The notes under the pieces were generated by a model, which worked only from the letters and a program-made list of their open reading frames with translations, searched no databases and was not told the origin of the DNA. Positions 1 to 39,096 of a DNA stretch of 39,096 nucleotides are shown piece after piece. The DNA is from a virus. Both the position numbers and the translations under genes were made by a program. The stretch lies in IMG/VR virus record IMGVR_UViG_3300043436_002609, positions 1 to 39,096 of that record; one strand, written 5' to 3'. The first letter of the stretch is position 1, and every line of letters starts with the position of its first letter.

Positions 1-48
1 GAAATTGATGAAGGTATTGATATAATTAAAGAACATTTTGGAAAATAA
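1..48 (+). CDS. 3' end of an unidentified gene (partial)
   Basis: The first 15 codons read in frame to a TAA at 46-48, giving a C-terminal tail that ends EHFGK. The start lies outside the window, so nothing can be said about function. The reading is supported by the intrinsic terminator that begins three bases after the stop codon. Confidence 0.55.
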   Translation, partial: EIDEGIDIIKEHFGK

Positions 49-50
49 AA

Positions 51-72
51 AAATCCCCTTGATTGGGGATTT
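51..72. terminator. Bidirectional intrinsic terminator
   Basis: AAATCCCC (51-58) pairs with GGGGATTT (65-72) around a six-base loop. A T-rich tract follows on the plus strand and another on the minus strand. It sits between two convergent genes (ending at 48 on plus and 78 on minus) and probably serves both. Confidence 0.8.
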
Positions 73-77
73 TCTTT

Positions 78-899
78 TTAAAATAATATAAGGTCTTTAA
101 TTTTATCTCTTGTTAGCCAAGGTTTTTTATCAAATGGTAAAGTGGTGTCTTCAATAATATCGTAATCTTTAATTTTATTATTAAACATCAACATATCAAA
201 ATCAAACACATCCAATACCATTGATATAATATCTTTTTTCGGATGTATTGAATTACTAACAATGTCAATTTGATTATCATCGTCCACTTTAACGGAAGAA
301 TATTTAAAAGTTAACTTGTCTGTTAGTAGTACATCAAATAATTGATTACAGATGTATTCTGAATAGTATAACTCTTGTCTACCCATACTTAAACTATATC
401 CGTGAGGAAACTCCGATGAAATATTTAATGGTGAGTATGTGTAATAATTTAAATTAGAGGTGTCATCTTCAGAATAATCTAATTCGTATTCTAATCTATT
501 GTTATTATACGATATTGAATTAAATTTAGGTTGGGGATTATCAATTAAATCTTTGATTATACCTGAATGATATATTGGTCGTGAAGAATTATGGAAATCA
601 AAAATATATTCGGGTTTTTTGGATAATTCAGTATTATATATAATAACATCAATAATATTTAAATTTTTATATCCAAACTCTTCCATTAAGGATTGATATT
701 CTTTATAGAATCCCTCTTTAATGATTACCATATCCAATATTTTATCTGAATTGGTTAATCCATTTACTATGAAAAATTTACCACAATCGGTAACTTCAAT
801 AACAACATCATATTGATTGGTTTTGTTTATCTCTTTTACTAAAAAGTCTGCGAATAGGTTTACAATCCCTTTATTTGAATTTTCATTTACGTATTTCAT
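78..899 (-). CDS. Unknown 273-residue protein
   Basis: An open frame of 273 residues running leftwards, with its ATG at 899 and its stop beside the bidirectional terminator. The protein is acidic, rich in Asn, Asp and Ile, and has no predicted signal peptide, membrane segment or Cys cluster. The start MKYVNENSNKG has a faint look of the N-terminal part of S-adenosylmethionine synthetase-like proteins, but I do not trust this enough to name it. Neither a TAnnTTTG nor a TATTTATA element lies directly upstream, so it may be read through from the small gene at 993-1151, although a terminator lies between them. Confidence 0.75.
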   Translation of the reverse strand: MKYVNENSNKGIVNLFADFLVKEINKTNQYDVVIEVTDCGKFFIVNGLTNSDKILDMVIIKEGFYKEYQSLMEEFGYKNLNIIDVIIYNTELSKKPEYIFDFHNSSRPIYHSGIIKDLIDNPQPKFNSISYNNNRLEYELDYSEDDTSNLNYYTYSPLNISSEFPHGYSLSMGRQELYYSEYICNQLFDVLLTDKLTFKYSSVKVDDDNQIDIVSNSIHPKKDIISMVLDVFDFDMLMFNNKIKDYDIIEDTTLPFDKKPWLTRDKIKDLILF

Positions 900-951
900 A
901 TTTTTAAATTATATGAAAGGATATACAAATTAAATTTAATTATAAATGAAA

Positions 952-972
952 AAAGGGACAAAAAATCCCTTT
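952..972 (-). terminator. Intrinsic terminator of the small minus-strand gene
   Basis: AAAGGGA (952-958) pairs with TCCCTTT (966-972). Read on the minus strand the hairpin is followed by a run of T. It lies 20 bases beyond the stop of the gene at 993-1151. Confidence 0.7.
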
Positions 973-992
973 ATTTTTTTAAACACATAATA

Positions 993-1151
993 TTATTTTT
1001 TAGTATAATATCTCTCAACAACTTTACGAATAGATTCTTGTATTGGCTGAGTTTTTGGTGTTTGAGCCTGAACCTGCTGTAGAGTTTGAGATTGACTTGA
1101 TTGTTGTGTCGTTTGTGTTTGTTGTGCTTTGTTTTTACATCCGCAACCCAT
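993..1151 (-). CDS. Small Gln/Thr-rich protein with Cys-containing N terminus
   Basis: A 52-residue frame not exceeding usual ORF cut-offs. It starts MGCGCKN, continues through a Gln/Thr/Ser-rich stretch (residues 9-37), and ends with a short basic amphipathic helix, IQESIRKVVERYYTKK. It has its own terminator (952-972) and a TATTTATT element at 1179-1186 upstream on the same strand, so it looks like a complete transcription unit. The C-terminal helix resembles the leader helices of the internal-protein candidates in this window (for example MKLIESIRQIITE), but here it is at the wrong end. The function is unknown. Confidence 0.7.
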   Translation of the reverse strand: MGCGCKNKAQQTQTTQQSSQSQTLQQVQAQTPKTQPIQESIRKVVERYYTKK

Positions 1152-1178
1152 GATAATTTTTATTTAAACGTTTATAAC

Positions 1179-1186
1179 AATAAATA
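1179..1186 (-). promoter_or_regulatory. TATTTATT element (putative late promoter)
   Basis: Read on the minus strand this is GATATTTATTG, matching the motif found upstream of many genes in this window. It lies 27 bases before the ATG at 1151. Confidence 0.45.
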
Positions 1187-1230
1187 TCTACCTTTTACGT
1201 TAATTGTAAAGATTTATTTTTAATTACTGG

Positions 1231-1237
1231 TATTTAT
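1231..1237 (+). promoter_or_regulatory. TATTTAT element (putative late promoter)
   Basis: GGTATTTATTAATATG: the element ends only four bases before the ATG at 1242. If it is a -10 box, the mRNA is leaderless or nearly so. Confidence 0.45.
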
Positions 1238-1241
1238 TAAT

Positions 1242-2612
1242 ATGAATAAGAAAATGATTTTAACAAATAAAGAATTATTACAAGTTGTAAAACAAATTGT
1301 TGAACAAGTTGAGGAAGAATATTATAAAATATCTCCTGAAGAATATTTGCAATTAATGTCGTTAGGTAGTTATCACGGTAAAGCAATAACTAAAATGAAA
1401 AGATTTGAAGGTAAACCATTATGGATAACCGGAGATTTAAGTCTTGAAGGAACCCCAACAGATAACTTGGGAAATGTTGCTTATGTTGATGGTTCATTAA
1501 ATATTAGTAATACTAAGGTATCTAATCTTGGTGATATGAGAGTTAAATCATATATTAGTGATAGGGACACTCCTCGTGAGAAAATTAGAGAGAGACAAGA
1601 ACTTTTGGGTAAACAAGCTGAGATGGATTCTAAAAGAGAAGATGATGAATGGAATTTTCAAAACCATGATGAAGAGGGATTAAAGGCTATGGCGTTATTA
1701 GAATGGCTTGAAGGTGAAGGTAGAGTTACAGTATTGAATGATGAACAAAAAGAAGAATTAAGTTTGTTAACTCAACAATTAGAAGAACTTAATGCGGATT
1801 ATGATGATGAACATAGAGATGGTGACCCAGATGAGAATGTGGAAATATTAAATAAAATTGAAGATGTTGAGGAGAGAATTAGTGAATTAACAGAGGATGT
1901 TGCTGACATATATGATATGTATCCAGTATCAAAATATAGTCATTATGGTTTAACCTCATTCGAAGTTTTAGTTGATGGGTTTAGAGATGAGGAATATTCG
2001 GTGGGAACCCACGATGAAATGGATAAAGCTGCATTAGAGTATGCTGAAAGTTATGTTGATGATATTGGTGTTGATGGGTTTAGTAAAGGTTTTATTGATG
2101 ATTATTTAGATGAAGATGCTATTGTTGAATTTGCTAGAGAAGATTATGAATATCAAGTGAGGGAGAATCCTGAAAGTTATTTTAATGATGATGATTATGA
2201 ATTGACTTCGGAGCAAGAAGAAAGAATAGAACAACTTGAATCTCAAATTGAGGATTTGGAACAACAAAAACTTGAATTAGATTCGGATGATGAAAATTAT
2301 TATGACTACGAAGAAGATTTAGATAATCAAATTGAAGCACTCCAAGAGGAATTAGATAATATTGAAGTTGATACTGAACCAACCGAAGATATGATTGATA
2401 ATATGGTTGAGAGTTTAGTTAGAGACGTAAGAAGAGACCCTATTGGGTATCTTAATGATTATGGGTTACCTGTTAAAGAATATGTTGATGAATCAGCTTT
2501 AGCTCAGGGATTAGTTGATTCCGAAGGTTGGGGTTTTATGAATAGTTATGATGGTAATTATGATAGTGTTGATATTGCCGGTGAGACTTATTACGTAATG
2601 AGAATTAATTAA
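1242..2612 (+). CDS. Large acidic coiled-coil protein with a short solenoid segment
   Basis: 456 residues, strongly acidic (many Asp and Glu). The N terminus MNKKMILTNKELL is a loose version of the leader seen on other proteins here, with an I-V-E at residues 19-21. Residues about 60-100 (GKPLWITGDLSLEGTP ... VDGSLNISNTKVSNLGD) look like leucine-rich or beta-solenoid repeats of the kind seen in phage hypothetical proteins. Residues about 165-220 and 325-375 are heptad-like coiled coils separated by Asp/Tyr-rich segments. A TATTTAT element sits four bases upstream. The function is unknown. A scaffold-like, structural or internal head role would fit its acidity and helices, but that is inference. 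Confidence 0.85.
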   Translation: MNKKMILTNKELLQVVKQIVEQVEEEYYKISPEEYLQLMSLGSYHGKAITKMKRFEGKPLWITGDLSLEGTPTDNLGNVAYVDGSLNISNTKVSNLGDMRVKSYISDRDTPREKIRERQELLGKQAEMDSKREDDEWNFQNHDEEGLKAMALLEWLEGEGRVTVLNDEQKEELSLLTQQLEELNADYDDEHRDGDPDENVEILNKIEDVEERISELTEDVADIYDMYPVSKYSHYGLTSFEVLVDGFRDEEYSVGTHDEMDKAALEYAESYVDDIGVDGFSKGFIDDYLDEDAIVEFAREDYEYQVRENPESYFNDDDYELTSEQEERIEQLESQIEDLEQQKLELDSDDENYYDYEEDLDNQIEALQEELDNIEVDTEPTEDMIDNMVESLVRDVRRDPIGYLNDYGLPVKEYVDESALAQGLVDSEGWGFMNSYDGNYDSVDIAGETYYVMRIN

Positions 2613-2660
2613 AACTATTCCTTTTTCCAATCTTTTCCCGTATATTTTAAATAATATAAT

Positions 2661-3428
2661 ATGGAAATGAAACAGAAAAATAAGAATAAATTTATAATGG
2701 ACACCGATTGGTTATTTGACGGCATTTTAGACGCTGAACAAAAACAATATGTATTATTAGATTACTTCCAAAAGATGAACAAACATCTTGAAAGGATGGA
2801 GGTCTACCCAATGTTTATTGAGCTTTCATTACACTTGGGTAATATACAAACCTTACTAACGCAAAACAAAATTTTATATGTTGATAAAAAATTAACATCA
2901 AATGATGATGAACTAGTATTGTCTGATTTAAAGGTTAAAGATATTCCTGTTCTTGACGATGAGGAAATTATTGAATATCAAAAAATATTAAAAAATAGTC
3001 AACCACAACTACATGACTATTTTAATTTTGCAAAATCAATATGGAGTATTGTTTATGATTCTATTGATGTTGTTGTAAAGAAAAACAAAAATAATTTACA
3101 AAATAAATCAGGTTTTTTTTACTTTAAATTACCTGAAGAAATGTTTATATGGCAATATACCACAAGAAAGGTGTATAAGACCAAAAATCAAACAAAAACA
3201 TCTTTAAAATTAATTTTCAAAGGACAACAGGGTAGTTTGACTATTCCGGAAATTATCTCTACATTTTCAAAAACATACGAAAAAAATAACGAAATGGATT
3301 ATCCAATATTTGAAGTTTTTTGTAGTGACATCTTTCCGTTAAAGGAAACATTAGTTCCAATTTTTAAAAGAAAAATATTATCATATATTAATCAAAATGT
3401 CAAAATAACAAGAAAACTATTATCATAA
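2661..3428 (+). CDS. Unknown 255-residue protein
   Basis: First gene of a tightly coupled plus-strand run (2661-5408). It is a soluble helical protein with a Lys-rich C terminus and no motif that I recognise. Met13 (MDTDWLFDG) is an alternative start, because the first twelve residues are a Lys/Asn-rich low-complexity stretch. TATATTTT lies 13 bases upstream of the annotated ATG, without a clear upstream TTG partner. Its stop codon overlaps the next start (TAATG). Confidence 0.75.
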   Translation: MEMKQKNKNKFIMDTDWLFDGILDAEQKQYVLLDYFQKMNKHLERMEVYPMFIELSLHLGNIQTLLTQNKILYVDKKLTSNDDELVLSDLKVKDIPVLDDEEIIEYQKILKNSQPQLHDYFNFAKSIWSIVYDSIDVVVKKNKNNLQNKSGFFYFKLPEEMFIWQYTTRKVYKTKNQTKTSLKLIFKGQQGSLTIPEIISTFSKTYEKNNEMDYPIFEVFCSDIFPLKETLVPIFKRKILSYINQNVKITRKLLS

Positions 3429-3610
3429 TGGACAAAAAACAAATTAAAGTATTAATGGATAAGTTGAGACGACCAATTCATATTAGTTACGTTTCAAAAT
3501 ATATTCTTAGACAGAATCTTGAAGAAACAAAAAAACAATTGGATATTTTAATATCTGAAGGATATGTTAAAGAAAGTGGTATTAGTGAAGGGTATTATGT
3601 GGCTATCTAA
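3428..3610 (+). CDS. Small winged-helix-like protein
   Basis: 60 residues, starting on the last base of the previous stop codon (TAATG overlap), which implies translational coupling. The arrangement (helix, ISYVSKYI, helix with LEETKKQLDILISEGYVKES, then a short strand ending in YYVAI) resembles a minimal winged helix-turn-helix. It could bind DNA or act as a regulator; this is a fold impression only. Confidence 0.65.
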   Translation: MDKKQIKVLMDKLRRPIHISYVSKYILRQNLEETKKQLDILISEGYVKESGISEGYYVAI

Positions 3611-3818
3611 AAAAACATATTACATCGGTAGTGGTTGTAGTCAGACAATAATTAAAATTTTTAATTACTCCGTATTGTTTAGTATTTCACCTGTTGGGTG
3701 GTCAATTAGATTTAATGGTGGGTTCGGAATTAATGTAACCACAAAACCACTATTCTCTGTTAGAAATGGTTATAAAAAATCCCTTAAATTGGGTAAATAT
3801 TATATAGTAAAATTATGA
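3597..3818 (+). CDS. Small unknown protein
   Basis: I chose the ATG at 3597 (MWLSKK), which overlaps the end of the previous gene by 14 bases, giving 73 residues. The frame is also open to an earlier ATG at 3564, but that would overlap further. It is basic, Gly- and aromatic-rich and beta-like. The last bases overlap the ATG of the DUF3310 gene at 3815 (ATGA). Function unknown. Confidence 0.55.
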   Translation: MWLSKKTYYIGSGCSQTIIKIFNYSVLFSISPVGWSIRFNGGFGINVTTKPLFSVRNGYKKSLKLGKYYIVKL

Positions 3819-4054
3819 GTGAAAATAAAGAAATGGTGAACCATCCATTACATTATGGTGGTGAAGATAACCCATACGAGGTTGTTAAAGTATGTGAGGC
3901 TTGGGGTCTTGACCACGATGCTTATATCTTCAATGTCGTAAAGTATGTTGCAAGAGCGGGATTAAAAGATTCGGATAAAGAAATACAAGATTTGAAGAAA
4001 GCTTTATGGTATTTAAATCGTAAAATTGAAAATTTAGAAAAAAACAAAATATAA
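3815..4054 (+). CDS. DUF3310 family protein
   Basis: 79 residues matching the DUF3310 (SaV-like) pattern: VNHPLHYGG near the N terminus, then EVVKVCEAWGLD, then FNVVKYVARAGLKD and a C-terminal LKKALWYLNRKIENLE helix. This family is common in tailed phages and is often annotated as a nucleotide kinase-like protein, though its biochemistry is not firmly established. It lies within the coupled small-gene run. Confidence 0.85.
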   Translation: MSENKEMVNHPLHYGGEDNPYEVVKVCEAWGLDHDAYIFNVVKYVARAGLKDSDKEIQDLKKALWYLNRKIENLEKNKI

Positions 4055-4059
4055 AAATT

Positions 4060-4242
4060 ATGGCGAAATTAGAAAAAATTGAGACAACAACTTATGTTTA
4101 TGAATATGAGTTATCAGATGACGAGTATCAACAATATTTAGAAGACGAAGATGCGTTTTGGAGTACGTTTGAAGAAAATTGGGAATTAGTTGATGAGGAT
4201 GTGGATTCAATACCAACTGAAATTAATTTACTTGATGAGTAA
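4060..4242 (+). CDS. Small acidic protein
   Basis: 60 residues with a net strong negative charge: the YEYELSDDEYQQYLEDEDAFW segment and an acidic tail. It has no known domain. Its last eight bases overlap the start of the next gene (ATGAGTAA). DNA mimicry is a conceivable role for such a small acidic phage protein, but nothing beyond composition supports it. Confidence 0.65.
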   Translation: MAKLEKIETTTYVYEYELSDDEYQQYLEDEDAFWSTFEENWELVDEDVDSIPTEINLLDE

Positions 4243-4540
4243 AGTGACTGTCGATATTGACCAATATGCGGAAGGTGCGATTCTATTGGATGGGTTAGAA
4301 AGTGCTATTATAGGTATTGTTGAGGACTTTGGTTCTCCGGGAAGAAAAATCTTATATTCAAAACAAAGAATATTAGATATTCTACAAGAAAGGGATTTAA
4401 TGCTTTATGGAGAAGCGGAAGAGTTTTATGATTATAATATATTAGGGTTATACGCGGGTGAACAGAATGCGGTTTTCTTGGACCAAAGTTTAGAACCAAT
4501 TAAAAATAAAGAAAACGAGTGGGAATACCACGCAAAATAA
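4235..4540 (+). CDS. Conserved-type phage protein of unknown function
   Basis: The start at 4235 (MSKVTVDIDQYAEGAILLDG) is preferred over an upstream ATG at 4190 because the intervening residues look like out-of-frame sequence of the previous gene. The protein has 101 residues. The pattern (DGLESAIIGIVEDFG, then ILDILQERD, then EEFYDYNILGLYAGEQNAVFL) resembles small hypothetical proteins seen in many phages, but no function is known to me. It directly precedes the methyltransferase gene with a four-base gap. Confidence 0.75.
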   Translation: MSKVTVDIDQYAEGAILLDGLESAIIGIVEDFGSPGRKILYSKQRILDILQERDLMLYGEAEEFYDYNILGLYAGEQNAVFLDQSLEPIKNKENEWEYHAK

Positions 4541-4544
4541 TAAA

Positions 4545-5408
4545 ATGATAGAAACAGGAAAGATAATTAATGGAGATTGTATTGAGGTAATGAAAACTTT
4601 CCCGGAAGGTTCAATTGATTTATTGGTGACATCACCACCCTACGGAGTTAACATCAAATATGATGTTTATAATGATAGTATTCCTATGGATGAATATTGG
4701 GATTTTACAACGCAGTGGTTAACAGAATCTTATAGAGTATTAAAAGATGATGGTCGGATAGCAATCAACGTTCCTATAGAAATTAACGTACAGGAAAGAG
4801 GTGGTAGAATATTATTCAACGCAGAGTTTTGGATGAAAATGAAAGAGGTTGGGTTTAAATTTTATGGAATGGTTGACCTTACAGAAGATAGCCCACATAG
4901 AGTTAGACAAACAGCTTGGGGTTCTTGGATGAGCGCAAGTTGTCCTTACATCTATAATCCTAAGGAATGTATTATTCTAGCTTACAAGAAAACTAATAAG
5001 AAATTAACCAAAGGGGAGTCTCAGTGGTTAGGTACACCAACTGAAGTAACTACAGAAGATGGTAAAACTAAAAATAAAATGGTTTATCAGGACGAAGATA
5101 AGAAAGAGTTTATGAACTTGGTTTTTGGTAGATGGGAATATTTTGCAGATACTAGGTCGTTAACTAAAGCAACATTCTCAATGGATATTCCATCAAAAGC
5201 AATTAAGATATTATCATATAAAAATGATATAGTTCTTGACCCTTTTATGGGAAGTGGAACATCGGCATTTGCTGCTGAGTTATTGGATAGACGATGGATT
5301 GGGATTGAGTTATCTCCGGACTATACAGAGATTGCGAGAAAAAGAGTCCAATCGTTAATTGATGAACATAAACAAACAAAATTAGAATTAAAAGAAGAGG
5401 TGTTATAA
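4545..5408 (+). CDS. DNA methyltransferase (beta-type N6-adenine or N4-cytosine)
   Basis: 287 residues. The catalytic motif IV TSPPY is at residues 29-33 and the S-adenosylmethionine-binding motif DPFMGSGT at 232-239, followed by DRRWIGIELSPDY. Catalytic motif before AdoMet motif is the beta-class order. TSPPY occurs in both m4C and m6A enzymes, so the methylated base is not decided by sequence. No restriction endonuclease gene is adjacent, so it is most simply an orphan phage enzyme that protects phage DNA or marks it. It is the last gene of the run, and a terminator overlaps its stop. Confidence 0.9.
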   Translation: MIETGKIINGDCIEVMKTFPEGSIDLLVTSPPYGVNIKYDVYNDSIPMDEYWDFTTQWLTESYRVLKDDGRIAINVPIEINVQERGGRILFNAEFWMKMKEVGFKFYGMVDLTEDSPHRVRQTAWGSWMSASCPYIYNPKECIILAYKKTNKKLTKGESQWLGTPTEVTTEDGKTKNKMVYQDEDKKEFMNLVFGRWEYFADTRSLTKATFSMDIPSKAIKILSYKNDIVLDPFMGSGTSAFAAELLDRRWIGIELSPDYTEIARKRVQSLIDEHKQTKLELKEEVL

Positions 5409-5414
5409 CCTCTT
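5395..5414 (+). terminator. Intrinsic terminator after the methyltransferase
   Basis: AAGAGGT (5395-5401) pairs with ACCTCTT (5408-5414) around GTTATA, followed by a T run. The left arm lies inside the last codons of the methyltransferase gene. Confidence 0.7.
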
Positions 5415-5428
5415 TTTTATTTTCGGTA

Positions 5429-5436
5429 TATTTATA
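5429..5436 (+). promoter_or_regulatory. TATTTATA element (putative late promoter)
   Basis: GGTATATTTATAACTAAAAG, 15 bases upstream of the ATG at 5452 and just downstream of a terminator. It heads the LysM/DHH operon. Confidence 0.55.
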
Positions 5437-5451
5437 ACTAAAAGATTTATT

Positions 5452-5805
5452 ATGGCAAAAAGATTTATAATTTCAGAAGAAGAAAAAGGCGATATCCTTT
5501 CAAAATACGGATTAGTTAATGAACAAATGAATCAACAAAAAGGTGTTGATGTTCAAATGGGGAAAATTAAACCTGAAATGGGGGGTAAATATTGTTTTGG
5601 TGACCCAAAACGACTTCAAGCAACTTATGGTTACAATGTTAAACTATATAAAGTTAAATCAGGTGATACGTTAAGTGATATTGCATCAAAATATCCTGGT
5701 GTTTCGAGTGTTGATGAGATTATCGCAACAAATAGAAGTTGTAATTTAGGTAAAGGTCTTAAAGGTGGAGATGTTATAGCAATAACTATTTTACCTTCAA
5801 TGTAA
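5452..5805 (+). CDS. LysM-domain protein with N-terminal I-S-E leader
   Basis: 117 residues. A C-terminal LysM module spans about 64-112 (YKVKSGDTLSDIASKYP ... EIIATNRSCNL ... LKGGDVIAI), a fold that binds peptidoglycan or other N-acetylglucosamine polymers. The N terminus MAKRFIISEEEK carries I-S-E at residues 7-9, matching the I/L-x-E leader pattern; a second possible site, LVNEQ, follows at 21-25. No signal peptide or catalytic domain is present, so it is not a lysin by itself. A virion-associated, wall-binding role is plausible. It is followed after one base by the DHH gene. Confidence 0.85.
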   Translation: MAKRFIISEEEKGDILSKYGLVNEQMNQQKGVDVQMGKIKPEMGGKYCFGDPKRLQATYGYNVKLYKVKSGDTLSDIASKYPGVSSVDEIIATNRSCNLGKGLKGGDVIAITILPSM

Positions 5806-5806
5806 T

Positions 5807-7213
5807 ATGAAAAAACTTATAAAAGAAAGTGGTTTAAGAGATATTAATGCTCTTGCTAAACGATACCCCAAAGCTGAAATATATTTTCATCAAGATTTGG
5901 ATGGGGTAACGACGGCAATTGCTATGAAACAATATCTTGAGAACAACGGTATTAAAGTGGTGGATGCTCATATTATTCAATATGGCGATAAAGAGTTTGC
6001 TGTAAAGAAGAATGACGCAACCGGTGATGTTATGCCAGTATTGGTAGATTTTGCTCACGGAAAACCAATGTTTGTGATTCATACGGACCACCACGATAGA
6101 CAAGCGGGAGCTGAAGAAACTAAATCCACATCATTTAGAAGTTCTCGTTCAAATGTTGAAACAATATCTCAAGTAGTTTCTCCAAAAGAATTATTCCCGT
6201 CTTCAGATATATTACTTATTTCAACAGTGGATTCTGCAAATTATGCGGTTAATGAAATTTCAGTAGACCAAGTAATTTCTTATTTATTTAAATTGGATAA
6301 GGACAAATCGTTAGAGAAAAATAAAATGTTAATGGGGTTAGTTGCAAACAAACTATTATTAGCATTTAAAAATAAGCCAGGGTTCTTAGAAACGTTGGTT
6401 ATGGAATGTACGCCATCATTATTAAATATCCTTCAAACTATTAAACGAATAATGGTTGAAAAGGGATATGCTAAACCGGAAGAGCTTGAAAAAAATAAAG
6501 AAGATTACGTTAAATCAATGCAAACAAATCCTAATGTTAAGGTATTAGGTAATGTTATTGTTCAATACGGAGGTGGTTCAATGTTTAAACCCGGTTCATA
6601 CGATAGATATACACCATTTAAAAACAATCCTGACGCTGATTTTATTGTAATTGCTTGGCCTTTAGGTTTAGTTCAAGCGTCTTGTAACCCATTTAAAGGT
6701 GAACGTCAATTGAAAGGTGTTAACTTAGGTGAGATTGCTCAAGAAGTATTATCAAAATGGGAAGACCAATTAAAACAAAGAGAAATATCCCTTTCAACAA
6801 TTAAGTGGATATCGGAATCTTCAAAAGATTTTAACCCTGAATCAACAGGATTTACATTTAAAGACTTTGTTGCGTTATATGGTAAAGATTTCAAAACTAT
6901 GGATAATGGTAGAGAAAAACTAACACATATTGGTGAGATGATGGAAAAACCATTTTCTGAATTGCCAGAAGAACATAGACAAATGTTAGATGATATTAAG
7001 GTAAACGCTTGGGATTTCATTCAAGCAAATAGTGGTGGACACAAATGTATTACAAATATCTCAGGATTAAACTTTATGGGTAGAAGTACTCGTCCACCAA
7101 AAGGAAGTGGTGGGTATAATAGAGAATCGGAAGATGCTCCTTATATTAAGTTTACAAAAATGATTCAGAATGAGTTTGTGAAATTGTTACAGGAAAAGAT
7201 AAATCAATCGTAA
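5807..7213 (+). CDS. DHH-family phosphoesterase with leader
   Basis: 468 residues. DHH motifs are visible: HQDLDG at 28-33, VDFAHG at 80-85 and HTDHHD at 92-97, which are the metal-binding residues of the RecJ / nanoRNase / PAP-phosphatase superfamily. Near the C terminus NSGGHKCITNISGLNF resembles the GGH motif of the DHHA1 substrate-binding domain. It therefore most likely hydrolyses phosphodiester bonds in a nucleic acid or dinucleotide; the exact substrate cannot be told. The N terminus MKKLIKESG fits the short leader (I-K-E at 5-7). It ends overlapping the convergent DUF192 gene by ten bases. Confidence 0.88.
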   Translation: MKKLIKESGLRDINALAKRYPKAEIYFHQDLDGVTTAIAMKQYLENNGIKVVDAHIIQYGDKEFAVKKNDATGDVMPVLVDFAHGKPMFVIHTDHHDRQAGAEETKSTSFRSSRSNVETISQVVSPKELFPSSDILLISTVDSANYAVNEISVDQVISYLFKLDKDKSLEKNKMLMGLVANKLLLAFKNKPGFLETLVMECTPSLLNILQTIKRIMVEKGYAKPEELEKNKEDYVKSMQTNPNVKVLGNVIVQYGGGSMFKPGSYDRYTPFKNNPDADFIVIAWPLGLVQASCNPFKGERQLKGVNLGEIAQEVLSKWEDQLKQREISLSTIKWISESSKDFNPESTGFTFKDFVALYGKDFKTMDNGREKLTHIGEMMEKPFSELPEEHRQMLDDIKVNAWDFIQANSGGHKCITNISGLNFMGRSTRPPKGSGGYNRESEDAPYIKFTKMIQNEFVKLLQEKINQS

Positions 7214-7551
7214 TGAATGATTTTGTCTCCGGACTTAATCCCTAATTTTTTACAGGTACCACCTTGAAGTTCAAGTATCATATCACCTTCACCACAATAG
7301 TTTCTACAATCTTTGGTTTTACAAGGAGGACAGTTGTGGTGAATTTTTGTTATAATATCGTCTTCAATCATAATGATATCCAATGAAATTATACAATTCT
7401 TCATCCAAAAACAGTGATGACCATCTGACATAATAAATAACATACCATTAAAAGTATCGTCAAATCTTTTATTCATCATACCACGACTAGTGTCTTTGGG
7501 AGATATAACAGTTTTGACTTTGAATTTATTTTTGTTTATAGTTAGTTCCAT
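7204..7551 (-). CDS. DUF192 family protein with a Cys cluster
   Basis: 115 residues from the ATG at 7551; a longer frame to 7569 would need a TTG start lying inside the promoter-like element. Typical DUF192 signatures are present: GMMNKRF at 24-30, GMLFIM at 36-41, FWMKNCIISLDIIMI at 48-62, and LELQGGTCKKLGIKSGDKI at the end. Between them, Cys74, 77, 82 and 86 form a CxxC-x4-C-x3-C cluster that could bind metal. The family's biochemical function is unknown. It converges on the DHH gene and diverges from the NUDIX gene. Confidence 0.88.
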   Translation of the reverse strand: MELTINKNKFKVKTVISPKDTSRGMMNKRFDDTFNGMLFIMSDGHHCFWMKNCIISLDIIMIEDDIITKIHHNCPPCKTKDCRNYCGEGDMILELQGGTCKKLGIKSGDKIIHYD

Positions 7552-7556
7552 ATACT

Positions 7557-7564
7557 TATAAATA
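7557..7564 (-). promoter_or_regulatory. TATTTATA element between divergent genes
   Basis: It reads TATTTATA towards the DUF192 gene (5 bases before its ATG) and TATAAATA, identical to the T4 late promoter core, towards the NUDIX gene (16 bases before its ATG at 7581). It may serve both directions. Confidence 0.5.
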
Positions 7565-7580
7565 CACAAAAAAATATAAA

Positions 7581-8000
7581 ATGAAAGAAGTTAAACGATA
7601 TTCCGGTGTAATTGTTAAATGTGGTGATGAAGTATTACTTTGTAAAAGAAATGCTACAGGTACTTTGCCCGGACAATGGAGTATACCTTGTGGTCATTTG
7701 GAAAACGATGAACATCCAATGGATGGGGTCCAAAGAGAGTTCAAAGAAGAAACAAATTATACGTTAGATAATAAATTAAATTTAGTTGGATTTGTTAAAA
7801 GATATAATCGTGATGGTTCTGAGATTAAAGGATTGATGTATGTGTTTATGATGGAGACGGATGAGAGAATCAACCCTGACTTGGAAAATGCTATCGATGG
7901 TGATGAACATTCTATGTGCTCATACTTCAATATTAACAACCTACCATTTGAGGACAAAAATGACCAACTATGTCGTTTAATTAAAAGAATTTTACAATAA
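7581..8000 (+). CDS. NUDIX hydrolase
   Basis: 139 residues with a canonical NUDIX box: G at residue 38 beginning GHLENDE, then REFKEET (GX5EX7REUXEE), preceded by LPGQWSIPCG as in MutT/NUDT-type enzymes. The family cleaves nucleoside diphosphates linked to another moiety; phage members may sanitise nucleotides or process NAD or RNA caps, and the sequence does not say which. It shares a short intergenic region with the divergent DUF192 gene and overlaps the convergent HNH gene by nine bases. Confidence 0.93.
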   Translation: MKEVKRYSGVIVKCGDEVLLCKRNATGTLPGQWSIPCGHLENDEHPMDGVQREFKEETNYTLDNKLNLVGFVKRYNRDGSEIKGLMYVFMMETDERINPDLENAIDGDEHSMCSYFNINNLPFEDKNDQLCRLIKRILQ

Positions 8001-8666
8001 TTTACTACCTTTTATTAAATTATCTTTCGCCCATAATGGTTGAAGATTAGTATAATGATTTAATTTATATAACTCATCTTCTGTTTTTGCTGATGATAAT
8101 GGAATAATGTGGTCAATATGGATTTCAGAACCTAATTTGTCCCAACACATACCTTCGGTAAATAATGATTCAAAATAAATCTTGAATGAATCATAATCAC
8201 AACCAATAATTTCGGTAGTTGTAAATCTTTTATTTTTAAGGTATCGTAATATTGTATTTCGTAATGTTTTTTTTAATTTGTATAATATATCTGTTTTTAT
8301 TTTTAATTTTTCATAATTTTTTTTATATTCTTTTATATTTTCTTTATTTTTTTCTCTCCATTTTTTTGTTGATTCTTTTATTTTTTCATTATTAAGTTTT
8401 TTCCACTCACGATTTCTAATAATTTCTGAAGTTTTATTTTTTTCTCGCCATTTTCTCGTTTTTATATTTACTAATTCTTTATTTTCAGAGTTATATTTAC
8501 GAGACAATTCTAATACCTTATTTGGGTTATTTATTTTCCAATTTTTGTCGTATAAAGACATACATAGTTTGCAAGAACCTCTTTTACCGTCTTTGGTTGT
8601 TTTGTCAGAATAAAATTCACAAACATTTTTTTCTTTACCACATTTTTTACAAATCTTTCTTTCCAT
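7992..8666 (-). CDS. HNH endonuclease (homing-type)
   Basis: 224 residues. An N-terminal zinc knuckle CKKCGKEK ... CKLC is followed by a long Lys/Glu/Asn-rich helical linker (about 40-150). The C-terminal HNH core has IHIDHIIPLSSAKTEDEL and NLQPLWAKDNLIKGS. This architecture is typical of free-standing phage endonucleases that spread by cutting related genomes. Its start codon overlaps the end of the ribbon-helix-helix gene, so the two form one minus-strand unit. The coding sequence is even more AT-rich than its neighbours, in keeping with a mobile gene. Confidence 0.92.
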   Translation of the reverse strand: MERKICKKCGKEKNVCEFYSDKTTKDGKRGSCKLCMSLYDKNWKINNPNKVLELSRKYNSENKELVNIKTRKWREKNKTSEIIRNREWKKLNNEKIKESTKKWREKNKENIKEYKKNYEKLKIKTDILYKLKKTLRNTILRYLKNKRFTTTEIIGCDYDSFKIYFESLFTEGMCWDKLGSEIHIDHIIPLSSAKTEDELYKLNHYTNLQPLWAKDNLIKGSKLL

Positions 8667-8799
8667 AATACTCTTTTAATAAATTTTCAATCAATCTTGA
8701 TTTGTTTATCATTTCATTATCCATTCTCTTAAAAAGTTTTGGGTCTAAACTAATAGCGAATTTAATTTTCTTATCTTCTTCGTTTTTTCTTGGTTTCAT
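8647..8799 (-). CDS. Ribbon-helix-helix DNA-binding protein
   Basis: A 50-residue frame: basic start MKPRKNEEDKKI, a strand KFAISLDPKLF and two helices ending SRLIENLLKEYYGKKDL. This is the layout of MetJ/Arc-type ribbon-helix-helix repressors. Its last 20 bases overlap the start of the HNH gene in another frame, which couples the two. It probably binds the operator in front of this pair and limits nuclease expression; that is inference from position. Confidence 0.8.
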   Translation of the reverse strand: MKPRKNEEDKKIKFAISLDPKLFKRMDNEMINKSRLIENLLKEYYGKKDL

Positions 8800-8812
8800 A
8801 ATTGTCTTTATA

Positions 8813-8820
8813 TATAAATA
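8813..8820 (-). promoter_or_regulatory. TATTTATA element for the RHH-HNH pair
   Basis: On the minus strand GTGATATTTATATATAAAG, 13 bases upstream of the ATG at 8799. Confidence 0.5.
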
Positions 8821-8894
8821 TCACGAAAAGTATGAAAAGTTATACTTTTGTAAATATAATTATAAAAAAGATTAACTTTTTTAATTTTACGATA

Positions 8895-8902
8895 TATTTA
8901 TA
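8895..8902 (+). promoter_or_regulatory. TATTTATA element in front of a candidate small RNA
   Basis: CGATATATTTATAATC, the same context as elements in front of protein genes, but followed by no start codon before the terminator at 8946-8982. Confidence 0.45.
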
Positions 8903-8904
8903 AT

Positions 8905-8983
8905 CTCATAAGCCAACAACCCCTTTCTTACGGTTGGACACATTGAAACCTCAACAGAGTAAAATTTGTTGAGGTTTTTTTTG
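8905..8983 (+). ncRNA. Candidate small non-coding RNA
   Basis: Between a TATTTATA element (8895-8902) and a strong intrinsic terminator there are about 75 bases without an ATG. CCAAC (8913-8917) can pair with GTTGG (8933-8937) around a C-rich loop, and the terminator stem closes the molecule. The layout is a short transcript with a 5' hairpin and a 3' terminator. Its target and role are unknown, and an alternative is a terminated leader with no product. Confidence 0.4.
8946..8982 (+). terminator. Intrinsic terminator
   Basis: AAACCTCAACA (8946-8956) pairs with TGTTGAGGTTT (8967-8977), with a run of T to 8982. The end of the T tract plus the following G forms the TTTG box of the next promoter. 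Confidence 0.85.
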
Positions 8984-9010
8984 TTTATATTAAAAATAGT
9001 ATTATCTTTG
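8980..9010 (+). promoter_or_regulatory. Bacteroidota-type promoter
   Basis: TTTG at 8980-8983, a 19-base spacer, and TATCTTTG at 9003-9010. The ATG at 9033 lies 22 bases downstream. It drives the 9033-9798 pair. Confidence 0.8.
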
Positions 9011-9032
9011 TCGGGAATTTAAATCTTAAATT

Positions 9033-9542
9033 ATGGTAGTATTAGGGATTATATTGGGGGTTATTTTAGTAGTGTTAATGATAATTGGGGTTAACGGTTC
9101 AGGTAAAGATAACTATAGAAAGAAAAAATGTAAAAATTGGAAGGTTGGTGATAAACTGATTCTAACCCGAGTTGGTGATTACGTTTCAATATTAAAACAA
9201 AATAGAAAAGAATTCGCAACCCTTAAAGGTTGGTCTTTGACTGATTTATATATTGATTGTGGTGATGGTTCCACTTATAAAGTAAATTGGAATGTATTAC
9301 TTACTAATAAATCCGACTTATGGAGACAAAACTATGAAGAGGCTAAAAAAGTAATGGGTGTTAATCCTGGTTTTAGTGGTACTATTGGTGATGAATTAGA
9401 AACTACAGGTAAAAAAGTTGATGGTAAACCTATTGACTTAATGAATGAGGTTGAATGTGAGGTTTATTTGAAGAAAGCTTTGGAAGAAGAAGATTATGAC
9501 ACCGCTGAGTTGATTAAAAAAAGAATGGAAAAATTTAGATAA
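9033..9542 (+). CDS. Membrane-anchored protein with UVR-like C-terminal helix pair
   Basis: 169 residues. Residues 2-20 form one hydrophobic membrane segment, followed by a basic stretch, so the rest is probably cytoplasmic. The middle (VGDKLILTR ... WSLTDLYIDCGDGSTYKV) looks like a small beta-barrel. The last 30 residues, with YLKKALEEEDYDTAELIKKRM, match the UVR motif of UvrB/UvrC and related regulators, a helical hairpin for protein contact. No catalytic motif is visible. It is the first gene of a two-gene host-promoter operon. Confidence 0.8.
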   Translation: MVVLGIILGVILVVLMIIGVNGSGKDNYRKKKCKNWKVGDKLILTRVGDYVSILKQNRKEFATLKGWSLTDLYIDCGDGSTYKVNWNVLLTNKSDLWRQNYEEAKKVMGVNPGFSGTIGDELETTGKKVDGKPIDLMNEVECEVYLKKALEEEDYDTAELIKKRMEKFR

Positions 9543-9543
9543 T

Positions 9544-9798
9544 ATGAGAAATAGTGTGTTAGGTTTTATGGTGATAATTTTATTACTTATCGTAACCTCT
9601 GTAGGTTATAAAGTTTATTTGGTTAGTGGAATAAAAAAGGGGGGTCATTTATATGAAATCTCCATTCCGGGTAACAGACGACAAGAGACAAGTTTCTATA
9701 CTGAAAAGTATGTGGAGAAAGATGGATGTATAACATTCAAAGATGAGTTTGGTAGGTCACATAGAATATGTGGTATGTATAACATTACAGAATATTAA
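9544..9798 (+). CDS. Small membrane or exported protein
   Basis: 84 residues starting two bases after the previous gene. Residues 5-22 are hydrophobic (an N-terminal anchor or uncleaved signal), followed by a soluble basic domain with two Cys (residues about 66 and 76). Function unknown. Confidence 0.7.
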   Translation: MRNSVLGFMVIILLLIVTSVGYKVYLVSGIKKGGHLYEISIPGNRRQETSFYTEKYVEKDGCITFKDEFGRSHRICGMYNITEY

Positions 9799-9805
9799 AA
9801 AAAAA

Positions 9806-9836
9806 TTTGTATATTAAAAAAATAGTATTATCTTTG
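9806..9836 (+). promoter_or_regulatory. Bacteroidota-type promoter
   Basis: TTTG at 9806-9809, a 19-base spacer, and TATCTTTG at 9829-9836, with a 20-base leader before the ATG at 9857. Confidence 0.8.
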
Positions 9837-9856
9837 TCCCATAGAAAATTAAACAT

Positions 9857-10132
9857 ATGAAAACAAATACTTACTCTATTAGAATTGAGAACGAAAAGTT
9901 CGGAAAACTATTACACGAGACATTCGTGGACGCAATTCAATTCAAATTATTCTTGAAGATGGTCCAGGGTTGTATTGAGTTGAAAAATGATTTAACATTC
10001 TTCAACGGGAGTGACTTCTTAATTCACGTCCCACACAAATACTTAGTTGATTCAATTATTGTTACATCAGTTAACGATTACGACTTGGCTGACCATATGA
10101 GAAGTAAAGTAGAAGCATTAGTAACTAAATAA
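9857..10132 (+). CDS. Unknown 91-residue protein
   Basis: First gene after the promoter at 9806-9836. A soluble alpha/beta protein (TYSIRIENEKFGKLLHE at the start) with no recognised motif and no membrane segment. It is nine bases from the next gene, with which it presumably forms an operon. Confidence 0.7.
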   Translation: MKTNTYSIRIENEKFGKLLHETFVDAIQFKLFLKMVQGCIELKNDLTFFNGSDFLIHVPHKYLVDSIIVTSVNDYDLADHMRSKVEALVTK

Positions 10133-10141
10133 TAGTAAGGT

Positions 10142-10642
10142 ATGAGCACAAATTATTACAAAATTCCAAAAGCAAGTGAGGTTAGAGTCAAATACCTTAA
10201 CTTGGTTGAACAAATAAACGATTTGGACATATGGAGTCCGGAAAACATTTATAATGAATTTAGAACCACTGAAAAGGGTTATGAGAGATGGTCTGCTTGG
10301 GATGAATTCCTTGATGGTATGAAAATTCATATTGGTAAAAGAAGTTCAGGGTGGAAATTCTTATGGAATTTCCAAGATAACAAATTTTACACTAATAAGG
10401 AAGAACTATTTAAGTTCATCCGTTCAGGTAGAGTTGTGGACGAATATGGTGAATTACAAGACACCGAAGAGTTCATTAAGATGGCTTTGGAGTGGGGTCA
10501 ACCGGATGGTTATGTGTTGGATAAGAATTATATGGACGAACAAAGTAAGTTGGCTCATTACAAACCTTTTACCGATATGTCAAAATATTATGATAAAGAA
10601 GTTGATGGACTTCGAGTATCATCATCAACTGAGTTTTCCTAA
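10142..10642 (+). CDS. Unknown 166-residue protein
   Basis: A soluble, Trp- and Tyr-rich protein. The stretch KIHIGKRSSGWKFLWNFQ followed by KEELFKFIRSG and later EWGQPDGYVLD resembles small phage proteins of unknown function that I have no name for. The other open frame at 10332-10652 is a shadow of this gene. Two hairpins follow. Confidence 0.8.
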   Translation: MSTNYYKIPKASEVRVKYLNLVEQINDLDIWSPENIYNEFRTTEKGYERWSAWDEFLDGMKIHIGKRSSGWKFLWNFQDNKFYTNKEELFKFIRSGRVVDEYGELQDTEEFIKMALEWGQPDGYVLDKNYMDEQSKLAHYKPFTDMSKYYDKEVDGLRVSSSTEFS

Positions 10643-10671
10643 TTCTCTTTAAAAATAGGATGGTGGAGTCG

Positions 10672-10722
10672 CCGACTTTATGTCGGTCCAAAATTAACCC
10701 TCACATAAAGTGGGGGTTTTTT
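10672..10722 (+). terminator. Double hairpin, the second an intrinsic terminator
   Basis: CCGAC (10672-10676) pairs with GTCGG (10682-10686). AACCCTCAC (10696-10704) then pairs with GTGGGGGTT (10710-10718), followed by T6. The first hairpin sits in a conserved-looking GGTGGAGTCG context whose pieces recur at 38244-38275. Confidence 0.8.
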
Positions 10723-10733
10723 GTTTAATCGGA

Positions 10734-10741
10734 TATTTATA
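10734..10741 (+). promoter_or_regulatory. TATTTATA element (putative late promoter)
   Basis: GGATATTTATAAATAAAAG, 12 bases before the ATG at 10754 and directly after a terminator. Confidence 0.55.
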
Positions 10742-10753
10742 AATAAAAGAATT

Positions 10754-11071
10754 ATGGGTAACGTTATATTAACAGAAAAACAACTTGAAAAGTTGATTAG
10801 TAAAATGAGAACAGTTAACGAGAATCATGAAGAAGGTTCTTACATGGCTAAACAACAATTATTTACTATTGCAACATTAGCTAACGCTATGTGGGAAAAA
10901 ATGGAAAATGGGGAGCAACTTGAAGATTGGATGGAATCTAAAATATCTCAAGCAGAACAAAGTATTATTGGTGTTGTAAAAACATTTATGTATGATGAAT
11001 TTAAGGGTGAGTCCCAAAACAATGATGGAATGGGTAAATTAAATTACGATGAAATTATAATTGGTAAATAA
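10754..11071 (+). CDS. Leader-bearing helical protein
   Basis: I take the ATG at 10754 (MGNVILTEKQLEKL), 105 residues; the frame upstream contains the promoter-like element. L-T-E at residues 6-8 matches the leader pattern, and a second possible boundary (TVNEN) lies near 22-26. The rest is alpha-helical, with MWEKMENGEQLEDWMESKISQ. It is probably a small internal or virion-associated protein by analogy with the other leader proteins; no domain is recognised. Confidence 0.75.
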   Translation: MGNVILTEKQLEKLISKMRTVNENHEEGSYMAKQQLFTIATLANAMWEKMENGEQLEDWMESKISQAEQSIIGVVKTFMYDEFKGESQNNDGMGKLNYDEIIIGK

Positions 11072-11091
11072 TAAATTACAATTAAACGATA

Positions 11092-11099
11092 TATTTATA
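11092..11099 (+). promoter_or_regulatory. TATTTATA element (putative late promoter)
   Basis: CGATATATTTATATGTAAAAC, 14 bases before the ATG at 11114. Confidence 0.5.
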
Positions 11100-11113
11100 T
11101 GTAAAACTTTATT

Positions 11114-11572
11114 ATGGGAAACAATGTATTATTAGAAGTTAAGAAAAAAAACTTAATGAGAGAGCAAAAAGAAGAGGGTGAAATTGAGGTAGATGATACA
11201 AAAACCAATTCAGGGTTTAAAGATATGGTGTCTATTTTATTGCATTCACAAACTCAAGTACACATTTTTCATTTACAAACAAAATCATATTCAGAACATA
11301 AGGCTCTACAAGGGTATTATGAAGGGATTGATGCACTTATAGATGGTATTATTGAAAGTTATCAAGGTAAACACGATGTGATTACTGGATACAATTCAAT
11401 CAAAACTGAAGAGTATAAAAGTTCTGAACAAGTTATTAAGTACTTCAAATCATTGGATTCAATGGTTGAAAAAAACAGAAAAAGTGTGAAAGAATCATTT
11501 CTTCAAAATCAAATTGATACAGTTCAAGAATTAATATATTCCACATTATATAAATTAAGATTCTTAAAATAA
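11114..11572 (+). CDS. DUF5856-like helical (ferritin-like) phage protein with leader
   Basis: 152 residues. The core HSQTQVHIFHLQTKSYSEHKAL and GYYEGIDALIDGIIESYQGKHD is what I remember of the DUF5856 family of phage proteins, which has a four-helix, Dps/ferritin-like look with repeated His and Glu. Whether it binds metal cannot be told. The N terminus MGNNVLLEVKKK carries L-L-E at 6-8, the leader pattern, followed by a basic then acidic stretch. It precedes the MKELIRRILREE gene by four bases. Confidence 0.75.
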   Translation: MGNNVLLEVKKKNLMREQKEEGEIEVDDTKTNSGFKDMVSILLHSQTQVHIFHLQTKSYSEHKALQGYYEGIDALIDGIIESYQGKHDVITGYNSIKTEEYKSSEQVIKYFKSLDSMVEKNRKSVKESFLQNQIDTVQELIYSTLYKLRFLK

Positions 11573-11576
11573 TATA

Positions 11577-12497
11577 ATGAAAGAACTAATTAGACGTATA
11601 CTACGAGAAGAACAAGAAGGTCCTTTAACTAAAAAGGAAATTATGTTATTTAAGTATATTGACAAACATAAAAGGGAAACTAAGACTCAACCTGAATTTT
11701 TAAAATTTTTAAGGTCTATTTTACCGGTACTTGGAATGTCACCAAACGACTCTCATTTTTATTATGAAGTATACACGGCTAACTTCAGACCGGAAGGGGA
11801 TTATGAAAATTTAACAAACGAGAATTTCAAGGATTTCAGACAATTCAAACAGAGAAAAGTTACTAATAATACGGCTTATGAATATGCGTCGGCTAGAATG
11901 CCGTTTAAGGGTTCAAATATTGAAGGTCAGTGGAATGTAAATAATAATAATGATTGGTATTATGTTATTACATCATATGGGTGGTATCCAGTGTTCTTAT
12001 TTATTAATGACCAATGGTACAGAACATTAGAAACGTATTCAAGTTCTACAAGAAAACAAATGAGTCAGGTTAACCCTGTTAAATTTGATTCAAACTTAAA
12101 TGCAAATGTTATGAGTATTACCAAAGATGAGATGGAAGGTCTTATTCGAGGAAGTCGTAACATTGAAACGGTTAAATCTAGTAGAGTTTCAAACTTTGTA
12201 AAAGATAAAGATAAAATAACTAATCAATCAAAATTAATCAGTGGAGGTTGGGGGGATAATGCTCACAGAGTTAATTTTATGATTAAAGACATTGAGGATG
12301 TTGATGGTAAAATTAAAATATCTGTCAAAGTTCTTAAAGCTGGTAAAATGGTTGACAGGAAAATGATACCGGATTCCAATTTTAGAGACAATCCTGAGTT
12401 ATTGAACAATATTACAAATACAATTAAACAAGACATACTAAGAACTTATCCGAAATACTTAACGGATGATAACACTGAGATAGAATTATTAGATTAA
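11577..12497 (+). CDS. Leader-bearing unknown protein (MKELIRRILREE type)
   Basis: 306 residues. The N terminus is the class-B leader MKELIRRILREEQEG, nearly identical to those at 29272 (minus) and 32657; cleavage after L-R-E would remove 11 residues. The mature part is basic in its first third, has an aromatic segment (DWYYVITSYGWYPVFLFINDQW) near 125-145, and has a Lys/Asp-rich C-terminal half. No enzymatic motif is recognised. The three proteins that share the leader are otherwise unalike, which argues for a sorting signal rather than a domain. Confidence 0.82.
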   Translation: MKELIRRILREEQEGPLTKKEIMLFKYIDKHKRETKTQPEFLKFLRSILPVLGMSPNDSHFYYEVYTANFRPEGDYENLTNENFKDFRQFKQRKVTNNTAYEYASARMPFKGSNIEGQWNVNNNNDWYYVITSYGWYPVFLFINDQWYRTLETYSSSTRKQMSQVNPVKFDSNLNANVMSITKDEMEGLIRGSRNIETVKSSRVSNFVKDKDKITNQSKLISGGWGDNAHRVNFMIKDIEDVDGKIKISVKVLKAGKMVDRKMIPDSNFRDNPELLNNITNTIKQDILRTYPKYLTDDNTEIELLD

Positions 12498-12527
12498 AAA
12501 AAAAGGAACATTTAGTTCCTTTTTTTT
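12497..12527 (+). terminator. Intrinsic terminator
   Basis: A8GGAAC (12497-12509) pairs with GTTCCT8 (12515-12527). The last T residues plus G12528 are also the TTTG box of the next promoter. Confidence 0.85.
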
Positions 12528-12555
12528 GTTTATATGGGATTAAGTATTATCTTTG
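12525..12555 (+). promoter_or_regulatory. Bacteroidota-type promoter giving a leaderless mRNA
   Basis: TTTG (12525-12528), a 19-base spacer, and TATCTTTG (12548-12555). The ATG at 12560 is only four bases after the box, so transcription should begin at or next to the start codon. Confidence 0.75.
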
Positions 12556-12559
12556 TACT

Positions 12560-12895
12560 ATGAATCCGTATCCAAAACCTTTACAATTATTATTAAAAGA
12601 GATATATAAGGAGTTTCCTCACTTGAGGAGACATCCTGAATATCGTTTTTATTATTTACATTACGGATATCCTACAAAGGAGTACTTCCTTGTTCTAACA
12701 AACTTGATACCTGAATCTTACAATGACAATGACCTTGTTTCTTACATAAATCAAATGGCACCTGTTTTTGGTTTTATTGAGGCGGCATTGATGAAACCGG
12801 ACGATTTTGAAAAATTTATTTTAGAACCAATAAATGAGAATATAAAAGATTTACGGGGTAGTGAGTATAAAAGTTTTGGATATGAGGTGTGGTAA
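12560..12895 (+). CDS. Unknown 111-residue protein, leaderless
   Basis: A soluble protein with a Pro/aromatic-rich N terminus (MNPYPKPLQLLLKEIYKEFP) and a hydrophobic centre. The domain is not recognised. The start codon is fixed by the promoter four bases upstream. It is probably expressed early by host polymerase. Confidence 0.75.
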   Translation: MNPYPKPLQLLLKEIYKEFPHLRRHPEYRFYYLHYGYPTKEYFLVLTNLIPESYNDNDLVSYINQMAPVFGFIEAALMKPDDFEKFILEPINENIKDLRGSEYKSFGYEVW

Positions 12896-12954
12896 TTTGA
12901 CTTCTTAATAAAAAATAATTATACTATACAAACAAACAATAAAACAATTTTATT

Positions 12955-13392
12955 ATGAACATAAAGAAAGCTTTAAAAGAGAAAAACCGATTGGTTAAAG
13001 AGATTTTAGATTTACACACTAGAGTGGCGACATACAACTCAGTTGAGGTTGGGAATGTTAGACCATATTCGGCTAAAGAATCAATGGAATTACTTAACCA
13101 AAAAAGTAATGAGTTAGTGGAACTTAAAACTAAAATCCACAGAGCAAATGATTTGGTGTATCAACACATTTTTAGATTGTCGGAATTGAAATCTATGATT
13201 GCGAGAATTAAAAACTTGGATTGTAATGAGGGTATTGTCCAAGATTACTACTCAAGAAATCGTGAGACACCTGCTGTGAAAGAAACGGAAATCTCAATTG
13301 TTGAGAGAGACGAGATGGTTAAACATATGGAAGGACAAATTGAAGAGATTCAAGATATTTTGGATTACCATAACCAAATCACCGAAATATAG
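12955..13392 (+). CDS. Coiled-coil protein (DIP1984/DUF6847-like)
   Basis: 145 residues, almost entirely alpha-helical. ALKEKNRLVKEILDLHTRVA is followed by VELKTKIHRANDLV, a layout reminiscent of the DIP1984/DUF6847 family, whose function is unknown. A Tyr/Arg-rich break near 100 (DYYSRNRETP) separates a second coiled coil. TTTG at 12896-12899 and TATACTAT 20 bases later may be a degenerate promoter. It ends in TAG, rare in this window, which shows TAG is read as stop. Confidence 0.75.
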   Translation: MNIKKALKEKNRLVKEILDLHTRVATYNSVEVGNVRPYSAKESMELLNQKSNELVELKTKIHRANDLVYQHIFRLSELKSMIARIKNLDCNEGIVQDYYSRNRETPAVKETEISIVERDEMVKHMEGQIEEIQDILDYHNQITEI

Positions 13393-13457
13393 TTCAGTGT
13401 CCGGAAGGGATATAATGTAATATATATGGACTATTCCGTATTACCTACAAACTCATT

Positions 13458-13577
13458 ATGAAAGTCGTCGACGTTTTGATGATGATGAAGTACTCAAACC
13501 TCAACACTCAGCAGTTCAAAATTAATTTGTCAAAACTTAAAACTCTTTTTGATTTACTTATTGAACTTCCAACCTGA
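13458..13577 (+). CDS. Possible 39-residue protein
   Basis: MKVVDVLMMMKYSNLN ... LFDLLIELPT, a short amphipathic frame in the 226-base gap between 13392 and 13619, followed six bases later by a terminator. The alternative is a short non-coding transcript or the 3' untranslated region of 12955-13392. The remaining 65 bases before it hold nothing I recognise. Confidence 0.4.
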   Translation: MKVVDVLMMMKYSNLNTQQFKINLSKLKTLFDLLIELPT

Positions 13578-13583
13578 CTATAA

Positions 13584-13613
13584 AAAAACCCCTCGAGAAA
13601 TCGGGGGGTTTTT
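13584..13613. terminator. Bidirectional intrinsic terminator
   Basis: AAAAACCCCTCGA (13584-13596) pairs with TCGGGGGGTTTTT (13601-13613), with GAAA in the loop. It separates the plus-strand run from the convergent gene ending at 13619; both strands have a T run. Confidence 0.85.
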
Positions 13614-13618
13614 GTATT

Positions 13619-14320
13619 TTAAAATTGTATTTTAAAATTTAAAGGAACATTAACATCTTCTTCGTAGTTTGTTTCGACTTCTAATATAATTTGATTATCC
13701 TTTGGGCTAAACACAAATCTACCTTGACCACCTTCATTGTTAAACCAATCTAAACCGGTTTCTTCTAACCATTGATACGACATATCTTCAATAAGTTTTG
13801 GAATGTTCTCAGTGGACCCATTGATGTTAATATAATCATCTAAAGCTCCACTATCTCCACCACCATTAAATGTTAACTCAGCATCACCATCTTCACCAAT
13901 TTGTTCAAATAATCTTAAAACTTCATTATATATTTCTTCAGTATAATCTTCAGCAATCTCGGTTAAGTCTTTGGAAAAATCATTAAAATTACTTGAAAAT
14001 TGCCACTCCATTGCGTCCGTAGTTAGTATTCTTTCAACACAATCAATTTCAATGGTTAACTGACCTCTGAAGTCACAATCTGTAGTAGAATTTTCAATTA
14101 GTTCGTTAGTTTCAATAATTTCATTAAGAACTTCATCTATTTTAGAGTAACTTTCGATACTTGTACGTATTTGTGGTGATTGAAAATTTTCTTCTTCCCA
14201 ATCTAAATTACAATTTTCTATATAATATTCTTTGTGAACAGTTTCGGCACCGTGTGAACGACAGTAGTATGCGAAAAGTTTTAATGATTTTAATTGTTCT
14301 TCTGTTATTTGTGGTGTCAT
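13619..14320 (-). CDS. DUF6878-like acidic protein with leader
   Basis: 233 residues. The start MTPQITEEQLK has I-T-E at 5-7, like the short leaders. The C-terminal half has LTFNGGGDSGALDD, then LEETGLDWFNNEGGQGRFVF and a final EVETNYEED. The GxGDSG ... (W/F)xxNxGGxG pattern is one I associate with DUF6878-type proteins of phages and bacteria, whose function is unknown. It is very acidic. A TATTTATA element is 12 bases upstream of the start. Confidence 0.75.
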   Translation of the reverse strand: MTPQITEEQLKSLKLFAYYCRSHGAETVHKEYYIENCNLDWEEENFQSPQIRTSIESYSKIDEVLNEIIETNELIENSTTDCDFRGQLTIEIDCVERILTTDAMEWQFSSNFNDFSKDLTEIAEDYTEEIYNEVLRLFEQIGEDGDAELTFNGGGDSGALDDYININGSTENIPKLIEDMSYQWLEETGLDWFNNEGGQGRFVFSPKDNQIILEVETNYEEDVNVPLNFKIQF

Positions 14321-14332
14321 AAATCTTTTTAT

Positions 14333-14340
14333 TATAAATA
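14333..14340 (-). promoter_or_regulatory. TATTTATA element (putative late promoter)
   Basis: On the minus strand CATATTTATAATAAAAAG, 12 bases before the ATG at 14320 and right after the stop of the upstream minus gene. Confidence 0.5.
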
Positions 14341-14342
14341 TG

Positions 14343-14693
14343 TTAATCTACGTTAATTTCCATAGTTCGAATCATCCACATAGGTTTTTCTTTGGAATCC
14401 AAAGCTATTATCCATTCACGAGCTGTTGGAATGTAGTTATAACAATCCTCTTTAACGTGTTGTTCTCCCACATAACGAGTATAGACAACCTTTCCGTCAC
14501 TATTTGTAAACATTGGACCAAACTTCTCTTCCATTTCAAATATACCCTCGCTGTGATGTCTGAACATTCTATGTAATGAATGTCCATACCACGATTTTGT
14601 GTGGTCAAGCCAGTTATGTAAGTGGATATAATCTTCCCATATTCCACCAAACTTTTTGGCGGATGATTTCGCGTGAATTATTGGGTGTGCCAT
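14343..14693 (-). CDS. DUF6915-like protein
   Basis: 116 residues beginning MAHPIIHAKSSAKKFGG, then EDYIHLHNWLDHTK, HRMFRHHSEGIF and YVGEQHVKEDC. This His-rich arrangement matches what I recall of DUF6915, a small family in phages and bacteria without known function; the conserved His suggest metal binding. The 15 bases upstream include, further on, a TATAAATA (minus sense) that is the other strand of the element at 14709-14716. Shadow frames occur on both strands. Confidence 0.82.
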   Translation of the reverse strand: MAHPIIHAKSSAKKFGGIWEDYIHLHNWLDHTKSWYGHSLHRMFRHHSEGIFEMEEKFGPMFTNSDGKVVYTRYVGEQHVKEDCYNYIPTAREWIIALDSKEKPMWMIRTMEINVD

Positions 14694-14708
14694 TTCTGTA
14701 GTTTTAAC

Positions 14709-14716
14709 TATTTATA
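14709..14716 (+). promoter_or_regulatory. TATTTATA element between divergent genes
   Basis: Plus sense CTATTTATAATT, 27 bases before the ATG at 14744. Minus sense is TATAAATA, 15 bases before the ATG at 14693. The same divergent arrangement occurs at 7557-7564. Confidence 0.45.
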
Positions 14717-14743
14717 ATTATAATTTAAGAAACAAAATAATAA

Positions 14744-15274
14744 ATGAAATTAATAATAACTGAATCTAAATACAAAAATATACTTTTTAAGTATTGGGAC
14801 AAAACAGCTGGTAAGGTAGATAAGAATTTCATTTCTTTTTTTGGGTTAGATAATAGTGATAGTGACATTACTTATAACCAAGCCTACAAATACTTAATTG
14901 AGTGGAGAGGTGAAAAAGAATCGAAAGAACTTGCTAAAACCTTATTACTTCAGAACCCACACCATATAGATAATTTTGGTGGTTATAATTTTTTCTTTGA
15001 GGTTATTGGTATTGGTAATTGGTATTTAGATAGCTCAGAACCAAATGTTGTTGTTAAAATTAAGGTTGATGATTTGGGTGGTCATGTTGATGTAGGTGGT
15101 GACCACAAGACATTAGAGGATGCTTTAGACAATGATGATTACGGATGGGAAGTTGAAGATGAAGTTAATTGGGGTATCAATGATTATTTTAAGGACAACA
15201 TTACATCACAGACAGGTATAAACATTATTTTTGACAGACCTAAATACTCTAGTCGATATTTCCAAATGAATTAA
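14744..15274 (+). CDS. Leader-bearing unknown protein (MKLIITE type)
   Basis: 176 residues. The leader MKLIITESKYKNILF has I-T-E at 5-7. Predicted mature part: a helical N-terminal half and an acidic C-terminal beta-rich half containing VKIKVDDLGGHVDVGGDHKTL. The domain is not recognised. Two bases separate it from the next gene, so the two are presumably co-transcribed. Confidence 0.78.
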   Translation: MKLIITESKYKNILFKYWDKTAGKVDKNFISFFGLDNSDSDITYNQAYKYLIEWRGEKESKELAKTLLLQNPHHIDNFGGYNFFFEVIGIGNWYLDSSEPNVVVKIKVDDLGGHVDVGGDHKTLEDALDNDDYGWEVEDEVNWGINDYFKDNITSQTGINIIFDRPKYSSRYFQMN

Positions 15275-15276
15275 TT

Positions 15277-16311
15277 ATGAATGAAAAATATTTAAAATAT
15301 GTTAATGATTTTAACGGTGGTGATATTGACCATCTTATTGATATGTTTGATAATGTGGGAAATATTTTAAAGTTTTTCCATAGACAAAATTTATTAGAAT
15401 ATGTCGACCCTTTTGATGATGATGTAAGTGATTATCAGTTAGAAATATTAAATTATCTTTTAAACGTTTTAAATGATAAAAAAACTTTAGAGTATTGTGT
15501 TGCTCAACTATCGGATATAATACCTAAAGATGGGGTTTATTATTTAAGAGTTCAAGATAGAGAGGACTTATCCGAATTATTTTATAGTGGTGGTCGTGAT
15601 TTAAGTGCGAGAGATTATGTTAAATCTATATTTGGTGAAGATAATTGGGAATATCATGACAATACTACCGATGATATACATAGAGATGTTATTGAAGAAT
15701 TGAACCCCGAGAACATGGAACGATTAAAACAACATATGTTAGATGTGTTAACTAATTGGAAAATAGAAGTTGATGATGAGACACCTGATTTATTTCGTAA
15801 TTATGCTGACGATGAGGGTATTTTTTATTTAACACCGGAGAATGTTAGTGATGTTATTGGTGATGAAGAATCTTTTCAATACTTGCTTGACAATGATTAT
15901 TTACCTGACTTAACAGGTGACTTATATAGTATTCATAGTAATGCTTATAATACTGCTCATGAAACAGAAATATATAATATGGCTATAGATGAGTTGGAAA
16001 CTTTTTTTGATATGAAATCAGCTAAGTGGGAGGCAGTTCCTTTGTATGGTGATTCTACCAAACTTACTGAGTTCTACTACATTAAATTTAATCCAAACGA
16101 AGTATCAAATTCTATTAAGAAATTTGTTGCGGACACTAGTAATTGGGGATATTATGCTAATAACATTGACTATGTTAGTACTTGGTTAAATATGATGAAT
16201 ACTTTTATGGATAATGGTGATGAGCCTTGGCTTGACTTTAGAATACCGGATTATCCTGATAGTCGTTTAGTAGATAAATATATAAATGAGTTTTTCCCTG
16301 ATTATATATAA
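15277..16311 (+). CDS. Large acidic protein of unknown function
   Basis: 344 residues with a marked excess of Asp and Glu and many Tyr. It has no leader, signal or membrane segment. Stretches such as YYLRVQDREDLSELFYSGGRD and WEAVPLYGDSTKLTEFYYIKF alternate helical and strand-like character. The Asp-rich composition resembles 1242-2612 and 23334-24938. It overlaps the next gene by one base (TAATG). Confidence 0.8.
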   Translation: MNEKYLKYVNDFNGGDIDHLIDMFDNVGNILKFFHRQNLLEYVDPFDDDVSDYQLEILNYLLNVLNDKKTLEYCVAQLSDIIPKDGVYYLRVQDREDLSELFYSGGRDLSARDYVKSIFGEDNWEYHDNTTDDIHRDVIEELNPENMERLKQHMLDVLTNWKIEVDDETPDLFRNYADDEGIFYLTPENVSDVIGDEESFQYLLDNDYLPDLTGDLYSIHSNAYNTAHETEIYNMAIDELETFFDMKSAKWEAVPLYGDSTKLTEFYYIKFNPNEVSNSIKKFVADTSNWGYYANNIDYVSTWLNMMNTFMDNGDEPWLDFRIPDYPDSRLVDKYINEFFPDYI

Positions 16312-16673
16312 TGACTAAACAAGAAAAGATTGAAAAAATTGCGGTATTAATTAACAAAATTGTTAATAGTGATAATACTATGGAAGGTCAATATAGTATG
16401 CCATACAGTCATTCAGAGGATGATTACGCTGATTGGAAGGTTAAGTTTAAAGTAAAACGTGTTGTGATTTTCTCAAAAGAATCTGAACCTGGTTGTAACT
16501 ATAGTGGTACTGTTTATCTTGATGTGGATGTTATGGTAGGGTTTGAAGGTGATTGGGAAGAATACGGTATGGGGGATTTACCAAGTTGGGTTCAAGATGA
16601 TATTGAAGATAAAATATTAAATAATATAGAACAATACTTACCTATGGTGTGTGTTGATTTAACTTTTGATTAA
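16311..16673 (+). CDS. Unknown 120-residue protein
   Basis: Coupled to the preceding gene through a TAATG overlap. An N-terminal helix is followed by an acidic beta region (SGTVYLDVDVMVGFEGDWEE) and a C-terminal helix. No domain is recognised. Its 3' end overlaps the convergent gene by four bases. Confidence 0.75.
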   Translation: MTKQEKIEKIAVLINKIVNSDNTMEGQYSMPYSHSEDDYADWKVKFKVKRVVIFSKESEPGCNYSGTVYLDVDVMVGFEGDWEEYGMGDLPSWVQDDIEDKILNNIEQYLPMVCVDLTFD

Positions 16674-17341
16674 GTTAAACCATTTCCAAAAGAATCGTAA
16701 TAACCAATTATTGGTTGGACAAACATATAATCATTATCAAAAAGATTTTTTTCATCACGAACTATTGACGATACATTTCCTATGATTTCATATTCTTGTT
16801 CGTGAGCATCATCATCATATATAAAACTTTGAATATAATCTTGTAATGTATCATTATCAACCTCTTTACCTTCAATTTTAGGATTATATAATTCTAAATC
16901 TAAATGAAATCCAAGAGCTTCTTTATCAAGATATTCAAGAGACCAATTTTTTATAGAACATTCGGAGGTTAAAAGTTCTCCATTATCATATAATCCAATC
17001 TTTTTAAGATTATTAAATGACCTATTTATTTTATTTCTAATTTCTTTATTGATATAAACATCTGATTTAGTTAATTTACAATAATCTTTAGATAGTTGTG
17101 ACCAATCAAGTCCTGAATTAGGGTTAAACCCATTTGTTATACCAGCTAATTGTAAAAAGTCGTGTAACATCTCCTCAAGATGACCTTCAACTACGGTAGT
17201 TGCAAAAGAAACATCGTTAGGATTTTCATATTCCCATTTTATTTTATTATTAGACATGAATGGGTGTAATAATAACCCAAACATATTTGTGGGTTTTTTA
17301 AGTTTGTCGTAATATAATTTTATTAATCTTTCTGATACCAT
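16670..17341 (-). CDS. Unknown 223-residue protein
   Basis: A soluble protein with an N-terminal basic helix MVSERLIKLYYDKLKKP and a predominantly acidic remainder. ATTVVEGHLEEMLHDFLQLAG and LGFHLDLELYNPKIEG are the most structured-looking segments. No leader with I/L-x-E is present, although a TATTTATA element lies three bases upstream. It follows the eight-CxxC gene in the same direction. Confidence 0.75.
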   Translation of the reverse strand: MVSERLIKLYYDKLKKPTNMFGLLLHPFMSNNKIKWEYENPNDVSFATTVVEGHLEEMLHDFLQLAGITNGFNPNSGLDWSQLSKDYCKLTKSDVYINKEIRNKINRSFNNLKKIGLYDNGELLTSECSIKNWSLEYLDKEALGFHLDLELYNPKIEGKEVDNDTLQDYIQSFIYDDDAHEQEYEIIGNVSSIVRDEKNLFDNDYMFVQPIIGYYDSFGNGLT

Positions 17342-17344
17342 AAT

Positions 17345-17352
17345 TATAAATA
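17345..17352 (-). promoter_or_regulatory. TATTTATA element (putative late promoter)
   Basis: On the minus strand TATATTTATAATTATGG: three bases separate the element from the ATG at 17341. Confidence 0.45.
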
Positions 17353-17362
17353 TAGTTTATTA

Positions 17363-18175
17363 TTAAATTCTGACAATACCTTCTTTATCTCTAGTTATTA
17401 TTTCAGGTTTTTCATTCATTTTAAATAAAAAAGTGTCACCATTTTCATAACCTTCATATTCTTCAGACATCTCATAATAAGTTTTCAATAATAATGTTTG
17501 GTTATTGTTAAGAAAATTATCAGAATCTTCACGGTCTATTTGTTCTTCCTGTTTAATATTGGAAAAAAATAATTTCCAACGACCACTCCAAGAAATAAAA
17601 TCAGAATAAATTACTTCAGATTTTTCTTTAGAATATTTTTTACCCTCACCATCACAAGTTGGGCAAATATTATCTCCATCTCCACCACAATAATTACAAG
17701 ATTCGTATCCACTACCGTAACAATAATTGCAACTTTCTTTACCCATGCCTTCACATTCAGAACATTCTTCACCTTCATCATCAACACCATCACCACCACA
17801 AGAAGAACAATCAACTTGACCTGTATTGTCACATCTATCACATTCTATCTCTCCTGTACCATCACAATTATCACAATTAACATGTCCGTCATTACATTCG
17901 GGACAATCTAATTCAGGTTCAGAATCATAAACTTCAACTAATTCAACTGAGAACATATTAAATTCAATTCTATCATAATCTTCGTCGATATCGGAACCCA
18001 TATGAAAACGTGGTACTAATAGAGAAAAGATTACCAAATCTTTAGCCTTTAGTACATAAGATAATGGTTCGTAACTGTTGTCAGTAATTATTAATCTATA
18101 TATACCGGTCGGACTTTGATTCCTGAATGACCTACTGGTTTTTTTAACTAAATTGATTAATTTGTATTTTTCCAT
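17363..18175 (-). CDS. Protein with eight DnaJ-type CxxC zinc motifs
   Basis: 270 residues. Residues 91-174 hold eight CxxC motifs (starting at Cys 91, 101, 112, 123, 138, 149, 160 and 171), most followed by Gly-x-Gly as in CDNCDGTG, which is the DnaJ cysteine-rich repeat. DnaJ has four such motifs binding two zinc ions; this protein has twice that and no J domain. The flanking regions (1-88 and 180-270) are unrecognised. A zinc-stabilised scaffold or a thiol/protein-folding role is possible. The frames read across the Cys-rich part on either strand are shadows. Confidence 0.85.
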   Translation of the reverse strand: MEKYKLINLVKKTSRSFRNQSPTGIYRLIITDNSYEPLSYVLKAKDLVIFSLLVPRFHMGSDIDEDYDRIEFNMFSVELVEVYDSEPELDCPECNDGHVNCDNCDGTGEIECDRCDNTGQVDCSSCGGDGVDDEGEECSECEGMGKESCNYCYGSGYESCNYCGGDGDNICPTCDGEGKKYSKEKSEVIYSDFISWSGRWKLFFSNIKQEEQIDREDSDNFLNNNQTLLLKTYYEMSEEYEGYENGDTFLFKMNEKPEIITRDKEGIVRI

Positions 18176-18189
18176 TGTATGAGTTTAAC

Positions 18190-18214
18190 AATAAATATAT
18201 TCAAGATATTTATA
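18190..18214. promoter_or_regulatory. Divergent pair of TATTTAT elements
   Basis: AATAAATA at 18190-18197 reads TATTTATT towards the minus gene (14 bases before its ATG at 18175). TATTTATA at 18207-18214 reads towards the plus gene (three bases before its ATG at 18218). Each divergent gene has its own correctly oriented copy, which supports a directional element. Confidence 0.55.
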
Positions 18215-18217
18215 ATT

Positions 18218-19303
18218 ATGAAAATTAAGATTACAGGACCGCAATATACGAAATTAACTGAGAATATTGATGTAGAACCTTCAAAAACTACAGTCAAAAA
18301 TATTTGTGATAGTGAAAAGTTTTGTCATGCTCAGGGTAAAATTACCTTTGGTCAGTTACGGGCGATTGTTGAAAGTGCGACAAAGAAAAGAATATTCAAA
18401 CACATTGGTGAGGGAGGTGTTAAGGCGACCATTAGATTATTGCCTTGGTTTTTACCACAACTTATGATTCCGGGTGTTGTTGGTAGTGTTGTTAGAGCTA
18501 TCAATAAGATATTGAAACCAAGTTTAACTGAAACAGAAAGTTATAAAACTTTTTGGGGAAGAGCAATTCTTAAATCATTTCAAATTGCGGAAGGCGACAT
18601 ACATTTAGATGACCCCTTCTCTAAGATATTCTTTATTTCAGATGGTTTAATGACCATGTTGGATGATAAATATAAAGTTAAATTTGCTAAACACATTGCT
18701 GAGTTGGCGACTGAAAAACCGGACGATGAGGAAGTACCTGAATATTTTGTTGAGAATGAATTAAGACGTTGGGTTAATGATAAGTTTTTATTAAACCCAC
18801 CATTGTCTTCAAGAATTAATGAACAAGAAGAACCAATTGATACAACACCTGACTTTAATAAGTTAGTTTATCTTCCAGAAGAAAAAACGATGATAGGTGC
18901 TTATATGATAGTTGGTGACAGTGGGACGATGATTGATGTTTTAAATATTTACGAACAATTAGACCGCTCAGGATTATTTATGGATGGTGCGGAATCATAT
19001 AACATTGACATTCATTTTGCTAAACTACCAAAATCTCAAATAGAAATGTTAGGACCGGTTGAAGGTAAAGAAGGGTTTGAATTTATTAAAATACCGTATT
19101 GGTTGTATAAAAAAATGTCTAAAGAATTATCTATCAGACGATATACCAAATTAAAAAGATTATCTATCTCTAGAGGTCAAGTAAATAATTATTTTCTTAA
19201 GTTACTTAACAATCCAAATGTTGAGAAGTATTTTAATATAATTGATACTGATGATGTTAGTCAACAAAGATTTAAATCATATCAAAGACATTACAACCCT
19301 TAA
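18218..19303 (+). CDS. Leader-bearing unknown protein (MKIKITGPQYTKLTE type)
   Basis: Start at 18218, chosen because the motif lies just upstream and the leader begins there; 361 residues. The leader MKIKITGPQYTKLTEN has L-T-E at 13-15. A hydrophobic patch (LLPWFLPQLMIPGVVGSVV) spans about 68-86 and may be a membrane-active or buried helix. The rest is a helical, soluble region with ISDGLMTMLDDKYKVKFAKH and a basic C terminus. The domain is not recognised. A terminator follows. Confidence 0.8.
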   Translation: MKIKITGPQYTKLTENIDVEPSKTTVKNICDSEKFCHAQGKITFGQLRAIVESATKKRIFKHIGEGGVKATIRLLPWFLPQLMIPGVVGSVVRAINKILKPSLTETESYKTFWGRAILKSFQIAEGDIHLDDPFSKIFFISDGLMTMLDDKYKVKFAKHIAELATEKPDDEEVPEYFVENELRRWVNDKFLLNPPLSSRINEQEEPIDTTPDFNKLVYLPEEKTMIGAYMIVGDSGTMIDVLNIYEQLDRSGLFMDGAESYNIDIHFAKLPKSQIEMLGPVEGKEGFEFIKIPYWLYKKMSKELSIRRYTKLKRLSISRGQVNNYFLKLLNNPNVEKYFNIIDTDDVSQQRFKSYQRHYNP

Positions 19304-19327
19304 TTTAATAACTTTTTTTATAATAAT

Positions 19328-19359
19328 ATCACCTAATAATTTGTTAGGTGATTTTTTTT
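19328..19359 (+). terminator. Intrinsic terminator with a promoter box in its loop
   Basis: ATCACCTAA (19328-19336) pairs with TTAGGTGAT (19344-19352), then T8. The loop TAATTTG ends in the TTTG box of the next promoter. Confidence 0.8.
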
Positions 19360-19371
19360 GTCTTATATTTG
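19340..19371 (+). promoter_or_regulatory. Bacteroidota-type promoter giving a nearly leaderless mRNA
   Basis: TTTG (19340-19343), a 20-base spacer, and TATATTTG (19364-19371). The ATG at 19378 is six bases after the box. The promoter overlaps the preceding terminator. Confidence 0.7.
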
Positions 19372-19377
19372 CCTCAT

Positions 19378-20133
19378 ATGGCAAGAGAATTAAAATATAC
19401 GGATTATTTAAATTTAGTTTCACGAGGTTATAAGATTAACCCCGATTGGAATCGTAATTTCCGTGAGGATGAAGATAGAAGAACTAAAATTATCAACAGA
19501 CTTCTTGATATAGAGTTGGGTCATCATATTGATAAAGACAATACAATGTTATCGGAGGTTTATTTTACAAAATATTGGGGTGTTGGGAATTATTGTTTTG
19601 TTTATAAAATGAAGGAGGAATATAATCAAACTGAAGTTTTAATTGGTGCTATTATGGAATCAACGGATAAAGTATTAGATTGGTATGACTTGACTACTAT
19701 AGTTAATTTCAATATCCTTATCATCACGCCACATAGAACCATTGGAAAAACTTATTTGGATTTGTTGTATGAATATGTGACGATGAGTCAAAGTCGTAGA
19801 TGGTCGGATGTTAGGGTTGTGATTGAAACCCATCCAAGAATTCAACAAATGAAAGAATGGGTAGTTAGAAACAGAGAATATGATAGAGTAACACAAAAAG
19901 CCCCATTAGCGGCTGACCCATATTCTTATATGGATAGAGGTAGAGAACAGAGAGAGTTCCTTCAATTAAGAGATGATTTTGTTTCTGATTATAGAAAACA
20001 AGAACGAATGAAACAATATATTGGTGGTGAACAACAAATGAGTTATTCTATAGAACCAAGAATAATTGAAAGACCAAAAGTTGAAAAAGAGAGTGTATTT
20101 AAAAGAATGATGAATAAATTAAAATTAAAATAA
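19378..20133 (+). CDS. Unknown 251-residue protein
   Basis: The start at 19378 (MARELKYTDY) is preferred over an ATG 30 bases earlier, which would lie upstream of the transcription start. The central part (GNYCFVYKMKEE ... VLIGAIMESTDKVLDWYDLT ... TIGKTYLDLLYEYVTMSQSRRW) has a GNAT-acetyltransferase-like rhythm, but no acetyl-CoA P-loop that I can point to. The C-terminal 70 residues are Arg/Glu-rich, probably disordered or coiled. Confidence 0.75.
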   Translation: MARELKYTDYLNLVSRGYKINPDWNRNFREDEDRRTKIINRLLDIELGHHIDKDNTMLSEVYFTKYWGVGNYCFVYKMKEEYNQTEVLIGAIMESTDKVLDWYDLTTIVNFNILIITPHRTIGKTYLDLLYEYVTMSQSRRWSDVRVVIETHPRIQQMKEWVVRNREYDRVTQKAPLAADPYSYMDRGREQREFLQLRDDFVSDYRKQERMKQYIGGEQQMSYSIEPRIIERPKVEKESVFKRMMNKLKLK

Positions 20134-20139
20134 CAAATT

Positions 20140-20349
20140 ATGCAAACATTAGTGTTTAACAGTACAGATAAAACAGTTGTACTCCAAGATGGGTTAAGAG
20201 GGTTGGAATTATTAAACTTTAAAGATGTTCCAACTGTGAAAGTTGAAAACGGGTATTACGAGGTAATGCAAAAATCAGGTGATACCGGAGGAGTAGTTCC
20301 GGTGTTAAGAGTACCAATGGCAAATACAAATATGTTAATTCAAAGATAA
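20140..20349 (+). CDS. Small beta-rich protein
   Basis: 69 residues, six bases after the previous gene. It has alternating hydrophobic residues (TVVLQDGLRGLELLNF, YYEVMQKSG, VVPVLRVPM), suggesting a small beta-barrel. It lies one base before the HD gene in the same operon. Function unknown. Confidence 0.7.
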   Translation: MQTLVFNSTDKTVVLQDGLRGLELLNFKDVPTVKVENGYYEVMQKSGDTGGVVPVLRVPMANTNMLIQR

Positions 20350-20350
20350 A

Positions 20351-20917
20351 ATGAACTATGTAGATTGGTGTATAGAACAACACCGCAAAACAAATCATCA
20401 ATACGACAGATATTTACCGTATGAATTTCACTTACGAATGGTGAATAATGTGTGTGAGGATTTCCAACATCTATTGGATGGAGAATTTGATATGAAGACC
20501 GGTGACAAAGTTACTCATCCACCATTTCAAATCACGTTAAGAGATGCTTGTCGTAAAGCTAGTTGGGGTCACGATTTAATTGAGGACACACGAGTGTCTT
20601 ACAACGATGTTAAAACTGAGTTGGGTGAAGAGGCTACAGATATTATCTACGCAGTTACCAACGACAAAGGTAAGAATCGTAAAGAGAGAGCTGGAGACAA
20701 ATACTACGAAGGTATTAGAAATACTCCGGGAGCAGTGTTTGTGAAACTATGTGATAGAATAGCAAACGTTCAGTATGGTAAGATGACTAAATCTCGTATG
20801 TTTGAGATGTATAAAAATGAGAATGATAATTTCATCGTTCAGTTAGGATGGGATAGAAAAGAGAATCACCCATATGGTGAAATGTTTAGATATTTGAATA
20901 ATTTATTTAATGATTAA
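20351..20917 (+). CDS. RelA/SpoT-type HD hydrolase (putative ppGpp hydrolase)
   Basis: 188 residues. His27, HDxxED (His74, Asp75, Glu78, Asp79) and KLCDR (132-136) line up with the H...HDxxED...KLADR signature of the SpoT/MESH1 hydrolase domain. LGEEATDIIYAVTNDKG matches the conserved helix and strand between them. No synthetase, TGS or ACT domain is present, so it is a stand-alone hydrolase of the small-alarmone-hydrolase size. It would remove (p)ppGpp or a related nucleotide made by the starved host; that role is inferred from the family. It is in a host-promoter operon. Confidence 0.85.
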   Translation: MNYVDWCIEQHRKTNHQYDRYLPYEFHLRMVNNVCEDFQHLLDGEFDMKTGDKVTHPPFQITLRDACRKASWGHDLIEDTRVSYNDVKTELGEEATDIIYAVTNDKGKNRKERAGDKYYEGIRNTPGAVFVKLCDRIANVQYGKMTKSRMFEMYKNENDNFIVQLGWDRKENHPYGEMFRYLNNLFND

Positions 20918-21152
20918 AAGTATGAAAAGTTTATTGAAATTTATGGGAGTTCTAATTGGAATCTTCGCTTGGGTAGAATTGATTAAATTATCGTTTTACC
21001 TTATGAAACTACCTAATACCTTTGTATTCTATGGTGGGTTTTTATTATTGGTGTTAACAACTATCGGACCAATAATCTATTTTGGGGATAACATTGCAAT
21101 GTTCTTAAAGAATATGAAGGGTGTTTTCTTTGATAAAGAAAAAAAAGAATAA
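20910..21152 (+). CDS. Small membrane protein (two helices)
   Basis: 80 residues overlapping the HD gene by eight bases. Hydrophobic segments at about 10-30 and 38-62 are probable transmembrane helices, with a basic/acidic tail KNMKGVFFDKEKKE in the cytoplasm. It precedes the SPFH operon. Confidence 0.72.
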   Translation: MIKSMKSLLKFMGVLIGIFAWVELIKLSFYLMKLPNTFVFYGGFLLLVLTTIGPIIYFGDNIAMFLKNMKGVFFDKEKKE

Positions 21153-21158
21153 AAAAAG

Positions 21159-21188
21159 TTGTGTATTAAAAAAAATGGTATATCTTTG
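21159..21188 (+). promoter_or_regulatory. Bacteroidota-type promoter
   Basis: TTG (21159-21161), a 19-base spacer, and TATCTTTG (21181-21188), with a 38-base A-rich leader before the ATG at 21227. It drives the SPFH/membrane operon. Confidence 0.82.
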
Positions 21189-21226
21189 TACCCAATTAAA
21201 AAAGTAATAATTAAAATAGAAAAAAA

Positions 21227-22084
21227 ATGAAAAGAATTTTAGTAGTAGTAGGTGTAGTGTTATTGTTTATTTTTGGAGTAGCTTCTTGTAAGATTGCTGA
21301 CTCGGCTGAGGTTGCGTTAGTGGTGGACCAAATTGGGACTAACAAGGGTATTCCCAATATTGAAATGGCTTCGGGGTTTATCTTTTATTTCCCACCAACA
21401 CAGGATGTGTTTATGTATCCAACATCGGTTCAACACAAAGTATGGTCAGCAGATTCAAATGAAGATTCCCCAACGGATGAACATATTGATGTAACATCTG
21501 CGGATGGTGCGACATTCGGGTTAGATGTGTCGATTAACTTACAATTACAGAGAGCGAGAGCGGCTGACTTATTTATTAAGTATCGAGTGGGTATGGAGGA
21601 TTTAATTAATTCAAGAGTAAGAACGATTGTTAGAAAGGAATTATTGGAAAATGCTGTATCGTTCGCATCGGATAGTTTATTACAACATAGAAATGTGTAT
21701 GAGTCGAACGTGACTAAGACCTTGACTGTGGCGTTAGAGAAAGAAGGGTTTACATTGAATAACATCGCAATCCTTAAAATGGCATTACCGGCTTCGTATA
21801 AGGCGGCTATTGAGAGAAAGATTGCGGTTCTTCAGGAGACGGCAACCATTATATCTCAAACAAAACAAGCGGAACAAACGGCACTTAAGAAAGTGGCAAA
21901 TGCGAAAGGTAACTATGAGGCAGCACTATACGACGCTAAAACAAAGGAAATTTTATCTCAACCTAAATTGTTAGAGTTGTATAGAGCGGAGACCGAGAGA
22001 ATAAGAGCTACGAATGGTACATCAGAATACGGACATAATAATGTGTTTGGTTCGGCTCAGGGAATATTATTAAATAGAAAATAA
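21227..22084 (+). CDS. SPFH / Band 7 (prohibitin-like) membrane protein
   Basis: 285 residues. Residues 4-20 are a hydrophobic N-terminal anchor followed by Cys21 in a lipobox-like VASCK, so a lipoprotein is possible. An SPFH core follows (SADGATFGLDVSINLQL, then FIKYRVGMEDLINSRVRTIVRKEL), and then a long Ala/Glu/Lys coiled coil (about 200-265), the usual prohibitin layout. Such proteins form ring- or cage-like membrane scaffolds. A phage copy may organise or protect the host inner membrane during infection. The three following genes also encode membrane or unknown small proteins. Confidence 0.88.
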   Translation: MKRILVVVGVVLLFIFGVASCKIADSAEVALVVDQIGTNKGIPNIEMASGFIFYFPPTQDVFMYPTSVQHKVWSADSNEDSPTDEHIDVTSADGATFGLDVSINLQLQRARAADLFIKYRVGMEDLINSRVRTIVRKELLENAVSFASDSLLQHRNVYESNVTKTLTVALEKEGFTLNNIAILKMALPASYKAAIERKIAVLQETATIISQTKQAEQTALKKVANAKGNYEAALYDAKTKEILSQPKLLELYRAETERIRATNGTSEYGHNNVFGSAQGILLNRK

Positions 22085-22090
22085 TAGGTT

Positions 22091-22444
22091 ATGATAGGAT
22101 TAGTAATATTGTTGATTGTTGGGTTTGTGTGTTTCTCGGTGTATGAGATTGTAAATATAAGTGTTACAGGGTTCCCACCAAAAGATGGGGATGTTTTAGA
22201 GTTCATTGAGAAAGTTAGAAAAAGTAACCCATACCTTTTAGACGGAAAAAATCCGGATTGTATGATTAGTTCAAGTGGTAACCCGTATATCTCTTCAAGT
22301 TTAAGTACTTGTTTGATGGGTTATTATATTTCAGATGTTGGTGCAATACCGAGATGGTATAAGTCGTATGGAGAGATTCAAAAACTATACGTTGAGTTGG
22401 GAGCAAAAAGTGGTAAAACAAAAAAAGAAAAATTAGGATTATGA
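22091..22444 (+). CDS. Small membrane-anchored protein
   Basis: 117 residues. Residues 2-22 form one hydrophobic helix, followed by a soluble domain with two Cys and a Lys-rich C terminus. It lies six bases after the SPFH gene, overlaps the next start (ATGA) and is probably membrane-associated with it. The fold is not recognised. Confidence 0.75.
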   Translation: MIGLVILLIVGFVCFSVYEIVNISVTGFPPKDGDVLEFIEKVRKSNPYLLDGKNPDCMISSSGNPYISSSLSTCLMGYYISDVGAIPRWYKSYGEIQKLYVELGAKSGKTKKEKLGL

Positions 22445-22998
22445 GATTAAATAAAAATTCAGTTAGTTCAAAACTATACAAATGGTTTTATGGTGTTAGT
22501 GAGTGGAAAGGGTTACCAAATAACTTGTGTCCTTACTTTTGGAAAGTGGTTTTGATGTACCTAACAATCATTCCATATACATTAATATCAATCCCGGTGG
22601 TTGTTTATGATTTGTTTGATAAACGATATGAGAATGGTGATAGAGGTACAGGAGAACGATTAGGAGTTAGTTGTGGTGTTTATATTGGAATATTGTTGGT
22701 TACCTCTTTAATCACCGCGATTGCTGGTTTCTTCACACCTATTGAAACAAAAAGTTTTTGGGAGTTTTGTCAAATCTTAGGTTGTATGGTATGGTTGGGG
22801 TTAATTGTGATTGGAATCATTGAAGGTATTAAATATTTGAGAGAATATTCTACCACAGATAAATCATATTATTCTGAAACAGAGAACAAATGGGTTTATG
22901 AAAAAACCAAAGTTAATTTAACCACAGAATTTATCAAAGCGAAATACAACAAGTATTGTCCAAAGATTGATTGGGTAGGGAATGACACACGAGGTTAA
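22441..22998 (+). CDS. Polytopic membrane protein
   Basis: 185 residues with three hydrophobic stretches (about 33-55, 75-98 and 108-128) and a soluble C-terminal tail rich in Tyr, Lys and Thr. YENGDRGTGERLGVSCGVYIG between the first two is probably a loop. Function unknown. It overlaps the next gene by 17 bases. Confidence 0.75.
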   Translation: MRLNKNSVSSKLYKWFYGVSEWKGLPNNLCPYFWKVVLMYLTIIPYTLISIPVVVYDLFDKRYENGDRGTGERLGVSCGVYIGILLVTSLITAIAGFFTPIETKSFWEFCQILGCMVWLGLIVIGIIEGIKYLREYSTTDKSYYSETENKWVYEKTKVNLTTEFIKAKYNKYCPKIDWVGNDTRG

Positions 22999-23284
22999 TT
23001 ATTTCCAAAGGTTATTAAAACACAAATACCCTACACTTTGGGATAAAGTTGGTATTAAAATTAGTGCTTACTCCAATTATAAACAGTATTTAGGTGGTGA
23101 TGGTAGGATGAGGGCAGAACTCAATTATAATTCACAAAAACATGAAATTGTGATTTCATTTCCCGGAAATTCAGGTAATCTTTATCCCGACATTAGTTTT
23201 TTTATTAGATTTGTGTGGGGTACAGATGATGTGATAGCTACCTTTGATTTTGACGAAACTAATCATTTCAAATTTACAGTATAA
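22982..23284 (+). CDS. Unknown 100-residue protein
   Basis: Last gene of the SPFH operon. A soluble beta-rich protein (MRAELNYNSQKHEIVISF, FIRFVWGTDDVIATFDFDET), ending directly at a terminator. No motif is recognised. Confidence 0.72.
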   Translation: MTHEVNYFQRLLKHKYPTLWDKVGIKISAYSNYKQYLGGDGRMRAELNYNSQKHEIVISFPGNSGNLYPDISFFIRFVWGTDDVIATFDFDETNHFKFTV

Positions 23285-23310
23285 AAAAACCTCCTCATTG
23301 GGGGTTTTTT
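23283..23310 (+). terminator. Intrinsic terminator
   Basis: A7CCTCC (23283-23294) pairs with GGGGGTTTTTT (23300-23310) around TCATT. Confidence 0.8.
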
Positions 23311-23320
23311 GTTTTCGTTA

Positions 23321-23328
23321 TATTTATA
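23321..23328 (+). promoter_or_regulatory. TATTTATA element (putative late promoter)
   Basis: CGTTATATTTATATAGG, five bases before the ATG at 23334 and just after a terminator. Confidence 0.55.
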
Positions 23329-23333
23329 TAGGT

Positions 23334-24938
23334 ATGAAATTAATTGAGAGTATAAGACAAATCATTACGGAGGCATCCAAGAAACAAATCTTAATGGATA
23401 AGATTGGGTTTAATGAGGAGAATGCTGACCTATTGGATAAACTATGTGGTCCTTTATCTGTTTGGATGGGTAATAAATTTATTGATTTTTATTCTAAACG
23501 TTTAGTATCAATCCTTCCGGAATTTGACGATGATAAAGAATATAAAAGAGCTACGATTAAAAATATGAACAATAATTTAGCTATTAATTCACATAGACAA
23601 GATATTACATCAATAATGGATTGGATTAGAGTTGGTTTGAATGGTAATTTAGGTGAAAATAAAGAGTTAAATTTGAATGAATTACATCGTAAATCAAAAC
23701 AATGGCACGATAGTTTGGAAATTGGTCAGGGTGATATTAATTATAAGGAAGAAAACCCAACTATATTAGATTTCACTGATGAAAATGGAAATGGGTTTTA
23801 TTGGGCTGATTTGAATACAAAAAACTCATCAGAAGAATGTAATAGAATGGGGCATTGTGGAAGAAGTTCTTATGGATATCTTTATTCATTAAGACAAGTA
23901 ATTCCGATTAACAACAAATATAAATTAAACAAATCAGTTCTAACTGCGGCAATTGGTGAGGATGGTATTATGTATCAGTTGAAGGGTGTTAAGAACTCAA
24001 AACCAAAAGATGAATACCATCAATACATTCAACCGTTATTCTACGTGTTAGGTGGTGAAGGTGAAGAAGATGATTATTTAATTCAAGGATTTGGAACGGA
24101 GTACGCATCAGAACAGGATTTTAAATTGTCTGACTTACCGGAACAAACAATCAAAGAATTGTATCAAAATAGACCGGAGTTGTTCTCGTCAAGACCTATG
24201 CAACGATTGTTAGATAAGATGGGTATTATTGAAATGGAACCATTACCAACAGGATTCTCATTAGAAATTAAACCTGAGGATTTTGATGATTATGTTGATG
24301 GATGTACCTATCGTACTTATACTAATAGAACAACCGGAAAACAAACAAGAACAAGTATTTTTGTTGAAATAATGGCTGGTGATGCTTGGGATTTGTGGAA
24401 TCAAGACGGTTACGAAGATTTTGGTAGTTATTTCCAATATACAGTAGACAAACCAACCGAAGAAAGATTGTGGGATATTGTTAGAAAAATGGCAGAAAGA
24501 GATGGTGTTGAATTAGATGAGGATTTAGATTTAGAAGATTCTATCAAACAAGTGGATGATGATTGGGAAATAAGAAATGCTATTGGTGGTGCGATAAATG
24601 ATGCTGACGCAAATGATTATGTAGATTTTCTACAGAAAGAAATTGAGTCGGCGTTAGAGTTTTATGGTAATGTATATGAATTTAATGACACCGGAGCCAA
24701 AATTCAAGTCGATTTAGCTAATTTAGTTGATATTGATGAAGGTTGGGTTGATGAAATATTTGAAAATCATATGAATAGGGATGGTAAGTATGATTTAGAA
24801 GGAATATTTAATGAATTATTATCTGAAAGTCATATTGATAAACCTGACTTTGACCCCGATGACAGATGGTATCCATCACCTGATGATAGTGTTGTAAATG
24901 AAAATGTTAATTATAGATTAGATGATATAAGTATATGA
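23334..24938 (+). CDS. PcfJ-like protein with leader
   Basis: 534 residues from the ATG at 23334; an upstream in-frame ATG at 23244 would lie before the terminator and is rejected. The leader is MKLIESIRQIITEAS (I-T-E at 11-13). The region around CNRMGHCGR (169-177), YSLR (184-187) and QLKGVKNSKP (215-224) follows the PcfJ pattern (HC-V ... iySlR ... Q-kG--N--P). PcfJ is known from conjugative plasmids and phages, without an established activity. The C-terminal 250 residues are acidic and unrecognised. It is coupled to the glycosyltransferase gene by ATGA. Confidence 0.75.
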   Translation: MKLIESIRQIITEASKKQILMDKIGFNEENADLLDKLCGPLSVWMGNKFIDFYSKRLVSILPEFDDDKEYKRATIKNMNNNLAINSHRQDITSIMDWIRVGLNGNLGENKELNLNELHRKSKQWHDSLEIGQGDINYKEENPTILDFTDENGNGFYWADLNTKNSSEECNRMGHCGRSSYGYLYSLRQVIPINNKYKLNKSVLTAAIGEDGIMYQLKGVKNSKPKDEYHQYIQPLFYVLGGEGEEDDYLIQGFGTEYASEQDFKLSDLPEQTIKELYQNRPELFSSRPMQRLLDKMGIIEMEPLPTGFSLEIKPEDFDDYVDGCTYRTYTNRTTGKQTRTSIFVEIMAGDAWDLWNQDGYEDFGSYFQYTVDKPTEERLWDIVRKMAERDGVELDEDLDLEDSIKQVDDDWEIRNAIGGAINDADANDYVDFLQKEIESALEFYGNVYEFNDTGAKIQVDLANLVDIDEGWVDEIFENHMNRDGKYDLEGIFNELLSESHIDKPDFDPDDRWYPSPDDSVVNENVNYRLDDISI

Positions 24939-25645
24939 GTTTAAGTAAGGATTTAACAATTGTAATCCCCTGTAAAAATGAGGGATTAATCATAAAGAAA
25001 ACTTTAGGATTGTTAAACTTGCAAAATAATATTAAAGGTGTAAATGTAATGGTTGCCGATTCTTCAACGGACGATGGATTCACACAGAAATGTATTCTTG
25101 GTTCATACCATACCAATATCAATGTAAAAATAGTTAAAGGGGGATTTCCTGCCGAAGCCAGAAACAACGGAACCAAAAAGATAAAAACTCCTTATGTTTT
25201 ATTTTTGGATGCCGACATATTCATCAACCAATATTGCCTATTAAATTGTATGGTTGAAGTTATGAAAGAAAATGATTATCATTTGTCAACAACTAAAATG
25301 AGAACTGACGATGGTGATTACAATTATGTGTATAAATCATTTGATGTTATCCAATACTTAACCAAATTCTCTACACCATTTGCGGTTGGAGGATTTATGT
25401 TATTTAATTTAGAGGAATTTAATTCATTGGGAGGATTTAATCCGGATGACAAGTTCGCTGAGGATTATCATTTAAGTTCAAAGATAAAACCAAATAAGTT
25501 TTATGTAGCGGACAAAATTGTTTATACCACATCAAGACGATTTAAGAACAAAGGTTTATTCTATATGGTTAAGATGATGATTAAATCTTGGTTTAATAGA
25601 AATAACGATGAGTTCTTCACAAAGGAACATAATTACTGGACATAA
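24935..25645 (+). CDS. Family 2 glycosyltransferase
   Basis: 236 residues with a GT-A fold: VIPCKNEG (10-17), ADSSTDDG (41-48), GFPAEARNNG (70-79) and the DxD-type metal/nucleotide-sugar site LDADIF (91-96). A later GGFNPDDKFAEDYHLSSKI segment resembles the ED acceptor region of GT2 enzymes. The basic, hydrophobic C-terminal helix (KGLFYMVKMMIKSWF) may lie on the membrane. It would transfer a sugar to a lipid, glycan or possibly DNA; the substrate is not evident. It overlaps the next gene by one base (TAATG). Confidence 0.9.
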   Translation: MSLSKDLTIVIPCKNEGLIIKKTLGLLNLQNNIKGVNVMVADSSTDDGFTQKCILGSYHTNINVKIVKGGFPAEARNNGTKKIKTPYVLFLDADIFINQYCLLNCMVEVMKENDYHLSTTKMRTDDGDYNYVYKSFDVIQYLTKFSTPFAVGGFMLFNLEEFNSLGGFNPDDKFAEDYHLSSKIKPNKFYVADKIVYTTSRRFKNKGLFYMVKMMIKSWFNRNNDEFFTKEHNYWT

Positions 25646-26364
25646 TGAAATATAAAACAATAATTCTATCAGACATTCACTTGGGTTCTAAATCAAGTAG
25701 AGCTGAAGATGTGGTAGAATTTCTTGAAAACAACACCACAGAGACCTTAATTTTAAATGGTGATATCGTAGATGGTTGGGCTCTTAAAAGAGGTGGGAAA
25801 TGGAAGGAAAGTCATACCAAAGTATTGAGAAAGATAATGAAGATGAGTGAGAAAGGTGTGAATGTTATTTGGCTCAGAGGAAATCACGATGAGTTCCTAA
25901 AAGATTTTATTCCATTCCAATTATCCAATCTAACAATCACGGAGGATTATACTTTCACATCTATAGATGGTCGTAAGATGTATGTGTTTCACGGAGATGT
26001 GTTGGATGTATTTATAACCAAAGCAAAATGGTTGGCTCACATTGGTTCAATAGGTTATGACTTAGCATTATGGATGAATAGAGTTTATAACAAATATCGT
26101 GAGATGAGAGGGTTACCTTATTATTCCATCTCTAAAGATATTAAGAATGGTGTTAAGAAAGCCGTTAACTTTATAAATGATTTTGAACATAACGCAATAC
26201 TATTGGCTTACAAAAAAGGATGTGATGTTGCCGTATGTGGACACATTCATCAACCGGAGTTAAAAGATAATTATATGAATAGTGGGGATTGGTGTGAAAA
26301 TTGTACCGCTCTTGTTGAGACAAAAAAAGGTGTGTGGGAAGTTATTGAATTCCACAAAAAATAA
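25645..26364 (+). CDS. LpxH-like metallophosphoesterase
   Basis: 239 residues with the calcineurin-like motifs SDIHLG (9-14), NGDIVDGW (38-45), LRGNHDE (77-83), HGD (116-118) and GHIHQP (199-204), then NSGDW. This order and the long helical insert (about 122-190) match the UDP-2,3-diacylglucosamine pyrophosphatase family (LpxH), whose members act at the inner membrane in lipid A synthesis. Close relatives with other substrates exist, so LpxH-like is the safe call. Tight coupling to the glycosyltransferase suggests joint action on the host envelope. Confidence 0.9.
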   Translation: MKYKTIILSDIHLGSKSSRAEDVVEFLENNTTETLILNGDIVDGWALKRGGKWKESHTKVLRKIMKMSEKGVNVIWLRGNHDEFLKDFIPFQLSNLTITEDYTFTSIDGRKMYVFHGDVLDVFITKAKWLAHIGSIGYDLALWMNRVYNKYREMRGLPYYSISKDIKNGVKKAVNFINDFEHNAILLAYKKGCDVAVCGHIHQPELKDNYMNSGDWCENCTALVETKKGVWEVIEFHKK

Positions 26365-26365
26365 A

Positions 26366-26488
26366 ATGAAAAAGAAAGATTATATGGAGATGGAAAAAGA
26401 ATATAAAAGAGGGACAAAAATGTTAATAATTATGTTTATAATAATTGTTATCGGAGCCTTAGTAATAAATCAGTACAGTGGAATATAA
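26366..26488 (+). CDS. Small single-pass membrane protein
   Basis: 40 residues from the ATG at 26366, one base after the previous stop; an earlier start would overlap the phosphoesterase. A charged N terminus (MKKKDYMEMEKEYKRG) and one membrane helix (about 19-35) give a cytoplasmic-N, tail-anchored topology. Function unknown. Confidence 0.6.
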   Translation: MKKKDYMEMEKEYKRGTKMLIIMFIIIVIGALVINQYSGI

Positions 26489-26657
26489 AATTAATACAGA
26501 AGAGAAAACTATCACAATTATTGATAGTATCGGAAAAGTTGATGAGGTTAAATCATTAATGAAACTATTTCCGGATTATACCCTAAAAACGGGAACACCA
26601 AAGAGGGAATGTGTTTGTAATCCTTCCAAAGGTGGTGATGGAATTTGTAAATGTTAA
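26478..26657 (+). CDS. Small Cys-rich protein with GTG start
   Basis: 59 residues. GTG at 26478 overlaps the end of the preceding gene by 11 bases. The N-terminal part resembles a small strand-helix domain, and the last 15 residues contain four Cys in CVCNPSKGGDGICKC, a compact metal- or disulfide-forming knot. Its stop is followed by a terminator, supporting a real gene. Function unknown. Confidence 0.6.
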   Translation: MEYKINTEEKTITIIDSIGKVDEVKSLMKLFPDYTLKTGTPKRECVCNPSKGGDGICKC

Positions 26658-26666
26658 AAAAAAAAT

Positions 26667-26699
26667 AACCCTAAGAGTTGAGTTCTTGGGGTTTTTTAT
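26667..26699 (+). terminator. Intrinsic terminator with a promoter box in its loop
   Basis: AACCCTAAGA (26667-26676) pairs with TTCTTGGGGTT (26683-26693, one G-T pair), then a T run. The loop contains TTG 26678-26680. Confidence 0.78.
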
Positions 26700-26708
26700 T
26701 TATCTTTG
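26678..26708 (+). promoter_or_regulatory. Bacteroidota-type promoter giving a leaderless mRNA
   Basis: TTG (26678-26680) in the terminator loop, a 20-base spacer, and TATCTTTG (26701-26708). The ATG at 26713 follows after four bases. Confidence 0.7.
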
Positions 26709-26712
26709 TGCT

Positions 26713-26859
26713 ATGGATAATTTAATAAACTTTATAGTAAAGAATAAATACGACCTTTTATCTTTAGGTTGTATAATTTTAATGTTCTCTGTTAGTGCGG
26801 TATTTGCCATACCGTCACTTTTTTTTCTTGTAATCGGAGCAAGTAAATCAAAACATTAA
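26713..26859 (+). CDS. Small membrane protein, leaderless
   Basis: 48 residues; the start is fixed by the promoter immediately upstream (a longer frame would begin before the transcription start). A hydrophobic core of about 30 residues (LLSLGCIILMFSVSAVFAIP ...) makes one or two membrane passes. Overlaps the next ATG by one base. Confidence 0.65.
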   Translation: MDNLINFIVKNKYDLLSLGCIILMFSVSAVFAIPSLFFLVIGASKSKH

Positions 26860-27326
26860 TGGGAAAACTATTACCTGTACCATATCCCGGTCAATCAATG
26901 GATGAATATAGAAAGCAATTAATTGATTTCCAAAATAACTATTGGAGTTTTTTAAAGCCATCAAAAAAAGGTAGTAAGTTTATCCCACTACCACCAATAA
27001 ATTTAATAAATAAAACAAAAGAAATGTCGTCAAGAAAATTAAGCGAACATGTTGAAGGAGAATTATTCAACAAAGAAAAAAGAGTAACTGTAGACCCTGA
27101 AAAGGTAATAAAACCAACACCTAAAATCGTAAAAGAATCCATATTGGGAATCTCTGAAGATAAACCGGTTAAAAAGAAAAAACCATACTACAGAAAGAAA
27201 TACAATAAACCAACACCTGTTGAGGTTACTCCGGAACCTGTGAAACAACATAGATTTGCTTTAGGTGTGTTAACAGGAATTATATTATCGGCAATCATTG
27301 AAACAATTATACAACTATTAAAATAA
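26859..27326 (+). CDS. Tail-anchored Lys/Pro-rich protein
   Basis: 155 residues. A basic, Pro-rich and probably disordered body (residues about 95-130, with KPVKKKKPYYRKKYNKPTP) ends in a single C-terminal membrane helix, RFALGVLTGIILSAIIETII. This topology leaves a basic domain in the cytoplasm. Function unknown. Confidence 0.72.
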   Translation: MGKLLPVPYPGQSMDEYRKQLIDFQNNYWSFLKPSKKGSKFIPLPPINLINKTKEMSSRKLSEHVEGELFNKEKRVTVDPEKVIKPTPKIVKESILGISEDKPVKKKKPYYRKKYNKPTPVEVTPEPVKQHRFALGVLTGIILSAIIETIIQLLK

Positions 27327-27330
27327 CAAA

Positions 27331-27729
27331 ATGAAAAAACTATTAATTACATTCGTATTACTACTTACGACATTACTAACCTTTGGTCAAGACGCTCCTT
27401 ATTATGTTAGAGCTGAGACATTTGAAATGGGTAGTAAAGATTCTAAAAATAAAGTGACTTGGGACACAACAACATATAGAGATTGTGATATTTTAATTAA
27501 ATTAAACGAGACTGACATCACAATTTATTCTCAAACAAGACAAGAATATCACGTAATTAAATTTGATGGTAAATTATCGAATGGTTCAAGTAGATGGTAT
27601 TGCTCTGATTTATTAGGTAGAACTTGTAACATTTATTTGGGAGCACTAAAAAGTAGTCCGGGATATCTGTCGTTAACGGTAGAATTCAGTGACTATGTGT
27701 GGTTCTATGTTTGTAAACCTAGTAAATAA
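27331..27729 (+). CDS. Secreted or periplasmic small protein
   Basis: 132 residues with a clear cleavable signal peptide (MKKLLITFVLLLTTLLTFGQ, cleavage near residue 20). The mature domain is beta-rich with Cys at three to four positions, suited to disulfides in the periplasm. The signal resembles host-type Bacteroidota signals ending in FGQ. Superinfection exclusion or envelope interaction is possible but unproven. Confidence 0.78.
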   Translation: MKKLLITFVLLLTTLLTFGQDAPYYVRAETFEMGSKDSKNKVTWDTTTYRDCDILIKLNETDITIYSQTRQEYHVIKFDGKLSNGSSRWYCSDLLGRTCNIYLGALKSSPGYLSLTVEFSDYVWFYVCKPSK

Positions 27730-27734
27730 AAAAG

Positions 27735-28055
27735 ATGGATTTCAAAGAAGGGGATAAGTACGTTCAATTTACCAAGTATGGTGGGATAAACAGAGGTGTT
27801 GTTAGTGAGGTTTTTAATACAATTTGTGTTGATACCAAGAATTGTGTCTCATATGAAGTTCCCCACATTAGAAATGAGAACGGAATTGCGTTAAATCTTA
27901 GTGAAGATGGTCTTATTTATAGAATAACTCACGAATATTCGGAAGAAGAGTGTGAAAATATGAGAAAAATTGGAAAAACTTATCAAAATAGAAAACAAAG
28001 CAAAATAGACGACTATTTATCCGATGAAGATGTATTAATCTTCCCTAATCTATAA
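27735..28055 (+). CDS. Unknown 106-residue protein
   Basis: A soluble protein, MDFKEGDKYVQFTKYGG at the start, resembling a small SH3-like barrel, followed by a charged helical tail (YSEEECENMRKIGKTYQNR). Six bases from the preceding gene. No function recognised. Confidence 0.72.
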   Translation: MDFKEGDKYVQFTKYGGINRGVVSEVFNTICVDTKNCVSYEVPHIRNENGIALNLSEDGLIYRITHEYSEEECENMRKIGKTYQNRKQSKIDDYLSDEDVLIFPNL

Positions 28056-28070
28056 GCAAACCCAACAAAA

Positions 28071-28229
28071 ATGAAATTCATTGCACTTGCCGCAACCCTT
28101 GTGATTTTAGTATCACTTGTTCTTTATTTAGTGAAGAAAACCCCTAAACGAATTGCTCAAGAGGAAATGGTTGTTAAACCATCGGTCAAGAAAAAAAAAG
28201 TGAATAAAAAGAAATCTAAGGAGGAATAA
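28071..28229 (+). CDS. Small membrane protein with Lys-rich tail
   Basis: 52 residues. An N-terminal membrane helix (FIALAATLVILVSLVLYLV, about 3-21) is followed by a strongly basic tail (PSVKKKKVNKKKSKEE). It ends in TAATG, so the next gene is coupled. Below the usual ORF cut-off, but the context and composition match its neighbours. Confidence 0.6.
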   Translation: MKFIALAATLVILVSLVLYLVKKTPKRIAQEEMVVKPSVKKKKVNKKKSKEE

Positions 28230-28339
28230 TGGAAACATTAGACCCTTCTGCACCACTACCATTATTGATTGGTATTGTTTGTGTTTTTGCGTTAATTGTT
28301 ATTAAAGATGAGTTTAAAAAAGATAAAAATAAAGGTTAA
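28229..28339 (+). CDS. Tiny single-pass membrane protein
   Basis: 36 residues, METLDPSAPLPLLIGIVCVF and onwards, with one hydrophobic helix (about 10-25) and a basic tail. The sequence AAGGAGG a few bases before the ATG is one of the very few Shine-Dalgarno-like stretches in the window, though it also encodes the end of the previous protein. Confidence 0.5.
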   Translation: METLDPSAPLPLLIGIVCVFALIVIKDEFKKDKNKG

Positions 28340-28481
28340 ATTATTGTTTGTGTTCTTCGGATGGTGTATATCAGATATCCGAGAGAACTATAATGATATG
28401 AAATCTCGTTATCTTTTGGATACGGACCCTGAACTATTTGAGCTACAAGAATTTGTTAAAGAATTAATGAAAAAGAAATGA
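28308..28481 (+). CDS. Small basic protein, overlapping start
   Basis: 57 residues from the ATG at 28308, overlapping the previous frame by 32 bases. Begins MSLKKIKIKVKLLFVFFGWC, followed by a charged helical tail. The overlap is long for this window, so either this or the preceding gene may be spurious or the start may be further in. Confidence 0.45.
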   Translation: MSLKKIKIKVKLLFVFFGWCISDIRENYNDMKSRYLLDTDPELFELQEFVKELMKKK

Positions 28482-28569
28482 ATGTTTTTGTAACTTTTTT
28501 AATGTATGATACGTATAACTACTGACATTAAAGTTAATTAGATAATAAATAAAAAAAACTTTAAAAAAG

Positions 28570-28600
28570 TTTGGTAGTATTAAAAAAAGTATTATCTTTG
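28570..28600 (+). promoter_or_regulatory. Bacteroidota-type promoter of a structured transcript
   Basis: TTTG (28570-28573), a 19-base spacer, and TATCTTTG (28593-28600). Confidence 0.82.
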
Positions 28601-28625
28601 TCAAACAAATAAGGAATAAAAGATT

Positions 28626-28685
28626 ATGTCGAAAAAGAGGGGCGGAAACCCAAATACATCGAAAGATGGTGACAAGGAATGTTAG
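28626..28685 (+). CDS. Possible 19-residue micropeptide
   Basis: ATG at 28626 to TAG at 28683-28685; basic and Gly/Asn-rich (MSKKRGGNPNTSKDGDKEC). It is the only plausible reading frame in the structured transcript, starting about 20 bases after the predicted transcription start. Translation is uncertain because part of it lies in two predicted hairpins. Confidence 0.3.
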   Translation: MSKKRGGNPNTSKDGDKEC

Positions 28686-28760
28686 GCAATCCTAAAACCT
28701 AACTGCTAAGAATCAAGTGTTATGATTCGGGTTAACAACCTCAACTTATGGTGAAATAAA

Positions 28761-28788
28761 AAAAAAGGTTCCTTCGGGGACCTTTTTT
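28761..28788. terminator. Bidirectional terminator with UUCG tetraloop
   Basis: A6GGTTCC (28761-28772), TTCG loop, GGGACCT6 (28777-28788). T runs on both strands. It touches the stop codon of the convergent gene at 28787. Confidence 0.88.
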
Positions 28789-29272
28789 AATTATATATGT
28801 TTCTTGTTGATATGTCACCGTACCTATCCACTATTATTGTTGGAGATTCATTAACTCTAAATTTTAGATGGTTGGGATGTCTGATTGATGTGTTAATTAT
28901 TATTTTAATCCTATTATTTGTTCCATTTAACCACATGTGGTAATCAATTCCTGCTATATTATCGATAACATTAATTGAACATCTTGTAATACATGTTTCC
29001 ATTACTCTTTTAGCTGAACTGATTATTGCCGGTTCAATATCCATTATTGAATCGTTAATCTCATCTGGGTCAACTCTTTGAAATGAGGTTTTATTTCCTA
29101 TGAATTCCTGAGAATGTGGGTTTTTATATAAATTAATTAAATTGTCGTTATTTCTATATATTTGTCTAATAAACTCTTGTTCACTTAAAATATCGTTTAC
29201 AACAATTTCGTATACTAAAATAGGTTTTGGTTCTGTATATTCTCTTAATATCCGTCTAATTAATTCTTTCAT
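28787..29272 (-). CDS. Leader-bearing unknown protein (MKELIRRILRE type)
   Basis: 161 residues. The leader MKELIRRILREYTEP matches that at 11577 for the first 11 residues, though the codons differ, so selection acts on the peptide. The mature part is a soluble alpha/beta protein with GIDYHMWLNGTNNRIKIIINTS and a short C-terminal strand. The domain is not recognised. A TATTTATA element is located nine bases upstream. Confidence 0.8.
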   Translation of the reverse strand: MKELIRRILREYTEPKPILVYEIVVNDILSEQEFIRQIYRNNDNLINLYKNPHSQEFIGNKTSFQRVDPDEINDSIMDIEPAIISSAKRVMETCITRCSINVIDNIAGIDYHMWLNGTNNRIKIIINTSIRHPNHLKFRVNESPTIIVDRYGDISTRNIYN

Positions 29273-29281
29273 AATAATAAA

Positions 29282-29289
29282 TATAAATA
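29282..29289 (-). promoter_or_regulatory. TATTTATA element (putative late promoter)
   Basis: On the minus strand AAATATTTATATTTATTATTATG, with a second TATTTAT overlapping closer to the ATG. Confidence 0.5.
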
Positions 29290-29302
29290 TTTTAATAAAT
29301 AC

Positions 29303-29333
29303 TTGTATAATTCGATTAAAAGAATTACTTTTG
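29303..29333 (+). promoter_or_regulatory. Bacteroidota-type promoter
   Basis: TTG (29303-29305), a 20-base spacer, and TACTTTTG (29326-29333), with a 42-base leader before the ATG at 29376. Confidence 0.7.
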
Positions 29334-29375
29334 TCTTGTCAAAATGAAACAATAACCTTAACACATACAGAAACT

Positions 29376-29489
29376 ATGAAAACAATTACCTTCACAATGC
29401 AAGAAATATGGGCAGCATCTCGTCCATCTGTTCAAAAAAGTAAAAAAGCTTACAATCGAAAACCAAAACACAACAAAGATAAGTACTAA
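29376..29489 (+). CDS. Small basic protein
   Basis: 37 residues from the ATG at 29376. It begins MKTITFTMQEIWAASRP and ends in a Lys/Asn/His-rich basic tail, which could bind nucleic acid. It has its own promoter (29303-29333) and terminator (29494-29519), so it is a monocistronic unit. A longer upstream frame would precede the promoter and is rejected. Confidence 0.65.
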   Translation: MKTITFTMQEIWAASRPSVQKSKKAYNRKPKHNKDKY

Positions 29490-29493
29490 TATC

Positions 29494-29519
29494 AAACCCA
29501 TCTCCGGATGGGTTTTTTA
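29494..29519 (+). terminator. Intrinsic terminator
   Basis: AAACCCATC (29494-29502), loop TCCG, GATGGGTTT (29507-29515), then T. Confidence 0.85.
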
Positions 29520-29544
29520 TTTAATGAGAGTAAAAAAATAAAAT

Positions 29545-29579
29545 AATTACCCTCGTTCAAAAGACGGGGGTAATTTTTA
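29545..29579 (+). terminator. Second intrinsic terminator-like hairpin
   Basis: AATTACCCTCGT (29545-29556) pairs with ACGGGGGTAATT (29564-29575, with G-T pairs), then T. It lies only 30 bases after the previous terminator and before a TATTTATA element, insulating the next gene. Confidence 0.7.
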
Positions 29580-29590
29580 CCCTCATGTTA

Positions 29591-29598
29591 TATTTATA
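29591..29598 (+). promoter_or_regulatory. TATTTATA element (putative late promoter)
   Basis: TGTTATATTTATAGATATGG: three bases before the ATG at 29602. Confidence 0.5.
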
Positions 29599-29601
29599 GA
29601 T

Positions 29602-29976
29602 ATGGAAATTAAAATTAGTGAAGAGAAATTAGAAAAAATAATTGATACCATAGTTAATAGTATTGGTGTGGATAGTAGAGATTCGTTTCAAACAAGAAGT
29701 ATTAATTTACGTTATGTGGAATTTCTGACTCCGGGAAATAGACGTGATGTTATTTCAAGATATTACCCTGACATAAATAGAGTTGTGGTGAATGATGAAA
29801 AGTTTTATGATTTGGTTAGTGTATGGGTTAGTTCATATAAATTATATGATATAATTAAAGATGAAATTATTAAAAGAATATATAAAAAATTCACTAAAAG
29901 ATTTAAGAGTGTAATATATCCTGACGAAATCCGGGACATGAAGTATGTTAGTAATACTGACTTCAATAAAAAGTAA
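29602..29976 (+). CDS. Leader-bearing unknown protein (MEIKISE type)
   Basis: 124 residues. MEIKISEEKLEKII has I-S-E at 5-7. The mature part has a basic alpha-helical C terminus (DIIKDEIIKRIYKKFTKRFK) and a central strand region. The domain is not recognised. Monocistronic: a terminator on each side. Confidence 0.75.
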   Translation: MEIKISEEKLEKIIDTIVNSIGVDSRDSFQTRSINLRYVEFLTPGNRRDVISRYYPDINRVVVNDEKFYDLVSVWVSSYKLYDIIKDEIIKRIYKKFTKRFKSVIYPDEIRDMKYVSNTDFNKK

Positions 29977-29983
29977 AAAAAGT

Positions 29984-30012
29984 AAGGAACTATTTTGTAG
30001 TTCCTTTTTTTA
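29984..30012 (+). terminator. Intrinsic terminator whose loop is a promoter box
   Basis: AAGGAACTA (29984-29992), loop TTTTG, TAGTTCCTT (29998-30006), then T. The loop is the -33 box of the next promoter. Confidence 0.82.
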
Positions 30013-30024
30013 TGCCTACATTTG
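29994..30024 (+). promoter_or_regulatory. Bacteroidota-type promoter giving a leaderless mRNA
   Basis: TTTG (29994-29997) is the terminator loop, followed by a 19-base spacer and TACATTTG (30017-30024). The ATG at 30029 comes four bases later. Confidence 0.72.
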
Positions 30025-30028
30025 TGCT

Positions 30029-30535
30029 ATGGAAATGGACTTTACAAAATACTCGGTAGAAGAATTAAGAGAACTTCAAAATAAGATTGGTTATTATTTA
30101 CAAACTCGTAATGATGATTTTGTTTATATCTGTGAGATTAGGTCGTATGGTAAAAATTGGGTGAATAAATACACCAATGAACTTGCTGTGAATGATTTGT
30201 GTGCCGATTACGATGGTTATGATGGTATTGTGGATGTATATACAACCAATCCGGATGCAGATATTAATAACTACGGTGAGGTTAACTACATCAAATCGGA
30301 GGAACAATACCGTAAGTGGAAAGATAGTGAGAAATTAATATCTTCAATAAAAAGTGCTGAGGAGAGGTTGTCAAAATGGAAAGATAGAGATAACATTCCA
30401 TTCCATTCAAGACCAACCTTTGCTCCGATGTGGACAGAACAAGATATTCTTGGGTGGAGAAATGAATTAGAAACAATTGAGTGGGACTACGAAGAGCCTG
30501 TTTCAATAAAAAAAAGTGAAGACGATTATGAGTGA
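30029..30535 (+). CDS. Unknown 168-residue protein, leaderless
   Basis: The start at 30029 (MEMDFTKYSVEELRELQNKIGYYL) is set by the promoter; the frame is open upstream but would begin before transcription. The N-terminal helix pair recalls H-NS-like or similar small coiled domains. The rest is acidic, with YDGYDGIVDVYTTNPDADINN and a Trp-rich C terminus. Head of an operon reaching 32274. Confidence 0.72.
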   Translation: MEMDFTKYSVEELRELQNKIGYYLQTRNDDFVYICEIRSYGKNWVNKYTNELAVNDLCADYDGYDGIVDVYTTNPDADINNYGEVNYIKSEEQYRKWKDSEKLISSIKSAEERLSKWKDRDNIPFHSRPTFAPMWTEQDILGWRNELETIEWDYEEPVSIKKSEDDYE

Positions 30536-30932
30536 GTATTCTTACACAGCGAATGAAATGGGTGATAAACCTCAGGGTTTAACTATGAAGGAGATTAACG
30601 AGAAATATGTTAATCGTATTATTGGGTCATTAGAGAATGATAAAGAACTTTGGGAGAGAGAAGTGATGTGTGGAATGGATGGATGTTTTGTGGATTACTA
30701 TAGTCCAAAATATCCAACAACAAACGAAGGGACTTTATCTTTTTCTGATAGGGACTACGTTAGTGCTTATATTGATGGTGAATTTGCGTGGGAAATTCCA
30801 TTTTGGGTGTATCATAATCCGTTTAGTAATAAGTCAAGACGATTAAGAAAAGCTATGAATGATATGAGAGTATATCTTATTGAGAAAGATGCTCAGGAAC
30901 GTAGAGATAAATTATATAAATCAATTGAATAA
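30528..30932 (+). CDS. Unknown 134-residue protein
   Basis: Start at 30528 (MSEYSYTANEMG), overlapping the previous gene by eight bases; an in-frame GTG at 30516 is less likely. A soluble protein with WEREVMCGMDGCFVDYYSPKYP and a charged C-terminal helix. No recognised motif. Confidence 0.72.
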   Translation: MSEYSYTANEMGDKPQGLTMKEINEKYVNRIIGSLENDKELWEREVMCGMDGCFVDYYSPKYPTTNEGTLSFSDRDYVSAYIDGEFAWEIPFWVYHNPFSNKSRRLRKAMNDMRVYLIEKDAQERRDKLYKSIE

Positions 30933-30933
30933 T

Positions 30934-31134
30934 ATGTGGGTAGAAACTAAATTAGTAATGGATGGAGGTTACCAAGAGGCAATCATCCAACCAAGTCCGG
31001 CACAGAATTCGGTTGTCTTAAACATCGTTGAGGTGGAAGAACCGGGTTCAGCAAGATTATATATGTCTTATGATGAGGCGTTGAGATTGGCAAATGAATT
31101 AATAGATTTTGTAAGTAAAAATAGAGGAAAGTAA
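30934..31134 (+). CDS. Small unknown protein
   Basis: 66 residues from the ATG at 30934 (MWVETKLVMDGG), one base after the preceding stop. Beta-hairpins followed by a helix (YDEALRLANELIDFVSK). Overlaps the GIY-YIG gene by TAATG. Confidence 0.68.
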   Translation: MWVETKLVMDGGYQEAIIQPSPAQNSVVLNIVEVEEPGSARLYMSYDEALRLANELIDFVSKNRGK

Positions 31135-31742
31135 TGGAAGGTTACATTTATTTAGGTCAATACTACGATGTGTTGGGTAGAACCTTAACATTATCGGATA
31201 AGAAAATTGGATTGTCCAAAGACCCTGTATCGAGAGAATATCAACTTAATAGGACCAAGTCACCAATAGGTTATTCAATCATTGCTGTGTATAAGGTTGA
31301 TGATATGAATAAAGTTGAGAAGATGTTACATTCCATATTGGATAGTCGTAGAGTATTTGGTGAGTGGTTTAAAGATGATGAGGACACATTAACCGGTGAG
31401 TTCATTAACTTTATGAATACGTATGGTGGAGTTGTGTGTGACATCAATGAGATTAAAGAATCGAGAGAATCGTTACAATCAACTCCGGACACAAGATTAA
31501 TTGACTTGGCAAATGGATTTGGTAAAGATACAGTATTAATCAGAACTTATTTGGGGAATGATTATGAAGTGATACTAACAACAAAGGGGATGTTGGTCTT
31601 CAATGGGGAGTATTTTGATACACCAAACAAGTTATATAATAACGGAGTGGTAAAATTCGTTAAGGGAGTTAAAGGTGGTAGTGGTACAAACAACCTATCA
31701 CAATTCAAAGTTAAAGAAACAGGTGAACGATTAAAAGATTAA
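31134..31742 (+). CDS. GIY-YIG nuclease-superfamily protein (T5orf172 type)
   Basis: 202 residues. GYIYLGQ (3-9), KKIGLSKDPVSREYQLN (23-39), VEKMLHSILD (61-70) and RVFGEWF (73-79) correspond to the GIY, YIG/Arg, Glu and GEWF positions of T5orf172/MUG113-like nuclease domains. The C-terminal 100 residues are a second, beta-rich domain (YEVILTTKGMLVFNGEYFDTPN) resembling substrate-recognition modules. It may cut DNA or be a modified-base or defence-related nuclease. It is expressed from a host-type promoter, not next to introns, so it need not be a homing enzyme. Confidence 0.8.
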   Translation: MEGYIYLGQYYDVLGRTLTLSDKKIGLSKDPVSREYQLNRTKSPIGYSIIAVYKVDDMNKVEKMLHSILDSRRVFGEWFKDDEDTLTGEFINFMNTYGGVVCDINEIKESRESLQSTPDTRLIDLANGFGKDTVLIRTYLGNDYEVILTTKGMLVFNGEYFDTPNKLYNNGVVKFVKGVKGGSGTNNLSQFKVKETGERLKD

Positions 31743-31744
31743 TT

Positions 31745-32080
31745 ATGGAAAAGAAATTAGGAAAAATTGAGTCGGTAAGTTTTGGTCTTGGTGGATATCA
31801 AGGAGCAATGTTAGGGCTTCACGTTACACTAGGTAATGGGAGTTGGGGTGTTGGAGATACAAAATCAAATTGGGATGCGGAACAAATAAAGTGGTCAGAA
31901 CATAGTAAATGGTCTGAAGAAGACAGAGATGGTTGGTACGCTGAGATTATGAGATATATTTCATCTTTACTCAAAGACGCTAAGGTCGATTCAGTTGACA
32001 AATTAAAAGGAAAGCCGGTTGAGGTAACCCTTGATGGAAATATGTTAAAGAGTTGGAGAATATTGACTGAAGTATTGTAA
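31745..32080 (+). CDS. Conserved-type phage protein of unknown function
   Basis: 111 residues. The C-terminal pattern SSLLKDAKVDSVDKLKGKPVEVTLDGN ... KSWRILTEVL is familiar from small hypothetical proteins of many unrelated phages, whose function is unknown to me. The N-terminal half is Gly-rich and beta-like (SFGLGGYQGAMLGLHVTLG). Overlaps the next start by one base. Confidence 0.8.
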   Translation: MEKKLGKIESVSFGLGGYQGAMLGLHVTLGNGSWGVGDTKSNWDAEQIKWSEHSKWSEEDRDGWYAEIMRYISSLLKDAKVDSVDKLKGKPVEVTLDGNMLKSWRILTEVL

Positions 32081-32274
32081 TGTCAGAGTATAATTATGCG
32101 AAGATAGAGACAATAGATGGTGAGCTCGTAGGATATATTGCTATGGAGATTGATGCAGAGAATGAGGTGGCGGTGTTGGACTATGTTGCTGATAATGGTT
32201 ACGTCTTACTCAAATCCACAAAGGAAGAATATGATGGTGCTGATGAAGAATATACTGAAATCAACATCCAATAA
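32080..32274 (+). CDS. Small acidic protein
   Basis: 64 residues, strongly acidic with alternating strand residues (NYAKIETIDGELVGYIAME and EEYDGADEEYTEINIQ). Last gene of the host-promoter operon, with a terminator four bases after its stop. Function unknown. Confidence 0.68.
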   Translation: MSEYNYAKIETIDGELVGYIAMEIDAENEVAVLDYVADNGYVLLKSTKEEYDGADEEYTEINIQ

Positions 32275-32278
32275 TAAT

Positions 32279-32304
32279 AACCCTCACAAACGTGGGGGTT
32301 TTTA
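32279..32304 (+). terminator. Intrinsic terminator
   Basis: AACCCTCAC (32279-32287) pairs with GTGGGGGTT (32292-32300), then T. The same stem sequence as the terminator at 10696-10718. Confidence 0.82.
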
Positions 32305-32314
32305 ATTTATATGA

Positions 32315-32322
32315 TATTTATT
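32315..32322 (+). promoter_or_regulatory. TATTTATT element (putative late promoter)
   Basis: TGATATTTATTAATATG: three bases before the ATG at 32326. It heads the six-gene leader operon to 34887. Confidence 0.5.
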
Positions 32323-32325
32323 AAT

Positions 32326-32655
32326 ATGAAGATTTTGATAATAGAAAGCCGAAGAGACCAATTAGCTAAAAAAGAATTAGATAAAGCCTTCTCTAATATG
32401 TATGAAGATGTTAGTTATATGACAGATAGTGTTGGAGAACAAAAAAAAATCGAATTTCGTAATGGTGATGGTGTTATTATGCTTTATGGTGATAGAAATA
32501 AAACGTTATATATTTGTGAAGATGTGGTAAAACCAATTACATATTTTAGTTATACTCCACCTGAAGTAAAAAGGTTAGTTGGTAAATGGTTCTCGGAGTT
32601 TTTTGAGTTACCGGTTGAAAAAGTTCATCACGTAAATAAACATATATTAAACTAA
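32326..32655 (+). CDS. Leader protein, paralogue of 34552-34887
   Basis: 109 residues from the ATG at 32326. The leader MKILIIESRRDQL has I-I-E at 5-7. The body aligns by eye with the protein at 34552: FRNGDGVIMLYG, then TLYICEDVVKPITYFSY, then EVKRLVGKWFSEFFELPVEKV, against FKDSDGKIILKW, GLYVYRDFWLPLSVFSF and ELQRVIFWWFKDRIRLEPEEV. The family is unknown. First gene of an operon of leader proteins. Confidence 0.78.
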   Translation: MKILIIESRRDQLAKKELDKAFSNMYEDVSYMTDSVGEQKKIEFRNGDGVIMLYGDRNKTLYICEDVVKPITYFSYTPPEVKRLVGKWFSEFFELPVEKVHHVNKHILN

Positions 32656-32656
32656 T

Positions 32657-33250
32657 ATGAAAAATTTAATTAGAAAAATATTACGAGAGGAAGTTCAGAA
32701 GAGATTTACAAAATCTAATCCGAACTTTGAACGTATTATTATTAAACATATGGAGAGTATAATCTCCAATTCAAAAAGAATTATTCCACCACCTGAAGAT
32801 AACTATGGTATCTTTATTGAAGAGTGGTGTAAAGGTGGTAAGAAAGTTATTGAAGCCAGATATCATATTGATGATGAAACTGATGAATTTTTCACAGGTG
32901 ATTTGTATGTTGATGCGGAGGAGATTGAGTTTTTATCCAAAATGTTACAGGTTAGAAAGACATTTATTTATAATGTGATAACCGAATGGTATGATGATAG
33001 ATACACACCCAAATTTGGACAAGAGACCGGTCATCCGGAATTTGAAATTTATGAAACTTTGGAAACTGATGACCCTCGTAAATGTTATGAGATGGTTGAT
33101 ACTGATAAGTTGAGTAGAGAATATATGATTGATTATTTAGATACTCAAACATTAAAAAGAAGAAGTGAATTGGAAGAATTACCTGATGATAAACTAAAAT
33201 CTGACTACAGAAGTGTTTATAACGCACGATTGAATAATATAGGTACATAA
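32657..33250 (+). CDS. Leader-bearing unknown protein (MKNLIRKILREE type)
   Basis: 197 residues. The class-B leader MKNLIRKILREEVQK is followed by a short basic stretch, then an acidic beta/helical body with YHIDDETDEFFTGDLYVDAEE and a helical C terminus. No enzymatic motif is recognised. Overlaps the next gene by one base (TAATG). Confidence 0.8.
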   Translation: MKNLIRKILREEVQKRFTKSNPNFERIIIKHMESIISNSKRIIPPPEDNYGIFIEEWCKGGKKVIEARYHIDDETDEFFTGDLYVDAEEIEFLSKMLQVRKTFIYNVITEWYDDRYTPKFGQETGHPEFEIYETLETDDPRKCYEMVDTDKLSREYMIDYLDTQTLKRRSELEELPDDKLKSDYRSVYNARLNNIGT

Positions 33251-33558
33251 TGAAAGTAATAATCACAGAAAATAGGTTAAATAGTTCAATTGAGAAATAT
33301 ATTCTTAAAGGATATCCTATGGTTAAAAGGGTGTTTTTTACAACAAAGTTAATTCGTTTAGCCGGTGAACCAAATGAAAAAGGTGAGAATGATATTGTTA
33401 GAAATATACTAAACATTGACTTCATTGATGGTAAGATGACACATAGTCCAAGTTATATGGCTAGACAAATAAGAAATGATATTAATTCAATGTTTGGTCT
33501 TTATATTAATACATATGGTGCAAGTTGGGGTATGGAAGTTAAAATGGTAAGGGACTAA
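33250..33558 (+). CDS. Leader-bearing unknown protein (MKVIITE type)
   Basis: 102 residues; the leader MKVIITENRLNSSIEKYI has I-T-E at 5-7. The body is basic in its first half and then has FIDGKMTHSPSYMARQIRNDINSMFGLYI. No domain recognised. Coupled by TAATG at both ends. Confidence 0.75.
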   Translation: MKVIITENRLNSSIEKYILKGYPMVKRVFFTTKLIRLAGEPNEKGENDIVRNILNIDFIDGKMTHSPSYMARQIRNDINSMFGLYINTYGASWGMEVKMVRD

Positions 33559-34169
33559 TGAAAGTAATTATAACAGAAACACAATATAGAAAACTACAAG
33601 AACAACGAGTGAAGGGGGAAGAGATTACTCCCGGAAGATTTATTGTTCATTCATCAAATCCATCAAATAGAGATAATATTTCAACTACAGGTCTTCAGGT
33701 ATCTTTGGGGGAATGTTATTTGATTTATGCCGATAGTAATTATGGTGAAGATGAAGAATGTATTCCTGCTGTGTTTGCAACAGATAGTTTAAAGAAGAAA
33801 GATATGTTTGATTCAACTTATGATGATGACATATGGGTGATTGATACTGAAAGAGCTGGTGTGCAATGGTATAAAGACGCTCATTTTGAGGGTGGTGATA
33901 CTAAACATATCGTTACCTTTGGGGATATTCCGGCGAATGCCGTTAGATTAATATACAAAGGAACAGGTGGTGATACTTGGAATCATCATGATGAAGAAGA
34001 ATTAACATTAAGTGAAATGATTAAGTTAGATATTAAAGTTGGTGATACTCTAATGGGGGGTAAATTTAAAAACAAAAAAGTTATTGTTAAGACAATAGAA
34101 AAAAATGATAAAGGTGACATCACAATTAATGGTAAACCATTATTGAGATTTAGAATTATAAAAGAATGA
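33558..34169 (+). CDS. Putative ADP-ribosyltransferase-like protein with leader
   Basis: 203 residues. The leader MKVIITETQYRKLQEQ matches the T4-type pattern. The body contains FIVHSSNPSNRDNISTTGL (28-46), AVFATD (71-76), DIWVIDTERAGVQWYKD (91-107) and VTFGDIPANAVRLIY (119-133). A His-Ser near the first strand, a Gly-Leu after a helix, and a W-x-ID ... W segment followed by a final strand are the layout of small ADP-ribosyltransferase or RNA 2'-phosphotransferase-like domains in phages. The catalytic residues cannot be confirmed by eye. If correct it parallels Alt, the T4 internal-head ADP-ribosyltransferase. Confidence 0.6.
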   Translation: MKVIITETQYRKLQEQRVKGEEITPGRFIVHSSNPSNRDNISTTGLQVSLGECYLIYADSNYGEDEECIPAVFATDSLKKKDMFDSTYDDDIWVIDTERAGVQWYKDAHFEGGDTKHIVTFGDIPANAVRLIYKGTGGDTWNHHDEEELTLSEMIKLDIKVGDTLMGGKFKNKKVIVKTIEKNDKGDITINGKPLLRFRIIKE

Positions 34170-34555
34170 AAGTAATTATATCAGAAAATAAAGTTAATCA
34201 GATTATACGTAAGTATTTAGACAAAGAATTTTATCCGGATTATGGGTGGAATGAAAATACAAGACACGGTTCATATCAAAGAGATGTTGATAAGTGGGGT
34301 GATATTGTTTTCTTTATAGATGATGCTGATAGCTACATTTACTATGGGTGTAACGCAAATGCTGGTCCGGAAGATGAATTCTTTGCTGGTTATGGTCACT
34401 TACATAATTATAAATGTCCTTTACTATCTATATATCCGAGAGTTGGTCAAGAACTAACATCTTTATTTGGTGATAGATGGTTACCGGTATTTAAGGAATG
34501 GTTTGAAGAAAACACAGGATTAAATGTTGCTCAAATAACTAATGATTATATATGA
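34166..34555 (+). CDS. Leader-bearing unknown protein (MKVIISE type)
   Basis: 129 residues; the leader MKVIISENKVNQIIRKYLD has I-S-E at 5-7. The C-terminal part (CPLLSIYPRVGQELTSLFG ... FKEWFEENTGLNVAQI) has the same order of strand, helix and WF-containing helix as 32326 and 34552, so it may be a distant relative. Overlaps both neighbours by four bases (ATGA). Confidence 0.75.
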   Translation: MKVIISENKVNQIIRKYLDKEFYPDYGWNENTRHGSYQRDVDKWGDIVFFIDDADSYIYYGCNANAGPEDEFFAGYGHLHNYKCPLLSIYPRVGQELTSLFGDRWLPVFKEWFEENTGLNVAQITNDYI

Positions 34556-34887
34556 GAGTACTTCTTACAGAAGATAAAAGAAGACAATTATCCTATAAGG
34601 TATTAGATAATGTCTTGAGTAAATTAACACGTGAAGATAAAGATATGAATGTAAATTCAGTGTTTAGTAATCACCGAGTGTTATTCAAAGATAGTGATGG
34701 TAAAATTATATTGAAATGGTTAGAGAATAATGGGGGATTATATGTTTATAGGGATTTTTGGTTACCTCTATCGGTTTTCTCATTTGGTGAGGAAGAACTA
34801 CAAAGAGTTATTTTTTGGTGGTTTAAAGATAGAATAAGGTTAGAACCCGAAGAAGTATATTTGATGGGGTATCACAATGAGGATTAA
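34552..34887 (+). CDS. Leader protein, paralogue of 32326-32655
   Basis: 111 residues; the leader MRVLLTEDKRRQL has L-T-E at 5-7. The body is paralogous to 32326-32655 (see that entry), including the acidic-Gly-Lys strand, the PLSVFSF turn and the WWF helix. It is the last gene of the operon. Its stop codon lies in the left arm of a 14-base perfect inverted repeat, which may end the transcript. Confidence 0.78.
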   Translation: MRVLLTEDKRRQLSYKVLDNVLSKLTREDKDMNVNSVFSNHRVLFKDSDGKIILKWLENNGGLYVYRDFWLPLSVFSFGEEELQRVIFWWFKDRIRLEPEEVYLMGYHNED

Positions 34888-34940
34888 ATGTCCGTTATTC
34901 TAATCAAAAACAATAATAATGTTTGTAATAACGGACATTT
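34886..34940. repeat. 14-base perfect inverted repeat
   Basis: AAATGTCCGTTATT (34886-34899) and AATAACGGACATTT (34927-34940), with 27 bases between. There is no T run, so it is not a classical terminator; it could be an RNA 3'-end stabiliser, a protein-binding site or a recombination site. Confidence 0.85.
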
Positions 34941-34996
34941 ACATTTATTCGTACCAAAAAGTGTTATCTATTACATTTATTCGTACCAAAAAGTGT
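34939..34996. repeat. Two copies of a 26-base direct repeat
   Basis: Identical copies of a 26-base unit (TTACATTTATTCGTACC followed by A5GTGT) at 34939-34964 and 34971-34996, six bases apart (period 32). The first copy begins inside the right arm of the inverted repeat. Directly repeated, non-coding, and adjacent to other structure: a binding-site array or a recombination or replication site. Confidence 0.9.
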
Positions 34997-35075
34997 AATC
35001 AACAGATATATTTCATTTGCGTAACACTACACAATGCGTAGTAAACCGTGAATAAAATATATTACCAATCACCAC

Positions 35076-35106
35076 AAGATAAACCCCAAAAGGTGGGGTC
35101 TATCTT
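35076..35106. repeat. Long hairpin downstream of the direct repeats
   Basis: AAGATAAACCCCA (35076-35088) pairs with TGGGGTCTATCTT (35094-35106) with one mismatch. It lies 15 bases beyond the stop of the minus-strand gene at 35121 and probably shapes its mRNA end. The stretch 34997-35075 shows only a short repeat of TGCGTA and nothing else I recognise. Confidence 0.75.
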
Positions 35107-35120
35107 ACCACAAAAAGTAA

Positions 35121-35405
35121 CTACTTCATATTCTTCAATATTGACTTGATGATTTCGATGGATTCCTTGTCCTGTTTGGTTTTAACTTTCTTGTTATTCA
35201 AGTAGGATAATGATTCCTCAAGCTCTTCACGTTTATCGGCAGGTTTCATAGGTGAGTTGGGAACCTGAATAGTTGATTCAGTTACGGGAACTCTAACGTA
35301 TTTGATTTCCGGTTGAGTTGTTGGGTATAAAGTATTATATACTTTAATGGCGTTATCGGACCCTTTGGTTGTTAGACGGATGATTAAGTATTTAAGTAAT
35401 TTCAT
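35121..35405 (-). CDS. Unknown 94-residue protein, leaderless
   Basis: MKLLKYLIIRLTTKGSDN at the N terminus, a Pro-rich centre (VPVTESTIQVPNSPMKPADK), and a Lys/Glu-rich helical C terminus (about 56-94). On the minus strand TATCTTTG (35410-35417) sits four bases before the ATG, the same leaderless spacing as at 12560, 26713 and 30029, although no good TTG box is visible at the right distance. The domain is not recognised. Confidence 0.72.
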   Translation of the reverse strand: MKLLKYLIIRLTTKGSDNAIKVYNTLYPTTQPEIKYVRVPVTESTIQVPNSPMKPADKREELEESLSYLNNKKVKTKQDKESIEIIKSILKNMK

Positions 35406-35409
35406 ACTT

Positions 35410-35417
35410 CAAAGATA
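35410..35417 (-). promoter_or_regulatory. TATCTTTG box, minus strand
   Basis: An exact Bacteroidota -7 box four bases upstream of the ATG at 35405. The expected -33 position holds AAGCGG rather than TTTG, so promoter strength is doubtful. Confidence 0.55.
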
Positions 35418-35449
35418 CAACATATATTTAATTATTCCGCTTAGTAAGA

Positions 35450-35457
35450 TATTTATA
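35450..35457 (+). promoter_or_regulatory. TATTTATA element (distal)
   Basis: AAGATATTTATAAATAAAAAA, 61 bases before the ATG at 35519. The context closely matches the element at 10734-10741. Confidence 0.45.
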
Positions 35458-35507
35458 AATAAAAAAATACGTCAATATAACAATTAAAACTGTTTCACCA
35501 AACATTA

Positions 35508-35515
35508 TATTTATC
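35508..35515 (+). promoter_or_regulatory. TATTTATC element (proximal)
   Basis: ATTATATTTATCATTATG, three bases before the ATG at 35519. With the distal copy this is the only operon here with two elements in tandem. Confidence 0.45.
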
Positions 35516-35518
35516 ATT

Positions 35519-36292
35519 ATGAATTTAAACGAAGATATACAAAGAATAAGAGAGATTATGATTTCCGAAGAGATGGTTCAGTCCGATGCTTGGAAATCAA
35601 TTAAGAATACTTTAGATATTCTTAAAAAGAAAAAGAAAGTATTACTACTTAGTTGTTCCAATAGATATAATTGGGATGATAAAAACATAGACATTCCAAA
35701 GTCAAAAATGATTGCGATGTACCTGAACGATGAGTTGGGTGATAAGTCAGTTCTAATAGATGTTTCGGAACTTAATATTGTTTCTTGTGAGGGAAATGTA
35801 TCGAGAAAGGATGGTAACTCTTGTGGATTACTGAAAGCGATGCTCAAAGATAAGAAAAAGAATCCATCGGGAGACCATAGATGTTGGGCAAGTTATAACA
35901 ACCCAAAGGATGAGTTATGGAAGATTTCCAAAGAGTTGTTTGAATCTGACGCTGTTATATTCTTTAGTTCGGTAAGGTGGGGACAAACAAATATGTTTTA
36001 TCAGAACTTAATTGAGAGACTGACTTGGATTGAGAATAGACACGCAACATTGGGGGAATCAAATCTTGTAAAAGATATTGAGACCGGTTTCATTTGTGTT
36101 GGGCAGAATTGGAACGGGGAGACAGTAAGTGAAACACAGAAGGAAGTACATGGATTCTACGGATTCAAACCAAACGATGATTTATATTGGAATTGGCAGT
36201 ACACCAAGAAAGTGACTGACGAGACTCAAAAATCGTATAAAGATTCGCACAAGAAGTTTATTAAAGATACTAAATTACCGGACTTCAAATAA
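35519..36292 (+). CDS. Flavodoxin/FMN-reductase-fold protein with leader
   Basis: 257 residues. The class-C leader MNLNEDIQRIREIMISEE has I-S-E at 15-17. The body begins with a strand and phosphate-binding-like loop (VLLLSCSNRYNW, 41-52), has SDAVIFFSSVRWGQTNMFYQNLIERLTW (143-170), the usual flavin-loop and helix signature of NADPH-dependent FMN reductases, and then GFICVGQNWNGET (190-202). It likely binds flavin and may carry out redox chemistry; an inactive structural use of the fold is possible. First of four genes with the same leader. Confidence 0.8.
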   Translation: MNLNEDIQRIREIMISEEMVQSDAWKSIKNTLDILKKKKKVLLLSCSNRYNWDDKNIDIPKSKMIAMYLNDELGDKSVLIDVSELNIVSCEGNVSRKDGNSCGLLKAMLKDKKKNPSGDHRCWASYNNPKDELWKISKELFESDAVIFFSSVRWGQTNMFYQNLIERLTWIENRHATLGESNLVKDIETGFICVGQNWNGETVSETQKEVHGFYGFKPNDDLYWNWQYTKKVTDETQKSYKDSHKKFIKDTKLPDFK

Positions 36293-36293
36293 T

Positions 36294-37052
36294 ATGAACT
36301 TACAAGAGAACATACATAGAATCCATCAGATGATGGGGGTAATCAATGAAGGGTTGCATGATACATCTTGGGAAAATGACGAGGGGGATAAAATCACCCT
36401 TATTGATTTATTAAACGCCACAGAAGATATTCCGGTGAGGAAAATATCTGTAGAAGAATTAAAGTCACACTTATTATCGTGGGATGGGGATGAAGATGAG
36501 GTTAGAAAGATAGAAAGCGCTGACTTACAATATCCAATATTAATCTTTGTTAATGATGATGGGGAGTTCATAACGATTATAGATGGGCACCACAGAGCAC
36601 AGAAAGCCGCAAGACAAGGATTAGAAACAATTAGAGCAAAAGTAATACCGATTAATTCCTTACCAAAACATATTAAACAAGTGTTTAAACATATGATGAG
36701 CGAGGGTAAAGACGCTTATGTTTCAAGAGCTTCTTTTGACCAAGAGTATGAAGATGAATATCCAAAGTGGGGGAAAACTATGGTTAAGTTTTTAGATATG
36801 GCAATAAACGCGTATGATGAGAATGATAATGTAATTATATTGTTTAATGATAAAGACCTTAAAAAAACTTTAATGAGATACGATAAAAAGGACGAACAAA
36901 TATGGTGGGACTATTCATTACATGATGAGTTAGTTCAATTTGTTCCTTTTGGATATGTGTCAAGACATTACAGGTATGCGGTTCAGGACTACTTTAAGAA
37001 ACATTTCCCTGAATATGGGGTTAGACAAATAACCGGAGCAAATATTGGATAA
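36294..37052 (+). CDS. ParB/sulfiredoxin-fold protein with leader
   Basis: 252 residues. The leader MNLQENIHRIHQMMGVINEG has I-N-E at 17-19. Residues about 48-118 match the ParB-N/Srx fold: a strand-helix (VRKISVEELKSHLL), YPILIFVNDDGEFITIIDGHHR and AQKAARQGLETIRAKVI, with the diagnostic DGHHRAQKA at 97-105. This fold occurs in ParB CTPases, phage kinases and nucleases. The C-terminal part is acidic and unrecognised. Leader DNA is nearly identical to that at 37478. Overlaps the next gene by one base. Confidence 0.82.
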   Translation: MNLQENIHRIHQMMGVINEGLHDTSWENDEGDKITLIDLLNATEDIPVRKISVEELKSHLLSWDGDEDEVRKIESADLQYPILIFVNDDGEFITIIDGHHRAQKAARQGLETIRAKVIPINSLPKHIKQVFKHMMSEGKDAYVSRASFDQEYEDEYPKWGKTMVKFLDMAINAYDENDNVIILFNDKDLKKTLMRYDKKDEQIWWDYSLHDELVQFVPFGYVSRHYRYAVQDYFKKHFPEYGVRQITGANIG

Positions 37053-37474
37053 TGAACTTAATAGAAAACATACAAAGAATTAATACCTTAATCTCTGAAA
37101 ATGACAGGGATAAAGCCATCAGAAATATGATTGACAAGATGGGTGTTGCTGACGCCATTAAAATGACGGGGAATTACTATGTGATTGAGCCATACTTAAA
37201 GGAAATTGACAAAGTAAATTATATTAAAGAGAAAATTATAGAAATAAATGATGATGGTAGTGGTTTTGCTTTACACGAGATAAATGAAGAACCAATTCAT
37301 TTTAGTGAACAGGATGGTGAATTACGTCAAATAGAATATTTGGGTAAGAACCGAGCTATGGTAGATGTTTATGATGAGGATATGGGTACTCATTTAGGTG
37401 ATTATAATATTCCATATGAAAGTTTGCCGGGGCAAATACTTGATGAATTGGTTGAGATATTAATCAATAAGTAA
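37052..37474 (+). CDS. Leader protein, paralogue of 37478-37936
   Basis: 140 residues; the leader MNLIENIQRINTLISEND has I-S-E at 14-16. The body aligns with the next protein throughout: RNMIDKMGVADAIKMTGNY with KNMISKYGLYHTIKLMGGY, YIKEKIIE with FIRDAIKQ, DGELRQIEYLG with DDELQQIEYFN, and VDVYDED with IDVYDGE. It is therefore a tandem duplication. The family is otherwise unknown. Confidence 0.8.
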   Translation: MNLIENIQRINTLISENDRDKAIRNMIDKMGVADAIKMTGNYYVIEPYLKEIDKVNYIKEKIIEINDDGSGFALHEINEEPIHFSEQDGELRQIEYLGKNRAMVDVYDEDMGTHLGDYNIPYESLPGQILDELVEILINK

Positions 37475-37477
37475 GAT

Positions 37478-37936
37478 ATGAATTTACACGAGAACATACA
37501 TAGAATCCAATCATTACTAACGGAGAACCGGGAGGAAATGGTGAAGAATATGATATCCAAGTACGGGTTATATCATACCATTAAGTTAATGGGTGGATAT
37601 GAACCAATATTAAATATTCTTGGTCACAAATACTTTACCATTGATGATAAAATTAATTTCATTAGAGATGCAATAAAACAGTTAACAGAAAAATACAATT
37701 CAACCGGGATATCTACGTATGAATTAAATATGAATGCTATTCCATATGGTTCTCCTGATGATGAGTTACAACAAATTGAGTATTTCAATCCGGACTTTGT
37801 TACCATAGATGTTTATGATGGTGAAGAGTATGATAGACACAAAGGTAGTTTTACTGAACGATATACGGATTTAGATGATAATACATTAGATGAGATTTTC
37901 CTGTTTATGGTTGACGCATTAGAATACAATATGTAA
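37478..37936 (+). CDS. Leader protein, paralogue of 37052-37474
   Basis: 152 residues; the leader MNLHENIHRIQSLLTENRE has L-T-E at 14-16. Paralogous to the preceding gene, with a slightly longer centre (YFTIDDKINFIRDAIKQL) and C terminus. It is the last gene before a long non-coding region; no T-tract terminator is obvious after it. Confidence 0.8.
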   Translation: MNLHENIHRIQSLLTENREEMVKNMISKYGLYHTIKLMGGYEPILNILGHKYFTIDDKINFIRDAIKQLTEKYNSTGISTYELNMNAIPYGSPDDELQQIEYFNPDFVTIDVYDGEEYDRHKGSFTERYTDLDDNTLDEIFLFMVDALEYNM

Positions 37937-38060
37937 AATACTAAACGATTAAACCATTCGTTCATAGTCCTGCGTTTCACTCCGGAATTCACTCATAGTT
38001 TTATCCTTTACTATTTTCTTATGTATAAGAAATCCATTTATTTATATACGTTAACTTCCA

Positions 38061-38091
38061 TCTGTATAAAAAACTCAATAATCTATACAGA
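38061..38091. repeat. 8-base inverted repeat
   Basis: TCTGTATA (38061-38068) and TATACAGA (38084-38091) in the AT-rich left part of the non-coding region. Confidence 0.7.
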
Positions 38092-38171
38092 TACTATTAG
38101 TTTACATATTATAACTGTTTTACTTTACACATCATATATTATAATCCTTTTACTCACCATATATACATTTT

Positions 38172-38275
38172 ACTATTGACCATTAATAGTCAAGTAAACA
38201 ATCCCCCCATTTATGTTGGGGGAACAAGTTCCCCCCATATAGAGTGGGACTCCACTATGTGTCGGTCTCCGACAC
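38172..38275. repeat. Chain of consecutive and competing hairpins
   Basis: ACTATT/AATAGT (38172/38185). CCCCC (38204-38208) pairs with GGGGG (38218-38222), competing with GGGGGAAC/GTTCCCCC (38218-38225/38228-38235). ATAG-AG-TGG pairs with CCACTAT (38239/38252). Perfect GTGTCGG-TCT-CCGACAC spans 38259-38275. The shared GGGGG arm allows only one of two hairpins at a time, as in RNA switches. Confidence 0.8.
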
Positions 38276-38417
38276 AAACTACAGACATGATTAGTTATCC
38301 GGATGAGGTGTTCATTATTAGAGTATGTTCATTTGCAATGAACAATAGATTTAAATGAACATTGTAATGGACGTTACGGTAACTTGTATTACGGTATCGA
38401 TTAAAAAGTTATGTTTT

Positions 38418-38456
38418 GTATCACTACAGTCAGTTTTAAACTCACAAGAGTGATAC
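38418..38456. repeat. 8-base inverted repeat
   Basis: GTATCACT (38418-38425) and AGTGATAC (38449-38456), 23 bases apart. Confidence 0.7.
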
Positions 38457-38668
38457 GAATAGTAAGTTTTAATGGTATTTTATGTCTCTATAGTGTCCCA
38501 TATTATATATTTTTAATTCGTTCATTAGTGGTCAATTATATACCCTTAACGGGTCGTTGAAGTGAATCTCCTAACACCTAACGGTTCCACCGCATCATAG
38601 ACCATAACTAATACAATTTACTGGGAAACGTCTATACCTAATTTATTGGTCCTAACACTACCTACAGA

Positions 38669-38758
38669 GGGGGAAAAGTGGACACTGACATAGCGTCATG
38701 ACCATATCCGGTGGTAAAAAGTGGTAGACTGTGTAGGTTAAATGGGGGAAAAAGTGGG
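38669..38758. repeat. Three G-rich direct repeats (iteron-like)
   Basis: GGGGGAAAAGTGG (38669-38681), GTGGTAAAAAGTGG (38711-38724) and GGGGGAAAAAGTGGG (38744-38758), consensus GKGGKAAAAAGTGG, all on the plus strand with 42- and 33-base periods. Confidence 0.7.
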
Positions 38759-38876
38759 AAAAAGGATTATCCCCATCGTGAAACAGACATGACATTTTGA
38801 CAAAATCAAGGAATTTAACATATTAAGTTATCAACAATTCCCCCCATGAGTATGTAGAATAAACATTAGACCCTTA

Positions 38877-38884
38877 TATTTATT
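38877..38884 (+). promoter_or_regulatory. TATTTATT element (putative late promoter)
   Basis: CTTATATTTATTAACAAATAAG, 20 bases upstream of the ATG at 38905. Confidence 0.45.
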
Positions 38885-38904
38885 AACAAATAAGTGTTAA
38901 TAAT

Positions 38905-39096
38905 ATGTACCAAAACAGAACAAGTCTAAATAAGAGTCAAAGATTACTAAACAATTTCGCAATTGAGGTTGTTTGTGAGGGGGAAAAGTATATTGTAAAT
39001 TATAGTTATGAGCAGTACACAGGAGTGTGTGAGTATAATTATGTTAGTCTTCCGGGACAGAGAAAACCAATCAGTCAAAAGATTTTACTTCTAACG
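38905..39096 (+). CDS. 5' part of an unknown gene (partial)
   Basis: 64 codons open to the end of the window, starting MYQNRTSLNKSQRLL and continuing with a Tyr- and Val-rich stretch (VVCEGEKYIVNYSYEQYTG). There is no I/L-x-E leader despite the TATTTATT element upstream. Too short to assign. Confidence 0.6.
   Translation, partial: MYQNRTSLNKSQRLLNNFAIEVVCEGEKYIVNYSYEQYTGVCEYNYVSLPGQRKPISQKILLLT

Follow-up and report, generated by a model that had tools for sequence, protein, structure and literature searches.

The analysed window of 39,096 nucleotides is a part of the 318 kb genome of a T4-type jumbo phage. It contains four ORFs arranged almost head to tail, each starting with ATG (35519-36292, 36294-37052, 37052-37474, and 37478-37936; genes 1 to 4), and their products share the N-terminus MNLxE[N/D]IxRI, as had been noticed in a sequence-only reading of this DNA. 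The leader DNAs of genes 2 and 4, for which an identity of about 18 bases had been claimed, are identical over 20 bases (GAGAACATACATAGAATCCA), and past residue 14 the similarity between the products of these genes is undetectable, in agreement with the claim that their bodies are unrelated. Genes 3 and 4 are indeed tandem paralogues: their products are 34.7% identical over 147 aa (E ~1e-24), and the paralogy comprises the whole length of both proteins.

The four-gene cluster represents only a part of the leader set of the window. Its leader, designated leader C, is accompanied by two further leader families, A and B, which likewise end with phi-x-E, and by several leader-like starts (Table 1). 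The leader families seen are MNLQENIxRIxxMMGxxE, MKxIITE, LIRxILREE, and MIKLTDLIxEI; a further regex class, F (MKKxIRLTESDL...), was noticed. Leader genes number about 25 per genome and are scattered genome-wide, and more than 100 types of cargo were seen, with bodies that span such unrelated families as FMN-reductase fold, ParB-like, Acb1, pterin-4a dehydratase, GNAT, phosphatase, and AAA. In Flavobacterium phage immuto, the closest annotated cultured relative examined, the regex search finds neither leader B nor leader C, and other phi-x-E starts are present. An ADP-ribosyltransferase reading of the family of gene 33558, made by eye, was dropped; a PDB sequence search gave no match.

Table 1. 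Leader genes and related features of the window (a slash marks the predicted cut).
Feature	Coordinates	Strand	Basis or remark
DHH-like phosphoesterase, orthologues with five different leaders	5807..7213	+	weak Pfam match
Leader A gene, MKELIRRILRE/E	11577..12497	+	sequence
Leader B gene, MKLIITE/S	14744..15274	+	sequence
Leader-like start MKLIESIRQIITE/A, preceded by TATTTAT	23334..24938	+	
Leader A gene, MKELIRRILRE/Y	28787..29272	-	sequence
Leader-like start MEIKISE/E, preceded by TATTTAT	29602..29976	+	
Leader-like start MKILIIE/S directly 3' of TATTTAT; start probably 32326, not 32311	32326..32655	+	
Leader A gene, MKNLIRKILRE/E	32657..33250	+	sequence
Tandem array of four leader B genes: MKVIITE/N, MKVIITE/T, MKVIISE/N, MRVLLTE/D	33250..34887	+	sequence
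Leader B gene; body family has leader C and A/C hybrids in relatives	33558..34169	+	sequence
TATTTAT promoter-like element	35508..35514	+	4 bases 5' of the ATG of the first leader gene
Leader C, gene 1, MNLNEDIQRIREIMISE/E, predicted propeptide of 17 aa	35519..35569	+	E17 invariance; low pLDDT
Flavodoxin-like (NAD(P)H:FMN-reductase fold) body, gene 1; predicted mature protein 240 aa, 28.0 kDa	35570..36292	+	AlphaFold and VIA
Leader C, gene 2, MNLQENIHRIHQMMGVINE/G	36294..36350	+	sequence
ParB-like domain, gene 2, residues 30-128, HHR box IIDGHHRAQKAA	36381..36677	+	phrog_17560, E 1e-13; phage EL gp075
C-terminal domain, gene 2	36735..37049	+	profile match, positions 148-253
Leader C, gene 3, MNLIENIQRINTLISE/N	37052..37099	+	sequence
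Gene 3 body, tandem paralogue of gene 4	37100..37474	+	34.7% identity to 37478, E 1e-24
Leader C, gene 4, MNLHENIHRIQSLLTE/N	37478..37525	+	20 bases identical to gene 2 leader DNA
Gene 4 body	37526..37936	+	AlphaFold pLDDT 88.8

None of the four cluster proteins gave a Pfam match above the cut-off. The flavodoxin-like character ascribed to the gene 1 product is borne out instead by its AlphaFold model, residues 37-256 of which match ArsH, RosB, SP1951, and SsuE with a VIA Z of about 12-12.8 (12.8 for ArsH and RosB, 12.7 for SP1951). The top 50 structural matches are flavodoxin-fold flavoproteins or proteins containing such a domain. An FMN-reductase/flavodoxin fold of this body is thus supported by a model of moderate pLDDT (71.7, with residues 11-21 below 50), and candidate FMN-binding loops contain residues that are invariant in the family. 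The protein has 252 viral relatives; none was found in 50,697 cultured-phage records or in the (bacterial) species genome collection. The tentative ParB-like assignment of the gene 2 product draws on PHROG matches and by tblastn matches to phage genes annotated as ParB, but not by Pfam. The PHROG matches include phrog_17560 (1e-13), a family without assigned function, and ParB-like PHROGs at 0.0016-0.08 (phrog_723 at 0.0016). A leaderless relative of this protein, gp075 of Pseudomonas phage EL, matches its residues 30-121, and a relative of its C-terminal domain bears leader B instead (L085:9565-9945). In the case of the gene 3 and 4 family, a PDB search with the fold gave nothing at E <0.001, and the family alignment (A3) contains a member bearing leader A.

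The shared N-terminus is very probably a removable capsid-targeting sequence like that of the T4 internal proteins. Leader C proteins were collected with a regex that ignored the cut site (152 leader proteins, 63 non-redundant cargos) and, independently, by scanning for a DNA pattern (99 leader ORFs, 47 non-redundant cargos). The motif [ILMV]xE ending at residue 12-24 is present in 60 of the 63 cargos of the former set (shuffle mean 23.3, maximum 35) and in 46 of the 47 cargos of the latter (16.6 expected), while the strict [IL]xE is present in 57/63 (17.1 by shuffle) and control motifs in which Glu is replaced by D, Q, K, N, S or A in only 1-23 of 63. When 61 unrelated cargos are aligned, M1 and E5 are invariant and L3, I7, R9, and I10 are conserved in at least 90%; beyond these positions the consensus keeps Glu only. 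Protease gp21 of T4 cleaves after L/I-X-E (PMC9026906). Of 12 related jumbo records, 11 encode homologues of gp21 (PF03420) and gp23 (PF07068); an acidic protein encoded between the two is a gp22-like scaffold candidate, assigned by position and composition only.

Alternatively, the leader could be an interaction or localisation tag without a link to the capsid, serving, e.g., host factor or assembly-site binding, with phi-x-E being coincidental. Packaging is indeed deduced indirectly, [IL]-x-E is short for a motif, and by the same count the relaxed motif occurs near the N-terminus in 38% of non-C genes, although some of these may be further leaders. We consider this explanation unlikely, because Glu is the most conserved position past the leader core in the 63 unrelated cargos, and E17 is the sole invariant column within residues 1-34 of 41 flavodoxin-like homologues, with control residues falling short. 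Additionally, the propeptide of the gp23 homologue ends with the same protease motif (SFLINE/A, at residue 60), and leader genes co-occur with gp21 homologues; of 14 additional large records retrieved via the leader alone, 11 have such a homologue.

The similarity could also reside in a DNA element, such as a promoter or translation start region, that overlaps the start codon and makes the peptide irrelevant. The heptamer TATTTAT, enriched 12-17x upstream of genes in three genomes, lies directly 5' of the ATG and precedes 29 of the 31 leader genes whose upstream gap is at least 20 nt vs. 227 of 595 other genes (Fisher p 4e-10). Promoter and leader were duplicated jointly in one relative, and the identity of 20 bases between the leaders of genes 2 and 4 may be read in the same way. 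However, residues are kept between genomes and codons vary near the codon-usage expectation (same-residue agreement 0.62 vs. 0.55 expected), which argues that the peptide and not the DNA is conserved and by itself disfavours a DNA-only element. Conservation reaches residues 16-20, with leaders of 16-19 aa on unrelated cargos and their length variation placed before Glu. Moreover, the leader motif is internal in six proteins, four of which lack Met at this place. The DNA-element explanation is, in our opinion, very unlikely. The heptamer also precedes gp20-, gp21-, and gp22-like genes; "late promoter" is a tentative label for it, since it is present on only about half of the head-cluster genes (6/12, 6/13, and 5/8).

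The proposal that the leader is swapped or copied onto new cargo holds in that leaders do move, but they do so sporadically and are not freely shuffled. For instance, a single body, that of the 33558 family, is found with leader B (MKVIITETQYRKLQEQ), leader C (MNLQENIHRIKEVMGLSE), and A/C hybrids (MNLQETIRRILREE), and the DHH-like gene (5807) has five leaders in five genomes, each attached immediately ahead of the S/G-G-[IL]-R start of the body. Joints of bodies that bear different leaders lie at or near the cut site; a junction test of all homologous protein pairs (179 vs. 126 sides) was swamped by non-leader proteins, gave 28 vs. 25 with one pair per cluster, and was set aside as uninformative. 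Two adjacent genes of one relative (L012) have unrelated bodies and share an identical block of 103 bp, composed of 60 bp upstream, including the promoter element, and 43 nt of the leader; this promoter-plus-leader cassette duplication is recent. Codons of leaders on unrelated bodies are more similar within genomes (0.711) than between them (0.622), a difference that none of 2000 label shuffles reached. The flavodoxin tree shows 6 changes of leader type vs. 17 under shuffled labels (minimum 14), and inheritance of the leader with the body is therefore the rule. Co-evolution of leaders with their bodies, which the sequence-only reading had set against its proposal, thus prevails in the flavodoxin family, but swaps exist elsewhere. 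Leaders appear to be mostly inherited with bodies and occasionally replaced, or copied with the promoter, by recombination. The suggestion that the locus is a site of cargo gain fits the variable, leader-rich region downstream of the flavodoxin gene, where, in a comparison of 70 flavodoxin loci across phages, five slots hold 95 body families and 71/345 genes bear leaders (77/1138 genome-wide); the locus is not a unique gain site, because leader genes are scattered over the genome. The least likely explanation, namely that the four genes are old paralogues whose bodies diverged past recognition while the N-terminus was conserved and no leader was exchanged, draws on the full-length paralogy of genes 3 and 4 and on leader type tracking body phylogeny in the flavodoxin family, but homologous bodies whose leader was replaced (an identical body family with different leader families) contradict it, as do the unrelated folds or families of the bodies, the recent L012 duplication, and the ParB-like body without a leader in phage EL.

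For the preferred explanation, capsid targeting, we infer docking, cutting, packaging, injection, and cargo function as follows. The leader genes would use the TATTTAT promoter type that also serves the gp20-, gp21-, and gp22-like head genes, and the 16-19-residue leader would dock the protein on the assembling prohead core. A gp21-type protease would then cut after [I/L]-x-E and remove the leader, and the mature protein (14-28 kDa here) would stay in the head with the DNA, to be injected at infection and to act early in the host. The cluster would contribute four cargos, namely an enzyme with an FMN-reductase fold, a ParB-like protein, and the two paralogues. Through leader recombination, the injected set could be enlarged by unrelated proteins. 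The entry of the cluster proteins into the head, presupposed earlier, is now considerably better supported by the protease, scaffold candidate, capsid genes, cut site, and promoter element. Against capsid targeting speaks that an early function in the host cell is not obvious for some cargos (DCoH-like, FMN-reductase fold). A search for virion proteomics of these uncultured phages found none.

The principle of tagged internal proteins is already known from T4. Proteins IPI, IPII, and IPIII of T4, as well as Alt, similarly carry a short N-terminal leader with an L/I-x-E end on unrelated bodies, and T4 likewise has the gp21 protease and the gp22/gp23 head, gp22 being a candidate here. The few injected T4 internal proteins of known function counter host restriction enzymes. 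Genes ipII and ipIII share MKTYQEFIAE/A, identical in 30/30 nt, on unrelated bodies, which resembles the DNA-identical leaders on neighbouring genes described here. The T4 internal proteins are variable accessory cargo with anti-defence roles and are injected (PMC12373910; PMC9391042). The leaders of our phages belong to other families than the T4 CTS (MKTYQEFIAE), with a pattern (M, polar, hydrophobic, phi-x-E) that looks alike in a comparison by eye only; the lack of any closer resemblance counts against the preferred explanation. They also differ in number (about 25 leader genes per genome vs. three), in the presence of several leader families side by side, in the occurrence of a single body with several leaders, and in internal leaders. 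In the case of phage SPN3US, gp53 and gp54 are inner-head proteins with a removable propeptide, diverged paralogues with 15 identical N-terminal residues (PMC5694885). Ejection proteins of the phiKZ/SPN3US type thus share with ours the removable N-terminal propeptide and the identical start on diverged paralogues, but they have an AXE/SXE protease motif, propeptides often longer than 100 residues, and come from another phage group, whereas gp21, gp23, and the gp22-like protein are of T4 type here. Moraphages, for which Bacteroidota hosts are predicted (PMC12619734), resemble the phages studied here in their aquatic habitat, their jumbo size, and their prohead protease and capsid genes of T4 type; a text search of the Moraphage paper (PMC12619734) gave no mention of internal proteins.

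One leader C cargo of a relative (G003:29610-30173) matches Acb1 (PF23474, E 3.5e-7, 30.5 bits vs. cut-off of 27) and keeps both Acb1 HxT motifs (HCT and HMT). These features point to an Acb1-like protein and a probable anti-immunity enzyme, and the presence of leader C on an Acb1-family cargo fits the injected-cargo reading. In contrast, T4 57B, which we take to be Acb1, starts without such a leader. New with respect to T4 are the scale (about 25 genes per genome), the several leader families, the Acb1-like cargo, and the apparent polyproteins.

Should the leader serve as a packaging tag here as in T4, a gene product could be recognised as injected from its first 20 residues, and many unannotated genes of uncultured giant phages could be searched for candidate early effectors and anti-defence proteins, with the leader genes of the window and the tagged Acb1-like protein as the first candidates. 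The natural exchange of tags at the protease site would make the evolution of injected cargo directly testable. In a wider reading, for and against which we find the case evenly balanced, aquatic giant T4-type phages, whose hosts are probably Bacteroidota, would possess a modular injection arsenal. Several interchangeable tags would be copied as cassettes that include the promoter, and the effectors fused to them where the protease cuts would number in the scores and be unrelated to one another (anti-CBASS nuclease, sigma factor, lysozyme, phosphatase, acetyltransferase). Some would be encoded as polyproteins with internal tags, to be separated by the prohead protease in the head.

The four ORFs at 35519, 36294, 37052 and 37478 (named by start coordinate) are present as the sequence-only reading described, and all of them begin with MNLxE[N/D]IxRI, a leader assigned here as leader C. 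The leader DNA of 36294 and 37478 is identical over 20 bases, the bodies of their products show no similarity to each other, and the paralogy proposed for 37052 and 37478 is borne out by 34.7% identity. Directly upstream of this cluster, B leaders form an array (33250-34887).

With the use of a regular expression blind to the cut site, leader C was identified in 152 proteins with 63 non-redundant cargos (genes were called as greedy ATG ORFs, redundancy was judged by 3-mer overlap, and some records are near-duplicates). The motif [ILMV]xE ends at residue 12-24 in 60 of these 63 cargos (shuffled mean 23, maximum 35) and strict [IL]xE is present in 57, as compared with 17 in shuffled sequences, while control motifs in which E was replaced by D, Q, K, N, S or A occur in 1-23. 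The alignment of 61 otherwise unrelated leader-C proteins yields the consensus MNLQENIxRIxxMMGxxxE, beyond which almost nothing is conserved. An independent scan of IMG/VR with a DNA pattern of MNLQENIxRI retrieved at least 120 stretches with at least 47 non-redundant cargos; among the matches listed, 46 of 47 cargos contain the cut motif (shuffled 16.6, maximum 27) and 11 of 14 large records encode gp21. In the flavodoxin-like family (41 proteins with variable leaders), the P1 glutamate, E17, is the sole invariant column of residues 1-34.

The phage is T4-type. The window represents part of a much larger phage genome, as from about base 3000 on the sampled stretches match exactly, in reverse orientation, the record G001 (318,164 bases); two sister jumbo genomes, G003 (322 kb) and G006 (292 kb), were read whole. 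In 11 of 12 related records, matches were found both to PF03420 (E 1e-22 to 1e-26), the gp21-type prohead protease, and to PF07068 (E about 1e-64), the gp23-type major capsid protein. The gene order in G001 is portal, protease, acidic gp22-like scaffold candidate and capsid protein. The stretch preceding the conserved domain of the latter ends with SFLINE/ATSDGSSG (predicted cuts are marked by a slash), which conforms to the rule of T4 gp21, namely, cleavage after L/I-X-E (PMC9026906). One head-cluster gene near gp23 has a single body with three short N-termini, IKE/A, INE/S and LKE/A. Among cultured phages, Microcystis phage Mel-JY01 and Flavobacterium phages immuto have the closest capsid proteins (about 40-43% identity); these relatives, together with a TAnnTTTG-type upstream element, indicate that the host probably belongs to Bacteroidota. 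ATCTTTG/TCTTTGT, which resembles the Bacteroidota -7 element TAnnTTTG, is enriched 5' of genes in G001 and G003; the genes that it precedes are probably early, and it is also a hint of the host.

The genomes with leader C also encode leader B, MKxIITE/[SNTE], in 12 to 20 genes each, as well as leaders A, LI[RK]xILRE/E, and D, MIKLTDLIxEIMLxE. Together, these regex-defined classes comprise 26 or 27 genes per genome, of 344-411 called. The element TATTTAT, enriched 12-17 times in the 40 bases 5' of genes, precedes 29 of 31 leader genes with an upstream gap of at least 20 bases vs. 227 of the 595 remaining genes (p 4e-10), and the host-type TAnnTTTG is rare ahead of leader genes (1/31). TATTTAT is also found before gp21-like and gp22-like genes and, in two of three genomes, before the gp20-like gene. 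It is a phage promoter-like element common to leader genes and head genes. In the window, it occurs at 35508 and at about a dozen gene starts, a few to about 35 bases before ATG. Since [IL]xE is found within the first 26 residues more often in genes with TATTTAT (131/256) than in those without it (90/370), further leaders beyond those listed probably exist. A DUF5856 protein (Pfam E 8.8e-21) has the leader-like start MGNNVLLE/V, with TATTTAT before its gene.

The predicted structure of the 35519 body has an FMN-reductase/flavodoxin fold, with ArsH and RosB matched at a VIA Z of about 12.8. In its family, the candidate FMN loops contain invariant residues, and four cysteines of the N-terminal half (C46, C90, C102, C122) are likewise invariant; Pfam gave no match for 35519. 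The 36294 product appears to be ParB-like, and the 37052/37478 family yielded a confident structure model, yet no known fold matched it. Other leader-C cargos include Acb1, pterin-4a dehydratase, GNAT, dual-specificity phosphatase, DUF2237 and AAA/kinase proteins, and leader-B cargos include a lysozyme with LysM, a sigma-70-like protein and a methyltransferase. The Acb1-family (anti-CBASS) protein, present also in record G023, combines leader C with both HxT motifs. In T4, the Acb1 gene 57B adjoins ipI.

Comparison across related phages shows that leaders move between bodies, though not often. Homologues of window gene 33558 have one body with B, C or A/C-hybrid leaders, joined in the same region, and DHH-like proteins (window 5807) have five leaders (MKKLIKE/S, MKKLIIE/S, MKMVITESQYKRLLNE/S, MKNLIKSVLREESRRLISE/S and MEKLIRRIVKEQTKSLLNE/G) ahead of one common body start. 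Leader B is found elsewhere on the C-terminal domain of 36294, the ParB-like domain of which occurs leaderless in phage EL. In locus L012, 103 identical bases (60 upstream, including the promoter element, and 43 of leader) are shared by adjacent genes with unrelated bodies and differing flanking sequence, which marks a recent duplication of a promoter-leader cassette. Leader codon agreement between unrelated bodies is 0.711 within genomes vs. 0.622 between them, a difference matched in none of 2000 label shuffles. The flavodoxin tree, with 6 leader-type changes vs. 17 for shuffled labels, counts against free shuffling. Hence, of the two signs that together would count against the earlier proposal that the leader is swapped or copied onto new cargo by recombination, one is seen (leaders follow their bodies) and the other is not (a lack of shuffling). 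The 33558 family (window 33558-34169 and relatives), among the most leader-diverse, has invariant H, S, R and W residues (VHKSNP...R..I...G) and no match among PDB sequences. Pterin-4a-carbinolamine dehydratase-like proteins have three leader variants, each joined directly before the SK.W body start.

The principle of a shared removable leader is already known, as T4 internal proteins and SPN3US gp53/gp54 are precedents. T4 ipII and ipIII likewise have one leader, MKTYQEFIAE (30/30 bases identical), on unrelated bodies; it is a capsid-targeting sequence, of which the first 10 residues are sufficient and which is removed by gp21 (PMC9026906). In the same T4 region (65416-66415), the upstream stretch atattta.a..taaaggaaacat is also a near copy. 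Injected T4 Ip1-3 inhibit type IV restriction enzymes; in T-even phages, further proteins of this kind are known through the shared leader (PMC12373910; PMC9391042). The 15-residue starts of SPN3US gp53 and gp54 are similarly identical (PMC5694885). Among the openly accessible papers searched, none was found to report the leader families seen here, so many tagged genes in one genome, several leaders on one body or internal leaders.

Coordinates of features in the window and in related phage records or loci (G and L numbers)
Feature	Coordinates	Strand	Source
DUF5856 protein	window 11114-11572		Pfam
Acb1-family protein	L151:10613-11173 (= G003:29610-30173)	(-) in L151	
Head-cluster gene near gp23	G001:36432-37421, G003:236712-237233, G006:150229-150948	all (-)	
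Identical blocks, 103 bp	L012:15615-15717 and 16161-16263		
Pterin-4a-carbinolamine dehydratase-like	L003:8999-9400, L005:2219-2620, G006:239298-239705	(-) in G006	
Internal leader motif + phi-x-E	L098:849-2111, L239:1921-2856, L245:4036-4950	(-) in L239	
Internal leader motif + phi-x-E	L098:1-843, L206:5394-6227, L003:15422-16003	(-) in L206	

Across 3523 proteins, a leader motif defined strictly was found internally 7 times (6 distinct), as compared with a mean of 0.3 and a maximum of 2 in shuffles, and is directly followed by an intact ILREE/ILKEE site in five of the six. An internal translation start would not account for four of them, because no Met precedes the motif. The sigma-70-like protein L093:15076-16083 begins with leader B, has another leader-like stretch, MKLNESKLYKILTE, directly before the sigma-70 region 2/4 domain, and is possibly a packaged sigma factor. 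These internal leaders suggest polyproteins separated by the prohead protease: neighbouring tagged genes may fuse, which would leave the leader of one of them internal, with the protease acting as separator.
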